From IMG/VR virus record IMGVR_UViG_3300040816_000922, positions 1 through 53,578 of that record: 53,578 nt of DNA. The stretch is one strand, 5' to 3'. This DNA comes from a virus. The notes beneath the pieces were generated by a model, which did not search any database, was not told where the DNA came from, and worked only from the letters and a program-made list of their open reading frames with translations. Positions 1 to 53,578 of this stretch are shown here, in pieces (position 1 is the stretch's first letter; each line of letters opens with the position of its first letter). The translations under genes and the position numbers were made by a program.

Positions 1-248
1 GGGGCGGCAAGGGTCCTTCACGCAAATTATCTATACGGCAAAGATGGTCGGTCGCTACCGGATTGTTTCGGTAGACGATGGGTCCAGCCATTGCGTGTCG
101 GTCCCGGCGCATAGCTTCGATATGAGCGACAAGAGCATCAACAAAGCCTTGTCCGCTGCCTATAAATATATGTGCGTTCAGGTGTTCAGCATTCCCCTCG
201 AAGGGATGGAAGACCAGGACGCAGACCACATCGAGCCCTCCCCCCAGC
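1..248. repeat. Terminal overlap, left copy
   Basis: These 248 bases recur at the right end of the window (53331-53578). I compared them base by base and found one difference, T at 121 against C at 53451, silent in the ERF reading frame. This is what a circularly closed or circularly permuted genome gives when the ends are not trimmed. It is not flanked by any element and lies inside a gene, so it is not a true terminal-repeat boundary on this evidence. Confidence 0.93.
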
Positions 249-436
249 TCGAAGCTGCTCCCGATGACGTTGACAAGTTGCGCGACGCCATCCGGGGCAG
301 CGCCTCTCTCGACGATCTGCAAAAGGCATTCGCCACCGCCTATCGCTATGCAGGGAATCGGAAGAAGGCTGAGCTCCAGGAGGAGTTTAAGAGCCTGTAC
401 GACACACGAAAGGCAGCCTTTGAAGAGGCAGCGTAA
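2..436 (+). CDS. erf: ERF-family single-strand annealing recombinase, C-terminal part
   Basis: This is the 3' part of a gene whose 5' part lies at 53095-53578; joined across the circle it encodes about 221-223 residues, normal for ERF. ERF proteins coat single-stranded DNA and anneal complementary strands during phage recombination and genome circularisation. The family signature is visible: a DKSINKALSAAYKYMCVQVF stretch followed by IPLE, matching the DKATNKAhSAAaKYahhphF pattern. The C-terminal third is a charged helical tail. The stop codon overlaps the start of the exonuclease gene (TAATG), so annealing protein and nuclease are translationally coupled, like lambda Bet/Exo and RecT/RecE pairs. 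Confidence 0.88.
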   Translation, partial: GRQGSFTQIIYTAKMVGRYRIVSVDDGSSHCVSVPAHSFDMSDKSINKALSAAYKYMCVQVFSIPLEGMEDQDADHIEPSPQLEAAPDDVDKLRDAIRGSASLDDLQKAFATAYRYAGNRKKAELQEEFKSLYDTRKAAFEEAA

Positions 437-1365
437 TGGTTGCTGTACAGCAGGGCTCCGAAGCGTGGCATCAGCTACGGGACGGGAAGGTTACCGGCTC
501 TAGGGTCGGCGCCATTCTCGGGCACAACCCGTACCAAAAGCCCGACGCCGTGATGCGCGAAATGGTTCGAGCACACTTCGGTGCAGAGCGGGAGTTTGTG
601 GGCAACGAAGCCACGGCGCACGGGCACATCAAAGAGCCTGAGGCTCGGTCCTTTTACGAGGTACTGACCGGCACCCAGGTCGATGAAACCGACATGATTC
701 AGCACCCCGAGCACGATTGGATCGGGGTGTCTCCTGACGGTCTGGTCGGCATCGACGGGGGATTAGAGATCAAGTGTCCGTATTGGGCTAAGCGCCCATA
801 CACCATGGCGCAGAAGCAGTATTACTACGATCAGGTGCAGCTGTTTATCTGGACCGCTGGCATCGAGTGGTGCGACTTCCTCTGCTACTTCTCGCCGGAC
901 AAGTACCACCTCGAGCGCGTCACCCTGAGCCAAGACTGGATCAAGGAAAGCCTCCCTGTCCTGGAAGCATTCATCCAGGAGTACCAGGCGGTGATCAAGT
1001 CCAGGAAGCGCGCAGAAAAGTATCTCCGGGACGACACCAGCAACGCGGAGCAGGTGCAGGACAGCAGGCTCACGCGCCTGGCGGAGCTGATCCTCGAAGC
1101 GCAGGTGCTCGAAGAGAAGCTAGCCCCCATGACGAAAGAGATCCGCGAGCTCCGCTCGGCGGTCGGAAAAGATCACGGCACTTGCACCAACGGAGTGGTG
1201 CTTGTGAAGGCGGTCCAAAAGCAAGGCGCTGTTGATTGGCAGCGAGTTGCCGAAGCCGCAATGAGCGTCCCCGGTGCCAGGGATGTTGTCGGGGACCTCA
1301 ATAACTGGCGGAAGGAAGGCACTACCGCATACAGCACTGCCCTACTCAAAGGAGATGTCGAATGA
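436..1365 (+). CDS. YqaJ-family viral recombinase / alkaline exonuclease
   Basis: A 309-residue protein of the lambda-Exo-like PD-(D/E)XK fold. The N-terminal QGSEAWHQLRDGKVTGS motif is typical of YqaJ. The nuclease core follows: AHGHIKEPEA (about 61-70), SPDGLV with Asp101, LEIKCP with Glu111 and Lys113 as the E-x-K pair, and YYYDQVQ with Gln133. The C-terminal third is helical. It should degrade double-stranded ends to expose single strands for the adjacent ERF protein. It starts within the ERF stop codon and its own stop overlaps the SSB start (ATGA), so the three genes form a coupled recombination cassette. Confidence 0.9.
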   Translation: MVAVQQGSEAWHQLRDGKVTGSRVGAILGHNPYQKPDAVMREMVRAHFGAEREFVGNEATAHGHIKEPEARSFYEVLTGTQVDETDMIQHPEHDWIGVSPDGLVGIDGGLEIKCPYWAKRPYTMAQKQYYYDQVQLFIWTAGIEWCDFLCYFSPDKYHLERVTLSQDWIKESLPVLEAFIQEYQAVIKSRKRAEKYLRDDTSNAEQVQDSRLTRLAELILEAQVLEEKLAPMTKEIRELRSAVGKDHGTCTNGVVLVKAVQKQGAVDWQRVAEAAMSVPGARDVVGDLNNWRKEGTTAYSTALLKGDVE

Positions 1366-1766
1366 GTGGCGTCAATAAAGCCATCGTGATCGGAAACCTT
1401 GGGGCTGACCCCGTGGTCCGGCACACCCAGCAAGGCAAAGCCATCGCAAACCTTCGCGTTGCAACGTCCGAGTCCTGGAAAGGTCAGGACGGCTCGAAGC
1501 AGGAGAACACTACCTGGCACACGGTGGTCTGCTTCGGTCGCACCGCTGAGATCGCAGGACAGTACCTTAGCAAGGGCTCCAAGGTATTCGTCGAGGGACG
1601 GATGCAGCACGGGACCTACACCGACAAGGAAGGGAACGAGCGCGCTAGCTTCGAGATCGTCGCTCAGAACCTTCAGTTCCTGGACGCCAAGGGTGGCGGC
1701 GGCGGCAGCGCCCCTGCTCCCAAGCAGGACAACGGCGGTGACTTCAACGACGACATCCCCTTTTAA
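1362..1766 (+). CDS. ssb: Single-stranded DNA-binding protein
   Basis: A 134-residue bacterial-type SSB. Residues 1-108 are the OB-fold: NKAIVIGNLGADP, then NTTWHTVVCFGRTAE, then GSKVFVEGRM. A Gly-rich linker follows, and the C-terminus is the acidic tip DDIPF that in SSB binds partner enzymes. Retention of this tip suggests it recruits host or phage replication and repair proteins. It overlaps the exonuclease gene by 4 bases. Confidence 0.96.
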   Translation: MSGVNKAIVIGNLGADPVVRHTQQGKAIANLRVATSESWKGQDGSKQENTTWHTVVCFGRTAEIAGQYLSKGSKVFVEGRMQHGTYTDKEGNERASFEIVAQNLQFLDAKGGGGGSAPAPKQDNGGDFNDDIPF

Positions 1767-1768
1767 CT

Positions 1769-2149
1769 ATGGCTCTAGTTCTGACCAGAGGAAGGAATCG
1801 AGCTCTCTACCTAGGTGAAGAGCTTGACCCGAGGAACATGGAGGAGACCTTTGATCACAAGGTCACCGTCCTGGATCTGAGTGAGCCCGACCCGGGCTCT
1901 CCCCTATGGGTCAGGCTCGCCATCTCTACGCGCATCGGAGAGGACCTCATTTCGCACGAGGTCGATCTCGATGCCGAAAAGCTTTGGGTGGATCTGTCGT
2001 CAGACAAAGGCACCCCTACAAGAATGAGCCTTGTGAAGGTCGAGAACATGCTTGGGAAAAACCAGGAGCTCGCAGTGTGCGCGCGCCTTGCCTTCGAGGC
2101 TCCCAGGTCGGTGCGGATCATCCGCGACAACGCAGTCAAATGGGACTAA
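1769..2149 (+). CDS. CsrA/RsmA-like protein with a large internal insertion
   Basis: A 126-residue protein whose two ends look like CsrA. The N-terminus MALVLTRGRNRALYLGEEL parallels CsrA strands 1-2 (LhLTRRVGEhhhIGDEV). The C-terminus ARLAFEAPRSVRIIRDNAV parallels the last strands (VRIGINAPKEVxVHREEI), including an Arg at the position of the RNA-contacting Arg44. CsrA itself is about 61 residues; here roughly 65 extra residues separate the halves. RsmN/RsmF of Pseudomonas is a precedent for a rearranged CsrA fold with an insertion. It would bind GGA-containing mRNA leaders. It follows SSB by 2 bases, in the recombination operon. The similarity is short and the call needs a structure prediction. 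Confidence 0.55.
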   Translation: MALVLTRGRNRALYLGEELDPRNMEETFDHKVTVLDLSEPDPGSPLWVRLAISTRIGEDLISHEVDLDAEKLWVDLSSDKGTPTRMSLVKVENMLGKNQELAVCARLAFEAPRSVRIIRDNAVKWD

Positions 2150-2153
2150 GGAT

Positions 2154-2402
2154 ATGGACAAGATCTTTGTTGGTAACGCCTTGGTAGATCTAGGTTCGGT
2201 GGACGAGCCAATCAAGGAAATGATCGTCACCATCCGGGAGATGGATAAAGAGCTGGCGCGAGAGTTTGATCGCATTACCCTGCTCCGGAAATCTAGGAAC
2301 CTTTTGTTTAGCCAGCTCGAGCAGCAGATCCCCAAGCGCCGTGGTCGTCCGCCTCGAGTCGATGCGAAATTCCCCCGGCTAGGCAAGACTCTTTCGATAT
2401 AA
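2154..2402 (+). CDS. Small coiled-coil protein with basic RGRPPR tail
   Basis: An 82-residue protein starting at the ATG at 2154, just after the CsrA-like gene. The middle (about 17-55) is a charged helix with heptad-like spacing. The tail KRRGRPPRV contains an AT-hook-like GRP core, so contact with DNA or RNA is possible. I do not recognise a family. It is the last gene of the recombination operon before the integrase control region. Confidence 0.7.
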   Translation: MDKIFVGNALVDLGSVDEPIKEMIVTIREMDKELAREFDRITLLRKSRNLLFSQLEQQIPKRRGRPPRVDAKFPRLGKTLSI

Positions 2403-2448
2403 GACGGAATCCCTTATGCCAAAACGGTATCAAAACGTTCTGGCTGCA

Positions 2449-2460
2449 CGAATCAGTTTC
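2449..2460 (+). promoter_or_regulatory. Operator-like motif upstream of integrase (copy D)
   Basis: The bases CGAATCAGTTTC match the 12-base motif CGAATCRGTTTC seen at 46371-46383, 53053-53065 and, inverted, 52205-52217. The core GAATC-R-GTTTC is an imperfect palindrome with four of five arm positions paired, as expected for a dimeric helix-turn-helix protein. Here the -35-like hexamer of the other copies is not conserved, so this is called an operator rather than a promoter. It sits 104 bases before the preferred integrase start. Confidence 0.6.
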
Positions 2461-2540
2461 GTTTAGGTTTAATACATTGCAGAACAGAAGTGGCGTGAAG
2501 CGAATGGATCAACTAGCCTTATCAGCGCATGGCGTTAAGT

Positions 2541-2555
2541 CCTCTCGAGGAGAGG
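2541..2555 (+). promoter_or_regulatory. Hairpin that includes the integrase Shine-Dalgarno
   Basis: CCTCTC-GAG-GAGAGG is a perfect 6-bp inverted repeat with a 3-base loop. Its right arm and loop make up the GAGGAGAGG that serves as Shine-Dalgarno for the ATG at 2564, 8 bases away. Folding of this short stem would mask the site, a common way to keep integrase translation low or tied to an upstream reading event. Confidence 0.45.
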
Positions 2556-2563
2556 ATAAAACT

Positions 2564-3394
2564 ATGCAGAAAACGTTGGGAAGGGCTGTTGATCGTTGGC
2601 TGAAGATCAGGGAGCGCAAGTGTAAGAACCCGAAGTGGGTTGGCTATGACCGAACCTACACCGCGTTCTTCCTTGAGAAGCTGGGGGCAGACACCCTCCT
2701 CTCTGACATTCGGCGGTCAGACATAGCGGAGATCCGGGATGAAATGCTCGAGGAGCGTTGCCCGGCAACAGTGAACCGCTACATGACCACGCTGCGCTCG
2801 ATCCTAAATATGGCTCGAGATGATTGGGAATGGATTGATCGCGTTCCCAAGATCGAACGGCTGGAGGAGAAGGCAAGGCAGAACTTCATTACCAGGGAGC
2901 AGGCTCGAACTCTGATCGAGCTCTTGCCCGAGCACCTGGCAGCGATGGTTCGCTTTGTTCTCGCCACCGGCTTACGCAGCGCTAACGTTCGCAACCTCCG
3001 CTGGGATCAGGTGGACATCCGGCAGAAGTATCTGGAGATCCCTGGGGAGGAAATGAAAAACGGGAGAGTGTTCTCGGCACCGTTGAACTCGACGGCTATC
3101 GAGGTGCTCCTCGGACAGTACGGGAAACATCAGGAGTACGTTTTCCCGTACAAGGGAAAGCCGGTATCTCAATGCAACACGAGGGCTTTCCGAGAAGCTT
3201 GCCGTAGGGCGGGGATTCCTGGAACCAGGTTCCATGACCTTCGGCATAGCTGGGCTAGTTGGCACATTCAAGCCGGAACCCATACCGCCAAACTCAGAGA
3301 GCTCGGCGGTTGGAGCGACGACAAGATGGTGCAACGCTATGCCCACCTGAACCGACGCCATCTAGAAGAAGATGTGGAGGTCACAGCTTTTTGA
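2564..3394 (+). CDS. int: Tyrosine recombinase integrase
   Basis: A 276-residue site-specific recombinase from the ATG at 2564, chosen for its GAGGAGAGG Shine-Dalgarno; in-frame alternatives are ATG 2504 and TTG 2477, adding 20 or 29 residues. The N-terminal part (about 1-95) is the core-binding SAM-like domain. The catalytic domain shows Arg138 in ATGLRSANVRNLRW, the HDLRHSW box with His224 and Arg227, GGWSDD, and the nucleophile Tyr259 in MVQRYAHL. It integrates the phage at the host site matching the tRNA-Gly fragment 80 bases downstream. Gene next to attP is the usual temperate arrangement. Confidence 0.95.
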   Translation: MQKTLGRAVDRWLKIRERKCKNPKWVGYDRTYTAFFLEKLGADTLLSDIRRSDIAEIRDEMLEERCPATVNRYMTTLRSILNMARDDWEWIDRVPKIERLEEKARQNFITREQARTLIELLPEHLAAMVRFVLATGLRSANVRNLRWDQVDIRQKYLEIPGEEMKNGRVFSAPLNSTAIEVLLGQYGKHQEYVFPYKGKPVSQCNTRAFREACRRAGIPGTRFHDLRHSWASWHIQAGTHTAKLRELGGWSDDKMVQRYAHLNRRHLEEDVEVTAF

Positions 3395-3474
3395 TCTAAA
3401 TGTTTCAGAGACTACAACCTACCATTTGGTTTGGACCCCGAAGGGGTAGGTAAGTCGCTGAATCTATTTAGATT

Positions 3475-3526
<52 letters not shown>

Positions 3527-3560
3527 ACAAATAACTTGTTTGTTTTCAAGGACTTACGCC

Positions 3561-3767
3561 ATGCGAGCAAAAGAAAGAGGTAAGGGGGCAGTCTCTCTCG
3601 ACACCCTCATGGGTCCGCCAAACCCTGCGCTCCGGTCTGATACCTGCCCGGAGTGCTTGGGTGCGGGGGAGATCCCCTTGCCGCTCTCTTTCATGCCAGT
3701 AGCTCGATGCCTTGAGTGCTTTGGAACAGGCGAAGTGCCGCCAATGGATTGGCTCGACGATGCTTAG
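3561..3767 (+). CDS. Small protein with paired CxxC zinc-finger motifs
   Basis: A 68-residue protein from ATG 3561 (AAGGA eight bases upstream). It has two CPECLGAGE / CLECFGTGE units, the CxxCxGxG pattern of DnaJ-type zinc fingers, separated by about 15 residues. One Zn site formed by the four cysteines is likely. Phages often carry such stand-alone fingers, whose roles are mostly unknown. The next gene starts within its 3' end. Confidence 0.75.
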   Translation: MRAKERGKGAVSLDTLMGPPNPALRSDTCPECLGAGEIPLPLSFMPVARCLECFGTGEVPPMDWLDDA

Positions 3768-3945
3768 CCTCGTCACCACAGGGATCCTTCTTCTCTGCGT
3801 CGTTTGGTTATCGGTGCGGCTGCACCGGCTCGAGCAAGAGGTCAGCTACATGCTTTCCGATCTGCTCGATTCCCAAATGGAAATCGCGGAGACACTCCAT
3901 GAAAAGCAATTTGGCAGTTACATGCGAGGTGAGGACGTTCTATGA
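3760..3945 (+). CDS. Small single-pass membrane protein
   Basis: A 61-residue protein from ATG 3760, overlapping the zinc-finger gene's stop. Residues about 3-21 (LVTTGILLLCVVWLSVRL) form one hydrophobic membrane segment, followed by an amphipathic acidic helix with coiled-coil character. The arrangement fits a protein with a short N-terminus and a cytoplasmic C-terminal helix. No family is recognised. Superinfection exclusion is a possible role but purely inferred from size, topology and position near the integrase. Confidence 0.65.
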   Translation: MLSLVTTGILLLCVVWLSVRLHRLEQEVSYMLSDLLDSQMEIAETLHEKQFGSYMRGEDVL

Positions 3946-4144
3946 CATTGAACCGGCTGACGGAGGACTGTCAGTCACAGTAAACACCGACGGCATAAAG
4001 CTCGAGGTGTTCCTAACAGCAGAGGAGGTAGATGAATTTATCGGGCTGGCGAAACTAGCCATGGACACCGCCCAGGCAACAACGAATTTAGAGAGGGGGC
4101 GATCACTCGTCTCCTCCGCCCGCAACCCAAGACCGAACGCGTGA
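3899..4144 (+). CDS. Hypothetical protein, 81 residues
   Basis: Starts at ATG 3899 with GGAG seven bases upstream and overlaps the membrane-protein gene by 47 bases in another frame. The middle part, GGLSVTVNTDGIKLEVFLT followed by EEVDEFIGLAKLAM, predicts two or three strands followed by an acidic helix. The C-terminal 25 residues are basic and Ser-rich. No known family. Confidence 0.55.
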   Translation: MKSNLAVTCEVRTFYDIEPADGGLSVTVNTDGIKLEVFLTAEEVDEFIGLAKLAMDTAQATTNLERGRSLVSSARNPRPNA

Positions 4145-4156
4145 GGGGGTGGGCAC

Positions 4157-4444
4157 ATGAGAGGGGAAGGAACGAAGAAGAAGTGGAAGGCTATTGCCTG
4201 GATCCGAGTGCATGGCTGCCAGTTTAGTGTGGAGCAGGCTTCGAGTATCTGGTCCACGCCAGTCGCCACCATGCGGGACTGGTACTGGATTGCTGACATT
4301 CAAAGCCCGGGCAGCCACCACAATAGTTTCTCTGAGGGGCTAGCCAACCGGCTCGCCTCTGCCGCCAGCGGTGACTTTGGCAGGGTGCTGCGCCAGATCC
4401 GCCGGGAGCGAAGAGCAGCACGCAAAGCGCTGGGAGGCGCCTGA
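4157..4444 (+). CDS. Hypothetical protein, 95 residues
   Basis: A basic, tryptophan-rich protein (KKKWKAIAWIRVHG near the N-terminus, MRDWYWIADIQ in the middle) with an Arg-rich helical C-terminus (RQIRRERRAARKA). The composition suggests nucleic-acid binding. The next gene begins 2 bases after its stop, so it belongs to the small rightward operon. Function unknown. Confidence 0.6.
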   Translation: MRGEGTKKKWKAIAWIRVHGCQFSVEQASSIWSTPVATMRDWYWIADIQSPGSHHNSFSEGLANRLASAASGDFGRVLRQIRRERRAARKALGGA

Positions 4445-4446
4445 AC

Positions 4447-4824
4447 ATGGATGTTCGAGAAATGCCTTACGACAAGTTTGTCGGAGCCCTGCTGGCTAGC
4501 CCTGAGTCGGTGAAGCTGAACGTCGAGGTGATGAACCGCGACGAGGTGGATCTCCTGCACGCGGCGGTCGGTATCGCTACGGAGGCAGGCGAGCTCCTCG
4601 ATGCGATGAAGAAGTCGGCGTTCTACGGTCACAAGCTGGACTGGGAAAACGTCCTGGAAGAGCTCGGCGACATATTGTTCTATCTGACGGCGGCGAAGAA
4701 CGTGGTCTCGAAGCGAATGCCCGGGAGGGACATTCAGGCTGAGAACCGCATCAAGCTGTCAAAGCGGTACCCGTCTGGCTCCTTCAGCTCTGCTGATGCC
4801 AGGGCGCGGGCGGACAAGGCTTAG
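4447..4824 (+). CDS. MazG-like nucleotide pyrophosphohydrolase
   Basis: A 125-residue all-alpha NTP pyrophosphatase-like protein. The metal-binding pattern of the MazG superfamily is clear: Glu46 and Glu49 in GIATEAGELLDA, then Glu72 and Asp75 in VLEELGDILFYL. It should hydrolyse nucleoside triphosphates to monophosphates plus pyrophosphate. Phage MazG-like proteins have been linked to nucleotide-pool or alarmone control, but the substrate here is unknown. GGAGG lies 10 bases upstream of the start. Confidence 0.85.
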   Translation: MDVREMPYDKFVGALLASPESVKLNVEVMNRDEVDLLHAAVGIATEAGELLDAMKKSAFYGHKLDWENVLEELGDILFYLTAAKNVVSKRMPGRDIQAENRIKLSKRYPSGSFSSADARARADKA

Positions 4825-5026
4825 TGGGTTATCCCCCTACAGGAGAGGGGTGAAGGCATACCTGCGGGGGGATCCGCCCACGGCGAACCCGTACTCGGAG
4901 CTCGAGATTCGCAAGCGTTGCGAGTGGAGCGCGGGGTACTGGGACACAGACACAGAGCAGAACGGTTACCGCCAGGTCTACAGGGTGCCGTGCTGGTCTG
5001 CTGAGAAGTCTGAGAAGCGAGTCTAG
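4796..5026 (+). CDS. Rmf/CrpP-like small protein
   Basis: The segment GVKAYLRGDPPTANPY and the following RCEWSAGYWD fit the ribosome modulation factor / CrpP pattern (GxxA...G....xPY......RxxWxxGY). Rmf dimerises 70S ribosomes in stationary phase; CrpP-type relatives are poorly understood. The ATG at 4796 overlaps the MazG gene by 29 bases; a GTG at 4850 preceded by AGGAG would give a shorter protein starting at VKAYLRG. The C-terminal 25 residues lie outside the family core. It is the last gene before the terminator. Confidence 0.6.
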   Translation: MPGRGRTRLSGLSPYRRGVKAYLRGDPPTANPYSELEIRKRCEWSAGYWDTDTEQNGYRQVYRVPCWSAEKSEKRV

Positions 5027-5118
5027 CCAGGCTACGGTTTTCAGGTGGACCTTGCACCATGACGGCACCGGCGCTTCTGCCCGTTGCCGCCGGACGGCGC
5101 GGCTCCGACAAGTCGCAT

Positions 5119-5160
5119 GGACCCCCGGGGGACCCCTCCCTCTCCCGCCCCTGGGGGTCC
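5119..5160. terminator. Terminator-like hairpin between converging operons
   Basis: GGACCCCC (5119-5126) pairs with GGGGGTCC (5153-5160), and an inner CCCCC/GGGGG can pair as well. Short T-rich (GCTTTAATCTT) or purine sequence flanks it. It lies between the end of the rightward small-gene set and the end of the leftward late block, so it can serve both directions. Confidence 0.6.
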
Positions 5161-5163
5161 GCT

Positions 5164-8100
5164 TTAATCTTCAGCGGTTTCCTTGGTGAAGCGAGCGTTG
5201 AAGCGGCGATACACCTTGTACTCCCGCTCAACCATCTGCTCCTCGTATTCCTCGAAGCGCTCCTCGCTCATGTACTTCTCGGCGCTGCGCTTAGCTTTCC
5301 GGATCGAGCGAAGCTGCTTCTCCGCAGATTTCAAAGCCCCGGCAAGGCGAAGAACGCTGGCGTTCTCTCTTGAGAACTCGAGCCGCTCTTTCCCTCTGAG
5401 GGAATCCTTCTGATCTACGACCCGCAGAATCTCGTTGCGGTTGGTGTAGAAGGAATCCAGGTGCTCGTACTTTGAGGGCTGACCGTAGACTGCTCTCAGC
5501 AAGGGATACTGCCGAGCCTCAAGCTTCTCAACATCGCCAGTAAATGCGGCGCCGCCGAAGTTGATGAGGCGCATCCCAAACCGTCCGGCGCCCCCAGCAT
5601 AGAAGCCAACAATGTGATCGATGGCGTCCGGCGCAATATCAACCATGCCGGGGATATGTTTCTCCCCGCCGCTGATCTCGTTTAAGAACTGAGCAATCGC
5701 AATCGATGCTTCGCTGGTGTTCGGTCGGTGCAGCAAACTGTTCGGCAAATGCTCCTGATTCGGATACCGCCGGGGCAGGATGCTTGAGCCCCAGTGGTTC
5801 TCGTTGATCGCAAGCTGAACCCAGGGCTGAGCAATAGTAGGAGATGCGGACTTGATCGCCGTTCGAGTGATCCCGTTGGGTGACGCGGATACAGACAGTG
5901 GCGAGAAGCTGCCTAGGAACGCTCCGAAAACATTATTCACCGCATCGAGAGGCGTCTTGCGCGGGCTGAATGCCGCGTCCGTCAGCTCCGTCCCAATGAC
6001 ATGGAGCACAGAAAAGCCGTAAGGGAGGGGGATCTTAAAATAATCCTCCCCGTCCAGCGGATTCATGAAGATCATGTTCCGATCTTTCTCGTGCTGAGGA
6101 ATCATGTCGTAGTGGAGATTCCCCTCATCGTCCTCTCCGCTGATCATGCGATTCATCACAGCTAGACCGACCGACACGCCTACGCTCGCCATTGCAAGGC
6201 GCTGCGCAGCCGTCATGGTGCCTTGCTTAGTCTTTCCGGTAAGGCTTCGGATGACGTTCATGTTCCCCTGCACGGCGGCGTTGAAGAACATATAGAACGA
6301 ATTGATCCAGGCGGTAGATTCACCTCGACGGTTAAAGTTGACCGTTAGGTTCTTCGCCAAGTCTGCTGCACGCTCGGCGGACACTCCCTGTTGCCGGGCG
6401 GCGACATAGGCTGATAGCCGGGCAGCGTTCTCGAAAGCGCCGTTAAAGTCCTGGATAAAGTCCATGACCTTTCTGGCGCCGCGCTTGGCGTCAATCATGC
6501 TCGACTTGCCGTTAATCCTAGTAAGCGAGTCGATGCGGCTTGCTTCCTTCTCGAGATCCAGCAGGTTTGCCCAGCCGGTCATGCCGCCGAACTCCCTGAA
6601 CTCTTGGGCGTATCGATCAAACAGGACCTGCTCTGGGGTGCTGCCGCCCTTCCCTCGCGCGCTCCGCCAGAACGCTCGACCGCTAGCGATCCAGTTTTTC
6701 GGGATCTGACCGGCAATCTTTTTGCCCTCAACCCTGCCATCCGAGCGAGTCTGCTCCGCAAGGGCGTTGTACATAGCGGTGAACAGGTCGCGAGGAGCGT
6801 TCACAAGGAAGAAGGCTGGGTTGTATGTCGTCGATAGCTGGGAAAGGGCGCGGGTAAATCCGCCCAGGTACTGCACAACCAGCTTGTTCGCTTCTTCGCT
6901 ATTCGTGGCACCAGCGTTTTGCATGGCGCGATTGACCAGCGGATCCTTGAGCTCGATGAAGTAGGTGCCGCCGTCAATCTTAGCCATCATGAAGCGCTTA
7001 TCGCCGTTATCTTGGCGACGAGCAGTCCGCATATTGATGCGCTGGCGGACGATGCCGCCTCCGGGACCAGGCATCTCCTCGAGGGGACCATTGCCTTCTG
7101 CGTATACCTTCCAGCTCGTGGAGTCCGGGTACTCGAGGGTGAGGTCTAGCATAGAGACCGCCACCTCGTTCTTGCGGATCCGCATCGCCTTTTCTTGAGC
7201 AAGGCGAAGGCTGTTCAAGACGGGGTTAGCAGCCTTGGTTCTCCGACCTAGCGCAGCCATCGTTTCGCTGCCGCCAATAGAGAAGCCTGCGCCGGTCCTG
7301 GCGCCGCCCACGACGGGGGTCTTCATCTCTTCGGCGAAGCCTTGGAGGGGGACGTAGAACTTGAAAGAAGATTCCCACTTAACCTGGGTTTCCTCGTCAA
7401 TCATCCCTGCCTCATTGAGCCGGTCGCGGGCGTCCTGAAGGATGCCGTACATAACCTGGCTAGCCCTGCGGAGCTCCTCCGTCTTGCCCTCCTGGTCGAA
7501 GCGCAGAAGGATCTGATCCGCCTCTTGGTTGGTCATGCCCGATCCGCCATCATCCATCGGCTCAGGGGGCTGGCTTCTTGGGTTCCTGCCTTCCGCCACG
7601 GCTTGCTCGTGGCGCGCAATCGCCTCCCGACGCTTTTCCGCAATGAACTGATTACGCTCAGGGGCGTGCATCGCGTACATATAGAGCCCGAGCTCCTCGA
7701 GGCTAAGCCCGGCGTCCTTGAGGATCGGGACAGCGCGCTCGAACATCTGCTCGATGCGTCGGAAGTCTTCCCCAACCTTCCCGTAGTACAGGGTTTCCTT
7801 TAGGGAAACATCGACAGCCTCGTCAAGCTGGTCTAAACCATTGACCTCTTTGACCTTCTCGAGCTGAAGGCGGACGCGGAGCATCTTGTCCTGGATCTTG
7901 CGAAGGAATGCCTCGGTCCTGGTTTCATCATCCAGGTTGTAGAGGTTCGACGGTTCGCGATCAGAAAGCATTCCGCCTTCTGCCCGGGCGCTCTCGTAGT
8001 TAAAGTTGAGCCCGCTTTGAACAGGGTCGGGAGCTTCGTTTAATTCTGAGCTCTCTCGTGGGATAGCCTGTCCCTGATCTCCGCCCAGCGCGGATTCGGC

Positions 8101-11100
8101 TTCCCGTCCCTGATAAAAGAGTTGATCTTGTCGATTAGGGCTTTGGTCGTTCCGCTGAGCGCCGCCGTCTTGATCTCGCCCGACGGAACCGGGTGCCCGA
8201 ACTTCGCTTCGTACAAAGCCATCGCCCGCTGGAGTGGATTCTCTGCGGCGATTCGAGTCCAGTTGAACGCCATTTCTTCCTCCGTTGAACCGCTGAGAAG
8301 CGGTCTCTGCCGCATCCTGGATGACGGCAAAGGTCTGCGGCATGTTGCGGCGCAGCGCCTCGCGGTCAGTGTAATAGAGAGCATAGGACTGAGCAAAAAG
8401 CTCCCGGGCAATAAGCACCTGATCCTCTTGCGAGATCTGCCCTCCGCCGTCCTTGAGCATCCCCTCAATCAGGTTAAGGGGGTAGGTGTAATACTCAGAG
8501 AGCTCGCCGCCCTGCCACTGCTCGGCAGCCTCATTGAACAAGGGCTTGCCATCGACAATGAGCTCCCCGTTCTGCTGCTGCGCCTGGAACCCAAAGGAGC
8601 TTTGGACCATGCGGGCGGCAAGTCCCCTGCCCTGCGCCATGTTGAAGTCAACGGCGTGACCCACCTCGTGGGCAAGGGTGGACCGGAGAACCCGCCGGAG
8701 GCTTTGCTTGTACTCGCTGCGATCCCCTGAGGTGTCGCTTGCCAGGTCGGCAAACAGCTGAGAGTTAATCCCGACAACGCCAGCCTGGTAGTCAAAATAG
8801 CCAACCGTGCCGTCCGTGGTGTCGAAGGAAACGATGCCGTTCTGAGCCAGGTTGCCGATCAGATCGGTCGTGATACCGATCTCGGATAGATCCTCCATTG
8901 CTGCCGCGAGCTCGTTGCGGGCAAAGGAAGGGATCTGGTTTCCGCGATAGCCATTGGAGACAACATCCTCCGCCTGGCTGTATACAACCGAATCAGGGGT
9001 TCCTACCGAGGCTGCTCGGATGAATCGGACCTTGGGGATAGAGGTAATTCGCCCGGCATATCGGAAGCTTCCGGGGCTCTGCTCGAAGTCGATGCGCTTG
9101 AAGAGCGACGGGCTATCCGGTCCTTCTTCAGGAACTCGATTGCCTCCCTCGGGAGCAGCATCGGCGGCTCGTCCGGGTGCTTCAGGTTCGCGTTGTGCGT
9201 TGCTACTGCCAGCATCCGGTAGAACATCCGGTCGGTTAGCTGGCTGCGCGAAGAGGTCTTGGGGTTGTCCTGCATTATTCAGCCTCTCGAAGTTTTCAAT
9301 CGCAGAATCAACGATCTGATCAGTTGACGGCGCCTCGAGCTCCTCTCCAAACAGGCTTCCCGACTGCGAGGATTGATTCGCGGTTTCAAGGAATCGTCCC
9401 ATATCGGAGAGCAAAGAGCTCATCTTTTTGGCGGACCGCTTGTTTGCATCCAGCTGCTTGGCGAGAGTCGCGCTTACGGGGTCAATATCCCCAAACATCC
9501 CGGTCTGTGCAGCCAGATCTTCGACCGACCTATTCTCTCGGCGAGATTGCTGCAAGAGCTCAACCGCTCCTACAACCTTGGACACCAGATCACTGCTTAG
9601 GGTAGACCCCTCGGCTTCGAGCGCCCGAGCCCGAGCGAATACCGGAGCCGCTGTCTGCAATGCGTTCAGGACATTTTTGACATCCGGGTTAGTGTCCTCG
9701 GTGGCGACCGTAACCAGGCGAGCGTCACCATACGCCCTGGCGAAAACTGCATTCCGGATTCGGTTGACTAGAGCAGGCGTTGGGCGCCCGTCGCTTTGCA
9801 GTAAGCCTGATGCTTGGGTGGTCCCGAGCTCTGCCGAAAACTTTGATAGGAACCTGGCGTTGGATGCCGTATCAATCTCGCCGTTTTCGCCTGGAGCAAA
9901 GGAGGTCATCATCTCGTCAGAGATCATGTTTGCGTCTGCGAGCGCCTGCTCCGAAGGGGACATAGCGGCAATGGCGGACACGTTGGCGTCGCGGGTAAAC
10001 GCCTTTCGAGCGTCTACGGATAGGTCTCGAGTCCGGCGGCGGACGAGTACCGGGTTCGGAACAGAGTTGATCTGCTCCTCCGAAACTCCGCGCTGCTTAG
10101 CCTGCTCTCGCACCCAGGCAGCATATTCCCCCGCCTTGCCCCGTTGATACGCGAGCTGGAGGGCAGCCGCTCGACCATTGCCGCTCTCAACCACAAGATC
10201 GGGACCAACAACCGGGGCGCCGTCCTCTGCCCGCCCGGTGTCTCCAAGCTGCTCTGGAACCAGGGTGTTAGCAATCTCCTGGATCTGGACAAGGCTTGCC
10301 TGACGCGAGCGGTCCCGAGGCTGTAGTTCTGCCGGGTAAGCAGGGTTCACGCTGCCGTCGAATCTATTACTTGAGATCAGCTGGCTTGCATCGACGACCG
10401 CCCACTCCGCCTCAAACTCTTGAGCCTTGGAAGTCCTCACCCGAGCAGGGAGCCCGGTAAGGATTGGCGCGCCAGCGGTAGAAGCAGGCGCCTGGCTTTC
10501 CGCACCAGTAAGCCTGATGCCCCCGGTAAAATCAGGATCGATCAGACCCTGGTCAGCCAGGTCCTTTAAGACAGCCTGAGTCGGGTTAAAGCCGGTCCGA
10601 AGCCCGTTCTGAACATCGCTAACGGTAGGGTTTTCCGTGCTCCTAATGATCTCGAGAGCTTGCTGCGCCTGGGAGGCTACCGGCGCCTGGGCAATCGGAG
10701 CGTCTTGGTCAGCCTGTTCGACGGTATCTCTTGCAGAAAGCTGGATAGATGGCTGAGCTGGCGGATCTGGCAGTCCTTTCGGAATAAGATCTTTTTGCCC
10801 GGGAGCTGCGATATTGAGCTCTTGCAGCTTGCGAAGGCGCCGAAGGTTCTCCTGCTGCCTGGGGGTTAGGCTCCCCTCGTTACGGTCAGGCGTTCCCTCA
10901 AGGGGCGCGGTGCCCTGAGTCTCCGGGGCTGTATCGCTAGGGGGATTTTGAGGCGGCGCGGTAAGCCTTCTTGCTCCTGCGGTTACCCCAAGCTGCGCGC
11001 CACCACCCACAATCGTCGCGATTGAGGTAATCAGCTGGCGCTCTGCTTGAATTTCCCCAGCCCTTCCGTAATCCCCTTCATCGATTGCTTGCTCGAGCTC

Positions 11101-11934
11101 AGGGTCTAAGCCATTGGAGTAGGCATTGAGCGATTGGAAGAAAGTGGCGAGCTGCTCGCCAGGGATCTCGGTAAGCGCAAAGTCCCTCAGGGTTTTGGTA
11201 ATCTCCTGGCGCCCTTCTCCGCCCTTCCCGCCTAACGCGCGAACCAGGACCATGTTAGGGAGAACCTCGGTAGCTGCCTCAATTACCGCGTCAACCCCGG
11301 CATAGTTTGCCGCCTGGCTATGGTCTAGCCCCTCTGCTCGAGCCGTTGCGTAGCTATCCCCCGCCACAAGCGCGGACGCGCCCGTGGTGGCAACGGTGGG
11401 GCTGCGGGTAGCAAGAGCTGCAACCATCGTCGGCAGGTTTTGGGCAAAGGACACTACCCCGGAACGCACCCCTTCCTGCATTACGGAAAGGTTTTCAGGT
11501 CGGACGCTTGCGACTTCCCGGTCTATTTCCTGTGCCCGGGCAATCTGAGACTGCGCATCTTCCCTAAGCTGAGCCCCTAGCGGCGTCCGACTAATGATTT
11601 CCCTAACAGCATCCTGCGCAAGGTTGTACGCAGCAGCAGGACCCATCGTGTATCTTCCGGGCAGGCTAAGGGGGTCAGGCTCAGGTGCTGTCCCGAGATC
11701 GCTAGCCAGCCCTGCCCCAATCCCCCTGTAACTTTTTTCGGTTGCAAGGGCTATTTCTGACCCTAGCCCAGAGGCAATCCCGGAAAAGAACCCCTCGCTC
11801 TCAGGACGAACGGGCTCCGAGCCCAGACCGGACTCAACCTCATTCATGATGTCTTCGAGAGAGCGAGGAGTTTTTTGCTCCGGCGCCTTCTCCACTTCAT
11901 CCATGATAGAGCCGAGGCTGGGTCTCGTTGCCAT
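5164..11934 (-). CDS. Giant polyvalent virion protein with ParB-like, zincin and LPD38-type domains
   Basis: A 2,256-residue protein starting at ATG 11934, four bases after the upstream stop. The N-terminus repeats a SLxxIMxEVE unit twice (about 4-40). Around residues 490-680 is a DdrB/ParB-like domain with a GPDLVVESGNGRAAALQLAY core (GNGR near 580). At 1089-1093 lies HEVGH in LAHEVGHAVDF, a gluzincin-type metalloprotease motif. Residues about 1690-1990 (STTYNPAFFLVNAPRDLF, then a hydrophobic segment near 1925) resemble the LPD38 domain of polyvalent proteins. The rest is helical and low in recognisable folds. Polyvalent proteins are thought to be ejected with the genome and to act early against the host. 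As the last gene of the internal-virion group, it is likely an ejection protein. No clear peptidoglycan hydrolase was seen. Confidence 0.85.
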   Translation of the reverse strand: MATRPSLGSIMDEVEKAPEQKTPRSLEDIMNEVESGLGSEPVRPESEGFFSGIASGLGSEIALATEKSYRGIGAGLASDLGTAPEPDPLSLPGRYTMGPAAAYNLAQDAVREIISRTPLGAQLREDAQSQIARAQEIDREVASVRPENLSVMQEGVRSGVVSFAQNLPTMVAALATRSPTVATTGASALVAGDSYATARAEGLDHSQAANYAGVDAVIEAATEVLPNMVLVRALGGKGGEGRQEITKTLRDFALTEIPGEQLATFFQSLNAYSNGLDPELEQAIDEGDYGRAGEIQAERQLITSIATIVGGGAQLGVTAGARRLTAPPQNPPSDTAPETQGTAPLEGTPDRNEGSLTPRQQENLRRLRKLQELNIAAPGQKDLIPKGLPDPPAQPSIQLSARDTVEQADQDAPIAQAPVASQAQQALEIIRSTENPTVSDVQNGLRTGFNPTQAVLKDLADQGLIDPDFTGGIRLTGAESQAPASTAGAPILTGLPARVRTSKAQEFEAEWAVVDASQLISSNRFDGSVNPAYPAELQPRDRSRQASLVQIQEIANTLVPEQLGDTGRAEDGAPVVGPDLVVESGNGRAAALQLAYQRGKAGEYAAWVREQAKQRGVSEEQINSVPNPVLVRRRTRDLSVDARKAFTRDANVSAIAAMSPSEQALADANMISDEMMTSFAPGENGEIDTASNARFLSKFSAELGTTQASGLLQSDGRPTPALVNRIRNAVFARAYGDARLVTVATEDTNPDVKNVLNALQTAAPVFARARALEAEGSTLSSDLVSKVVGAVELLQQSRRENRSVEDLAAQTGMFGDIDPVSATLAKQLDANKRSAKKMSSLLSDMGRFLETANQSSQSGSLFGEELEAPSTDQIVDSAIENFERLNNAGQPQDLFAQPANRPDVLPDAGSSNAQREPEAPGRAADAAPEGGNRVPEEGPDSPSLFKRIDFEQSPGSFRYAGRITSIPKVRFIRAASVGTPDSVVYSQAEDVVSNGYRGNQIPSFARNELAAAMEDLSEIGITTDLIGNLAQNGIVSFDTTDGTVGYFDYQAGVVGINSQLFADLASDTSGDRSEYKQSLRRVLRSTLAHEVGHAVDFNMAQGRGLAARMVQSSFGFQAQQQNGELIVDGKPLFNEAAEQWQGGELSEYYTYPLNLIEGMLKDGGGQISQEDQVLIARELFAQSYALYYTDREALRRNMPQTFAVIQDAAETASQRFNGGRNGVQLDSNRRRESTPAGDGFVRSEVRAPGSVGRDQDGGAQRNDQSPNRQDQLFYQGREAESALGGDQGQAIPRESSELNEAPDPVQSGLNFNYESARAEGGMLSDREPSNLYNLDDETRTEAFLRKIQDKMLRVRLQLEKVKEVNGLDQLDEAVDVSLKETLYYGKVGEDFRRIEQMFERAVPILKDAGLSLEELGLYMYAMHAPERNQFIAEKRREAIARHEQAVAEGRNPRSQPPEPMDDGGSGMTNQEADQILLRFDQEGKTEELRRASQVMYGILQDARDRLNEAGMIDEETQVKWESSFKFYVPLQGFAEEMKTPVVGGARTGAGFSIGGSETMAALGRRTKAANPVLNSLRLAQEKAMRIRKNEVAVSMLDLTLEYPDSTSWKVYAEGNGPLEEMPGPGGGIVRQRINMRTARRQDNGDKRFMMAKIDGGTYFIELKDPLVNRAMQNAGATNSEEANKLVVQYLGGFTRALSQLSTTYNPAFFLVNAPRDLFTAMYNALAEQTRSDGRVEGKKIAGQIPKNWIASGRAFWRSARGKGGSTPEQVLFDRYAQEFREFGGMTGWANLLDLEKEASRIDSLTRINGKSSMIDAKRGARKVMDFIQDFNGAFENAARLSAYVAARQQGVSAERAADLAKNLTVNFNRRGESTAWINSFYMFFNAAVQGNMNVIRSLTGKTKQGTMTAAQRLAMASVGVSVGLAVMNRMISGEDDEGNLHYDMIPQHEKDRNMIFMNPLDGEDYFKIPLPYGFSVLHVIGTELTDAAFSPRKTPLDAVNNVFGAFLGSFSPLSVSASPNGITRTAIKSASPTIAQPWVQLAINENHWGSSILPRRYPNQEHLPNSLLHRPNTSEASIAIAQFLNEISGGEKHIPGMVDIAPDAIDHIVGFYAGGAGRFGMRLINFGGAAFTGDVEKLEARQYPLLRAVYGQPSKYEHLDSFYTNRNEILRVVDQKDSLRGKERLEFSRENASVLRLAGALKSAEKQLRSIRKAKRSAEKYMSEERFEEYEEQMVEREYKVYRRFNARFTKETAED

Positions 11935-11935
11935 A

Positions 11936-13297
11936 TTACTGATCGCCCCCTGCGCCCAAGACTTCTTGATAACGACCGTAGATCTCTTGAATTTGCGCAG
12001 GGTTGTAATTGCGAATCCGTTCGAGCTGCGCGTCAATCTGTTGAGGCGACTTCGTAAGGTACTCGCGCTGCGCCTCTTGCATGAGGAAAAAGCGCATTTC
12101 ATTAATACCTAGGTCTCGCTCTGCCCCTGCTGCCGAAGGCGCCGTGTCTCTCGGGAGGAGATTGCTCGGGACCACGCGCGAATACTCTTTGTCGAGTGCG
12201 TCATCAACGAAGTAACTGATGGGAAGCTCGGGACCAAGAAGGTCCGGGTCTTCGATCCCGTTGCGTCGAGTCATATAGGCTTTGTATGCCTCCTCTCCGC
12301 GCCTTTCCGCAGCAGAAAATCTATCCGGATCTGCCTTTCGGACCTGGTCGAGGAGGGCTCTCTTCATGGAGGGGTCCTCCTTCACCGCCGCTTGCACCAT
12401 GCTCAACCCGATAACAGGATTGATAATGTCTTCGAGGCGAATGTCGGCAGCTGGAGCGTTAGGGTCAGTGCTGCGTCCTACGGTAATCGGCGCCTCATAG
12501 GACCCGCCTTCTGCATCCACCTTGAGGTTAAGGCGCAGAACTGGAGCTCCGTCCTCTTCCTGCCCCACAACCTCATAGCTCACAACGTCAGCGTTGGTGA
12601 TCACGCCGTTGCGCCCGACCGCCCCTTGGATAGCCTTTAGGTTTGCGTCCATTCCAAGGTTCAGGGCATCAAGAAGCTCAGAGCTGTTCGCCTGCAAGGG
12701 TTTTTCCCCGCGAACAAAGCCCATAGCATTTTCGATGCGCCCCGCCGCTGCTTGGCTAAGCATAGCGGTGGGATGCAGTGCAGACCCTTCGGTAAGCTTT
12801 AGCCCCTGAAGCACCGATTCCGTCACCCCCTGCCCACTTGGATCCAGCATGGGAAGCCACTGAGTGAATCCTCTTCGTGCCGCATCAAGGCGTGCAGCAG
12901 TCTGGCTTTGCTCAAGGTCAAACTCGGTTTTGCTAGTGCTTGCTGCGGAAGAAGCCTCCTGCGCGCGGCTTGCCGCGATTCGCGCGGCTGACTCATCTCC
13001 AGCTCGAGCATCTTGCCTGAACGCGAGCGTGTTCTCGTAACCAGCTTGGCGCATATCGAATAAGGCTTTATCCCGAGCAGCGAGTGCGGCTTGCTCTGCG
13101 GCGGTGGCTTCTCGATCCGCCTGCTCGCGCATGTACTTCCGATACTCCTCATCCGCGCTAGCTTCTTGAACGGCTAGCTCGTAACGCTGCTTGAGATTTT
13201 CCGCATTTGCAGCGTCAGCCGCCTGGCGACGCTTGCGCTCTTCCATGTCGTTGACTAAGCCGTAGCCTGAGGTAAATCCTGCTGCAAAGCCGCCCAT
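11936..13297 (-). CDS. Putative internal virion (ejection) protein
   Basis: A 453-residue protein. The first 130 residues are a long Ala/Glu/Arg-rich helix (coiled coil), preceded by a glycine-rich GGFAAGFTSGYGLVNDM start. The rest is mixed alpha/beta with an acidic middle. No enzyme motif is seen. Its place between an Ala/Gly-rich protein and the giant polyvalent protein, and its composition, fit podovirus internal core proteins such as those at the equivalent place in T7 or P22. Function by position only. Confidence 0.7.
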   Translation of the reverse strand: MGGFAAGFTSGYGLVNDMEERKRRQAADAANAENLKQRYELAVQEASADEEYRKYMREQADREATAAEQAALAARDKALFDMRQAGYENTLAFRQDARAGDESAARIAASRAQEASSAASTSKTEFDLEQSQTAARLDAARRGFTQWLPMLDPSGQGVTESVLQGLKLTEGSALHPTAMLSQAAAGRIENAMGFVRGEKPLQANSSELLDALNLGMDANLKAIQGAVGRNGVITNADVVSYEVVGQEEDGAPVLRLNLKVDAEGGSYEAPITVGRSTDPNAPAADIRLEDIINPVIGLSMVQAAVKEDPSMKRALLDQVRKADPDRFSAAERRGEEAYKAYMTRRNGIEDPDLLGPELPISYFVDDALDKEYSRVVPSNLLPRDTAPSAAGAERDLGINEMRFFLMQEAQREYLTKSPQQIDAQLERIRNYNPAQIQEIYGRYQEVLGAGGDQ

Positions 13298-13309
13298 CCT
13301 TGAGCCTCC

Positions 13310-13924
13310 TTAGTCGAACATCTTGCCGACGAGGTACGCCCCGCCGAGCGCCAGAAGCACCCAGGGTGCTGCTGCTGCCATTCCTGCTGCTGCCGTGGTC
13401 CCTGCGGCTGTGGCGGCTGCCGTCGTCCCCGCTGCCGCTGCGGTTCCGGCTGCTGCTCCCCCCGCTGCGGTAGCTCCAGCTGCACCTGCCGCACCTGCCG
13501 CTCCGGCTCCAGCCGCTGCTCCGCCCGCCGCTCCAGCACCAACACCGCCTGCGGCTGCTGCGCCTCCTGCCGCCGCGCTTCCAGCGCCAGCTGCACCCGC
13601 GCCTGCCGCGCTAGCACCGGCTCCAGCTGAAGCCCCTCCGAAAGCGCTGTTTAGCGCTGCCAAGTCCCCGGCAATCTTCTGACCGAATACACCTTTGGCT
13701 GCCAGGCTTCGGGCTCCAGCATTTAGAGCCGCGCCTGCCCCAGTCGCGATCTTCGGACCAAATACCGCCGTCCCGATCCCGCCTACCGCAGCCTGCTGGG
13801 AGCGCACGTTCGCTTCCATCTGATCTCGAGCTGCTCGGCGCTGGGTTTCGACAGCGCTTAGATCTGCGAGCCCCCGGTTTGCTTGGGCTAGCGTTTCGCG
13901 CCCGGTCCCGATCAATCCTGCCAT
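13310..13924 (-). CDS. Ala/Gly-rich putative internal virion protein
   Basis: A 204-residue protein. The first 95 residues are ordinary helical sequence. Residues about 96-185 are almost only Ala and Gly with a few Thr and Ser, in GAAGAAGA-type runs. The end is a hydrophobic AAPWVLLALGGAYLVGKMFD segment that could insert in a membrane. Such glycine-zipper-like tracts are known in membrane-active and ejection proteins. The reading frame is intact through the repeat, which argues for selection. Likely a virion protein that enters the host membrane during DNA delivery. Confidence 0.75.
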   Translation of the reverse strand: MAGLIGTGRETLAQANRGLADLSAVETQRRAARDQMEANVRSQQAAVGGIGTAVFGPKIATGAGAALNAGARSLAAKGVFGQKIAGDLAALNSAFGGASAGAGASAAGAGAAGAGSAAAGGAAAAGGVGAGAAGGAAAGAGAAGAAGAAGATAAGGAAAGTAAAAGTTAAATAAGTTAAAGMAAAAPWVLLALGGAYLVGKMFD

Positions 13925-14517
13925 TAGGACAATCCTCCGAAGTCTCGCTTCGCCCCGACCGCCGTGTTCGCGGTGCCGGACATAAGCGACATCTGCCGGT
14001 CCCGAGCTCGCATACGGGTGTCTCGAAGCCCGCCTACCAGGTCAGATACCAGGTTGTTGCTGACATTGGGGTCTGCGCTGCCGGAGAGCCCTAGGCGCTG
14101 GCGGTCCCGGGCAGCCTGCCCTTGGACGTTGATCGCCGCTCCGGTAATCGCGTCCCGGCTCCGCGCCAGATCCAGGTTCAGCCCTGCGCCCTGGTTCATA
14201 ACCTCGTTGACCAGGCGATCCTCCACCGGAGCGAAGCGGTTCAGGTAATCGTTGAACTGCTCTTTGATAATGTTTGCCCGGGTGTCGGCTGCCGCAATGC
14301 TGCCCGTATCCCCATAACGCTCGCGCACCACCAGGTTCGAGTAGGTAGAAGGCGGCGGCGGATTAAACGTGTAAGTCGAGGGGTTGCCGTAGAGCTCCTG
14401 GCTTGCGGGCATGTTCCCAGGCTGGACTGCTGGACCACGCGTTTGCTGAAGCCCATCGATCAGCTGGGTGGGAAACCCAGGCAGGGTCCGGAGATAGTTG
14501 GCAATGTACTCGTCCAT
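13924..14517 (-). CDS. Internal virion protein, paralogue A
   Basis: A 197-residue protein with a Pro-rich N-terminal third and a helical C-terminal two thirds. The helical part contains FNDYLNRFAPVEDRLVNEVM, then RLGLSGSADPN and a Met/Arg-rich end. The upstream neighbour has the same order of motifs (RFQRYQDVFAPMENQFIRDA, then GVDPSSG), so the two look like ancient duplicates. Its stop overlaps the start of the Ala/Gly-rich gene. Confidence 0.7.
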   Translation of the reverse strand: MDEYIANYLRTLPGFPTQLIDGLQQTRGPAVQPGNMPASQELYGNPSTYTFNPPPPSTYSNLVVRERYGDTGSIAAADTRANIIKEQFNDYLNRFAPVEDRLVNEVMNQGAGLNLDLARSRDAITGAAINVQGQAARDRQRLGLSGSADPNVSNNLVSDLVGGLRDTRMRARDRQMSLMSGTANTAVGAKRDFGGLS

Positions 14518-14520
14518 CCT

Positions 14521-15084
14521 TTAGGTCCCCCGATTCTGATAAAGCCCGACGCCTACGCCGGTCGCCGCGCCCGCCACCTCGAGAGGGGCAATCGCTCGGC
14601 TGAGTCCAGCCCTCGCCTGGCTTTCCGCCTGGGCGTTGAGCTGGGCGGTCGCCTGACCCATCGACTGGACAGCATCGGTAGCCTGGTTCTGCCCAAGGGC
14701 AACCACGTTCTGCACCGCGCCGAAGCCACGATCCGTTTGCCCCACTAGAGCTCCGGCGATCCCCTGCCCCATGGCTCGTTGCTGAGCTCGGTCCAGGGCT
14801 CGGCTGGCACCACGGTAAGCACCGGAGCTCGGGTCGACTCCGCGAGCCACCAGGTTGGCGCCAAGAGTGTCTCGAGCCTGGTCGAACTGGGGTTGGAAGG
14901 CAGCGCTTGCCTGACCTGCCACTTCACCGTACTGCCCGGGAGAGCGCATGAGGAAGGCGTCCCGAATGAACTGGTTCTCCATCGGCGCAAACACATCCTG
15001 GTAGCGCTGGAACCGGCTGAGCATTACCTGTGCTAGGGCTTTGTCAGCGTTGGTTTCGGTATCCGGGGCGTCTTTCATTCCCAT
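14521..15084 (-). CDS. Internal virion protein, paralogue B
   Basis: A 187-residue, Ala/Gln-rich helical protein. A FAPMENQ motif near residue 32 and a RGVDPSSGAY turn near 82 match the neighbour at 13924-14517. The C-terminus ends with a glycine-rich AGAATGVGVGLYQNRG stretch. The composition fits small DNA-ejection proteins. Gene spacing on both sides is only a few bases. Confidence 0.7.
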   Translation of the reverse strand: MGMKDAPDTETNADKALAQVMLSRFQRYQDVFAPMENQFIRDAFLMRSPGQYGEVAGQASAAFQPQFDQARDTLGANLVARGVDPSSGAYRGASRALDRAQQRAMGQGIAGALVGQTDRGFGAVQNVVALGQNQATDAVQSMGQATAQLNAQAESQARAGLSRAIAPLEVAGAATGVGVGLYQNRGT

Positions 15085-15485
15085 CAGATTTCGCCTCTAT
15101 AGATCGTCATGTCGGGCTTGAGCCCCATCTTTTCCGCGATCCGGCTAAACCCCTTACGGTCTGACCAGAACTCGATGAACTTGAAGTCTGCGTCGCGCCC
15201 GATCTGCTGAATGTCTGACCAGTACCGCTCAATCGCGTTTCCGCTCTTTGACCAGCCGAACCAGACCAGGAGGTAAGGCTCTTCGCTGTACTGGCGACGG
15301 GCTCCCTTGAGGATCACAAACTCCTGCCCTTGCCCAAGCAGGAACCAGGCTTTCCCCTCCTCAACCTCTCTCCGCACATGCAGAGGGTCTAAGCCCCCGC
15401 CGAGCTCAAGAAGGATCGGGCTGACCCAGCTCCAGTTTTCCCCGATAGATCCGGGGTTTAACTGGCTTGATTTTAGGGAGGACAC
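15084..15485 (-). CDS. GNAT-like virion-region protein (T7 gp13-like position)
   Basis: A 133-residue protein with a GNAT-like strand-helix pattern: FVILKGARRQ, then YLLVWFGWSKSGNAIERYW, then FKFIEFWSDRKGFSRIAEKMG. The last motif resembles the sequence near the C-terminus of phage GNAT-like proteins that precede internal virion genes in many podoviruses. No acetyl-CoA loop (Q/RxxGxA) is evident, so it may be a structural or chaperone version of the fold. Confidence 0.5.
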   Translation of the reverse strand: MSSLKSSQLNPGSIGENWSWVSPILLELGGGLDPLHVRREVEEGKAWFLLGQGQEFVILKGARRQYSEEPYLLVWFGWSKSGNAIERYWSDIQQIGRDADFKFIEFWSDRKGFSRIAEKMGLKPDMTIYRGEI

Positions 15486-15491
15486 CTGAGA

Positions 15492-15710
15492 TCAGCCTCC
15501 GCCGTGGCTTGGGTTTTCAGCACCTCGTGGTATGCGGTGTGCAATCGAATTCACAAGGATCGCCAGCTCTTTGAACGCTTCTTTCAAATCCGTATCCGGC
15601 ATCGCATCGACCTTCGCCCGGATCTGGGCGGGGGTCATGCAAGCCCAATCGCAGCAGTCCAGGCTCTGGCATCTCTCGTGGTGCGCGACCTTGTGTATCT
15701 GCTTACGCAT
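15492..15710 (-). CDS. Hypothetical Cys/His-containing protein, 72 residues
   Basis: The N-terminus HKVAHHERCQSLDCCDWACM is rich in Cys and His and could bind a metal. A helix with TPAQIRAKVDAMP follows, and the tail is Gly/His-rich. It overlaps the upstream gene by 8 bases. No family recognised. Confidence 0.6.
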   Translation of the reverse strand: MRKQIHKVAHHERCQSLDCCDWACMTPAQIRAKVDAMPDTDLKEAFKELAILVNSIAHRIPRGAENPSHGGG

Positions 15711-16113
15711 CGGGGATCTCGATCACCCCGGCATGCTCGAGGTAGAGGGGGTGGTTGGCGATAAAGTTGAAGGCGCCAGGTCCATCGAACTCAATGGAGA
15801 GGTGCCCGTCAGCCAGCTCTACCGTCGAATTGTCGAACTCGAACCAGACCTGTGTGTTCTCGGGGAAGGTCAGCTCTACCTCCCACCCTCCGAAAACCTC
15901 TTGAGGATCACTGACTGTGACCGGGAGAGCGGGACGCGGGACTAGGGTTAAGGTCTCAAGATCGACCTTGAGCATGGTTAGGTCTTCCCCAGGCAGAACC
16001 TCGATCCGACCGATCCCGGCAATCTCCGGCAGAGGTGTGCCAATGGCGACGGTAGTCGTGCCAAGAATCGCGCCATCCGCAGTCCGGTATTTGACGTATG
16101 TCACCGTGCTCAT
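15703..16113 (-). CDS. Hypothetical tail-region protein, 136 residues
   Basis: A beta-rich acidic protein. Alternating strands such as FGGWEVELTFPENTQVWFEF and HLSIEFDGPGAFNF suggest an immunoglobulin-like or jelly-roll domain, common in tail accessory proteins. Its start overlaps the stop of the J-like fibre gene, which suggests a partner or accessory role for that fibre. No enzymatic motif. Confidence 0.6.
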   Translation of the reverse strand: MSTVTYVKYRTADGAILGTTTVAIGTPLPEIAGIGRIEVLPGEDLTMLKVDLETLTLVPRPALPVTVSDPQEVFGGWEVELTFPENTQVWFEFDNSTVELADGHLSIEFDGPGAFNFIANHPLYLEHAGVIEIPDA

Positions 16114-19100
16114 CGCTGGACTCCCATTGCGATAATTGATGCGTCATAGAGATAGACCTGAAACGCCTTCACCTCCATCGAGAAGGTGTAGGTCCCTGCG
16201 GCGAGATCCCGCTGGATCGTGCCGCTGTGGACTGCGCCGGTATTGAAGCTGGGGATGTACTCAATCTGTGTACTGCCCTGAAGCAGACGGACGTTGTAGT
16301 TGGTCGCGCCGCTGCCCTGAGCGTTCGTACGCGTAAACCACATGAGGATGATCCTGCCAGGGACATCCAGAGTGACGGTTACCTGAGGAAGACCGTTAGT
16401 GGGACCAACCCACCCAGTGTAATAGTTGTTGACGTATATCGAAGAGATGCTCAGGTCATCGTAGGCAGGGACAATGACCGCGTTGCCCTTGATCTGGAGC
16501 GTGTCAACGTAGGCATCGCCAGTGAAGATCTTGTTGCCGTCAATTAGCGTAGAAGTCGGACGGGTCCAAGTGTTCACCCTGCTGCTGGCATATGCTCCGG
16601 CGGATGCCTGATCTCTTACAGAGCTGGCAATACTTCCCGCTACCCGGGCTGTGTCGTAGGAAGTATGGGAAGCCGTTACGTCAGCATACTCGTCCGGCTT
16701 GTAGTTCCCAGAAACTTGGGTCCGGTAGTCGGCAGAATTTGAGGTAGCCAGAGCCCCTTGGTTGGCGATATTTGCAGCTGTGTTTTCGGAGGTTTTATCC
16801 GCGAAATCACCTGGCTTCCCATAACCCGAAACTTGATTCTGCCACGCCACTGACGATTGAGTTGCTAGGGAGCCTTGCCCTGAGATGGCGGCGGCTGTGT
16901 TTTCAGACGTTTTATCAGCGCCGTTGGCGACGTTTAGGTCGGCTCGCGCATTCGCTGCATCGGTCGAGGTCAGGAATCTCACCGCGCCCCGGAAGATCCC
17001 GCCGTTAAACTCGACGCTGCCGTTGCGTAGAATCCTCCAGCCACTTGTCCCGGACGAGAAGTTAGAGGACTGAATCTTGTCCCCAATCGAAAGATCGAAG
17101 ATATTCGCAATCCCGATCCTGGCGGCAGCGAGGGTTCCGTATGCTGCTGTTAGGTTGTCAAGGAAGCCATCTTTGATCTTCGCGACCTCAATAGTCGCGT
17201 CTTGGATTGCCGCTGTTTTTATATAGGTCTTGCCCCCGGTCACGATGAAGGGAACAAGGTCGTCCGTATTGGTGGGCAGGCTAGAATCATAGATGGCAAA
17301 CCGATCTGCCTGGATATAAAGGCGAGTCGATGTCCCGTCGTTGAGGATCCCGATGCCGCCGACCAGTTCGCCCACCTGAGTCTTAGTCGTCCAGCGCGCT
17401 CCCGCTCCATCCCAGGATCGCGCCTGAGTCTGAACGTAAGCGGCGTCTCCGCCTAGAGTCGAATAAACCTGCTGGGTAGCCGTGGCAATCGCTGCGCTCT
17501 TCGCCGTAGCGATAGCCTCGTCCATTTGCGTGACGCCAGCTTTACCGTTTATCACCCCGTCCTGAGTGGAAAACCTGGCGTTGATGTTTGAGAACTGGCT
17601 GACCTGCGAGGCGTAGATCGTAGACTTCGCGGTATTTAACTGCTCTATCGTGGCTCGTGCGTTTATCTGCTCTTGCTGGCTGTTGAACGCTGCATTGATG
17701 TTTGTGTACTCAGTCACAGCAGCTTGCTTAGCAGTGGCTATGGCATCCGTCAGCTGCTGAGATGTCGCTCTATTGCCAATGGCTGTATTCGCGCTCTCAA
17801 TCGCGTCATCCACCTCGCCAAACTTTGCGGCGATGGTCGTAAACTGTGTGACATTTGACGCATAGATATTCGCAACCGCGTTTGTTAAGTCCAGAGAGGT
17901 CGCTTTGTTCTGGAGGGCTGAGTTGACAGTCCCGAACTGTGCATTGATGTTCGTGAATTGGCTAACTGCCGAAGAGTAAATGTTGGTCTTCGCGTCATTG
18001 AGCTGCTGAATGGTTGCGCGATTCCCGACGGCGGTGTCAACGGAGTCAAACTTGGCGTCGATCTCTGTGAAGGCGCTCACCTGTGCGCCGTAAATGGTTG
18101 AGACTGCCTGGGTCAGGCTCGCCGCAGATGCTTTGGACGTAAGCCCCGTAGTGGTGTTGTTTACCGTAGATGACAGCTGCGTAAGGCTTTGCGAAAGAGC
18201 GCTTATGCCATCTTCTGTGTCATCAACCCTTGAGGTAACGTCTGAAAGATCGGAAGCAACTCCTGCGATTGCGCCGCCAAGGGAATCGTATTCACCAATC
18301 TTTTCCCAATAGCTTGTGTTGGTCGGGACGACGCTCGAGGTCGCCTGGATGCACTTGTAGATTGCGCCGTTATATTTCACCAGATCGTCGATAGCGTACG
18401 ACGTTCCGGACGCCCAGGTAGGTAAGCCCTCAAGATCAGCTATGGAAGCCTGGAGAGAGGTGATTGCGCTTTGACGCGCCGCCGTCTCCGTCGCGATCCG
18501 GGAATTTACCGAACCCACCACCGTAGCGTCGGCGTCGATAAGATCAATTCTGCTTGCGAGGTCTGAGAAGAGTTGGTCCTCTCGAATCTCATTGGTAAGG
18601 GCTGTGAGAACCTTTGTGACGTTGATCGCTGTCTGAAGCTCAAGACCTGAGGTGCTGTGAAACTGCCCCGCTACCCCGGCAGTGGAGACAAAGCGGATCC
18701 AGAAATACTTAGTCGTGTCGATGTCCATATCGACAAGGAAGACGGACAGAGCCCCGAAAGCGGATCCGTATTTCGTTGCCGCAGAGATGTCGTCAGAGTC
18801 GTGCCAGTACACCTCGGTGTATGCGTGGTTCGAGTAGGTGGGCTCATCCCAAGAAAGAACTGCGTACTCGAAGCCCGCTCGCCCGGTGAAGCCTGTGGGG
18901 ATAGGCGGCACATCAAAATTGTTGTCCCCTTCAGCAGGGACCCCGCCGATCCCCCTGAAACCCTCGCGAAGATCCTTGAGGAAGTCGTCCCCCAGAGCGT
19001 CTCGGAAGGTGACAGCACGATCAAGCTCGTTGCCTCTCTGCCCCTGGAGCACGCCGACAGCTTCCCGGGTCTTCTCGGCAAACTGCACGATCTCCTTCGT

Positions 19101-19148
19101 TGCGCGAAGGACCGGCGGGATGACAGGCTTCTTGGGAGCGTTAGCCAT
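16110..19148 (-). CDS. Tail fibre/tip protein, J-like with DUF1983-type repeats
   Basis: A 1,012-residue protein. Residues about 70-170 resemble a fibronectin type III domain (FEYAVLSWDEPTYSNHAYTE). Near 240-280, YAIDDLVKYNGAIYKCI looks like a carbohydrate-binding CBM5/12-type module. Residues about 330-560 hold six roughly 40-residue repeats with the pattern QLTDAIATAK...FTNINAxF. Next comes a lambda-J-like segment (LYIQADRFAIYD, then GWRILRNGSVEFNGGIFRG). Near 760-850 two ADKTSENTA units repeat. The C-terminus is a beta domain. It probably forms a trimeric host-recognition fibre. J-type modules are typical of siphophages, so this looks like a module borrowed into a short-tailed phage. Confidence 0.8.
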   Translation of the reverse strand: MANAPKKPVIPPVLRATKEIVQFAEKTREAVGVLQGQRGNELDRAVTFRDALGDDFLKDLREGFRGIGGVPAEGDNNFDVPPIPTGFTGRAGFEYAVLSWDEPTYSNHAYTEVYWHDSDDISAATKYGSAFGALSVFLVDMDIDTTKYFWIRFVSTAGVAGQFHSTSGLELQTAINVTKVLTALTNEIREDQLFSDLASRIDLIDADATVVGSVNSRIATETAARQSAITSLQASIADLEGLPTWASGTSYAIDDLVKYNGAIYKCIQATSSVVPTNTSYWEKIGEYDSLGGAIAGVASDLSDVTSRVDDTEDGISALSQSLTQLSSTVNNTTTGLTSKASAASLTQAVSTIYGAQVSAFTEIDAKFDSVDTAVGNRATIQQLNDAKTNIYSSAVSQFTNINAQFGTVNSALQNKATSLDLTNAVANIYASNVTQFTTIAAKFGEVDDAIESANTAIGNRATSQQLTDAIATAKQAAVTEYTNINAAFNSQQEQINARATIEQLNTAKSTIYASQVSQFSNINARFSTQDGVINGKAGVTQMDEAIATAKSAAIATATQQVYSTLGGDAAYVQTQARSWDGAGARWTTKTQVGELVGGIGILNDGTSTRLYIQADRFAIYDSSLPTNTDDLVPFIVTGGKTYIKTAAIQDATIEVAKIKDGFLDNLTAAYGTLAAARIGIANIFDLSIGDKIQSSNFSSGTSGWRILRNGSVEFNGGIFRGAVRFLTSTDAANARADLNVANGADKTSENTAAAISGQGSLATQSSVAWQNQVSGYGKPGDFADKTSENTAANIANQGALATSNSADYRTQVSGNYKPDEYADVTASHTSYDTARVAGSIASSVRDQASAGAYASSRVNTWTRPTSTLIDGNKIFTGDAYVDTLQIKGNAVIVPAYDDLSISSIYVNNYYTGWVGPTNGLPQVTVTLDVPGRIILMWFTRTNAQGSGATNYNVRLLQGSTQIEYIPSFNTGAVHSGTIQRDLAAGTYTFSMEVKAFQVYLYDASIIAMGVQR

Positions 19149-20774
19149 CTACAGCTCCCTCGCGGACTCGAACACGGCAATCTCGTGTATCTGACCGGAT
19201 ACACCGGACACCTCGACCTCGAACTCTCTGCCCTTGTATCCAGCGGGGAGGCGGAAATACTGCTCATTGCTGACAGTCTGGGTGTGCTTTAGGCTGCCGT
19301 CCGCCCACATCTTGAAGGTGATCGGGTAAGCATCGGCATCAACCTTTGCTACTCCCGGGCAGAAAGGTCGCGGAGCTCTAAACACCTTGCTCTTCCAGCT
19401 GGTGCTCCTAGTCCCCGAGCCTCTCGCAAACTTGTAAAGCGAGCCGTCGATAACGAGGTACAGGGTTCCGTCTGACGGATCTGCGTAGCCAGCCTGAGCG
19501 TAGAAGTCGAGAGGGATGAAGGCTGCTTTGCCGCCGCGAGGGTCAAGAATAAACCCGCCCTCGTTCAGCCCCTGCTTGTAGAAGCCTATGTACTTCCCTT
19601 CCCATCGGTAGGCATGAAGCGTTTCCGGAAGATAAGCCTGCCACTGGTCTCGCGTGAGAAGAGCCTCGGTCAGGTTATCAGCGCCATCGCCTTTGACCGC
19701 GATCAGCCCCTCCGGACTTGCATAGATTGCATAGCCGCCCATATCAACAATGCTGCGCTTAGAGCTGCAAGCAAGCGGCTGGTCAATGATGACCAGAGAG
19801 CGGGACGTTGGGTTGGTCCCCGTTGCGACGTAGGGCTTGCCCGTGGTGCAAACCAAGACCCCAACATCTATTTCCGCGAGCCCAACAATGTCGAACTCCG
19901 TAACTAACTGGTATTCCTCTGGCCAGGCATGCGGGAGGTTTGGCTCAGAGAAGCACAAGGTCTTGCCGGTGAAGCCCGTGGCGGTTCCGTCGGTAAGGGC
20001 GAGGAGTCCCAGCAGTTGTCCATCGGGATGATCGGCTGTGACCTCATCGGGCGGTGCTTCCCAGGTCGTCGTCGGGATGATCTCTGCGAGATCTTCGTCC
20101 AGGGTCGTGTCGGCATAGGTGCTCGCTGCAAGAGAAACGTCAGCGACGAAACGGTACTCACCGTTCGCGTCAGTCCTATACAACCGCTTTCCAATGAAAT
20201 TGTAGTTCCCGCTCGGGAGAGTCGGGAAAGTGACGGTGACCGTCTCTCCTTCCGTGACTTCGATAACGTCCCCTACCGCCACTGCTGCCGGGGGTCCCTC
20301 TTCCCCGTAGGTGGTCACTATAGTGAACGTATACGCACGCTCTTGTGCGACCGCTCCTTCTATCCCCGTGCCAGAGATAGCCGTCGTGACGTTGCTAGAG
20401 GGTCGCGGCACGCCAAGCCGATAGTGACCTGTTGGATAGGTAGACCCGGAGATAAAGGTCGTCAGATCTGCCATCCTGGGATAGGACTCGCCAGTCCAAT
20501 ACAGCCGCTTCGAGGGATCCTGTGCAATCGGGGAACGGATGATGTCAACGTCTTCATCCCAAGCCGCCCACTTTGTGTCGGTGACTGGGAAGATGGTCTC
20601 AGTGTATTGGTCAATCCCAGACACAGAGCCGATTGACTCGTCATCCGGAAGAGGCTCCAAGGTTCCGCTATCGAGAAGCGCGTTCAGAGCATCCTGCGCC
20701 ATATCTTCCGGGAGCAGGCGGGGGTTTGCCCTAGGAGCGATTCCCCCAAATGTGCTGATACGAAGACCCGCCAT
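19149..20774 (-). CDS. Tail nozzle / tail tubular protein B-like
   Basis: A 541-residue, beta-rich protein. The N-terminal LRISTFGGIAPRANPRLLP and AQDALNALLDSGTLEPL match the opening of podovirus tail nozzle proteins (P22 gp10 / T7 gp12 type). Later segments such as TLCFSEPNLPHAWPEEYQ and GGYAIYASPEGLIAVKG look like beta-propeller blades of that family. It should close the short tail and hold DNA before ejection. It marks the virus as short-tailed. Confidence 0.8.
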   Translation of the reverse strand: MAGLRISTFGGIAPRANPRLLPEDMAQDALNALLDSGTLEPLPDDESIGSVSGIDQYTETIFPVTDTKWAAWDEDVDIIRSPIAQDPSKRLYWTGESYPRMADLTTFISGSTYPTGHYRLGVPRPSSNVTTAISGTGIEGAVAQERAYTFTIVTTYGEEGPPAAVAVGDVIEVTEGETVTVTFPTLPSGNYNFIGKRLYRTDANGEYRFVADVSLAASTYADTTLDEDLAEIIPTTTWEAPPDEVTADHPDGQLLGLLALTDGTATGFTGKTLCFSEPNLPHAWPEEYQLVTEFDIVGLAEIDVGVLVCTTGKPYVATGTNPTSRSLVIIDQPLACSSKRSIVDMGGYAIYASPEGLIAVKGDGADNLTEALLTRDQWQAYLPETLHAYRWEGKYIGFYKQGLNEGGFILDPRGGKAAFIPLDFYAQAGYADPSDGTLYLVIDGSLYKFARGSGTRSTSWKSKVFRAPRPFCPGVAKVDADAYPITFKMWADGSLKHTQTVSNEQYFRLPAGYKGREFEVEVSGVSGQIHEIAVFESAREL

Positions 20775-21208
20775 TACTTCTTCTCCTTCATAGCCGTCGC
20801 CATCTGAGCCATGTGCGGCGCGATCTTCTCAATGCCACGGGAGCCGATATAGCCGCCGATGCCGATGGTCAGAAGATCAAACAGGGAGTCGATGAGCTGG
20901 GGGTTTTCAACAAGGTAGGTCGGCGCCTGACCAAAGAAGACAAGCCCGAGCAGGACCGAGAACCAGATCATGGTCAGCGGACGCCAGGAGCGCTGAAGCC
21001 AGTTGCCCGACGACATTTCCGCCGTCAGGGTCTTGGCTTGCATCTCCGCGACCTTCGCTTCGTAGTCCAGAACCTTCGCCTGGAACTCAGCCTGAGCTGA
21101 GAACAGAGCGTTCTTCAGCGCCCCGCGCTCCTCGTCCGAGGTATGCAGGTTGTCGATGATGTCAGCCGCCGGGCGTAGAACCCCGGAGACCCAAGATGGG
21201 ATGGACAT
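20774..21208 (-). CDS. Holin of the 3TM superfamily
   Basis: A 144-residue protein with a charged amphipathic helix (about 25-65), the WLQRSWRPLTMIWFSVLLG motif that marks 3TM holins (SGNWLQRSWRPLT), a second hydrophobic segment (SLFDLLTIGIGGYIGSRG) and a basic C-terminus. Such proteins are known as GTA- and phage-type holins that permeabilise the inner membrane. It lies inside the tail gene block, away from the other lysis-like cluster at 45-46 kb. Confidence 0.75.
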   Translation of the reverse strand: MSIPSWVSGVLRPAADIIDNLHTSDEERGALKNALFSAQAEFQAKVLDYEAKVAEMQAKTLTAEMSSGNWLQRSWRPLTMIWFSVLLGLVFFGQAPTYLVENPQLIDSLFDLLTIGIGGYIGSRGIEKIAPHMAQMATAMKEKK

Positions 21209-21224
21209 CCTTGTCCCTCCTCAA

Positions 21225-21518
21225 TCACCACTTTTCTTTGTGAGACCAATACCTTGCGCTGAGCTTGCTTGGGCTGGAGTCTTGGGCGTTGTGCCTCGCG
21301 TAGTAAGCCTTCCGCCTAGCCTTTTCCTTGGCTGAAGTCGGGTTACTGCCAGCGCCCCGGACTCCCTGCTGCCCAAACCGAACAAGCTTGTACTCGTCGC
21401 CTTCCTTAGCCATCACAACGTGAGACTTAGTGGGATGGCGAGGAGTGCGCTTCGGCTGATTGACACCAGAGAGCCCGTTCTCCTGCATCAAGCGCTTTAC
21501 GCGCTCAGGGACGCTCAC
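21225..21518 (-). CDS. Conserved small phage protein, 97 residues
   Basis: Begins at a GTG (21518) that overlaps the stop of the zinc-ribbon gene. Motifs KRTPRHPTKSHVVMAKEG, LVRFGQQGVRGAG, SAKEKARRKAYYARH and LSARYWSHKEKW fit a widespread phage family of unknown role that I associate with marine podoviruses and cyanophages. It is strongly basic. It probably acts in virion assembly, judged from location. Confidence 0.75.
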   Translation of the reverse strand: MSVPERVKRLMQENGLSGVNQPKRTPRHPTKSHVVMAKEGDEYKLVRFGQQGVRGAGSNPTSAKEKARRKAYYARHNAQDSSPSKLSARYWSHKEKW

Positions 21519-21610
21519 TTCTTAGGCTTCGCCGGGGGCTTAGCTGCGGGGGGCGGAGCGATCACCATCGCACCACACTTCGGGCACTTCTTGCCTTTTT
21601 GATAAGCCAT
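21515..21610 (-). CDS. Tiny zinc-ribbon protein, 31 residues
   Basis: ATG 21610 is preceded by a strong AGGAGGTCAGG. The product has GKKCPKCGAMVIAPPP, one CxxC knuckle, then a Pro/Lys tail PAAKPPAKPKK. The stop overlaps the GTG start of the next gene. Good ribosome site and tight packing argue that it is real; the single knuckle may need a partner or dimer to bind metal. Confidence 0.7.
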   Translation of the reverse strand: MAYQKGKKCPKCGAMVIAPPPAAKPPAKPKK

Positions 21611-21622
21611 CCTGACCTCCTG

Positions 21623-21808
21623 TCAGTGTTCCGTTTGGGACGGAAGCTCCGCATCCTGCGGCATAGCAGCCTGAGCGTCTTGCACCTGCGGTTGAGCTTG
21701 CTGCTGGATCTCTCCAATGATCTGAGCTACAGCATCATACGGCTGCTTGCTGAGAGCGAAGAGGACCACGTTGAGTTGTTCCATCGAGAAAGAAACGTTG
21801 ATTTCCAC
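21623..21808 (-). CDS. Hypothetical protein, 61 residues
   Basis: Starts with GTG at 21808 after CAGGAGTCACC. The N-terminal half, FSMEQLNVVLFALSKQPYDAV, is an amphipathic helical pair; the C-terminal half is Gln/Ala/Pro-rich and probably disordered. Similar short proteins with a QxxVxxAL...PYxxV pattern are common in phage tail regions, of unknown role. Confidence 0.65.
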   Translation of the reverse strand: MEINVSFSMEQLNVVLFALSKQPYDAVAQIIGEIQQQAQPQVQDAQAAMPQDAELPSQTEH

Positions 21809-21878
21809 GGTGACTCCTGTCTGTGAAGCGCCGTCTTAGCGCCAATCAATTTTCCTATGCCGCAAGGTTCACAGCAAA

Positions 21879-22409
21879 TTAAATGTACCTAAATCTTAGG
21901 GTTGCGATGCTTGCCCCGCCCTTATCCTCAACGGAATCAACGGTCACTTCGTAGAAGGATTCAGCCCCTGGTTTGTTCAGGTGATAGACCATGATCGAGC
22001 TGTCGTTGATGCAAGAGATTTTGTATCCGAGAACGCCCCACTCTTCCCGGAAATAATCCCGGCACTGCTCAATGTAGGGCTGGCTGTAGAGCCAGGACTT
22101 AGATCCGTCGGCATCGGGACCGTAGATCGCCATGACCCAGGTTATGTAGTCCTCGTCCATGCCGTTGATCGAGCCAACAGCAATGTGGATGGGAGTACCG
22201 TCCTTACGCCACAGCACCATCTTCGTGTTCGGTAGATCAGACAGCTCTTGAAAACGAGTGCGCACCGCCTCGCGCTTAGCATCCTCCGTGCCAGGGTCCC
22301 CGAGCAGAGACCAATGGAACGTGCCGCCTTCCATATACGGCAGGCTCGCGGAGAATAGATTGTCAAACTCCGCACCAGCGACCGACGTGATCTCTTCGAT
22401 GGTGATCAA
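21879..22409 (-). CDS. GNAT-like protein of the tail region
   Basis: A 176-residue alpha/beta protein. KMVLWRKDGTPIHIAVGSIN and DYITWVMAIYGPDADGSKSW followed by a helix and GVLGYKISCIND look like the central strands and the helix of a GNAT N-acetyltransferase fold. The acetyl-CoA binding loop is not obvious. Similar proteins occur next to tail fibre genes in marine phages. Modification of virion or host protein is possible but not shown. Confidence 0.45.
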   Translation of the reverse strand: MITIEEITSVAGAEFDNLFSASLPYMEGGTFHWSLLGDPGTEDAKREAVRTRFQELSDLPNTKMVLWRKDGTPIHIAVGSINGMDEDYITWVMAIYGPDADGSKSWLYSQPYIEQCRDYFREEWGVLGYKISCINDSSIMVYHLNKPGAESFYEVTVDSVEDKGGASIATLRFRYI

Positions 22410-22837
22410 GTCTTACGCCCCCCGTAGAACTGGCTCATGGAGATCGTTCCGCTGCTAGGGATGCTTGTGTTGACCGTTGTGCTCGTCGAGCCGGTGCGGC
22501 GAATCTGGTAGTAGTAGTTGGTGCCGGTTTTATCGCTGATCGTATTCCACAAACTGCCAACGTCGTAGGTGTATCCGCCGACAGTGATGCTGCTGCCAGA
22601 GCCGCTGCCTACATTCGTGCCGTTCCACCAAGCTTGATAGGTGCTGGTCCCCGAGTAGATTATCCAAGACCACAGGGGCGAAAACTGCCCGTACCAGCCA
22701 GTGGTGCTGCTCGAGCTGATTGTCGTCGGCACATAGGAGCCCCCCCGATAATACTCAGACATCGAGATCGGGTTGGCTCCGCCAAACTCCCCCTGCACCT
22801 GAGAGAGGGAGATGGCGCCTGACGTCTGGAGCGCCAT
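22406..22837 (-). CDS. Minor tail / receptor-binding-type protein with terminal duplicated motif
   Basis: A 143-residue Ser/Thr/Tyr/Trp-rich protein. The N-terminus GAISLSQVQGEFGGANPIS and YYRGGSYV are shared by many phage tail-tip proteins of marine viruses. The C-terminus repeats the unit as GTISMSQFYGG. The middle is low-complexity and aromatic (GWYGQFSPLWSW). It may sit at the distal end of the fibre or serve as an accessory adhesin. Confidence 0.65.
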   Translation of the reverse strand: MALQTSGAISLSQVQGEFGGANPISMSEYYRGGSYVPTTISSSSTTGWYGQFSPLWSWIIYSGTSTYQAWWNGTNVGSGSGSSITVGGYTYDVGSLWNTISDKTGTNYYYQIRRTGSTSTTVNTSIPSSGTISMSQFYGGRKT

Positions 22838-23115
22838 TACTCAGCCGGGGCTGAGATCACGCCAGCAGCGATCTTCTGCTCCACGCCTCGTGCCACTTCG
22901 CCGATGCGCACCAGGGTGGCGTCAGCGTCGTAGTTGCCGTCAGCGTCGAAGCAGACGTTCACCTCACGCTGGTGGGTGATCGTCCCATCGGTGAAGGTCA
23001 CGCTGATCGAGCGCGTAGCCACCTGCTCGGTGGTCGCCTCTTCGCCTTCAGCGGCAGGCATCTCCACCGTGCGGAAGCCGGTGTATTCCTCGTTGAGGGT
23101 GTAGGAAACAGCCAT
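22837..23115 (-). CDS. Hypothetical fibre-associated protein, 92 residues
   Basis: A small acidic protein with beta strands (ISVTFTDGTITHQREVNVCF) and a helical end (VARGVEQKIAAGVI). It lies between the DUF7936-like protein and the minor tail protein, with gaps of 2 bases or less. A role in fibre assembly is likely by position. Confidence 0.6.
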   Translation of the reverse strand: MAVSYTLNEEYTGFRTVEMPAAEGEEATTEQVATRSISVTFTDGTITHQREVNVCFDADGNYDADATLVRIGEVARGVEQKIAAGVISAPAE

Positions 23116-23117
23116 CG

Positions 23118-23477
23118 TTATGCTCCTTGTTCCATGCCGGGGGGTAGTTCAGCGGGCGCCCAGGGAAGCTGGTCGTCTATGCTGTCTCTTGCGTCCATCT
23201 GCTCTTGAATTTTTCTTTGGATAAAGTGGTCAACATCAAGCGCCCGGGTGCCTGTTACGCGACCCTGAATCCAAGCCAAAACATCAGCCTCGGTTAGTGA
23301 TGCAAAATCAATATAGGAGTCGCTAGTCGGATCGCCGTCGTTCAGCTCGTCCACCATGCTAAACATCGCCGTTCGACCGCTTTCATCGGTTCCGGTTTTA
23401 CTCCAATACACTTCAGTCACCGTCCCAGAAGCATCTCGGCGAAGCCTCAAAATCTTCCACTCATAGGTAATAGCCAT
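23118..23477 (-). CDS. DUF7936-like protein next to tail fibre
   Basis: A 119-residue protein with AITYEWKILRLRR, VYWSKTGTDESG and the pattern FASLTEADVLAWIQGRV, seen in small proteins that follow tail fibre genes in many phages (I recall DUF7936 for them). The end is Pro-rich (LPWAPAELPPGM). It starts at the last base of the fibre gene's stop codon. Likely a fibre chaperone or minor component. Confidence 0.6.
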   Translation of the reverse strand: MAITYEWKILRLRRDASGTVTEVYWSKTGTDESGRTAMFSMVDELNDGDPTSDSYIDFASLTEADVLAWIQGRVTGTRALDVDHFIQRKIQEQMDARDSIDDQLPWAPAELPPGMEQGA

Positions 23478-26400
23478 TACTTGCTCTCCAGTTGAGCTTT
23501 GAGGTCGTTCACCTCTGCTTTCAGTTCCTTAATCGCCTCGATAAGCAAAGCGACCATGTTCCCGTAGGCAACCGCTTTGTTGCCCTCTTCGCCAGAAACA
23601 ACCTCCGGCAGAACCAGCTCCACTTCCTGAGCAACCACGCCAGCTTGGCGCGTTTCAGGCATGGTTCCTGTTAGGGGGTCAGGTTTGTAATCGGTTCTGT
23701 CATAGGTATAGCCATTGAGCTGGCACACCTTGGACAGCGCGTCAGGAATCACCTCAAGGTTGGTTTTAACCGCTCGGTCTGAGTAGGCGGTTATGTTGTA
23801 GGCGGTCCAGATACCCGTTCCGAGCGCCCAGACAAGGCTTCCAGCCTCTCTTCCCTGAAGCTGGTGACTTAGCCCCGCAATAGCCTGATTGGTCCCGGTG
23901 CCAACGTTAGGGTGGGTATAGGACATCCCATAAGCGTTACCTACGCCGGTTCCATCTGACGCTAGCTTGTACGACGTACTCATCATCCAAACGTGCTGGT
24001 AGCGGTACGAGCTGTAGACCCCGTATACGCCTTCGCCGTAATTCTGGTCACAGACAATTCTGTTGGTGGAGAACATGCTCCCACCTGACATGTACTGGCT
24101 GTTACCATTCATGTACATGGTGCCGTACAGCCAGTTGGTGCCTGTGCTGTAGATGCCAGCGGGGTGGTAGCTCGCTTCCCCCGTTCCCCCTACGTTGCCG
24201 TTGCCTCGGTAAGCGTAGGAATACGTCGTATTGTCAATATTTACGTTGTTGCTGCCATCCGCCACAGACATGACTTTAGCTGCGCCACTGCGGCTCGGAG
24301 CATCGTCATAGAAGCGAGTTCCGTTGTAGCCGTAGTACCCTCCAATCTTTATGCCTGTGTGGTATCCAACATGAAGGTCAGGGTAAGGGTTAGACCAAGC
24401 TCCTCCTTCTTGGAAGATTCCATAGCTTATAGTTCCGTGACTTGAGTTACCGCCTTCGCCACTAAACCTCAGGACGCTGATACGACGGTCTTCGTTGTCT
24501 TTCCAAAAAGTGCTGTGGTGGTACCCGTCCAGCGTGTCGGCGTCTAGACCTGAGCCAGAGCCGTCGTTGCCGCTGTCCCACATGGTGTATTGAGTAGAGC
24601 CTTCATACCGAATGAAGGAGCCCGAGCTTGGTAAGCGCATCCGCCAACCGGCACCACTGTTTAGCCACCCAGCGTTGTGGCTGCTGTCTGCATAGATATG
24701 CGCACGAGAGGTGCCTGTAGTGTTCAGCTCGATCTGGCAGTAAGTGGCTTCCCCTGATCGAAGTCGCATATTCCCGGTTGCCGTCGGGTGGATATGCCAT
24801 CCCGCGCCGGTGTTGGCACTCCAGTAAAGACCAGCACCGTTGCTGCTTTGAAAGTCAATCCAATTTCCCGCTTGGTAATAGGTGGTTCCCTGCTTGTGGA
24901 TGAAATTAGTCGCTGGAGCATAGCGAATATAGCCGTCGTTAGAGCAATAGACTCGATCCGGTGCGGTAGCCGATCCCATCTGCCCAGAGGTAGTGTTTAT
25001 CCAGCCTGCTTGGATATAGCCATTTGAGTCTGTGCGGACAACTTTATTGACTTCATTGTTACGCCCGGTGTGCAGTTGGAGCCCATCGAGAAGGTCTGCA
25101 TCTAAGCCAGAGCCAGAGCCGTCGTTGCCTTGGTGATAGTAAACATTCCCGCTGGGACCACCGTTTCTGAAAGTTTGATCGCCGTGATTAAAGGTAAACC
25201 TTTGCGTCCAAGAATTGTTGTTATACCCAGCGATTGAGTAGAGAGTGTAGTTTCCGCTGCCATCCTGATGGTGCAGCCAGCCGTATGGCTGAGAGGCGTC
25301 ACCGCGAGTCTCCCAGGAAGGATAGGTTCCCTGGATAACGAATTGACCGTTGTAGGTTCCCTGCCCCCAGTTGTTGGCAAGAATCAACGATGCACTTGAA
25401 GTGGCTTGTGTGTCTGAGCGCAGGAAGCTGCTGCTATTGAGACCATCAACGGTGTCTGCGTCTAAGCCAGAGCCGGAGCCGTCGTTGGCAGAAGTCCAAA
25501 CGGTTTTCCACGATTGCCATGTACCGTTAAGCCTGCCGCGTACTGCAAGATTGCCGGTGCGATAGTCACCAAAAATCTGGTGAACCCAGGCGGTACTATA
25601 TGCTTGTGAGTACAAGGCTCCGTCTGTCTGCCCAAAAAGAGATACAGAGTTTATGTAGCCAGTTCCGTTCTCTTGGACATAATCGGGACCTATGCCATTT
25701 GAGCTATTCCCGTTTCGGAAAGAGATGCCGTCGATGTTGCTAGCGCTGCTTACTGACTGAGAGCCAATATTTCCAGTCGTAATAGCAGTGCTCGCGGGCT
25801 GGTAATAAGAGCCATGCTGCCCGTCAAGCAGATCAGCATCTAACCCCGAGCCAGAGCCGTCGTTGGCGTCAGTCCAGATGGTGCGCCAGGAGGACCACGA
25901 AGTGTTGTAGCCCCGGGTGTACGGCTGGCCAGAAACGAAGTGAGTCGCTAGCTGACCTGTGACGTTCCCATCGTTTCCAAAAGTTACGATTGCGTGGTGT
26001 GCGTTTGTCGGATTGCTGGAATTGGGGTCTACCCTTCTGCTTGAGGGGGTGGTGTAGTTTGGGCTTGTTGTGTCCGAAAGTTGCCGCATGAACCCAGCTG
26101 CCTGAACACCATCAAGCAGGTCTGCATCTAAGCCTGACCCAGAGCCGTCATTACCCGCCCGCCAGTAGGGGTCGGTGGTCCCTCCTCCGATGTAGTTGTA
26201 TATCTGACCGTCGAAGTGAACAGGCTGATTGAAGTAAAACTTGCCTCTGTCCGTTGAGAAGTGGCTATACGTCCCGTTCATAGGACCAATATCTACATAG
26301 CCACTATTGGTCGTTATGCGTAAAGCGTTGCCAGAGCCTTGGCTTAGGGCGGTGTTAGCGTTGTTTACGCGGATGTCGCTGCTTGTGATGCTTCCATTAA

Positions 26401-28324
26401 AGACGACGTCGTTGCTGCTGTAGGGGTAGTAGAAAACCTCGGTTCGCGTTCCGGCATCTAAACGATAAAAGGTAATTGCGTCCGATGTTTCTCCGCTGAC
26501 AAATGCGGGGGACCCATCGCCGTTATATGAGATGCCCCCGCCGTAGTTATCGGCTTGTCCTACCTCAATCGCGCCGGTTCCCTGACCGTCTCCGTTCGCC
26601 CTGATTAACGCCAATCCTTCGTTATCACACTTTACGCTGAGCGTTGTGCTGGTGCCGTTGTCTACCGTGAGGTTCCCGCTGATTGTGTCGCTGGTGTCAG
26701 ACCGCAGGAACTGTGAGCTATTCAGTCCATCAAGAAGATCAGCGTCTAAGCCAGAGCCGGAGCCGTCGTTGGCTGCGTGCCAGATTCGGTACTTAGCTGC
26801 GCCTCTGGACCAGCCGCCCCAGAACAAATCATTAGTGGTGCCGTCAAGACCGAAATAGCCTGCGTAGTCACCTGAAACGTGGAACGTCATAAAGGCGTCA
26901 GTATTTGCGGTAGGCGAATACACCTCTAAGCTGGATTGACTACCACTGGTAGATGCTCCGTTTGTGTTGGAGTACCAGCTAGTTTTGCTGGTATAGGCGA
27001 TGCTCTGATTAGTGTCACTACGAAGGAGTACGCTGCCCTGAATGCCGTCAACGGTGTCAGCATCAAGACCTGATCCGACGCCGTCCACCGTCTTTATTTT
27101 TGTCAGAACGTCAGCAGCGGTGTAGGAAGATGAAGGCAGCTTTGCATCGAGCGCAGCCTGGAGCCCGTCCACATTAGCGATGACGTGGTTGTGGCTGTCG
27201 TCAGCAATCGTGGTGGCAAGAGTCGCATTCGCAGAGCCGTCCCAGGAGACAGAGCCCGTAACGTCCCCAGATAGAGCTAGGGTTCGGCTAGTCGTCCAGG
27301 CATCTGCGTTGGGGTGGTAGCCGTCAGTGAATACGCGGTCCCCAGAGGTATAGTTCGCTCCACCGTTCGGGTTGTGACGAAGTGCGCCCTGCACCTCAGA
27401 CATATAGGCGTCGGCGCCGAACCCGGACTTATTGTCCGTTCCCGTACCTTCCCCGAGCTCAAGGCGCTCCGCCAGGACCTCAATTATGTAGGCACCAGAA
27501 TGGTCAATGGAGATATGGGGCTTGCCGTTAGCCCCAACAATGAATTCAGGGTGGTTGCTGCTTACCCCGCTTTGGTAGGTGACATTAACCTTCCACGTTC
27601 CGTTCTCATTCCAGTAAACGGCAGTCGCGCTCTGGTCCGTGCCAGTCGCGGAGATATGGGCGTGGAAGCGATACGCACCACCATTCGGAAGCGAGTTGCC
27701 ATCGTGGTAGAGCAGCTCTTCTGGGTTGTTTAACGAAACGGTGTAGTTCCGCTTCCAGACGTGAAGGTCGTCAGAAATAGAGTAACCGCCTTCCGCGAAG
27801 ACAAGTCGTCCGGTAAGCGTGTCGCCGGTAACGTTTACGAAGCGAGTATCGGCTTCCGTCTCTGTGTAATAGCGCCCGTCGTGAGTGTGGCTGTCGTCAG
27901 TCACGGTAACGGTTAATGTCGCGCTAGCAAGATCTGCTAGCGTTACTGAGCCAGAGGCATCCCCTGCCAGGGTTATCACCGGATCTGGCTTGTTCTGAAC
28001 GTCAGCCCAAAGGGTGACGCTCGCCTCGTCCGCGAGATCGTTAAGAAGCGCAGCGGTTACCCGGAGCTGGACGAAATCCCCAGAAGAGAATGCCTGGGCA
28101 GTGGTCCCGTCCTGACCCCGAGTAACCGTCAGCGTGTTTGAGGAAATCGCCGTGACTTTGACGATCTCAAGATTCCCAGACGTATCCTCTAACGTGACAT
28201 AGGTGTGGTCTCCAGGCGTAAGCGCTGGGAACACTGACCCGTCAGCAACCGAAATACTGGTTGCAGCAGCGGTTATGCCGCTAGCTAGAGTCGTCTGAGC
28301 ATTATTTGAGAATCGAATCGCCAT
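23477..28324 (-). CDS. Long tail fibre with C-terminal S74 chaperone domain
   Basis: A 1,615-residue fibre. Residues 1-110 form a beta-rich attachment domain (TTLASGITAAATSISV, DFVQLRVTAALLNDLADE). The body carries repeated NDGSGSGLDADLLDG units with FLRSDT-type partners, spaced 90-210 residues apart, typical of trimeric phage fibres. From about residue 1510, SDRAVKTNLEVIP begins an intramolecular chaperone of the peptidase S74 type, which folds the trimer and then cleaves itself before the Ser-Asp. The last 30 residues form a coiled coil (AIKELKAEVNDLKAQL). It should be the main host-recognition fibre. Confidence 0.88.
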   Translation of the reverse strand: MAIRFSNNAQTTLASGITAAATSISVADGSVFPALTPGDHTYVTLEDTSGNLEIVKVTAISSNTLTVTRGQDGTTAQAFSSGDFVQLRVTAALLNDLADEASVTLWADVQNKPDPVITLAGDASGSVTLADLASATLTVTVTDDSHTHDGRYYTETEADTRFVNVTGDTLTGRLVFAEGGYSISDDLHVWKRNYTVSLNNPEELLYHDGNSLPNGGAYRFHAHISATGTDQSATAVYWNENGTWKVNVTYQSGVSSNHPEFIVGANGKPHISIDHSGAYIIEVLAERLELGEGTGTDNKSGFGADAYMSEVQGALRHNPNGGANYTSGDRVFTDGYHPNADAWTTSRTLALSGDVTGSVSWDGSANATLATTIADDSHNHVIANVDGLQAALDAKLPSSSYTAADVLTKIKTVDGVGSGLDADTVDGIQGSVLLRSDTNQSIAYTSKTSWYSNTNGASTSGSQSSLEVYSPTANTDAFMTFHVSGDYAGYFGLDGTTNDLFWGGWSRGAAKYRIWHAANDGSGSGLDADLLDGLNSSQFLRSDTSDTISGNLTVDNGTSTTLSVKCDNEGLALIRANGDGQGTGAIEVGQADNYGGGISYNGDGSPAFVSGETSDAITFYRLDAGTRTEVFYYPYSSNDVVFNGSITSSDIRVNNANTALSQGSGNALRITTNSGYVDIGPMNGTYSHFSTDRGKFYFNQPVHFDGQIYNYIGGGTTDPYWRAGNDGSGSGLDADLLDGVQAAGFMRQLSDTTSPNYTTPSSRRVDPNSSNPTNAHHAIVTFGNDGNVTGQLATHFVSGQPYTRGYNTSWSSWRTIWTDANDGSGSGLDADLLDGQHGSYYQPASTAITTGNIGSQSVSSASNIDGISFRNGNSSNGIGPDYVQENGTGYINSVSLFGQTDGALYSQAYSTAWVHQIFGDYRTGNLAVRGRLNGTWQSWKTVWTSANDGSGSGLDADTVDGLNSSSFLRSDTQATSSASLILANNWGQGTYNGQFVIQGTYPSWETRGDASQPYGWLHHQDGSGNYTLYSIAGYNNNSWTQRFTFNHGDQTFRNGGPSGNVYYHQGNDGSGSGLDADLLDGLQLHTGRNNEVNKVVRTDSNGYIQAGWINTTSGQMGSATAPDRVYCSNDGYIRYAPATNFIHKQGTTYYQAGNWIDFQSSNGAGLYWSANTGAGWHIHPTATGNMRLRSGEATYCQIELNTTGTSRAHIYADSSHNAGWLNSGAGWRMRLPSSGSFIRYEGSTQYTMWDSGNDGSGSGLDADTLDGYHHSTFWKDNEDRRISVLRFSGEGGNSSHGTISYGIFQEGGAWSNPYPDLHVGYHTGIKIGGYYGYNGTRFYDDAPSRSGAAKVMSVADGSNNVNIDNTTYSYAYRGNGNVGGTGEASYHPAGIYSTGTNWLYGTMYMNGNSQYMSGGSMFSTNRIVCDQNYGEGVYGVYSSYRYQHVWMMSTSYKLASDGTGVGNAYGMSYTHPNVGTGTNQAIAGLSHQLQGREAGSLVWALGTGIWTAYNITAYSDRAVKTNLEVIPDALSKVCQLNGYTYDRTDYKPDPLTGTMPETRQAGVVAQEVELVLPEVVSGEEGNKAVAYGNMVALLIEAIKELKAEVNDLKAQLESK
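24527..27085. repeat. Interspersed coding repeats in tail fibre
   Basis: A 35-45 base unit encoding DGSGSGLDAD plus LLDG or TVDG occurs about seven times, near 24530, 25085, 25450, 25830, 26120, 26735 and, more diverged, 27050. The DNA is nearly identical between several copies (core CCAGAGCCGTCGTTG), so recombination between copies could shorten, lengthen or swap fibre segments. Confidence 0.8.
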
Positions 28325-28349
28325 AGCGTCCTCTTAGTGCAGAAGGGGT

Positions 28350-28781
28350 TTAGCTGACAGTCACGGTCCAGGTGATCGTGATCGAGTCATTCGCCCCTTT
28401 GTTCACTACCGCAAAGGTCGTTCGGCAAAGCATGTCGCCACCGCTCGAGGCGTTGAAAAGACCAGCCTCTACGATTGCCCCGGTGCCAGTGCCCGCAGCG
28501 AAGGACGCGACATAAACTACGTCTGCGCCGGTAACCGTGGTGCTGGTGAGCGTTACCCGAGCAGCCTCAGACCCAAGGGTCGTGTTGCCTGCCGCAGGAG
28601 AGGTGCTATCAGTGCCGATTGCCATGTGGGACATCTCATTGGACGACACACCTGCCATCCGAGAAGCCACAAACTCTTTGCCAGCCGTCACAACGAGGTT
28701 GGGGACCTCGCGCACCGTCTGACCGTTGACCGCGATGGTCAGCTTGCCTTTCAGGCTGAGATCATCCTTGATCATTGCCAT
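28350..28781 (-). CDS. Tail-region structural protein, 143 residues
   Basis: A beta-rich protein with EVPNLVVTAGKEFVASRM and a MSHMAIGTDSTSPAAGNTTL segment, shared with many small phage tail proteins. The second half alternates strands (GADVVYVASFAAGTGTGAIVEAGLF). No enzyme motif. It lies between the fibre and the acidic repeat protein, so a collar or fibre-attachment role is plausible. Confidence 0.65.
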   Translation of the reverse strand: MAMIKDDLSLKGKLTIAVNGQTVREVPNLVVTAGKEFVASRMAGVSSNEMSHMAIGTDSTSPAAGNTTLGSEAARVTLTSTTVTGADVVYVASFAAGTGTGAIVEAGLFNASSGGDMLCRTTFAVVNKGANDSITITWTVTVS

Positions 28782-28787
28782 ACCTCG

Positions 28788-30032
28788 TTAGTTGAGCGGC
28801 GCCGCGTTCAAAGTGCTCCCGCCCAATGCCTTGGCGCCTTCAAACACATGCAGGGCGAGAGTTTCGTTTACGGTCGGGCTGTCCTCGAGGGACTTGCCGA
28901 CCGCCAAGATTTGATCGTCTGCAAACGAGAACACGTTGGTTTTGGTCTCAACGTGCTGCTCCGCGACGGAGATCAGATCGTCAACGGTGAACGCATCGGT
29001 AAAGGTTCTGGAGAACGATACCGTGCGGGAAAGAGAGTCCGTGACGATGGTGGTTTCTGTTTTCGGCAGAAGGATCGAGAGAACATCCTGATCCCCCATG
29101 CCCAGGCTCTCTGAGAGCGCCTTGGCGCCGTCGTAAGAGAGCGCCTCACTCATGGTGGGGGCGTCATCTAACGCCTTGCCTGCCGCCCAGGACAGCTCCT
29201 CAGAGGGGGCTACGTCATCACTAAAGCCCCGGACAAAGACAACATCCCTGCTGAACGTGTCTGCCACGGAGAACCCGTCGTCCGCGACGGTTGCGTAATC
29301 AAGTGCCAGCTCTTCGCCTAGGTTCGCCGCGTCAGCGTAAGCCGCATCGAAATCAAACAGGTGGTCCTCTGAAAGCGCAGGGGCGTCGAAAAACCCCTTT
29401 CCGGTGAGGATAGTCTGAGAATCACCAAGCGGACCAAAGGCGTCACTAAATACGGTCGCGAAGCTGAGAGCGTGATCCTCAACGATCAGGGGCTGATCTG
29501 CCGCTATCGTTGAGTAATCCAGCGCGTGATCCTCAGAGATCACAGCCTGATCGAAGTACCCGGGCTCGATGTCTAGGAACTGGGAGTCAGCGAAGGAGAC
29601 CGACTCAACAAAATCTCGGAAGATCTCCAGGCGAAGGATCACGTTATCCAGCATGACCGCTTCGTCTTGCTCGACCTTGCCTGTCAGAAGAACAAGCTCT
29701 TCTATCAGCTCGCCAAGCTGATCATTAAACGGCTTGCCGACCTCAAGGGATGGGAGATCAGAAAGCCCAAAGTTGTCCCGGAGGTAGCGGTTCAAGGCGC
29801 CCACGAGGAGCGCGATGTTCGTCGCGGAGACAGATACCCAGCTGGTCAGCGCAGCCGGGGCGCTAAAGCCGATGAAGGATGCCAGCTCTCGAAGGGCGAG
29901 AGACGCCCGAACATCGAGGCGCTTCACCTCAGGAGCAGTGACCTGCTCAAGCTTTATGTTGGCGGCAGAGAGCCTCGGCGCGTCAACCGATAGCGTTACG
30001 CGGCGCCAGCCAGTGACTAGCGCCCGCAACAT
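28788..30032 (-). CDS. Acidic repeat protein of the tail region
   Basis: A 414-residue, strongly acidic protein. From about residue 140 it consists of imperfect 18-28 residue repeats of the pattern SEDHALDYSTIAAD / GKALDDAPTMSEAL / SFADDQ, with a hydrophobic strand and a D/E turn in each. This gives an extended, perhaps calcium-binding, rod. The N-terminal 130 residues are a distinct domain. Proteins of this kind are frequent in marine phages; their role is unknown. It ends close to the next gene's start. Confidence 0.65.
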   Translation of the reverse strand: MLRALVTGWRRVTLSVDAPRLSAANIKLEQVTAPEVKRLDVRASLALRELASFIGFSAPAALTSWVSVSATNIALLVGALNRYLRDNFGLSDLPSLEVGKPFNDQLGELIEELVLLTGKVEQDEAVMLDNVILRLEIFRDFVESVSFADSQFLDIEPGYFDQAVISEDHALDYSTIAADQPLIVEDHALSFATVFSDAFGPLGDSQTILTGKGFFDAPALSEDHLFDFDAAYADAANLGEELALDYATVADDGFSVADTFSRDVVFVRGFSDDVAPSEELSWAAGKALDDAPTMSEALSYDGAKALSESLGMGDQDVLSILLPKTETTIVTDSLSRTVSFSRTFTDAFTVDDLISVAEQHVETKTNVFSFADDQILAVGKSLEDSPTVNETLALHVFEGAKALGGSTLNAAPLN

Positions 30033-30406
30033 TAGTCGAAGTCCTCCCGGACCCGAATGCGGATCAGGTCATAAACCGTTTGCACACCCCCGGTGGCAAA
30101 GGTGACCTCAAGCTCCCCCTCGAAGATCCCCGCTTCCGTTAGCCCGCCACCGGAGAAGTCAGTGATGCACTCCCCTCCTTCGGCGTCGCTGACCGTGCAA
30201 GTCAACGTTGTAGTCACAGTGCTGGAGCCCGCCTGCCGAAGGCGAAGGCGGACGGTGCATCCGGTGAGATCGATCAGCTCCCAGGTGTCAGGATCTTGGG
30301 GGTCAAGCTCGAACCCCTCCCGCGCCTTGTTGCTGTCCTTCAGCGTGAAGGTCAGCTCAGGGAGAGTGTCGCCAGCTACGAGATCAAGGGTTTCGCTGTA
30401 AGCCAT
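30032..30406 (-). CDS. BppU-N-like baseplate/tail protein
   Basis: A 124-residue beta-sandwich-type protein. TLDLVAGDTLPELTFTLKD at the start, IDLTGCTVRLRLRQAG in the middle and GIFEGELEVTF near the end follow the pattern of the BppU N-terminal fold in baseplate upper proteins. It probably connects fibre and tail. Stop and start codons overlap those of the acidic repeat protein. Confidence 0.6.
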   Translation of the reverse strand: MAYSETLDLVAGDTLPELTFTLKDSNKAREGFELDPQDPDTWELIDLTGCTVRLRLRQAGSSTVTTTLTCTVSDAEGGECITDFSGGGLTEAGIFEGELEVTFATGGVQTVYDLIRIRVREDFD

Positions 30407-30408
30407 AG

Positions 30409-31029
30409 CTAGAATCCAAAGGGTCGGTAGTTGGCTCGAAGGGAAGCGCCGCCAAAACCAAACTTGACCACGCGCTGGATACGCGAGGTCTCCCGCTCGT
30501 AGCGCCGCTCGAAGAAGATCGCCCTATCAGTGTCCGTCCAGGCAACGTCAGCCTGGAGGAGAACCCGGGCAAGAGCGCCAGCAATGATTGCGTCCTTGTA
30601 TTCGTAGCCAATCGTGTCCGGGATGGACCCAGCTGAACGCAAGGGCTTGAGCGAGTAGATGACCTTCGCCGTTTCGTTCTCCGACGGGATCGGAGCAACA
30701 TAGAACAGAGTGTTGTCCGGGGAGCCGTAATACTTGGGCTTGCCTCCGGTATCAGCGATCTGAACCTTGCGAATGTCCTCAAAGCTCGCTGCCGCCATCT
30801 CTTCCTGACCGCGCATCACCTGAAGAATGTGATTGACCTCAAAGCCTCGAGGCGCGCTCAAGCTGTACTCATCGATGTTGGCGACAAAGAAAATGTCTTC
30901 CTCGACCTTGTACGCATCGGTGCGCATGAGGAAGTCGATGGCTGCGTCCCGAAGCCCCTCGTCCAAAATGAACTCAGGGCACCCGGGAGCTAGCCGACGC
31001 ATTTCAGGATAAAGGTCTTCCCACTTCAT
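30409..31029 (-). CDS. Tail adaptor / tail tubular protein A-like
   Basis: A 206-residue protein in the position of podovirus gatekeeper or tail tube A proteins. Helical N-terminus (LRDAAIDFLMRTDAYKVEED), a beta centre (ANIDEYSLSAPRGFEVNHIL) and a C-terminal helix rich in Arg. It likely joins the portal-adaptor ring to the tail nozzle. Assigned by fold pattern, length and order. Confidence 0.55.
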   Translation of the reverse strand: MKWEDLYPEMRRLAPGCPEFILDEGLRDAAIDFLMRTDAYKVEEDIFFVANIDEYSLSAPRGFEVNHILQVMRGQEEMAAASFEDIRKVQIADTGGKPKYYGSPDNTLFYVAPIPSENETAKVIYSLKPLRSAGSIPDTIGYEYKDAIIAGALARVLLQADVAWTDTDRAIFFERRYERETSRIQRVVKFGFGGASLRANYRPFGF

Positions 31030-31041
31030 CGGGGTCCCCTA

Positions 31042-31737
31042 TTAGGCTCGACCTTGATTCCGGTCAGGACCAGCAGGCGCAGGCGTCACGGCAGCGTCAA
31101 TCTGCATCTTCACGCCGAGGCTGTTGGCGAAGTTTTGAAGGTGCAGCTGCGCTCGCTCGAGGTTCCCTGCGTACTCCGTGTCCTTCGAGTAAGCCCGGAA
31201 CAGGACGTAATCCAGAAGCGGGTTGGAGTAAACGTCGTCCAGCCCGATCACCGTGGTGGTGATATCACTGAGATCATTGTCGTCACCCGTGCTCGAAACG
31301 ATAGCCGTCGGCGCCGTGCTGTACACGATCTCGATCTGCACAGTGTCCTGGGGCTTCTGGTACAGATAAAAAGTCTTCGGATCCCGGGGGTCATACACGA
31401 AGTGCTTGACCTCGAGCGCGCCAGACGAAGGCTCGTTGTGCCAGGTAGGCAGCTGCTCATCCAAAACCTGGCGGCTCACCTGGGTGATAACCCGACCGTT
31501 CACGTTGCGAACAACGTCGATCAGGCGGAGCGCCGCAGCAGGCAGCGTCTGCTTGCTCGAAGCCGCACAGGTGAAGTTCTCATTCACCGTCTTGGCGTCC
31601 GGGCGGTGCAGCACCACCTCGCGTTGCGCGTCGTTGAAATAGTCGAGCAGCTCGCCTTTCGTCCAACGGACATTGCTAGTGTCCTGAATGATGCGGCTGG
31701 CACGATCCAGAATATCGAGGACCTTTACGGTAGCCAT
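31042..31737 (-). CDS. Head-tail adaptor, P22 gp4-like (DUF6682-type)
   Basis: A 231-residue protein that opens with VKVLDILDRASRIIQDTSN and WTKGELLDYFNDAQREVVLHRP, the pattern of phage adaptor proteins that dock below the portal. The middle is a beta domain; the C-terminus returns to helix (LLDYVLFRAYSKD, then LHLQNFANSLGVK). It should form the first ring under the portal. Family membership is recalled, not searched. Confidence 0.65.
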   Translation of the reverse strand: MATVKVLDILDRASRIIQDTSNVRWTKGELLDYFNDAQREVVLHRPDAKTVNENFTCAASSKQTLPAAALRLIDVVRNVNGRVITQVSRQVLDEQLPTWHNEPSSGALEVKHFVYDPRDPKTFYLYQKPQDTVQIEIVYSTAPTAIVSSTGDDNDLSDITTTVIGLDDVYSNPLLDYVLFRAYSKDTEYAGNLERAQLHLQNFANSLGVKMQIDAAVTPAPAGPDRNQGRA

Positions 31738-31739
31738 TA

Positions 31740-32000
31740 CTAATCACTCCACTCGATGATTTCGAGATCGGGGTTGCCCTGAAATAGGGGGTTCCAGCCG
31801 AACTCATTGCCAGTCTTGATGTTCCGAACACGCTTCGGGGCGCGCTCCTTCATCGGCTCAGGCTCGGGAGCTAAACCCCCGTTCCTGCGCAGATTTTCTA
31901 ATTCGTGCATGAGAGCTGCATGCTTCTTGGTGAGATCGAGGGCGACCCCGAACTCCTCCATAGCCGTCTCAAAGATCTCGTCCTTGGTCATGTAACTCAT
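31740..32000 (-). CDS. Hypothetical protein, 86 residues
   Basis: A small charged protein. Helical first half (DEIFETAMEEFGVALDLTKK and a second helix) and a Pro/Glu-rich linker, ending with IKTGNEFGWNPLFQGNPDLE. The start overlaps the upstream stop (ATGA). It lies among genes that follow the capsid protein; an accessory head role is possible. Confidence 0.6.
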   Translation of the reverse strand: MSYMTKDEIFETAMEEFGVALDLTKKHAALMHELENLRRNGGLAPEPEPMKERAPKRVRNIKTGNEFGWNPLFQGNPDLEIIEWSD

Positions 32001-32254
32001 GCGGTCCTGTGCCTCCGGGTCGTCCGCCGGGCGCTAGCCGTCTGGCGGCTATGCTGCTTACCCTTCTTGGTGTCCTCGCGCTTCTTTCTCGTCGTCGCCG
32101 CATATTCCTCTTTCGACATAGCGGCAATCGCCTTCTTCGGGAGGTAGCGCTCTCCCGTAGCACTGGGACCCTGAGTCGAGTTTTTCCCGCTCCTGGTCCT
32201 CCACTCCTGCTCAGTCCACTTCTTCAGGGACTTCTGGGTCTTCTTGACCGCCAT
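31997..32254 (-). CDS. Basic small protein of a widespread phage family
   Basis: An 85-residue, highly basic protein: KKWTEQEWRTRSGKNSTQG, GERYLPKKAIAAM and EYAATTRKKREDTKKGKQHS. I recall near-identical motifs in marine myo- and podoviruses, usually annotated hypothetical and often beside the next gene. The charge suggests it binds DNA. Start and stop codons overlap both neighbours. Confidence 0.7.
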   Translation of the reverse strand: MAVKKTQKSLKKWTEQEWRTRSGKNSTQGPSATGERYLPKKAIAAMSKEEYAATTRKKREDTKKGKQHSRQTASARRTTRRHRTA

Positions 32255-32439
32255 CAGTCTCGATACCCCCCGCCGTTCGCCTTGTACTCACGAGCCAGCA
32301 TTTGGGCTTTCCTGGCGGACCACTGCCCGGGCTTGCCGCCCTTGTCGCCAGCGAGGATCTTTTCGTAAAGACGCTTCCGCATAGCGGGCTTGGTGTAGTT
32401 GCCTGCCTCGTTTACGCGGGACTTCTTCTGTACAGCCAT
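32254..32439 (-). CDS. DUF5872-like small basic protein
   Basis: A 61-residue protein with KPAMRKRLYEKILAGDKGGK and GQWSARKAQMLAREYKANGG. The GGKxGQWSARKAQ signature occurs in a domain found in phages and large DNA viruses (DUF5872 as I remember it). Function unknown. It is the first gene after the capsid terminator hairpin. Confidence 0.65.
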   Translation of the reverse strand: MAVQKKSRVNEAGNYTKPAMRKRLYEKILAGDKGGKPGQWSARKAQMLAREYKANGGGYRD

Positions 32440-32454
32440 AGATCCTCCAGAAAC

Positions 32455-32476
32455 GGGGTCCCCCGAAGGGGACCCC
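32455..32476 (-). terminator. Hairpin downstream of the major capsid gene
   Basis: GGGGTCCCC (32455-32463) pairs perfectly with GGGGACCCC (32468-32476). In the minus-strand transcript the four-base loop is UUCG, the very stable tetraloop, followed by GUUUCU. A 9-bp stem with UUCG directly after the capsid gene fits an intrinsic, perhaps partial, terminator that leaves more capsid mRNA than downstream mRNA. Confidence 0.7.
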
Positions 32477-32484
32477 TAGCCTGC

Positions 32485-33339
32485 TTAGGCAGACTTGAGC
32501 TTCAGCAGAACGCCGCAGTCGGGGGTCACGACCTTGTAGCCGTAGACCTTGAGACCACGCACGCCGTCACCGAAGGTGCTCTCAAGCCGCACGGTCTCCG
32601 TCTTCACGAACTGAGAAGCGAAGGTTGCGAACTTGGGATGACCTGCAAGGCAGAAGGTCTTGCCATCGTCAGCGCCGCCGGAGCTATCCACGTTGAGCAG
32701 GTTGGAGGACATGACCTTGAAGCGGTCGATGTTCCCCACCACGCCATTGCGGATCGGAGAAGCGCTGTCGCCCGTCAGGTAGGCGAGCTTGAGGTCAGAC
32801 TTCTTCAGCATCTCAATCGCCCACGGGGGGAGAAGAATGAAGCGGTCGGAGTCAGGGATGTTCAGCTCGTCCATGCGGCGAGCAGCCTCAAGCACTGCAT
32901 CGAGGATCGTGGAAGCCGTAACGGCACCATCGTCCACGGTGCTGGTTGCGCCGGTCACGACGTTCGCGAGGAAGTCGGTCTCGACGGCAATGCGCATGGA
33001 CTCGGAAGCATCCTTGGAAGCCTCGGTCCAGTAAGCGATGTCGCTTTGTGCGCGCTGGATGTCATCCACCTTGAACGCGTAGCTCTTCGCCTTGTCGATG
33101 AGGAGCTCGATGTTCGAGGTCGTAACGTCCTGGTAGGAGATCGTGCCAGTGTAGTCGGCAACGGTCACGTTCGGGACGGTGCGGATGATCACCTTGTCGC
33201 CCTGCCCGGAGATCTCACCTTCGTAGTCGGTGTTCGAGACCATGGGAAGAACGGAACTTGCGTAGAACTTTGCTTGCAACTTCTTGGAGAAAATCTCCGG
33301 GACGAAGTTAGCAGCACCACCAGTCGGAAAAGCAGCCAT
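32485..33339 (-). CDS. Major capsid protein
   Basis: A 284-residue protein without a cleaved prodomain. The start GAANFVPEIFSKKLQAKFY and DYEGEISGQGDKVIIRTVPN are typical of podovirus coat proteins of the HK97 fold (N-arm, then E-loop). SYAFKVDDIQRAQSD forms the spine-helix region. The end GLKVYGYKVVTPDCGVLLK is the usual last strand. It follows the scaffold gene. A terminator-like hairpin lies directly after it. Confidence 0.88.
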   Translation of the reverse strand: MAAFPTGGAANFVPEIFSKKLQAKFYASSVLPMVSNTDYEGEISGQGDKVIIRTVPNVTVADYTGTISYQDVTTSNIELLIDKAKSYAFKVDDIQRAQSDIAYWTEASKDASESMRIAVETDFLANVVTGATSTVDDGAVTASTILDAVLEAARRMDELNIPDSDRFILLPPWAIEMLKKSDLKLAYLTGDSASPIRNGVVGNIDRFKVMSSNLLNVDSSGGADDGKTFCLAGHPKFATFASQFVKTETVRLESTFGDGVRGLKVYGYKVVTPDCGVLLKLKSA

Positions 33340-33371
33340 GTGTCACCTCCAATGTGATCACAAAAGTTGAT

Positions 33372-34319
33372 TTATCCCCTGACCCGACCTTCGAGCATGG
33401 CTTTGTCGATCTCAGCTTCGTACTTCAGAAACTCGTCTGTAGTCATTCGCTGAATATCGGACATCGACCAGACCTTCTTGCCTGCGTCAGGGTCCGGTTT
33501 GCGCGCCTTGGGCAGCTTCGGCTCGGAGACTTTCCGCGCCTGTTCCACCTTCGCTTCGCGCTTCACCTGCGGCTTGACGACCATTCCCATTGCATCTTTG
33601 TAGCGAGTCAGGAGCTCATTCACTTCGTCTGCACTTCCTTCCCCGGCAATGCGTTGCCAGGTCGGGCTTTGCCGCTCGAGCCAGCCTTCCCAATCCTCAG
33701 TGGCGATAACCTCTGAGAAGTCAGGATGGACAGCCCTGATGGCTGCAAAATGTGCGTCGAGGACAGCTTTTTGATCTCGCTCCTCAATGCTTGAAACGGT
33801 CTCTCCCACGCGACCCTCGAGAACTTGTAGGCGCTTAATCAGGGGTCCTACCACTTCCGGGTAGTCCTTCATAAGCTGCTCTAGGTCCTTGTCCCCGAGC
33901 TCCGTGGTCGGCTCAGCACTGCTCGCCTTGGTCTTGGCTGAACGTTCCAGATCGCTGATGCGTTGCTCAGCTTCCTTCAGGTCCTTCCGTAACCGCGACG
34001 CCTCCTGCGTTGCCTTTGTCATCCGCGCCTGGGCATTCTTGTAGCGCTCCTCCCAAACACTGGAGGGGGCATCCTCCTGGGAGTCAGAGTCCTCTGCTTC
34101 GCCGCTTTCTGCTTCGGGCTCTGGATCAGTGTCCGCAGCCTCCACCGTTTCCTCCTGATCAGAGGGGGTGGGTTCCTCGGATTCCTGCTGCTCAGTCGGC
34201 GTTTCCTCCTCGGCTTCCTCCGTCGATTCGTCCGATTCGGGGGCGTTCTGAGCCGCCATCATCTGTTGAAACAATTCGTCTGCTTCGCGCTCCAATGCTT
34301 CAGGATCGACCTTTGCCAT
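33372..34319 (-). CDS. Scaffolding protein
   Basis: A 315-residue, very acidic and helical protein. Residues about 30-90 are Glu/Asp/Ser/Pro-rich and disordered, 95-140 a coiled coil (KDLKEAEQRISDLERSAKTK), and the C-terminus is basic (PKLPKARKPDPDAGKKVW), as scaffolds need to bind coat protein. It sits just before the coat gene. ATG 34319 with GGAG six bases before is chosen over the GTG one codon upstream. Confidence 0.8.
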   Translation of the reverse strand: MAKVDPEALEREADELFQQMMAAQNAPESDESTEEAEEETPTEQQESEEPTPSDQEETVEAADTDPEPEAESGEAEDSDSQEDAPSSVWEERYKNAQARMTKATQEASRLRKDLKEAEQRISDLERSAKTKASSAEPTTELGDKDLEQLMKDYPEVVGPLIKRLQVLEGRVGETVSSIEERDQKAVLDAHFAAIRAVHPDFSEVIATEDWEGWLERQSPTWQRIAGEGSADEVNELLTRYKDAMGMVVKPQVKREAKVEQARKVSEPKLPKARKPDPDAGKKVWSMSDIQRMTTDEFLKYEAEIDKAMLEGRVRG

Positions 34320-34371
34320 CACTGGCTCCTTTCAACCGGGGCACCATCCGTGGTGCGTATCCGAATGAGCG

Positions 34372-34608
34372 CTATTTGCGCTCGCCTTTGAGAACTCGCT
34401 CTGCGATGTCCTCAATTTCTAGGAAGAAGCCAAGCTCCTTGGCTCTTCCCTGGAGCCGCTGGTAACCATCCCCAGCGGTTTCCAATTCATTCCTTACGGC
34501 TTCACGCCGCTGGCGGAGCTCCTGGAGGAGGTCCTCCCATTGGTCCGGGCACCGCGCCCGGAGGAACAGGACCGCCTGCGCCGCCTTGGGCGAGAGCCAT
34601 TGCCGCAT
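34372..34608 (-). CDS. Small helical protein overlapping the portal gene
   Basis: A 78-residue protein starting at ATG 34608 after a strong AGGAGGAAATCA. Its first 35 codons overlap the portal's last 35 in another frame. WLSPKAAQAVLFLRARCP and WEDLLQELRQRREAVRNELE form two or three charged helices. It may be a head completion factor or a scaffold partner. The overlap region of the portal is a Gly/Pro-rich tail, which suggests the tail was formed by overprinting. Confidence 0.7.
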   Translation of the reverse strand: MRQWLSPKAAQAVLFLRARCPDQWEDLLQELRQRREAVRNELETAGDGYQRLQGRAKELGFFLEIEDIAERVLKGERK

Positions 34609-36511
34609 TGATTTCCTCCTGAGAAATCAGCGCACGCTCGGGATCAATGTCCATCGAACGCGCAATGTCCTGGATGATCTCGCGCCAGTTGAGGATGCTC
34701 GCCACGGGACCGGCTTGACCGGCGATCTGCATGAACTGGAGCAGGCGCTGGCTCTGGATCTCCTTCTGGACCAGAGCGGTGCTACCCCGCGCGATCACCC
34801 GGAAGTCGCCCTTGACGTACTCCTTGTCGTTCCACTCCATGTTCCACGCATAGAGGGACTGCATCATCGGCTCGAGCATGTAGTCATCGATGTTCTTGAT
34901 CGTGCTCTTGAGCGCGATATTCGCGTTGTTCATGAGCATCGACACGCCGGTCGCCGTCTTGTTCATCGAATCGGTCTGCTGCCCGTGGGTGTAGGACGGC
35001 AGAGAGGTCGTTTCGTCAGCAAAACGGCGGAAGAGCTCGATGATGTTCCCGAGCCCGCTGTTGTTCGTGTTCGCCTGGTAGAAGCGAACCATGGGAGCTC
35101 CAGGGTCGCCCCCTTCCCGGAGGAAGATCCGCCAGGGGTGGAGGTCCTGGGGGTCTTCCCCAGCCGCCAGCAGGTCCGTATTCACCTCGACCATGGGACC
35201 GGAGCTGATTGCCTGGTTATCCAGGAAGATCCGGATCGCCGCATTCATGGTGCTCTGGCTGTCACGCATCATGCGCGGCACGCCGATACCCCAGAACTGG
35301 TGCGGAACCTTCTCGTAAGGCGCAATGTGGTACGGAATTTTACCGTCCGGGATGGGCGAGATGCGCGCCATCAGGACTTCGCCGTTCGCAATCCACACAT
35401 TCGCGGCGTATTCGGCGTCTTCCTCGAGGACGATGACCGGATCGTTCATATCCGCCAGCTCGTCCTCGGTAAGCTCCTCAAAATCGTCGATGGACATGCC
35501 CACGCCGACCTCTAAGAGCTCTGCTCCGGAGAGGGATCCCCAGAACTCGAGCACCTCATAGCGGTGTTCGCTGCCGTATACGGTGTTAAGCCCCGCCATT
35601 TCGCGGCGCTCCCGCTCGTGGTCCTTCTCGTAGTAGGTCCCTTTGCGGTTATCGCGGATGATTCGGTCCACGGAGTCCGTATCGAACCCGGGCAGATCCC
35701 CGAGCTCGCGGAAATGCTTGCGCGAAAGCCGGTGACGGCGGAAAAACGCAGAGCAATCCTCCATCGAGGTGGAGTACGGCTCCGGATAGCAGTCAAAGAT
35801 CGACACGCTCTCGAAGTCAGGCTTGGGCACCTCCTCATACATGAGGGCGTGCATGCCATCTTCGCTCTTCAGGTAGCGCTTGCGCCGGTCAACGCGGGTT
35901 CCGCCAGCCTTGATGCAGCCGGATCCGAAGATCACGAGCTCCATGAGGGTCTCTTTGAGCATCTGCTCGACGTTCGCCTCGACCATCTGGTCTTCGACTT
36001 CGATCTCCATCTCCGCCGCAGCCATCGCGGCGTCCTCGTTGATCTCTTTCTGGATCGCCTTGCGGAGCTCGTTGCGCCGCGCAGCAATGAGGTCAGGGTA
36101 TGCCTCGCCTGCGACCTGCATGATTTCCATCAATGCGGTCTGCTTGATCTTGGCTTCCTTGACCGGGTCGATTTCGGCGACCGGAGTCGGCGTAAAGCTG
36201 AACCAGCGCTCGCCACGCTGGAAGAGAAGGTCAACGATACGGCTGTAGGCACTCATGACCTTGGTCCGAGTCAGCCCGATATAGACACGAGAGCGGTTCG
36301 GGTCCAGCCTTTCCAGGACATCACGCTCATATTGCGCGTTGTACTGGCGCAGATCCCGCAGCCACTCGTCCTCAATGGTGTCCCGGGCGTCCTCGAACTC
36401 CTTGAACATCGTTTGGAGTCGAGCTCCCAGGCTCGCCATCGCGACGCTATCGTCGCCCTCTTCCTCAAAAGGGGCGGGGCGGTCGTCCATGACCTCTTCT
36501 AACTGGTCCAT
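34502..36511 (-). CDS. Portal protein
   Basis: A 669-residue portal starting at ATG 36511, which overlaps the terminase stop (TGATG). Features include YIGLTRTKVMSAYSRIVDLL near the N-terminus, a stem and crown region with VPHQFWGIGVPRMMRDSQST, and a QTDSMNKTATGVSMLMNNAN segment typical of podovirus head-tail connectors. The last 30 residues are Gly/Pro-rich and overlap the next gene. It forms the dodecameric DNA gate at one capsid vertex. Length agrees with P22-like portals. Confidence 0.9.
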   Translation of the reverse strand: MDQLEEVMDDRPAPFEEEGDDSVAMASLGARLQTMFKEFEDARDTIEDEWLRDLRQYNAQYERDVLERLDPNRSRVYIGLTRTKVMSAYSRIVDLLFQRGERWFSFTPTPVAEIDPVKEAKIKQTALMEIMQVAGEAYPDLIAARRNELRKAIQKEINEDAAMAAAEMEIEVEDQMVEANVEQMLKETLMELVIFGSGCIKAGGTRVDRRKRYLKSEDGMHALMYEEVPKPDFESVSIFDCYPEPYSTSMEDCSAFFRRHRLSRKHFRELGDLPGFDTDSVDRIIRDNRKGTYYEKDHERERREMAGLNTVYGSEHRYEVLEFWGSLSGAELLEVGVGMSIDDFEELTEDELADMNDPVIVLEEDAEYAANVWIANGEVLMARISPIPDGKIPYHIAPYEKVPHQFWGIGVPRMMRDSQSTMNAAIRIFLDNQAISSGPMVEVNTDLLAAGEDPQDLHPWRIFLREGGDPGAPMVRFYQANTNNSGLGNIIELFRRFADETTSLPSYTHGQQTDSMNKTATGVSMLMNNANIALKSTIKNIDDYMLEPMMQSLYAWNMEWNDKEYVKGDFRVIARGSTALVQKEIQSQRLLQFMQIAGQAGPVASILNWREIIQDIARSMDIDPERALISQEEINAAMALAQGGAGGPVPPGAVPGPMGGPPPGAPPAA

Positions 36512-38139
36512 CAGTACCCCGCTGAAGTCGGTGCGTTCCAACGCTCACGCTTTTCCCGGCGGTAGCGCTTCCTCGGCATGGTGTTGAGCCCATGCAACGC
36601 AATGGCATACGCCATCACACAATCGTCGTGACACCCCTGCTGGGCGTTGATACGTCCCGCGTCGTCAATGACCAGGGTTCGCATCTCCTCAAGGGTTTCG
36701 CGATCCACAATCCCCGACTCCCCTTGCCGCAGCAGCGCGCGAAGGTTGTCGAGAATCAGGGGCTTGGTCTTCGAGGTTGTCAAAAACCCAGCCCGCCTCG
36801 TCGTCTTGTCTGCATAGGCACCATCCAAGGTGTGATCCACATACAGACTCGAATAACCCAGGTCCTGAAGCCGTCTGATCAGCGTCAGACCGTGGTTATT
36901 GCGCTCGATTATTAGGTAAGCCTTTGAAAACCTGCGTCCAAGTTGGACAACAGTCTCAGCAAATTCGTATGGGTCCACATGCCCGCGCCACGTTGCGCAC
37001 TGGTTGCCCTCCTGGTCGAGCACCTGGCAGACCGTGTAGTCCCCATGCACAAGCCCTTCCGATACGTCGATGCCGATGCAATAGGCTTGCTCATGCCTGG
37101 GCTCGATAAACTCTGCGTAGCGACCGTGGGGGTTGTCGTAGATCTGCCCCGTGTCAGCAATGATTTCCCCGCGCAGCCGGGGGGAGAAGCACTCAATGGC
37201 GGCGCGCTCGATGTCCTTCTCGTCGATGAAGCGGCGCCCGCTGAAGAGGAACGCTTCCTCTGGGGTCGAGGGGTACTCCTGGCGGAAAAGATCCTCAGAG
37301 CCAAGCTCATCCATCTTCCTCCGCCTAAACATGATCTGCTCAGGGGATAGCTTGTATAACCCCATCAACCGATCTTCGTCCGGCGTCGCCTTAAAGTACG
37401 GGTTCACCTTCGCCCGATACTCCGGCATCCAGAACCAGGGGATGAACACTACCTGCCAGTCCCCCTCCCCCCTCAGGGACCTCATGATCTGCGTATGGAA
37501 CCAATCCCCTACCCCATTCGCCGTGGACTCGAGGATCACCTCCGAGCCCGTAGGGGGCGCTGTCTGAAGAAGACCAGCAACGATCTCGTTCTGATGGGGA
37601 TAAAAAGCCACCTCTGAGCCGTGGACGAAGCGGTTAGTGCCCGACCGACCAACCTCGACTGAGCGCGCCGTACCAATCCGGTAGCTGGAATTGAGGTCAG
37701 CAAACTCGAGACCCGTGATGGTGCTCGACTTCAGAGGTGGGGAAAACATGGGGTCCGGCACGTTGTCATAAAACGTCCGAACCATGCGGAAGAGGTTCGC
37801 CGTGGCATCCGAAAGGTGAGATAGAACGAAGGCATTGCTGTTCTTCGTCCCCGTCACCTTCCAGAAGAAGCGCCCCTCGGTGTAAGTGGAGATACCTACC
37901 TGCCGCGCCTTTATAACCAGAGCACGCACATAACCCTTCTCCTTCCACTGGCGCTCGAGGAGAGAGTCCATCAACAGCTGCCCGCGATTCAGCTTGAACG
38001 GCACGATAGAGCCGTCCTTCCCCACTACCCGGAGCACATGCTGAGCGTAGAGGGGAAAGCTCGTCTTGAGCTTCTGAAGCGCCTGGAGCTTTTCGTTCAG
38101 AGCAGAACCCCAAGCATCCGACCCAGGGTCCCGATCCAA
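36511..38139 (-). CDS. terL: Terminase large subunit
   Basis: A 542-residue packaging motor. The ATPase domain has a Walker A-like KARQVGIST (77-85) and the Walker B-like strand GSEVILESTANG (about 198-209). The RNase H-like nuclease domain has Asp358 in CIGIDVSEG, Glu412 in LIIERNN and Asp505-Asp506 in GCHDDCVMA. It cuts and pumps DNA through the portal. The 3' end overlaps the portal start. The subclass, and hence the packaging mode, cannot be set from motifs alone. Confidence 0.95.
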   Translation of the reverse strand: MDRDPGSDAWGSALNEKLQALQKLKTSFPLYAQHVLRVVGKDGSIVPFKLNRGQLLMDSLLERQWKEKGYVRALVIKARQVGISTYTEGRFFWKVTGTKNSNAFVLSHLSDATANLFRMVRTFYDNVPDPMFSPPLKSSTITGLEFADLNSSYRIGTARSVEVGRSGTNRFVHGSEVAFYPHQNEIVAGLLQTAPPTGSEVILESTANGVGDWFHTQIMRSLRGEGDWQVVFIPWFWMPEYRAKVNPYFKATPDEDRLMGLYKLSPEQIMFRRRKMDELGSEDLFRQEYPSTPEEAFLFSGRRFIDEKDIERAAIECFSPRLRGEIIADTGQIYDNPHGRYAEFIEPRHEQAYCIGIDVSEGLVHGDYTVCQVLDQEGNQCATWRGHVDPYEFAETVVQLGRRFSKAYLIIERNNHGLTLIRRLQDLGYSSLYVDHTLDGAYADKTTRRAGFLTTSKTKPLILDNLRALLRQGESGIVDRETLEEMRTLVIDDAGRINAQQGCHDDCVMAYAIALHGLNTMPRKRYRREKRERWNAPTSAGY

Positions 38140-38348
38140 ATCCGGATCCCGTTCGCCGTGTGCTCAACGTCAAAGCGGAAGAAGTCGGTCGAATCCATGG
38201 GAGACTGGATCGCCCCAATGGATACGCCGAAAGACCGGACGTTGATCCCGGTAGCCGCCCGCCAGCGAAGAGACACAAGGCTCAGCTCGAACTCGCCGCC
38301 GCGCAGCATCATGGCGGGACTCGCCCCGCGTATAACTTCAAATTTCAT
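38097..38348 (-). CDS. Hypothetical protein, 83 residues, before terminase
   Basis: Starts at ATG 38348, eight bases after GGAG. The sequence is strand-rich (GGEFELSLVSLRWRAATG, then TDFFRFDVEHTANGIRIW) and overlaps the terminase start by 43 bases. No family recognised. Confidence 0.6.
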   Translation of the reverse strand: MKFEVIRGASPAMMLRGGEFELSLVSLRWRAATGINVRSFGVSIGAIQSPMDSTDFFRFDVEHTANGIRIWIGTLGRMLGVLL

Positions 38349-38571
38349 TCTCAATCTCCTCAAGAACCGCCGCCGCAATGCGGTCGAAGTCCTTGCCGCT
38401 CAGCTGGTCCGTAACGTCCAGCTCGCCCACATACACCCGGATCTCTAGCTCCGCATCCCAGCCCTCGTGGCACAGCTCAGGGATCGCCGTGTAAACCCCA
38501 CTGCGCCCGGGCACATAGTCCAAGACCTCCACCTTCATCGAGATCTCTTGGTCAAGCTCTACGGATTGCAT
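38338..38571 (-). CDS. Hypothetical acidic protein, 77 residues
   Basis: A well-placed GAGGAGG precedes ATG 38571. The protein has beta strands (MKVEVLDYVPG, AELEIRVYVGELDVTD) and an acidic C-terminal helix (FDRIAAAVLEEIENEI). It overlaps both neighbours. Unknown function. Confidence 0.65.
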   Translation of the reverse strand: MQSVELDQEISMKVEVLDYVPGRSGVYTAIPELCHEGWDAELEIRVYVGELDVTDQLSGKDFDRIAAAVLEEIENEI

Positions 38572-38806
38572 GCGCCAGCCTCCTCGAACGCGCTATCCAA
38601 TTCTTCTCAGCGGACTCCCAGCCCAGCTCCTCGCCCACCTTCTCCACCGCATCCGCGATCTCCTCGCGGACAATTCGGCGGATCAGAGCACCGAGTCCAT
38701 CATCACAGTCTCCGCCGCCCTCAAGGCGAAGATCGCCTCCGCTATCTCCATCGCTGTAGTCCCGAGGACAATAGACCCGTGTTTCGTAATGCCCACCGCT
38801 ACGCAT
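38552..38806 (-). CDS. Hypothetical helical protein, 84 residues, long overlap
   Basis: The first 42 codons overlap the neighbour at 38683-38892 in another frame and look low-complexity (Gly/Asp-rich). The C-terminal half (LIRRIVREEIADAVEKVGEE, then WESAEKNWIARSRRLA) is a convincing amphipathic helix pair. The true start may be an internal GTG near AVEKV. A coiled-coil partner role is possible. Confidence 0.4.
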   Translation of the reverse strand: MRSGGHYETRVYCPRDYSDGDSGGDLRLEGGGDCDDGLGALIRRIVREEIADAVEKVGEELGWESAEKNWIARSRRLAHAIRRA

Positions 38807-38892
38807 TGCTCTACCCCCGCTTCGACCATCTTGTCGATTAGCTCTTGAGGAGAGGTCCCGTTCCCTGGAAACCGCACCACGTTGTCAGTCAC
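38683..38892 (-). CDS. Hypothetical protein, 69 residues
   Basis: GTG 38892 follows a GGAGGAATGGC site. The sequence has an N-terminal strand, a helix (PQELIDKMVEAG), a central strand pair (GVEQCVAVGITKHGSIVLGT) and a C-terminal helix (AMEIAEAIFALRAAE). The helix-strand-strand-helix order is well formed, so the gene is likely real. Unknown family. Confidence 0.65.
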   Translation of the reverse strand: MTDNVVRFPGNGTSPQELIDKMVEAGVEQCVAVGITKHGSIVLGTTAMEIAEAIFALRAAETVMMDSVL

Positions 38893-39052
38893 GCCATTCC
38901 TCCCAGAGCCATGTAAGGCAAACGACCAAGCCCGCAAACCACATGGGGAGGATGACGACTCTCGTTGAGATCTCCGCTCCATCAATCTGAAAACTTGCAA
39001 GAACAATGGTTGCGACGTAGCAACCCAGAACCAGCCAATGAACCGCACTCAC
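38885..39052 (-). CDS. Two-pass membrane protein, 55 residues
   Basis: GTG 39052 overlaps the upstream stop (GTGA). Two hydrophobic segments (VHWLVLGCYVATIVLASFQ and VVILPMWFAGLVVCLTWLW) are joined by a short polar loop, with an acidic end. Size and topology resemble small holin or antiholin proteins, but it sits far from other lysis genes. Function unknown. Confidence 0.6.
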   Translation of the reverse strand: MSAVHWLVLGCYVATIVLASFQIDGAEISTRVVILPMWFAGLVVCLTWLWEEWRD

Positions 39053-39279
39053 TTCTCGACAAAGAACGGAAAGATCACCTCCGCCCTCCAAGCTCGCCGG
39101 TTCCCAGGCAAACGCTCCTGAGGCGGCAACTGACCACGCCGGACCATCGAACGAACCGTCTGCGGCGAAAGCCCCCGAACATCCGCAAAATCCTTAGACT
39201 CAACCCACTCCCCCAGGAAGTGCCGGAGCGGCTTCCCGGTCAGGATCGTTTCCGCCAGGTACGCAATTTCCTTACTCAA
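39049..39279 (-). CDS. Helix-turn-helix / excisionase-like protein
   Basis: A 76-residue protein from TTG 39279, seven bases after GGAGG; a longer version would start at 39375 but overlaps the upstream gene by 104 bases. ESKDFADVRGLSPQTVRSMV followed by RRGQLPPQERLPGNRRAWR matches the winged-helix pattern of MerR/AlpA-type and excisionase proteins (helix, turn, recognition helix, wing). It could act on late transcription or at the packaging region. Confidence 0.6.
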   Translation of the reverse strand: MSKEIAYLAETILTGKPLRHFLGEWVESKDFADVRGLSPQTVRSMVRRGQLPPQERLPGNRRAWRAEVIFPFFVEK

Positions 39280-39640
39280 CACCTTCCTCCAGAGAACGGT
39301 TACCAGGGACAGCTGCCCCCTCAGGACAGTTTTCAGCGGATACTTCCCGGGCTTCGGAACACTTTTCTGCGCCAACCTGTAAGGACTCGTTACAAGTTGC
39401 GACCCCTCTTGCCTTTGCTATTGCAGCGCGGGCTGCTACGCGAGCAGGGTCATCTGACACAGCTGGCACGCCTGCGGTGCGCTCAAGATTTTCCAAAGCC
39501 TTCAGCAACTCCTTGTTCTGGTCCTCTAGCCCTTTGATGCGCGCAGCCTGCACGTTCAGGATCACGCCATCGCCTGCTTTGAGGGCGTCGTCCATCGTGA
39601 CGTAATAGCGCTCGTCGTCGCGCCTAATCTTCCAGCTCAT
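39272..39640 (-). CDS. Hypothetical coiled-coil protein, 122 residues
   Basis: Opens with a short strand pair (WKIRRDDERYYVTMDDALKA), then a leucine-heptad helix (ARIKGLEDQNKELLKALENL), then an Ala-rich and finally Glu/Gly-rich tail with three cysteines. The 3' end supplies the ribosome site for the next gene. A structural or regulatory role is unknown. Confidence 0.6.
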   Translation of the reverse strand: MSWKIRRDDERYYVTMDDALKAGDGVILNVQAARIKGLEDQNKELLKALENLERTAGVPAVSDDPARVAARAAIAKARGVATCNESLQVGAEKCSEAREVSAENCPEGAAVPGNRSLEEGVE

Positions 39641-39697
39641 CGCTCGCTGTCAGCTCCCGTCATTTCGTATACCCAAAGGGGACTAAATCGAACAAAG

Positions 39698-39868
39698 TCA
39701 CTCGTCCAACCCAAGGCGCGCCATGATCAAAATCGCGCCAGCAAGGTCGATAGCCTCAACAGGCGTCATGAGGATGTCCTTGTGCTCGGGGGTGACCTTC
39801 ACTAGCCCGTCCTGCTCGAGCTCAATCCGAACCCTGTCCCCGTCCATGTCCAACTCAACAGCTTCCAT
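39698..39868 (-). CDS. Hypothetical protein, 56 residues
   Basis: ATG 39868 is preceded by GGAGGCGGT. The product is acidic, with strands VELDMDGDRVRIELEQDG and LVKVTPEHKDI and a C-terminal helix (PVEAIDLAGAILIMARLG). The ribosome site and regular structure support a real gene. No family recognised. Confidence 0.65.
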   Translation of the reverse strand: MEAVELDMDGDRVRIELEQDGLVKVTPEHKDILMTPVEAIDLAGAILIMARLGLDE

Positions 39869-40305
39869 ACCGCCTCCTAACGCCCCGTATCGTGGGGCTG
39901 ACGGCTAAGTCACCGGGAGAGAAGAAGACCCAGCCCCAGCTGCGGGTGTTGTTTCGTATGCGCTCACGACCGCCCGCTGCGCGAGCCAACCACACGAAAG
40001 CGTGGATGCGGTAATCATGAAAGCGATTCGCTCGGTTGTAACCCCTACGGGACCAAAAGGGTCCTAGGTACATGGGTACAATGGGGGGTTTTTGGGTACT
40101 AAGGGATGGGTTTTTTTAATTTTTGGGGTGGGTGTTGTGAGGGGCATACCTCCTAACGCGCGGGCGGGTGGGGGGGGGACCCGTGCGCGCGCGTACCCCC
40201 CCGTGCGGGCGCCCAGGCACGCGCGAAGATGCCGCCAGACCGACCACAACCTGCCCTAGGTTGCAGTCGGGAAGGCTAAGTCGCTGTTTCTGTTGACGTT
40301 TTCCG
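39869..40305. other. Structured G-rich noncoding island beside small terminase
   Basis: These 437 bases have no convincing gene. They hold a hairpin GCCCC-GTATCGT-GGGGC (39882-39898), a hairpin GGACC-AAAAG-GGTCC (40051-40065), a quadruplex-type series of four G runs (40083-40110), a T7 tract (40111-40117), and a G9 run facing C7 around alternating GCGCGC (about 40170-40197). This is unlike the rest of the genome. Next to a small terminase gene it is a candidate packaging site, or a control element of the late transcript. Confidence 0.6.
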
Positions 40306-40971
40306 CTAGATCTCCGACCAGTTCGCGAGCTCCTCGCCCGCTCCGCCCCCGTTTCGCGCCTCTTCGCGGATGCGCTCCGCCTGTCCCTCGATGGTTTCCC
40401 GGGCAATGTCCGCCCAGGCGAGCCCCTGGTGCGTGTGCCTGACCTCCTCAGGGGCAAACGCGCCTATTGCCCGCGCCATATCCTCGAGGGCGCGCAGCCG
40501 ATCCTGGGTTTTCTGGCTCGGGGAGTCGGCGATATCCCGCCAGGACCGCATCAGGTAACCCCTCCCAACCCCCGCCGCGATCCTCTGTTCCTCCATTTCC
40601 CTCACGATGGCGTCCTGGACATGAGCCCGCCTCAGCATCCGGTAGGCTTGCGTGCCTGCCCCTGCCGGAGCGTACCCGGCTCGAATGGCTGCCCCGGTAG
40701 CGTCAGCCCCTCCGCCTCTCATGTACTCCAGGACGAAAGCAGCTTCCCTGGGTTTCATTTCCTGGCGAGCCACCATCCCCTCGAGCCATCCCTTTGACCT
40801 GTACTCCTGGAACCATTGAAAAGCGTCCTCGGGTTCTCTGTCTTCCTCCCCTTCTACGTCTACCAGGAAAGCATCCCCGGCAGGTGCGCCCACTGGGTTT
40901 TTTTCCGCCGCTTCCCTCTCGGCACGAGCCGCCGCTAGTTCGCTGAAAGCTTCCCTTTCTTTCTGTGCCAT
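40306..40971 (-). CDS. terS: Terminase small subunit
   Basis: A 221-residue protein from ATG 40971, with GGAGGAA six bases upstream; an in-frame ATG at 40995 lacks such a site. The Terminase_2 pattern is visible: MKPREAAFVLEYMRGGGADA then AAIRAGYAPAGAGTQAYRML and VQDAIVREM, a helix-turn-helix domain that recognises the packaging site. The N-terminus is acidic and the C-terminus Gly/Glu-rich. It is the first gene of the late block, followed downstream by the G-rich island. Confidence 0.8.
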   Translation of the reverse strand: MAQKEREAFSELAAARAEREAAEKNPVGAPAGDAFLVDVEGEEDREPEDAFQWFQEYRSKGWLEGMVARQEMKPREAAFVLEYMRGGGADATGAAIRAGYAPAGAGTQAYRMLRRAHVQDAIVREMEEQRIAAGVGRGYLMRSWRDIADSPSQKTQDRLRALEDMARAIGAFAPEEVRHTHQGLAWADIARETIEGQAERIREEARNGGGAGEELANWSEI

Positions 40972-41003
40972 CCGGTTTCCTCCCGGTTCTATCAATTCCC
41001 GCC

Positions 41004-41032
41004 GTTATAGCAAAACATTCTAGGAGGACCAA
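41004..41032 (-). promoter_or_regulatory. Predicted promoter of the leftward late block
   Basis: On the minus strand TTGGTC (41032-41027) and TATAAC (41009-41004) are separated by exactly 17 bases, near the sigma-70 consensus. Transcription would begin near 40997 and enter the small terminase gene. It lies between the divergent late block and the ArdC operon. Confidence 0.55.
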
Positions 41033-41077
41033 AGGGAAAGCATTCCCCCCTGGGTACAGCGAGAGTATGCTCCTTCC

Positions 41078-41100
41078 CACTGAAAGCGATTCTTTCAGTG
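41078..41100. promoter_or_regulatory. Perfect 9-bp inverted repeat between divergent operons
   Basis: CACTGAAAG (41078-41086) and CTTTCAGTG (41092-41100) flank a 5-base loop. It stands 31 bases before the first gene of the ArdC operon and 46 bases from the late promoter. It may be a protein-binding operator that controls either side or a stem in the rightward leader. Confidence 0.55.
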
Positions 41101-41130
41101 CGACACCCTTTCAACAATGGAGCACGACCA

Positions 41131-41499
41131 ATGCAAACGACCCAGACCAGCCAGCCGCAAAATAGCGCCCTCCTCATCCAGGACCGCGACAGCCTAAACA
41201 GCGCCTTTCTCGGGGTCCTTACCCTTGCCCGGGAGGTCGGCGTGAATTCCGCGTTCCGACTCCTCGAGCTCCGGGGCGGAGTGTTCTGCCCCCAGGACCA
41301 GAGCTTGATCGAGCTCGAGCTTCGGGACTATTTCGTGAACAGCGACATGCCCGCTCTCCTCGCCCTAGACGGGCAAACCCTCTCAATTCTTTACGGGCTC
41401 GCCGCCCGCGCCGCCATGCACCGAGCGCTTGAGGTTGAGCATGCTCACCGCGCCTTCCGGGTGCAGGCGCAAGCGATCGTTTCCCAGGAGGAGGCATAA
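41131..41499 (+). CDS. Hypothetical protein, first gene of the ArdC operon
   Basis: A 122-residue helical protein from ATG 41131, after GGAG with an 8-base spacer. The start is Gln/Thr/Ser-rich; then come AFLGVLTLAREVGVNSAFRL and an acidic helix, and LYGLAARAAMHRALEVEHAH. No enzyme motif. The ArdC gene begins 3 bases after its stop, so it may be a partner or regulator of ArdC. Confidence 0.7.
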   Translation: MQTTQTSQPQNSALLIQDRDSLNSAFLGVLTLAREVGVNSAFRLLELRGGVFCPQDQSLIELELRDYFVNSDMPALLALDGQTLSILYGLAARAAMHRALEVEHAHRAFRVQAQAIVSQEEA

Positions 41500-41502
41500 G
41501 CC

Positions 41503-42393
41503 ATGGCTAAGCAAACCACTCACGAAATCGTGACCGCCCATATCGTCGCCGCCATCGAAGCAGGCGCGCCCACCTTTCAAATGCCTTGGATTCGGGGCGC
41601 CGCCGCTGGCGCTCCCGTGAACGTCGCCAGCCGCAAGGCTTACCGGGGAATCAATACCCTGATGCTCTGGGGCGCCGGGATGCAGTACACCTCGAGCACC
41701 TGGGGAACCTTTAAGCAGTGGAAAGACAAGGGCGCCAGCGTCCGGAAGGGTGAGAAGGGAACCCCCGTGGTGTTCTTTAAGAAACTCGACGTCACCAAGG
41801 AGAACGCCCAGGGCGAGCAGGAGCAGCGCCAGGTCGCACTGATCCGGCACTCATTCGTCTTTAACGCCGACCAGGTGGACGGGTACGAAGCACCCGAGGC
41901 GCCGGAGCCCCGCCAGGACCTCACCGAGCGCCTGGCGAACGTGGACCGTTTCTGCGCTAACACGGGAGCACGCATCGAGCATGGTGGCGTGCGGGCTTTC
42001 TACCGCCCGAGCACGGACCATATCCAGATGCCCCCTCGAGAGCTTTTTACCGGCACCGACACGAGCACCGCCACGGAATCTTACTACTCGGTCCTCCTTC
42101 ACGAGCTCACCCACTGGACGGGAGCCCGTCACCGGGTGGACCGCCTCGAGCTCAAGAGCCGTAAGGGCTACGCCTTCGAGGAGCTAGTGGCAGAGCTCGG
42201 CGCCGCGATGCTTTGCCAGTCCCTCGAGATCACCCCCGAGCCCCGCCCGGATCATGCCGCCTACCTCGCAAGCTGGCTCGAAGCGCTGAAGAACGACGAC
42301 CGCGCCATCTTCAAAGCCGCCGCCGAGGCGCAAAAGGCTTGCGACTACCTCGAGGCACTCCAGGCAGCCAACACCAACCAGGAGGCGGCGTAA
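41503..42393 (+). CDS. ardC: ArdC-family antirestriction protein (ssDNA-binding domain + zincin)
   Basis: A 296-residue protein. Residues 1-120 are the ArdC N-terminal domain: HEIVTAHIVAAIEAGAPTFQ, YRGINTLMLW and TFKQWKDKGASVRKGEKGT. Residues about 185-240 are the metallopeptidase domain, with HELTHW (His200, Glu201, His204) and a downstream EELVAELGAAM acid box. ArdC of plasmid pSa protects incoming DNA from type I restriction and binds single-stranded DNA. Phage and plasmid homologues are common polyvalent-protein parts. It would shield the newly injected genome. Confidence 0.9.
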   Translation: MAKQTTHEIVTAHIVAAIEAGAPTFQMPWIRGAAAGAPVNVASRKAYRGINTLMLWGAGMQYTSSTWGTFKQWKDKGASVRKGEKGTPVVFFKKLDVTKENAQGEQEQRQVALIRHSFVFNADQVDGYEAPEAPEPRQDLTERLANVDRFCANTGARIEHGGVRAFYRPSTDHIQMPPRELFTGTDTSTATESYYSVLLHELTHWTGARHRVDRLELKSRKGYAFEELVAELGAAMLCQSLEITPEPRPDHAAYLASWLEALKNDDRAIFKAAAEAQKACDYLEALQAANTNQEAA

Positions 42394-42413
42394 GCCGCCC
42401 AGGAGCCGAGCCA

Positions 42414-43253
42414 ATGAACCCCTTTGCCCAGTCCCTCGCCCTCACCCTGGGGGCGATCCTCGAGAGCCACGAGAAGCACCACAACGCCGCCCTCCTCGCC
42501 CTAAGCGAGCGAGTCCGCCGCGCAGCCGCAGCCCTAAATGATGGGCTCGAGCCCACCGCAGACCGGAACGGCATGATGCACGCCCCTTGCGACGGGTACC
42601 TTTGGAGATACCAGGACGGCGACCAGGAGATCACGGAGCGCTATATGGGGGGGCAGTTCCTCCCGACCCCGAGCGAGACCGAGAAGCTCCGGCAGCGCTT
42701 TAGCGTGCGCGGCGCCCTTCGCCTCGAGCGCGTGCCCCTCGAGCTCGCCGAGGAGCTTTTCCGGGAGACCCTGCACCTTCGCCGCCCTGGGGTTTTCTCC
42801 CTGGGGCTGGGGCAGGAGTTCGACACCCCCGACGACGGGCGATGCTGCCATCTCTACCTCGAGACCAGGAGCGCCGCTGCCCGGGAATCCTTCGCGGAGT
42901 TCATTGACGAGCAGGTCTACGCACCCCGACGCGCCGAGCTCGAAGAGCGCGAGAAGGCAGAGCGGGAAGCCTTCGAGAACGCCGAGCCCTGCCCCGAGGG
43001 TCGCGTGACTGTCACCGGAAAGCTTCTCGGATGGAAAACCCAGGAAACCCGCTACGGCACCACCTGCCGCTGCCTGGTCCAGGACCGCCGAGGCTTCAAG
43101 GTATGGGGAACCCTGCCCCGGGCATGGGATGAAGCGAAGAGAGGCTCCCCCGTGACTTTCTCCGCCGAGCTCACCCCCTCCCGGGATGATCCCAGGTTCG
43201 GGTTTTTCAAGCGCCCCACCAAGGCGCAGATTCTCGAGGAGGAGGCAGCATGA
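42414..43253 (+). CDS. ArdC-operon protein with C-terminal OB-fold-like domain
   Basis: A 279-residue protein from ATG 42414, ten bases after AGGAG. Helical N-terminus (1-50). The middle has an ITERYMGGQFLPTP segment. The C-terminal 90 residues, GRVTVTGKLLGWKTQETRYG and RCLVQDRRGFKVWGTLP, form beta strands like an OB-fold. I recall the ending FGFFKRPTKAQ in proteins of plasmids and phages of unknown role. Binding of DNA or RNA is likely. Confidence 0.7.
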   Translation: MNPFAQSLALTLGAILESHEKHHNAALLALSERVRRAAAALNDGLEPTADRNGMMHAPCDGYLWRYQDGDQEITERYMGGQFLPTPSETEKLRQRFSVRGALRLERVPLELAEELFRETLHLRRPGVFSLGLGQEFDTPDDGRCCHLYLETRSAAARESFAEFIDEQVYAPRRAELEEREKAEREAFENAEPCPEGRVTVTGKLLGWKTQETRYGTTCRCLVQDRRGFKVWGTLPRAWDEAKRGSPVTFSAELTPSRDDPRFGFFKRPTKAQILEEEAA

Positions 43254-43549
43254 GAGCTTTCCTGGTCACCTTCGAGCGCTTCACCCCGGAATCCCTCGAG
43301 CACGGCGAGGCGGAAGAGTCCGGCGTGCTGTACGAGAGCGCCAGCCTAAGGGAGGCGGTGGAGGAGCTCAGCTACGCCGCCGCCGGAATCCACGCGAGCG
43401 AACACCCCGCCGTTTCCCCCGCGTGGATCACGGGCGCCTATACGCACAACGACCCAGGCACGGGGGAATTTGGGAACCTCTCCTTGCATTTCCCCGCCCA
43501 TATCACCCCCGCATCCCGGCGCCGCGTGCTGCGCCTGTTGCAGCGATAG
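43250..43549 (+). CDS. Hypothetical ArdC-operon protein, 99 residues
   Basis: Overlaps the upstream stop (ATGA). The product opens with RAFLVTFERFTPESLEHGEA, a strand followed by a polar loop, then VLYESASLREAVEEL and a His-rich middle (HFPAHITPASRRR). It looks like a compact alpha/beta protein. It is coupled to the OB-fold-like gene. Unknown family. Confidence 0.65.
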   Translation: MRAFLVTFERFTPESLEHGEAEESGVLYESASLREAVEELSYAAAGIHASEHPAVSPAWITGAYTHNDPGTGEFGNLSLHFPAHITPASRRRVLRLLQR

Positions 43550-43560
43550 GAGCCGAGCCC

Positions 43561-43920
43561 ATGAGCCGCAAACAATCTCACCGCGTGGTCATGATCTACG
43601 ACGCGAGCCACGCCTGGCTCCGCGTCCGAGCCTGGCACCTCGCCCGCCTGGGGATCGCCCAGCAGATCAGCCGCTACAGCTACGAGGATCGGCAGGGGTA
43701 CGCCTACCTAGAAGAGGACTGCGACGCCCCCCGGTTCCTCGCCGCCGCCGAGGCTGCCGGGGAACCCGTGACCGTGACGGAGCGCGACGACGGGGGGCGC
43801 TCCCGGGTCCGGGACCTGGACGCCTACGAGCCGCCGAGCCTCGAGCAGAGGCTAGCCGCAGCCCTCGAGGCGCAGCCCCTCACCCGAAAAATCGAAACTC
43901 AAACCGCCTTTTCGTTCTGA
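43561..43920 (+). CDS. Hypothetical ArdC-operon protein, 119 residues
   Basis: ATG 43561 follows the cassette AGGAGCCGAGCC plus one base, identical to that before the 42414 gene. The protein begins HRVVMIYDASHAWLRVRAWH and has an acidic middle (YLEEDCDAPRFLAAAEAAG) and a variable tail. The pattern suggests a small alpha/beta fold. No match recalled. Confidence 0.65.
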   Translation: MSRKQSHRVVMIYDASHAWLRVRAWHLARLGIAQQISRYSYEDRQGYAYLEEDCDAPRFLAAAEAAGEPVTVTERDDGGRSRVRDLDAYEPPSLEQRLAAALEAQPLTRKIETQTAFSF

Positions 43921-43940
43921 TACGCCCGGAGATTGACGCC

Positions 43941-44117
43941 ATGCAAAAGCATTCGCCGTTGTTTTACTCGCTCACCATCGCCAACCACCGCGCGGACCTG
44001 GACCTGCTAGCCCAGCGCTTCGAGCACCGCCGGGGACTCACCCGGCTTTGGTTCCTGGCTCAGGCTTTCCGCCTTTCCTGGAAGATTGCAGCCCTTGAAC
44101 AGGAGGCGCAGGCATGA
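43941..44117 (+). CDS. Hypothetical ArdC-operon protein, 58 residues
   Basis: ATG 43941 is preceded by the cassette GGAGATTGACGC plus one base, found also before 44527. A short, basic, helical product (LDLLAQRFEHRRGLTRLWFL, then AFRLSWKIAALEQEAQ). Its stop overlaps the next gene (ATGA). Confidence 0.6.
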   Translation: MQKHSPLFYSLTIANHRADLDLLAQRFEHRRGLTRLWFLAQAFRLSWKIAALEQEAQA

Positions 44118-44530
44118 GCAAGGCAAGGGAAGCCGCCGCCTTCATCCGAGAGCTGCACCAGCGCCACGCCAGGACGGCAAGGCGCCAGGGGCGGATGCTC
44201 TCCGCCTTTCGCAAGACCTACCGGGACGCCATGCCCGAGGACCCGCTAGCCAAGAGGCAAGCCATGCTCGAGGCGGTGAAGCATTGCCAGGACGCGGGGC
44301 GGGTGTGCCTGGTCGCTACCTATTCGAGGTGGGGAGAGGACGCAGTGCATAGGGTCCGAGCCGTCCCCTTCTATGGGGTATGGACCACCGCGAAGCTTTG
44401 GCTCGAGGACGGGGGGTGCTCGAGGGTCAGAGTGTCCAGACCGATTCCCGGGCAGGCAAAGCTGCGCCTTGTTTTTTCCCGCGACGACACGCCAAAAACC
44501 CCAGTCAGTGACAGGAGATTGACGCGATGA
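44114..44530 (+). CDS. Hypothetical basic ArdC-operon protein, 138 residues
   Basis: The N-terminal half is helical and very basic (FIRELHQRHARTARRQGR, then SAFRKTYRDAMPED). The second half has strands (RVCLVATYSRWGED, VRAVPFYGVWTTAKLWLED) and a basic tail. Likely a nucleic-acid-binding protein. It overlaps both neighbours by 4 bases. Confidence 0.65.
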   Translation: MSKAREAAAFIRELHQRHARTARRQGRMLSAFRKTYRDAMPEDPLAKRQAMLEAVKHCQDAGRVCLVATYSRWGEDAVHRVRAVPFYGVWTTAKLWLEDGGCSRVRVSRPIPGQAKLRLVFSRDDTPKTPVSDRRLTR

Positions 44531-44709
44531 AATCTAGCCAGACGAGCTCAGATATTAAGCAGATCCTCCGGGACGGGAAGGTCTACTGGAGCCACCCTTT
44601 GGACAGCCGATTGTGGGAGGACCGCCTGGCGTGCGAAACGGACTACAGATTTTCGCTGGACTGGCAGCGCTCAGAGGATTGCTGGAGCAGCCCCACGGTT
44701 TACGACTAG
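44527..44709 (+). CDS. Hypothetical protein, 60 residues, end of ArdC operon
   Basis: Starts at ATG 44527 after GGAGATTGACGC plus one base. Trp- and Ser-rich (VYWSHPLDSRLWEDRLACE, FSLDWQRSEDCWSSPT). The gene ends 7 bases before a converging gene; a short near-palindrome CTAGCCC-G-GGGCTAG lies between them. No known family. Confidence 0.6.
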   Translation: MKSSQTSSDIKQILRDGKVYWSHPLDSRLWEDRLACETDYRFSLDWQRSEDCWSSPTVYD

Positions 44710-44716
44710 CCCGGGG

Positions 44717-44887
44717 CTAGCCTTCCCGGATGGGCGCCAGCGATGGCGCCTTATCTCGCAGCGCTTCCATGATCGCCGCCTTTACCCTTCGAGCAACGGA
44801 GGCATCCGTGGTCACCATCTCAAACTCGAGGCGCAGTGTCCCGTCCTCTTCGTCCCTGTCTGTTTCCGTGACGTTGAAGCTAAGCAT
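44717..44887 (-). CDS. Hypothetical protein, 56 residues
   Basis: ATG 44887 overlaps the HNH gene's end and has GGAAGG upstream. Strand-rich first half (MLSFNVTETD, GTLRLEFEMVTTDAS) and a helix (VARRVKAAIMEALRD). It is the last gene of the leftward lysis-type cluster. Unknown function. Confidence 0.6.
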   Translation of the reverse strand: MLSFNVTETDRDEEDGTLRLEFEMVTTDASVARRVKAAIMEALRDKAPSLAPIREG

Positions 44888-45398
44888 CCCATGCCTTCCT
44901 TTCGTTATCAGCGACGGAGCGGCAGAACATGACAAACTCATCAATGTGCAAGCGCCCTCGCATCATGTTGATTTTGGTGCAGACCAGCATCACGTTGTCT
45001 TTACTGTAAGGACCATCCATCGCCATCCGGTCAACCGACGCATTGAAGTAGGAGCGGGACTCGGCGCCCTGGCGGTGATGGGTCAGAGGCAAGCCGCTCA
45101 GCGCACAGATCCCGTCCTGTTCTCGCCAGAGCTCGAGGAGCTGGGACCAATCCAGGGTGCAGACAAGATTCTTTTTCTTTGCCCGGTAGCGGACAGCGGT
45201 CGCCAGGGTTTTGAGGTAGGACTCGACGCTTTCCGCGTCGCGCTTTCGATTCCGATCAGAGGCGCAGGTATAGCAGCGGGAGGTTATGACGCCGGATTCT
45301 TTCGTGAAGAACCTATCGAGCGGGAGCTCGAGGCGGCAGCCCGTGCAGACCTTTACACCTCTGCGCGTATAGTTTTCGCGCGAATCAATAGGCGACAT
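44880..45398 (-). CDS. HNH endonuclease with N-terminal zinc ribbon
   Basis: A 172-residue protein. The N-terminus has CTGCRLELPLDRFFTKESGV and CYTCASDRNRKR, a four-cysteine ribbon. The C-terminal half shows CALSGLPLTHH, NASVDRMAMDGPYSKDNVML and CTKINMMRG, which follow the HNH pattern of phage free-standing nucleases (Cx2-4 S/G lead, then a DR and N near the catalytic site). It may be a homing-type or packaging-associated nuclease. Its start overlaps the DUF5675 gene by 46 bases, with GGAGG seven bases upstream. Confidence 0.75.
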   Translation of the reverse strand: MSPIDSRENYTRRGVKVCTGCRLELPLDRFFTKESGVITSRCYTCASDRNRKRDAESVESYLKTLATAVRYRAKKKNLVCTLDWSQLLELWREQDGICALSGLPLTHHRQGAESRSYFNASVDRMAMDGPYSKDNVMLVCTKINMMRGRLHIDEFVMFCRSVADNERKAWDA

Positions 45399-45808
45399 GC
45401 GTCCCCCTCCCCGAGGGTGTGCATTAGGTCCCGGAAGGTTTCCCGGCTCGAGGTGACCATGAGCTCGACGGGGTGAAACTCCCTGCCCACGGCGATGCAG
45501 CCCTCAACATTCCGCGCCCAATTGCCAGGGTGAACCATGATCCAGGTACGCCCGGGCACATTGAGAACTTCCCAGCCCTCCTCGAAATCTCCGCCACTTG
45601 TCTTTGACACTACTGGAGATTGACGCAATGCCATTTCGTACATCCCTTCCGGAATGCAGGAAACGTGAGGGGTGTTGTCGAGCCAGGGGCGCTCGATGGT
45701 GCAGCACTGGAAAAGCACCTGGCTGCCATCGTTTGCCGGGGAAACAGAGAGCTCGCCGAGCGTAGCGTTCGGCGTGTAATAGCGGTGCAGAACCAGCTGG
45801 AGATCCAT
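45353..45808 (-). CDS. DUF5675-family protein, putative lysis enzyme
   Basis: A 151-residue protein with YTPNATLGELSV, CTIERPWLDNTPHVSCIPEG, GWEVLNVPGRTWIMVHPGNW and EGCIAVG. This order is typical of DUF5675, which resembles L,D-transpeptidase-like or lysin folds with a conserved His and Cys (here in VHPGNWARNVEGC). It directly follows a small membrane protein gene, as an endolysin would follow a holin. No classical lysozyme, amidase or transglycosylase was found elsewhere, which makes it the best endolysin candidate. Activity is not established. Confidence 0.65.
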   Translation of the reverse strand: MDLQLVLHRYYTPNATLGELSVSPANDGSQVLFQCCTIERPWLDNTPHVSCIPEGMYEMALRQSPVVSKTSGGDFEEGWEVLNVPGRTWIMVHPGNWARNVEGCIAVGREFHPVELMVTSSRETFRDLMHTLGEGDACRLLIRAKTIRAEV

Positions 45809-45975
45809 CAGGACCGCCGGTTCATGTCATTGAAGAGATCGAACAGGACCCGGATTTTTTCTTTCATGGTTTCTTGGTCGGCGTGCATCTTCGCAAGAAC
45901 GATGACGACGCTGATAAACCCCGCAGCCACTGGCCAGAGGTTCAAAAGCAACTCAAGGCGGAGTGAGTCGTCCAT
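45808..45975 (-). CDS. Single-pass membrane protein, holin/antiholin-like, 55 residues
   Basis: This short gene runs from ATG 45975 to a stop at 45808-45810. The product begins with a short polar N-terminus, then LLLNLWPVAAGFISVVIVLA as one membrane segment, and a charged helix. Its start overlaps the upstream stop by one base and its stop is interlocked with the DUF5675 start. The position just before a lysin candidate suggests a holin, pinholin or release factor. Confidence 0.65.
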   Translation of the reverse strand: MDDSLRLELLLNLWPVAAGFISVVIVLAKMHADQETMKEKIRVLFDLFNDMNRRS

Positions 45976-46301
45976 CAAAGGATCTTGTCACCGAACCCTA
46001 AGGCGCCCAGCCCGGCTGCGATGACTACCCACCAGGCGCGCTCGATCAGACCGAGCGCGGGGGCGTGCTTACTTTGGGTTGCTTCGAGGGATCGGATCCG
46101 AGACTCGTGATCTTCGAGCCGCTCTTCCGATTGGGACTGACGGTGCCCCAGGGAGGTTTCAATTCGCGTGAGTCGCTCCATGATTTCTCGATTCGTTTCA
46201 ATAAGCATCGGCAACGCAGCAGCGACATCCTTAATCTCGCTTTCTAACGTCGCCAATCGGCTAAACACCTGAATCCAAGATGAGTCCGGGGCTTGCGTCA
46301 T
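45975..46301 (-). CDS. Coiled-coil protein with C-terminal membrane anchor, lysis-type
   Basis: A 108-residue protein from ATG 46301; a TTG at 46310 would add three residues. A long coiled coil (IKDVAAALPMLIETNREIME, then ESRIRSLEATQSKH) is followed by a hydrophobic WWVVIAAGLGALGF tail. This resembles XhlA-type haemolysin/lysis accessory proteins, which anchor by a C-terminal segment. It is the first gene of the leftward lysis-type cluster. Confidence 0.6.
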   Translation of the reverse strand: MTQAPDSSWIQVFSRLATLESEIKDVAAALPMLIETNREIMERLTRIETSLGHRQSQSEERLEDHESRIRSLEATQSKHAPALGLIERAWWVVIAAGLGALGFGDKIL

Positions 46302-46359
46302 CGGGCTCAATCCGCTCGAGAATTTGGTGCGCTAACCGTATCTGAACTCAATGAAAAAG

Positions 46360-46388
46360 TTGCTCTCAGATCGAATCGGTTTCACACT
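46360..46388 (+). promoter_or_regulatory. Promoter with operator in spacer (copy A)
   Basis: TTGCTC (46360-46365), a 17-base spacer containing AGATCGAATCGGTTT, and CACACT (46383-46388). The sequence from 46354 on matches that at 53036-53064 (AAAAAGTTGCT, then AGATCGAATCGGTTTCA). It would start transcription near 46395 for the regulator genes. The motif in the spacer is where a repressor would block the polymerase. Confidence 0.7.
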
Positions 46389-46411
46389 TACACCTGGCGG
46401 AGGAATCAGCT

Positions 46412-46603
46412 ATGAAAATGTCAAGTCTCGAGCTTGTGACTGAGATTGCACGGCACATCCAGGCACGGCACAAAGTGTCCGAGAACCTCGCTTTGAACCT
46501 AGCCGAAGGGGCTATGGTTTATGCGGGATCGAAGGCAGCCCGGCTCGCAATGGATCGCGACGAGGGGCGGTCCCATGAGAACATTGCCTTGGACCAAGAG
46601 TGA
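46412..46603 (+). CDS. Hypothetical helical protein, 63 residues
   Basis: First gene after the operator-bearing promoter A, ATG six bases after GGAGGAA. Helices LELVTEIARHIQARHKVSEN and LALNLAEGAMVYAGSKAARL. Size, helical content and position after a repressible promoter resemble small early regulators, but no helix-turn-helix is evident. Overlaps the next gene by 29 bases. Confidence 0.6.
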   Translation: MKMSSLELVTEIARHIQARHKVSENLALNLAEGAMVYAGSKAARLAMDRDEGRSHENIALDQE

Positions 46604-46913
46604 GCTCGAAATGCTCCGAGCCCTTTGGGGCAAAGAAAATGTTGATGAAATAACGAGCCGAATCAATCACAACCACGGGCGCCGGAGAACCCGAAGAGCG
46701 GTGCAAGTGATGGCGAGTCGGCAGAAGATTACCGAGCCCCTGATCCTGGCTCCGGACGATGAAGCTTTGATCGTCGCCCTCCTCGAGGAACGCAAGGAAG
46801 CAGAGCGCATCGCCAGGATCCTGAGCGACGCGAACATTGCAGACAAGTTTGAGCTGCGCCCCTCAATGATTAAACGAATCCGGCTTTCGATGGATGACGA
46901 ATGGAACTACTGA
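46575..46913 (+). CDS. Myb/SANT-like DNA-binding protein
   Basis: A 112-residue protein from ATG 46575. PWTKSELEMLRALWGKENVD followed by EITSRIN and RRAVQVMASRQKI is the three-helix pattern of Myb/SANT or GcrA-type domains (W...L..L....I...L....AV...A). A second acidic helix pair (DDEALIVALLEERKEAERIA) follows. It overlaps the duplicated-HTH gene by 13 bases. Likely a transcriptional regulator. Confidence 0.65.
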   Translation: MRTLPWTKSELEMLRALWGKENVDEITSRINHNHGRRRTRRAVQVMASRQKITEPLILAPDDEALIVALLEERKEAERIARILSDANIADKFELRPSMIKRIRLSMDDEWNY

Positions 46914-47455
46914 AACAGAACGACAAGTTTAAGGAGATGGTCCGGGAGAGCGGGTTTTCCCGGAAGCAGATTGCCGCAATGATGAACCTGTCCCTTGATA
47001 CGGTTCACGCCTACATGGCGACGGATACTCAGAAGAAGTTTAGGGCGGTTGACCCGGGCACGGTGCGGCGCCTTCGAGAGGTTCTCCGCAAAGCCCCTGA
47101 CCCGAAAGCCTATGATTCCTTTGCCAATCTCCAGGATCCGAATAGGGAGTTTCGGCGTTGCGTGCGGGCTCTGAACATGACCAATGAGCAGGTCGCCGAT
47201 CTGCTAGGGGTCTCCCCTACCATGGTCAAAGAATACATGTCGCCCGTGACCAGCAAGATCTTCACCCCGGTGCGCCCGATCTTCACCCAGGCGGTGAGCT
47301 ATGTCCTGTACTGGCAGCAAGAAGCCGAGGAGCGCATTAAGAAGGAGCGGGACCAGGCGATCAAACGCATTAACGATCAGCTGCTGGAAGCAGTCCGCCG
47401 AACGAAGCGGCGGCTCGAGGAAGCTAAGGCGCGGCGCACTTCAGAAAGCGCTTAG
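46901..47455 (+). CDS. Regulator with two tandem helix-turn-helix units
   Basis: A 184-residue protein made of two related halves. Unit 1: FKEMVRESGFSRKQIAAMMN then LSLDTVHAYMATDTQKKF and a VRRLREVL helix. Unit 2: EFRRCVRALNMTNEQVADLL then GVSPTMVKEYMSPVTSKIF and FTQAVSYVL. The residue spacing between the halves is the same, so an internal duplication is clear. A long basic coiled-coil tail (from about 140) follows. Two DNA-reading units suggest binding to adjacent half-sites as a monomer. Its last 15 bases overlap the converging PD-(D/E)XK gene. Confidence 0.75.
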   Translation: MELLKQNDKFKEMVRESGFSRKQIAAMMNLSLDTVHAYMATDTQKKFRAVDPGTVRRLREVLRKAPDPKAYDSFANLQDPNREFRRCVRALNMTNEQVADLLGVSPTMVKEYMSPVTSKIFTPVRPIFTQAVSYVLYWQQEAEERIKKERDQAIKRINDQLLEAVRRTKRRLEEAKARRTSESA

Positions 47456-47938
47456 GAGCTCCGGCACGGGGCGGTAGATGCGGCGGCATCGAGCGTACAC
47501 CGCGTCCCTATCGACAAAGCGACAGCGCTTCTTGGCGCCTCGGTCCCCCGGGGCAGCAAGCCATAACTCCCTGCCCGCCAGCTCAAGCAAAGCCCTGGCG
47601 TCCTCGAGGCGAAAGAACAACAGCGCCTCACCGTCCCACCATACCCATTCTCTAGCCTGGCATGCCATCAAACCTGAGGGCTTGCCGTACATCTCGAGCT
47701 CAAGCAGAAACCTCCTTGTATTCCTGGAGCGAGCGTCCATTTTTACCTCAATGGTCCAGCCAGTCTCCGGATCCAGGAGATCCCAACCCTTGCTCTTCGG
47801 CGGGGCAAGGTCCATCGCTTTGTGATGGGTCGTCCAGCGAACCACCTGAGCGCAGAGTCTTTCCCACCGTTTGCCCTCTTCAAGGTCCTTAAAGAAGGTG
47901 TTGTGGGTCACGATGGTTACCGTTTGCGCTTTTGCCAC
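47441..47938 (-). CDS. PD-(D/E)XK nuclease-like protein
   Basis: A 165-residue protein. KRWERLCAQVV, KGWDLLDPETGWTIEVKMDA and RFLLELEMYGKPSGLM give the core of a PD-(D/E)XK fold, with Asp53 and the Glu64-x-Lys66 pair. The C-terminus is Arg-rich. It could be a Holliday junction resolvase-like or structure-specific nuclease acting at replication intermediates. It is the last gene of the replication operon and overlaps a converging gene at the 3' end. Confidence 0.65.
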   Translation of the reverse strand: MAKAQTVTIVTHNTFFKDLEEGKRWERLCAQVVRWTTHHKAMDLAPPKSKGWDLLDPETGWTIEVKMDARSRNTRRFLLELEMYGKPSGLMACQAREWVWWDGEALLFFRLEDARALLELAGRELWLAAPGDRGAKKRCRFVDRDAVYARCRRIYRPVPELLSAF

Positions 47939-48180
47939 AGGTGGCGAACGATCATCTCGACGCGATTTCGCATGGCATTCCCGTCGCGATCCACGGGCAC
48001 ACTTTCCAACGAGATCCGGCGATCTTGCACCGTTGACTTGCCGAGAATCTCAGCTGCCATTGCGCTGGGGAAGGATGCCCAGATCAAAGCGTGGAAGGCA
48101 GGGTCGTAGTGGCGAATGAGGTACGCCTCCCGCTCCTCCTGGGTAGCCAACCTAGCTATCGCACTGGCTGCCTTGATCAC
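47917..48180 (-). CDS. Hypothetical protein of replication operon
   Basis: The most likely product starts at GTG 48180 (87 residues). A longer frame runs to ATG 48321 but its extra part overlaps the VRR-NUC gene entirely. Visible parts are VIKAASAIARLATQEEREAY and LIRHYDPAFHALIWASFPSA, followed by an Arg-rich end (VEMIVRHLWQKRKR). Helical and basic; could bind DNA. Start uncertain. Confidence 0.5.
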   Translation of the reverse strand: MIKAASAIARLATQEEREAYLIRHYDPAFHALIWASFPSAMAAEILGKSTVQDRRISLESVPVDRDGNAMRNRVEMIVRHLWQKRKR

Positions 48181-48478
48181 ATCCTGCCCGCGCTCGCATC
48201 TCCGCAACGAGCGCTTCGACTTCAGGTTCAGAACTGACGACGACGATCCAGCCGGACCAGGCTTCGTGGAATCGAACCTGCTCGGGAGTAAGGCGTCTTG
48301 CTGAAGGGGGCTTTGAGCCATCTTTAACCTCTACTAAAACGTTGACGCCGTTAATCGACGCCACCAAGTCCGGGAACCCGCCGCCCACTTGCGAGGTGAC
48401 GCACACTGAACATCCCAGCCTCCGCAGCCGCTGCACTATCTGGGGCTGGTTCGCATCGATCTTCGCCGCTCGCCTCAT
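48152..48478 (-). CDS. VRR-NUC domain nuclease
   Basis: A 108-residue stand-alone VRR-NUC. AKIDANQPQIVQRLRRLGCS, VGGGFPDLVA with Asp37, VLVEVKDG with Glu50 and Lys52, and LTPEQVRFHEAW are the family marks. Such nucleases act on branched DNA, as Holliday junction or flap nucleases, in phages that recombine. The start (GGAG with 7-base spacing) overlaps the upstream gene by 128 bases. Confidence 0.88.
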   Translation of the reverse strand: MRRAAKIDANQPQIVQRLRRLGCSVCVTSQVGGGFPDLVASINGVNVLVEVKDGSKPPSARRLTPEQVRFHEAWSGWIVVVSSEPEVEALVAEMRARAGCDQGSQCDS

Positions 48479-48824
48479 CCCTGAGCTCCGGCTCCGAATC
48501 CATTACCCGTTTCTCCGACCAATGAACCCCGTGGTGCTCGCACCAGTGGTGAAGCATCAAGAGGGAACAGGCAGCGTGAATAACGTGGGGCAGCCCAGTC
48601 TCTTCGTCCCGCCATTCCCCTTTGCGCATGGCATTGAGGTGGCGGCGGCAGGCTGCGTAGTACCTGGGAGGTGCGTTCTCGATAGCGAGATAGTTGAAGT
48701 CGGCGTACTTCTTGGCGCCGAAGGTGAGGACCCGGGCAAGATCCTCCTCAAAACATTCGGGAATCAGGTCGTACCTGCTCTTCCCCTGGTCGTCTTTCCG
48801 CCCGCTAGTATCCAATGGGATCAT
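48351..48824 (-). CDS. dATP/dGTP diphosphohydrolase-like protein (DUF5664-type)
   Basis: A 157-residue protein from ATG 48824 (GGAG six bases upstream; ATGs at 48830 and 48836 lie in frame). Motifs KDDQGKSRYDLIP, VLTFGAKKYADFNY, RYYAACRRHLNAMRKGEW and ETGLPHVIHAACSLLML match the DUF5664 / dNTP diphosphohydrolase N-terminal family, MazG-fold relatives. It may cleave dATP or dGTP. The last 45 residues are unlike the family and overlap the nuclease gene. Confidence 0.75.
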   Translation of the reverse strand: MIPLDTSGRKDDQGKSRYDLIPECFEEDLARVLTFGAKKYADFNYLAIENAPPRYYAACRRHLNAMRKGEWRDEETGLPHVIHAACSLLMLHHWCEHHGVHWSEKRVMDSEPELRDEASGEDRCEPAPDSAAAAEAGMFSVRHLASGRRVPGLGGVD

Positions 48825-49128
48825 AGCCATCTCCATTCAGAACCTTTTCGACAAGCTCCAGGAGCTCTTCCTCTGAGCCGTAGCGCTCCTCGAAGCGCGC
48901 CTTGTAGGGGTGGCGCGAGGTGCAGGCGGGAACATCCACCCCGCTCCGGTGATGCAGGGTGCAGAGCGGCAGCACCTTGAAGTGAGCGCCGGGCTTGGTC
49001 TTGCCATCGAGGTGATGGATCTCTGCCGGGGAGAGCTCGCCATGAAACTCTCGGCAAACGATGCAGCCGATCTCCCTCACCCTGTCCATGTGCTCCCGCT
49101 CGTCGCGGGTCGGCGTCCTGCCTTTCAT
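48805..49128 (-). CDS. Ref-like HNH nuclease
   Basis: A 107-residue protein from ATG 49128. GRTPTRDEREHMDRVREIGC and IVCREFHG give a CxxC, then AEIHHLDGKTKPGAH with His38-His39 and LPLCTLHHRS with Cys56, His59 and His60 form the HNH/zinc core of the Ref family. P1 Ref is a RecA-dependent nuclease that enhances recombination. It would cooperate with host RecA or phage ERF at strand-exchange intermediates. Confidence 0.8.
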   Translation of the reverse strand: MKGRTPTRDEREHMDRVREIGCIVCREFHGELSPAEIHHLDGKTKPGAHFKVLPLCTLHHRSGVDVPACTSRHPYKARFEERYGSEEELLELVEKVLNGDGYDPIGY

Positions 49129-49129
49129 G

Positions 49130-49468
49130 TCATGCCCCGTATGCTTTGCGCTCCAGGCGCTCTGATGCGCGATAGGTCCGCCATTGCTCGAAGGCAATCT
49201 CCACCGCCTTGGCGTGGGTCTTTAGTGCCGTGACCTCTGCCTTGGCTGCGCCTACCGCAATCCGCGCCTCGTAAACTTCCTGGTCCAGGTCTGCTTCCCT
49301 GGTCTGCGCATTGGCTGCCTTGTGCCCTGCCGCCAGCGCCTCTACCTGCTTGATCGCGATCAGCCGCTTGAGATCTGCCTCTGCCCTATGCTCCCGGGCA
49401 ATCGCATCGTGGATCCTCTTGGCGACTTCCCGCAGTGCGTTAGCGAATCGCTCTTCGTTTTCCACCAC
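49130..49468 (-). CDS. Coiled-coil protein of replication operon, 112 residues
   Basis: A nearly all-helical protein, from GTG 49468 or the GTG next to it. FANALREVAKRIHDAIAREH, LKRLIAIKQVEALAAGHKAA and TALKTHAKAVEIAFEQWR show heptads. It overlaps the primase gene by 29 bases. Similar helical proteins occur between primase and Ref-type genes in phages. Function unknown. Confidence 0.6.
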   Translation of the reverse strand: MVENEERFANALREVAKRIHDAIAREHRAEADLKRLIAIKQVEALAAGHKAANAQTREADLDQEVYEARIAVGAAKAEVTALKTHAKAVEIAFEQWRTYRASERLERKAYGA

Positions 49469-50369
49469 TGTGTTTTTCTGCCCTCTCGAGCTCCGACATG
49501 AGCTCGTCGTTCCAGTCGGTGCCCGGCTCTACAGGGAAGCGAAGATCAACTGCCACCCCCTTCCCTGCTAGTCGGTGAGCCAGGCGGTAAGCTGCTGCAT
49601 GCCCTGCAAAATTGCGGTCGTTGTCTCCGAAGATCACGATCTTTGAGACCCCCTCCGGGACCTCGAAGCCCTCGAGCAGACTGGTATTCAGGCAAGCCCA
49701 GGTCGGTACGCCGCAGAGCTGGTGAGCAGCAAGCGCTGTCTCTATCCCTTCAGCGACGCCGAGCACCCCCTCGTGCCTGGCTAACCGAACCGCCCCGCCC
49801 CGTAGGTTGGAGCCGCCCAGGATCTTCCGGACCGTAGCCACGGAAGCCTTGCCGCCGTTCTCGAGATAGGTGACATGCCATGCAAGCACTCGGTCACCCT
49901 TCACTATCGGAGCAAGCATGGCAGGGTGCTTTGAGACAACACGCCCCTCCTCTGTGTAGGGGAGCTCCGGGTGCCAGCGCAGGGTGTGAGGAGTGAACAG
50001 CCCCCGGTTGAGCAGATAGCGACTGTTCTTGTTCAAGGACTTAGCTGCCCGGGCATAGCCCCAGATCCAATGCTCCTTCTTTGGGAGCTCTGGCTCGCCG
50101 TCTGCCTTGCCAATGATCTCTTCAACCTTCTTGGCAGCGGTCGCAAAGTCCCAGCCATTGACACACATGAGCAGGTCGAACCCGTCCCGATCCCCGGTCG
50201 AGCACTTGCAGAAGAAGTTCCCGTTGCCGTCTTTGTCAGAGAGCCGATAGCAATCCTTGCCATGCCCATTGGGGCAAGCCTGGTGCTTTACGGTGTTGGT
50301 GTACTCAGGTCCGACAAGCTCGCTAATGATCAGCTTCCACTTGCCGATCGCATGATCCTTGAGCTTCAC
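49440..50369 (-). CDS. Primase-like protein: zinc-binding and Toprim domains
   Basis: A 309-residue protein from GTG 50369, which overlaps the helicase stop and has GGAGG seven bases upstream. A zinc ribbon of the T7 primase type has Cys32, His36, Cys40, Cys54 and Cys56 (CPNGHGKDC, FFCKCSTGD). The Toprim part has Glu207 in GVAEGIETALAAHQ and Asp249 and Asp251 in IVIFGDNDRN. It should synthesise RNA primers with the partner helicase. It has no RecA-like helicase domain of its own, so the helicase gene next door likely supplies it. Confidence 0.85.
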   Translation of the reverse strand: MKLKDHAIGKWKLIISELVGPEYTNTVKHQACPNGHGKDCYRLSDKDGNGNFFCKCSTGDRDGFDLLMCVNGWDFATAAKKVEEIIGKADGEPELPKKEHWIWGYARAAKSLNKNSRYLLNRGLFTPHTLRWHPELPYTEEGRVVSKHPAMLAPIVKGDRVLAWHVTYLENGGKASVATVRKILGGSNLRGGAVRLARHEGVLGVAEGIETALAAHQLCGVPTWACLNTSLLEGFEVPEGVSKIVIFGDNDRNFAGHAAAYRLAHRLAGKGVAVDLRFPVEPGTDWNDELMSELERAEKHSGGKRRAIR

Positions 50370-51907
50370 AGCTGCGCCTCCTGCCGGTACTTCTGGCTGC
50401 GCGCCCACTTGATGATCTTGTGCTTGCACCACCCGGAGACAGCCAGGGACGGAGACACGGGATCCACCCAAGTCTTGGGCGGGTAAACCCCAAAGGCTTC
50501 CTTGTATTTGTGAGCAGCCCAGCCTGGCTTGAAGCCCATCTCCACGGCGTAGCCCATCACCTGGGCATACCACTCCTCCCGGGGCAGGTACTCGTGGGGC
50601 TTCATATTTTCTTCGCGATCTCGGCGGATCTCCGCGAGCTCTGCCTCGATGGCTTCCACGCGCTTCGCCCGAACGCGGCGCAGGTTGTGACCACACTCCG
50701 GGCAGGTAGGCTGGGGGCGGATGATCGCCTTGCAGTTAGGGCAATCGAGCTCGGTCAGGCGCTCCTCAACGGACTCGGGGCAGACGCGCTCCTTCCGCTC
50801 GGCATAGGTCTCGTTGCCGTCCAGGCTCCAAGGCTGGTCGTCGTCGATGAATCCAAGGCGCCGTATTACGCCCGTGTGATCGATAAGGATTGCGTCCTCC
50901 TTGTCCTGCCAGGGACGGAGGATCCTTCCCGCAGCCTGGAGGTAGCGGGCAATCGACTTAGTTGGGCGGGCAATGATCCCGCAGCTAACGCTAGGCTCGT
51001 CCCAGCCGTAGGACAAAACATCCACGCTGCAAATCACCTGGGTCTTGCCGCTGCGCATATCTCGCAGGATCTGAGCCCGCTCTTCGTTCGGCGTCTTGCC
51101 GTCCAGGTACGCGCTCGAGATCCCCACGCTCATGAACTCCTGGTGCAGAGCCTGGGCATGCCCACGGTCAACGGCGAACACCACGGTCTTGCGATCCGGG
51201 CAGATGCGCAGCCAGTTTTCCACGACATCCCCGACAAGCTTGGGGTTGTTCATCACCGCAGCCAGATCGTTCTGCTGGTAGTCCCCGGCAAGGGTGCGCA
51301 CCCCCGTCAGGTCCGCCGTGCTGGGCGCGAAGTACCGCACCGGAACTAGGTAGCCGTCGTTCATCAGATCAGCAACGCTCGGTCCCTCAACCATTGCTTG
51401 ATAGATCTGCCCTAGCCCCCTGCCATCAGCTCGGGCAGGTGTCGCAGTCATGCCGACGATCCTGTCCTTCAGGTAGTTGCGCAGAATCGCTCGGGTCATT
51501 TCGCTGAAGGACGCGTGCGCCTCATCCACCACAACCAGGCTAGCCTTCGGGGCTTCCATGCCTGATTGCAGGCGGCGGAACAGGGTGGGAACGCAGGCAA
51601 CGTGGACGGGCTTATCCAGGTCCATGAGCTCGCCCGCCATGAGCAGCCCATGATCAACGCCGAGCTCTTCTAGCTTTGCGCTGGTTTGGTAAACGAGCTC
51701 CCGGCGCGGCGCCAAGAACAGGCAGTTGCCGCCTTGCTTAAACTCCTTCTCGATCAGCAGGCAGCTGGTCAGAGTCTTGCCGCTTCCCGTGGGCATAACG
51801 AACAAGACCCGGGCATGGGATTGGAGCTCCCGTTCCACATCCTGAACGATGCGCTCCTGGTAAGGTCGAGGCGTTGGTCTGCTGTGATACCCGAAGATCT
51901 TGTCCAT
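50366..51907 (-). CDS. SSL2-type DEAD/DEAH-box helicase
   Basis: A 513-residue superfamily 2 helicase. RPYQERIVQDVEREL (Q motif-like), PTGSGKT (39-45), DEAH (128-131), TATPAR (154-159) and AAGRILRP (motif VI, about 345-352). From about residue 404 a zinc ribbon (CPNC...CPECG) leads to a charged helical tail. This family is common in temperate phages without a DNA polymerase. It likely remodels the origin or recombination intermediates. It is the first gene after promoter C. Confidence 0.9.
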   Translation of the reverse strand: MDKIFGYHSRPTPRPYQERIVQDVERELQSHARVLFVMPTGSGKTLTSCLLIEKEFKQGGNCLFLAPRRELVYQTSAKLEELGVDHGLLMAGELMDLDKPVHVACVPTLFRRLQSGMEAPKASLVVVDEAHASFSEMTRAILRNYLKDRIVGMTATPARADGRGLGQIYQAMVEGPSVADLMNDGYLVPVRYFAPSTADLTGVRTLAGDYQQNDLAAVMNNPKLVGDVVENWLRICPDRKTVVFAVDRGHAQALHQEFMSVGISSAYLDGKTPNEERAQILRDMRSGKTQVICSVDVLSYGWDEPSVSCGIIARPTKSIARYLQAAGRILRPWQDKEDAILIDHTGVIRRLGFIDDDQPWSLDGNETYAERKERVCPESVEERLTELDCPNCKAIIRPQPTCPECGHNLRRVRAKRVEAIEAELAEIRRDREENMKPHEYLPREEWYAQVMGYAVEMGFKPGWAAHKYKEAFGVYPPKTWVDPVSPSLAVSGWCKHKIIKWARSQKYRQEAQL

Positions 51908-52199
51908 ATCCCCTCTCCATTCCTAGGGCTGCCATTGGCTAGATCGCTAGATCCAGGGCGAACACGAGCTGTCCCAAGCAGGAACCTCTCGCGTTCGCCG
52001 GACTGCCACCGTCTGAGTCGCTGAGTCCTTTGGCGCCGGGGGCTCGGCTGTGGAGCCTGGTGGTCCCCCGGTTCACACTCACCTTTTGCGCGGCGTTGGC
52101 TCGTCCCCTGGTTCCGCTCTCTCCGCCGCGCCATCCGTCTTGCCTTTCGGCTACCCGCCCACGGCTTCATCGAGACCGCCCCTCTCGAGGCGGACCCTA
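51908..52199 (-). other. Long leader before the helicase gene
   Basis: Transcription from promoter C would give a leader of about 287 bases before the helicase start at 51907. Frames through it are Arg-rich and have no ribosome site or family match, so I see no gene. It contains a small tandem repeat GACTCAGCGACTCAGACG near 52008-52025. The start of the helicase has GAGAGGGG close by. Such length could host translational control, including by the CsrA-like protein; this is speculation. Confidence 0.45.
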
Positions 52200-52228
52200 A
52201 GAATGAAACTGATTCGATCTCATCGCAA
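52200..52228 (-). promoter_or_regulatory. Promoter with operator in spacer (copy C)
   Basis: On the minus strand, TTGCGA (52228-52223), a 17-base spacer TGAGATCGAATCAGTTT, and CATTCT (52205-52200). The spacer carries the same motif as copies A and B. It would drive the leftward replication operon, away from the repressor gene that starts 217 bases to the right. Confidence 0.7.
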
Positions 52229-52368
52229 ATCTTTTCGATCAGCGTGAGCGTTCAGATTTTTGCGAAACACAATTTTAACGATCGATGCGCAATTTCAGTT
52301 GACTTACTGGTTGCGAATTGAAAGTGTTCGTTGTGGACATAGCTCATGGAACCAGCTATGAAGGGGAT

Positions 52369-52385
52369 GCGCTCACGGCGAGCGC
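52369..52385 (+). promoter_or_regulatory. Hairpin in the repressor leader
   Basis: GCGCTC (52369-52374), ACGGC loop, GAGCGC (52380-52385), then GTTTT. It has the form of an intrinsic terminator or attenuator 60 bases before the repressor start. It lies inside a 22-codon Arg-rich frame (ATG 52346 to TGA 52412-52414). A TTGACT hexamer at 52299-52304 could be the -35 of the repressor promoter, but no good -10 follows. Confidence 0.4.
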
Positions 52386-52444
52386 GTTTTGCACGACTTA
52401 GCTTTGCCCGATGAATGGATTCTGACAGGCAAATGGAGATGGAA

Positions 52445-52891
52445 ATGAAGACGGTCAACCAAGCAGAAGCGCGTGCAGCATTTGCGAAGCGCTTTCATGA
52501 AGAACTAGACCGCGTTAGCTACCCCCGCTCCGGCAGGGGAACAATCCTGGCGAAAGATACTGGCGTCACTCACACGGCATCCAATGCGTGGCTGCGTGGC
52601 AGCATGCCCGCTATCTCGAAGCTGGTGGAAATCTGCGATCTTCTAAAACTTGATTTCACCTACCTCTGCACTGGGCGGCGGGTCGATCAAGAAAACCTCA
52701 TTGACGCAGATGTTTTTTCGGAAGCTGTAGCGACGGTCAATCAGTACATAGAAGAAAAAGAAATGCTGTCCGAAGTGGGGATGCAGCGATTGGGCATTCT
52801 GTACATGAGGGCTTATCTCCAACTAATGCAAGGCTCTACGAAAGACCTGCTTTACCGAGACATTGATCTTGCCGCAGGGAGACTTGCGTGA
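52445..52891 (+). CDS. CI-like repressor with helix-turn-helix
   Basis: A 148-residue protein from ATG 52445 (GGAG six bases upstream); in-frame ATGs at 52415, 52433 and 52439 exist. FAKRFHEELDRVSYPRSGRG, TILAKDTGVTHTASNAWLRG and SMPAISKLVEICDLLKLDFT are the five-helix pattern of Cro/CI-type domains (helix-turn-helix about 34-56). The C-terminal half is helical, likely for dimerisation; no LexA-type peptidase signature is seen, so induction would not be by RecA-stimulated self-cleavage. It stands between promoters B and C, the usual place of a lysogeny repressor. Confidence 0.75.
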   Translation: MKTVNQAEARAAFAKRFHEELDRVSYPRSGRGTILAKDTGVTHTASNAWLRGSMPAISKLVEICDLLKLDFTYLCTGRRVDQENLIDADVFSEAVATVNQYIEEKEMLSEVGMQRLGILYMRAYLQLMQGSTKDLLYRDIDLAAGRLA

Positions 52892-52907
52892 CCCGGGAGG
52901 GAGCGCG

Positions 52908-53183
52908 GTGTTTGCGAAGGATTTTCTTGAGCAGAACGTTGAGGCTGTTTTATTTGCTGCCGAGCACGTGCTGATCCATAAGGTTCGAGAGAGTCAGCCG
53001 AATGTTTTTTGTTTGATATGCAAAACAAACAAGAGAAAAAGTTGCTTTGAGATCGAATCGGTTTCATTATCCTCTTCAGTGATGGAGCATGGAGATGGTG
53101 ATGGAACCGCAGACCCAGGCACTTGGTGTATACCAGGGCATTCACAAGGCAGCAGAGATCCTTGCAAAGAAGGGAATAGGTAA
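52908..53183 (+). CDS. Possible small Cys-containing protein upstream of ERF
   Basis: GTG 52908 has an excellent GGAGG seven bases upstream. The product of up to 91 residues starts FAKDFLEQNVEAVLFAAEHV, which looks like a helix pair, then NVFCLICKTNKRKSC with three cysteines. The downstream part runs across promoter B and overlaps the ERF start, and looks non-native (Gly/Asp/Pro-rich). It may be a genuine gene whose tail was lengthened by chance. Confidence 0.35.
   Translation: MFAKDFLEQNVEAVLFAAEHVLIHKVRESQPNVFCLICKTNKRKSCFEIESVSLSSSVMEHGDGDGTADPGTWCIPGHSQGSRDPCKEGNR
53042..53070 (+). promoter_or_regulatory. Promoter with operator in spacer (copy B)
   Basis: TTGCTT (53042-53047), a 17-base spacer TGAGATCGAATCGGTTT, and CATTAT (53065-53070), which matches four of six bases of the -10 consensus. 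It would start near 53077 and drive the ERF-exonuclease-SSB operon. Of the motif copies, this has the best -10 match. Confidence 0.75.
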
Positions 53184-53578
53184 AAACCAGCGCAACCAAG
53201 CGCAGAATTTTTCCTATCGAGGTATCGATGACATCCTAAATGCCGTGTCCTCGGCGCTTGTCGAAGCACGGCTTGTCATCCTCCCTGAAATCGAAGACGC
53301 AGAAATTGTCACCCTGCAAAACGAAAAGCAGGGGCGGCAAGGGTCCTTCACGCAAATTATCTATACGGCAAAGATGGTCGGTCGCTACCGGATTGTTTCG
53401 GTAGACGATGGGTCCAGCCATTGCGTGTCGGTCCCGGCGCATAGCTTCGACATGAGCGACAAGAGCATCAACAAAGCCTTGTCCGCTGCCTATAAATATA
53501 TGTGCGTTCAGGTGTTCAGCATTCCCCTCGAAGGGATGGAAGACCAGGACGCAGACCACATCGAGCCCTCCCCCCAGC
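53095..53578 (+). CDS. erf: ERF-family single-strand annealing recombinase, N-terminal part
   Basis: The 5' part of the ERF gene, continuing in frame to position 2 of the window across the circle. ATG 53095 has GGAG seven bases upstream; ATG 53101 has GGAG six bases upstream and would be two residues shorter. The family N-terminal motif is visible as FSYRGIDDILNAVSSALVEA, followed by RLVILPEIED. The last 248 bases duplicate the start of the window. Confidence 0.88.
   Translation, partial: MVMEPQTQALGVYQGIHKAAEILAKKGIGKNQRNQAQNFSYRGIDDILNAVSSALVEARLVILPEIEDAEIVTLQNEKQGRQGSFTQIIYTAKMVGRYRIVSVDDGSSHCVSVPAHSFDMSDKSINKALSAAYKYMCVQVFSIPLEGMEDQDADHIEPSPQ
53331..53578. repeat. Terminal overlap, right copy
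   Basis: Duplicates bases 1-248 with one synonymous difference (C at 53451). Removing one copy gives a circular unit of about 53,330 bp in which the ERF gene is intact. Confidence 0.93.

What the first reader, a model, noticed from the sequence alone, without database searches (positions are those of the whole stretch)
1769..2149. CsrA-like fold interrupted by about 65 residues in a phage recombination operon
Both ends of the protein match CsrA strands, including the LTR start and the Arg-containing RNA-contact strand, but the fold is split by an insertion. Phage regulators of this design would act on host or phage mRNA leaders. RsmN/RsmF gives a precedent for altered CsrA topology. The gene lies just after SSB, an unusual place for a post-transcriptional regulator.
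Basis: partly seen in the sequence, partly recalled or inferred. Interest (0 to 1): 0.7.

Follow-up and report, generated by a model that had tools for sequence, protein, structure and literature searches.

The report
Phage CsrA-like protein with built-in insert
A family of marine phage proteins, found in about 70 viral sequences and always next to the phage's DNA-recombination genes, is a rebuilt version of the bacterial RNA-binding regulator CsrA, possibly folded so that one protein chain does the job that normally needs two.

Summary
It belongs to an unnamed phage family: 67 loci in viral contigs and one in a Porticoccaceae MAG, 35 distinct proteins besides the window copy. Pfam and NCBIfam give only sub-threshold CsrA matches; PHROGs gives nothing credible. 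In all 68 loci it follows a YqaJ exonuclease and a small protein in the SSB position; an integrase lies downstream in 61. With the insert removed, the family profile hits only CsrA/Rsm proteins in the whole PDB (11 of 11 hits, best E 2e-7). The C-terminal half alone aligns with CsrA beta2-beta5 at P about 1e-8. Most CsrA/RsmN RNA-contact residues are kept, including an invariant Arg equal to CsrA Arg44 / RsmN Arg62. A confident template-free model of the window protein superposes on RsmF (54 of 66 residues, 2.2 A, 28% identity). The strand order fits a single-chain pseudo-dimer with one RNA site; that step is inferred. All 35 other members carry a CxxC loop that the window copy lost. The most likely role is an early post-transcriptional regulator; RNA binding is untested. 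The location is not unusual: some ordinary phage csrA genes also sit in recombination regions.

The parts
1769..2149 (+). CsrA-like protein (126 aa, called CSRL here)
   Evidence: ORF; family of relatives; CsrA/Rsm similarity; AlphaFold2 model pLDDT 86.4, pTM 0.80; RsmF match
1769..1819 (+). N-terminal CsrA-like beta1-beta2 (residues 1-17); Arg7 codon at 1787-1789 equals CsrA Arg6 / RsmN Arg8
   Evidence: aligned with CsrA 2-16; shuffle control 2 of 200; Arg7 invariant in 27 of 27; strands 3-8 and 12-16
1820..1942 (+). insert (residues 18-58): short helix 24-27 and strands 30-37, 47-56; proposed to stand in for beta3-beta4 of the missing partner subunit
   Evidence: secondary structure; no sequence similarity to CsrA detected; role inferred
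1943..2146 (+). C-terminal CsrA-like half (residues 59-126): strands 59-68, 85-95, 101-110, 116-119; Arg119 codon at 2123-2125 equals CsrA Arg44 / RsmN Arg62
   Evidence: profile alignment of the same half in the family with CsrA; model; residue count
1362..1766 (+). single-stranded DNA-binding protein, stop codon 2 bp before the CSRL start
   Evidence: Pfam SSB 2.3e-34; PHROG 44
436..1365 (+). YqaJ/RecE-like exonuclease
   Evidence: Pfam YqaJ 2.7e-25; PHROG 434
44..436 (+). C-terminal part of an ERF-type annealing protein; the record starts inside the gene
   Evidence: Pfam ERF 6.9e-5, profile 67-135 of 153
2154..2402 (+). small ORF after CSRL; a small ORF is found in the same place in most relatives
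2552..3394 (+). tyrosine integrase
   Evidence: Pfam Phage_integrase 2.3e-31; PHROG 1

Best explanation
CSRL is a phage protein derived from the CsrA/Rsm family of RNA-binding translational regulators. One chain carries an N-terminal beta1-beta2, an insert with a short helix and extra strands, and a C-terminal beta2-beta3-beta4-beta5. Most likely the chain folds as a single-chain pseudo-dimer, in strand order beta1-2-3-4 followed by beta1-2-3-4-5. One RNA site is then made by the N-terminal beta1 (Leu3, Leu/Ile5, Thr6, Arg7) and the C-terminal beta4-beta5 (Ala111, Pro112, Arg113, Ile117, Arg119), as in one RsmN monomer. It is expressed early with the recombination genes and most likely binds GGA-type sites on phage or host transcripts to change their translation or stability. 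Shown here: the family, its synteny, CsrA ancestry by sequence, kept contact residues, and an RsmF-like placement of the end strands in a predicted model. Inferred: the pseudo-dimer, early expression, RNA binding, the targets, and the purpose of the CxxC loop.
For: Ends-joined profile against all PDB sequences: only CsrA/Rsm proteins are hit, 11 of 11, best E 2e-7. C-terminal half against a CsrA alignment: P 5.6e-9 to 1e-8, and ungapped over CsrA 1-51 once the CxxC loop is taken out. Pfam CsrA is matched by 15 of 27 members, best E 2.1e-5. Contact residues: Leu3 27/27, Leu/Ile5 27/27, Arg7 27/27, Pro116 27/27, Arg123 27/27, Ala115 26/27 in L088 numbering, set against the RsmN-RNA structure (PMC3791407). 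Template-free AlphaFold2 models: pLDDT 86-87, nine strands counting a short bridge. RsmF 4k59 superposes at 2.2 A over 54 of 66 residues with 28% identity, the highest identity in the list. Synteny YqaJ - SSB position - CSRL in 68 of 68 loci.
Against: No member whose score was shown reaches the Pfam cut-off (18.2 of 27 bits at most). RsmF is not the best structural row: CcsBA has Z 9.1 against 4.6, with 3% identity, and RsmF is not listed for the second model. The insert shows no sequence similarity to CsrA and the two halves do not match each other, so the pseudo-dimer rests on strand order and on the RsmF match. Strand pairing in the model could not be inspected and no dimer was predicted. 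RsmN Arg9 / CsrA Arg7 is not conserved.
Confidence: 0.6

Rival explanations
1. It is an RsmN-type protein whose helical insert grew into a three-stranded add-on, and it still works as a homodimer with two RNA sites. The insert and, in relatives, the CxxC loop serve dimerisation or partner binding.
For: The insert lies at the RsmN/RsmF insertion point and a short helix is kept there (residues 24-27); RsmF is the family's best PDB sequence hit when the ends are not joined.
Against: The protein is about twice the size of a CsrA subunit and its nine strands nearly equal the ten of a dimer; the stretch before beta3 also looks like CsrA beta2, which a mere add-on would not explain.
Confidence: 0.22
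2. The CsrA sheet was reused for DNA work: CSRL is an accessory single-stranded-DNA or annealing factor of the recombination module rather than a regulator.
For: It is always next to the YqaJ exonuclease and the SSB-position gene, two bases after ssb in the window.
Against: The residues kept are the ones that read RNA GGA in RsmN/RsmE; canonical csrA genes also sit in such phage regions, so position alone does not imply a DNA role.
Confidence: 0.15
3. It is an antagonist of host CsrA: a one-site decoy that occupies host mRNA or sRNA GGA motifs without bridging them, freeing or blocking host transcripts during infection.
For: A single site per chain would bind RNA without the two-site bridging of CsrA; at least one member lies in a gammaproteobacterial MAG (Porticoccaceae), a class in which csrA is common (general knowledge).
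Against: No target evidence; one site per chain is itself inferred.
Confidence: 0.12
4. It is an unrelated small beta-barrel whose ends resemble CsrA by chance or convergence; the nearest fold would be the beta-domain of CcsBA/CcmF.
For: 7s9y gives Z 9.1 and 10.3 for the two models.
Against: Those matches have 3-8% identity and middling Z values are common for models without a clear match (tool note); sequence evidence points only to CsrA.
Confidence: 0.06

Closest known systems
RsmN / RsmF of Pseudomonas aeruginosa (PDB 4kji, 4krw, 4k59)
   Same: Extra residues between beta2 and beta3; no C-terminal helix predicted; conserved APR...RD-type beta4-beta5 end; Arg62 equivalent invariant; the window model superposes on RsmF at 2.2 A; best PDB sequence hits of the unspliced profile
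   Different: RsmN is 71 aa with a 16-residue helical insert and docks as a homodimer (PMC3791407); CSRL is 126-134 aa with extra strands and, in relatives, a CxxC loop; the RsmN Gly-Ile motif is replaced by FDHR
Canonical CsrA/RsmA/RsmE (PF02599), including phage csrA
   Same: Profile similarity over beta1-beta5 with the ends joined; phage csrA of F116, PP9W and VvAW1 also lie among recombination genes; csrA in phages is documented (30 phages, PMC7366521)
   Different: Uninterrupted CsrA domain of about 50-60 aa acting as a domain-swapped homodimer; CSRL is interrupted, twice as long and scores below the family cut-off
Unnamed phage proteins in BFVD: A0A7S5VUW4, A0A7S5T677, A0A6G5YD98, A0A6G8R4L0, A0A6J7WXS8
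   Same: Foldseek probability 1.00 to the L088 model; the first two also to the window model
   Different: 10-18% identity, 96-201 aa, uncharacterised; their sequences could not be examined here

Membership tests
CsrA/RsmA family (PF02599) | sequence similarity over the whole beta1-beta5 domain | tested here: met
   met only with the insert and CxxC loop removed: 11 of 11 PDB hits, best E 2e-7; C-terminal half P about 1e-8
CsrA/RsmA family (PF02599) | score above the curated Pfam cut-off (27 bits) | tested here: not met
   16.8 bits for the window protein; 12.1-18.2 for the matching members scored
CsrA/RsmA family (PF02599) | short uninterrupted CsrA domain (about 50-60 aa) | tested here: not met
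   126 aa in the window, 129-134 aa in relatives, interrupted after beta2 and, in relatives, between beta3 and beta4
CsrA/RsmA family (PF02599) | RNA-contact residues of beta1 and beta5, above all CsrA Arg44 | tested here: met
   Leu3, Leu/Ile5, Arg7, Pro116, Arg123 in 27 of 27; Ala115 in 26; the CsrA Arg7 position is not kept
CsrA/RsmA family (PF02599) | domain-swapped homodimer | not tested
   no dimer prediction available; a single-chain pseudo-dimer is proposed instead
CsrA/RsmA family (PF02599) | binding of ANGGA RNA | not testable with these tools
   needs a bench assay; GGA upstream of the gene coincides with the Shine-Dalgarno sequence
RsmN/RsmF subfamily | inserted alpha helix between beta2 and beta3 | tested here: inconclusive
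   only a four-residue helix (24-27), followed by extra strands
RsmN/RsmF subfamily | Gly-Ile motif at the end of the inserted helix | tested here: not met
   FDHR/FEHR at that place; motif as described in PMC3791407
RsmN/RsmF subfamily | fold of the RsmN/RsmF monomer | tested here: inconclusive
   4k59: Z 4.6, 2.2 A, 54 of 66 residues, 28% identity for the window model; not listed for the L088 model

The most novel reading that the evidence does not exclude
A natural single-chain CsrA dimer: a tandem fusion that lost one beta5, keeps exactly one of the two RNA sites (first beta1 with last beta5), and gained a metal-binding-type CxxC loop, used by a lineage of marine phages as a regulator in their recombination operon.
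Probability: 0.42. Interest if true: 0.75.

Novelty: new variant of a known kind. Interest (0 to 1): 0.6.

Why it matters
CsrA acts through two symmetric sites that can bridge two RNA elements. A natural one-chain form with a single site would separate binding from bridging and give a ready test of what bridging is for. It also adds an unnamed, conserved phage family to the few post-transcriptional regulators known in phages, fixed beside recombination genes in dozens of viral sequences.

Tried and rejected
Direct searches with the window protein in viral contigs, genome contigs, phage and plasmid records found no relative; the family came only through the terminase of related phages. Family members also found nothing credible in named phage records. 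PHROGs and PADLOC gave nothing credible. Tested and not supported: sequence similarity of the insert to CsrA, or of the first half to the second. Conserved GGA motifs before the gene were looked at but merge with the Shine-Dalgarno sequence. A second weak CsrA hit at 27158-27229 covers part of the profile and lies antisense inside the 1615-aa ORF; taken as chance. CcsBA/CcmF and the S-layer DUF1608 domain rank first by structure score but without sequence support. Canonical CsrA was not among the structural rows shown, which is no evidence either way.

Full report
What is there. The ORF at 1769-2149 encodes 126 aa, starts two bases after the stop codon of a clear SSB gene, and sits in the order ERF (cut by the record start) - YqaJ exonuclease - SSB - CSRL - small ORF - integrase. 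The window is a single virus record of 53,578 bases. On its own the protein has one weak family match, Pfam CsrA at E 0.0065 over residues 106-123, and direct searches find no relatives.

Relatives. The large terminase led to 80 loci from related viral contigs. Searching 34 of these records with the window protein gave five full-length relatives with 28-35% identity. Their alignment then pulled out 67 loci from IMG/VR and, after enlargement, one from a Porticoccaceae MAG contig that carries the same phage-type neighbourhood. There are 35 distinct proteins of 129-134 aa. Gene order is fixed: YqaJ - a small protein in the SSB position, in most examples read ending in an acidic DDLPF-like tip - CSRL in 68 of 68 loci, with an integrase downstream in 61; the other seven show none in the stretch held.

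CsrA ancestry by sequence. Of 27 diverse members, 15 match Pfam CsrA, best E 2.1e-5, but those whose scores were shown stay below the cut-off. The unspliced profile's best PDB hits are RsmF and RsmN, at E 0.1 to 1. A profile-profile comparison aligns residues 65-126 of the relative L088 with CsrA 9-47, that is beta2 to beta5, at 5e-5 with the CxxC loop in place and about 1e-8 with it taken out. The cut points were chosen with CsrA in mind, so the controls matter: shuffling the N-terminal 17 columns reaches the observed score in 2 of 200 trials, and among 114 possible 17-column windows placed before the core only one containing the natural second beta2 scores higher. The N-terminal piece is therefore supported at about the 1% level on its own and the C-terminal half very strongly.

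Residues. In the RsmN-RNA complex, Leu4, Leu6, Ala54, Val58, Ile60 and Arg62 contact the GGA bases, and R62A lowers affinity more than 1,000-fold (PMC3791407). The equivalents here are Leu (27/27), Leu/Ile (27/27), Ala (26/27), Tyr (26/27; Val in the window copy), Ile/Leu/Val (27/27) and Arg (27/27). RsmN Arg8, which forms a salt bridge with Glu64, is Arg in 27/27 facing Asp/Asn. RsmN Arg9 is not kept.

Structure. Template-free AlphaFold2 gave pLDDT 86.4 and pTM 0.80 for the window protein, and 87.2 and 0.75 for L088. Strands in L088: 3-7, 12-16, 30-40, 43-52, 55-62, a bridge at 68-69, 75-86, 104-114, 120-123. Re-alignment of Foldseek's candidates placed RsmF (4k59) at Z 4.6, 2.2 A over 54 of its 66 residues, 28% identity, spanning residues 1-122 of the window model. 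By Z alone several unrelated beta-domains rank higher or level (CcsBA 9.1), with low identity, and RsmF is not listed for the L088 model. I read the RsmF match as real because it agrees with the independent sequence evidence and has by far the highest identity, but by Z alone it would not be convincing.

How it may work. In the CsrA dimer each sheet is beta5A-beta2B-beta3B-beta4B-beta1A; in RsmN the chain path differs but the sheets look the same. If CSRL is read as beta1-2-3-4 followed by beta1-2-3-4-5, the two sheets of a CsrA dimer can be built from one chain with only one beta5 missing. The complete site is then the first beta1 with the last beta5, exactly the two segments that are conserved, while the other site is gone. 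The RsmF superposition is what this arrangement predicts for the five strands at the two ends. The insert itself shows no sequence trace of CsrA, so this step is an inference. All 35 other distinct members carry a CxxC pair, usually followed by GR, between beta3 and beta4; the window copy has a shorter loop without it. A metal site is plausible but untested.

Function. An early post-transcriptional regulator is the simplest reading. Canonical csrA genes occur in phages (30 listed in PMC7366521; 85 records match here), and in F116, PP9W and VvAW1 they also lie among exonuclease, RecT or SSB genes; in other phages no such neighbours are annotated. So the location beside SSB is not itself odd. 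No target could be named: GGA motifs before the gene coincide with its Shine-Dalgarno sequence.

Verdict. The protein is CsrA-derived and probably works like RsmN, but it fails two operational criteria of the family (cut-off score, short uninterrupted domain), so I call it a new variant rather than a member.

Noticed in passing
window 3472-3526: About 53 bases match the end of tRNA-Gly genes (up to 100% identity), directly downstream of the integrase; ARAGORN finds no whole tRNA. Probably the phage attachment site, which would put integration at a tRNA-Gly gene.
   Followed up: partly
L156 4001-4372 (phage F116), L158 4001-4372 (PP9W), L161 4001-4372 (BR228a): These Pseudomonas phage CsrA proteins carry a long C-terminal extension (about 123 aa in all) with a shared ending, another enlarged phage CsrA form.
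   Followed up: no
L083-L087 and L088-L154, gene before CSRL: In relatives the SSB position is held by several short, mutually different proteins, most ending in an acidic DDLPF-like tip, whereas the window has a true SSB.
   Followed up: partly
window 2154-2402: Small ORF after CSRL; small ORFs in the same place in relatives resemble DUF6447 only weakly (E 0.031 for one of two relatives tested).
   Followed up: no
window 5164-12102 (-): A 2312-aa ORF; a 1129-aa ORF of similar look lies downstream of CSRL in the Porticoccaceae locus L162, suggesting the same phage lineage; the two were not aligned.
   Followed up: no
BFVD A0A6G5YD98, A0A6G8R4L0, A0A6J7WXS8: Phage proteins of 96-113 aa with no assigned function match the L088 model at probability 1.00. 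About 100 aa is the size expected for two fused CsrA units.
   Followed up: no
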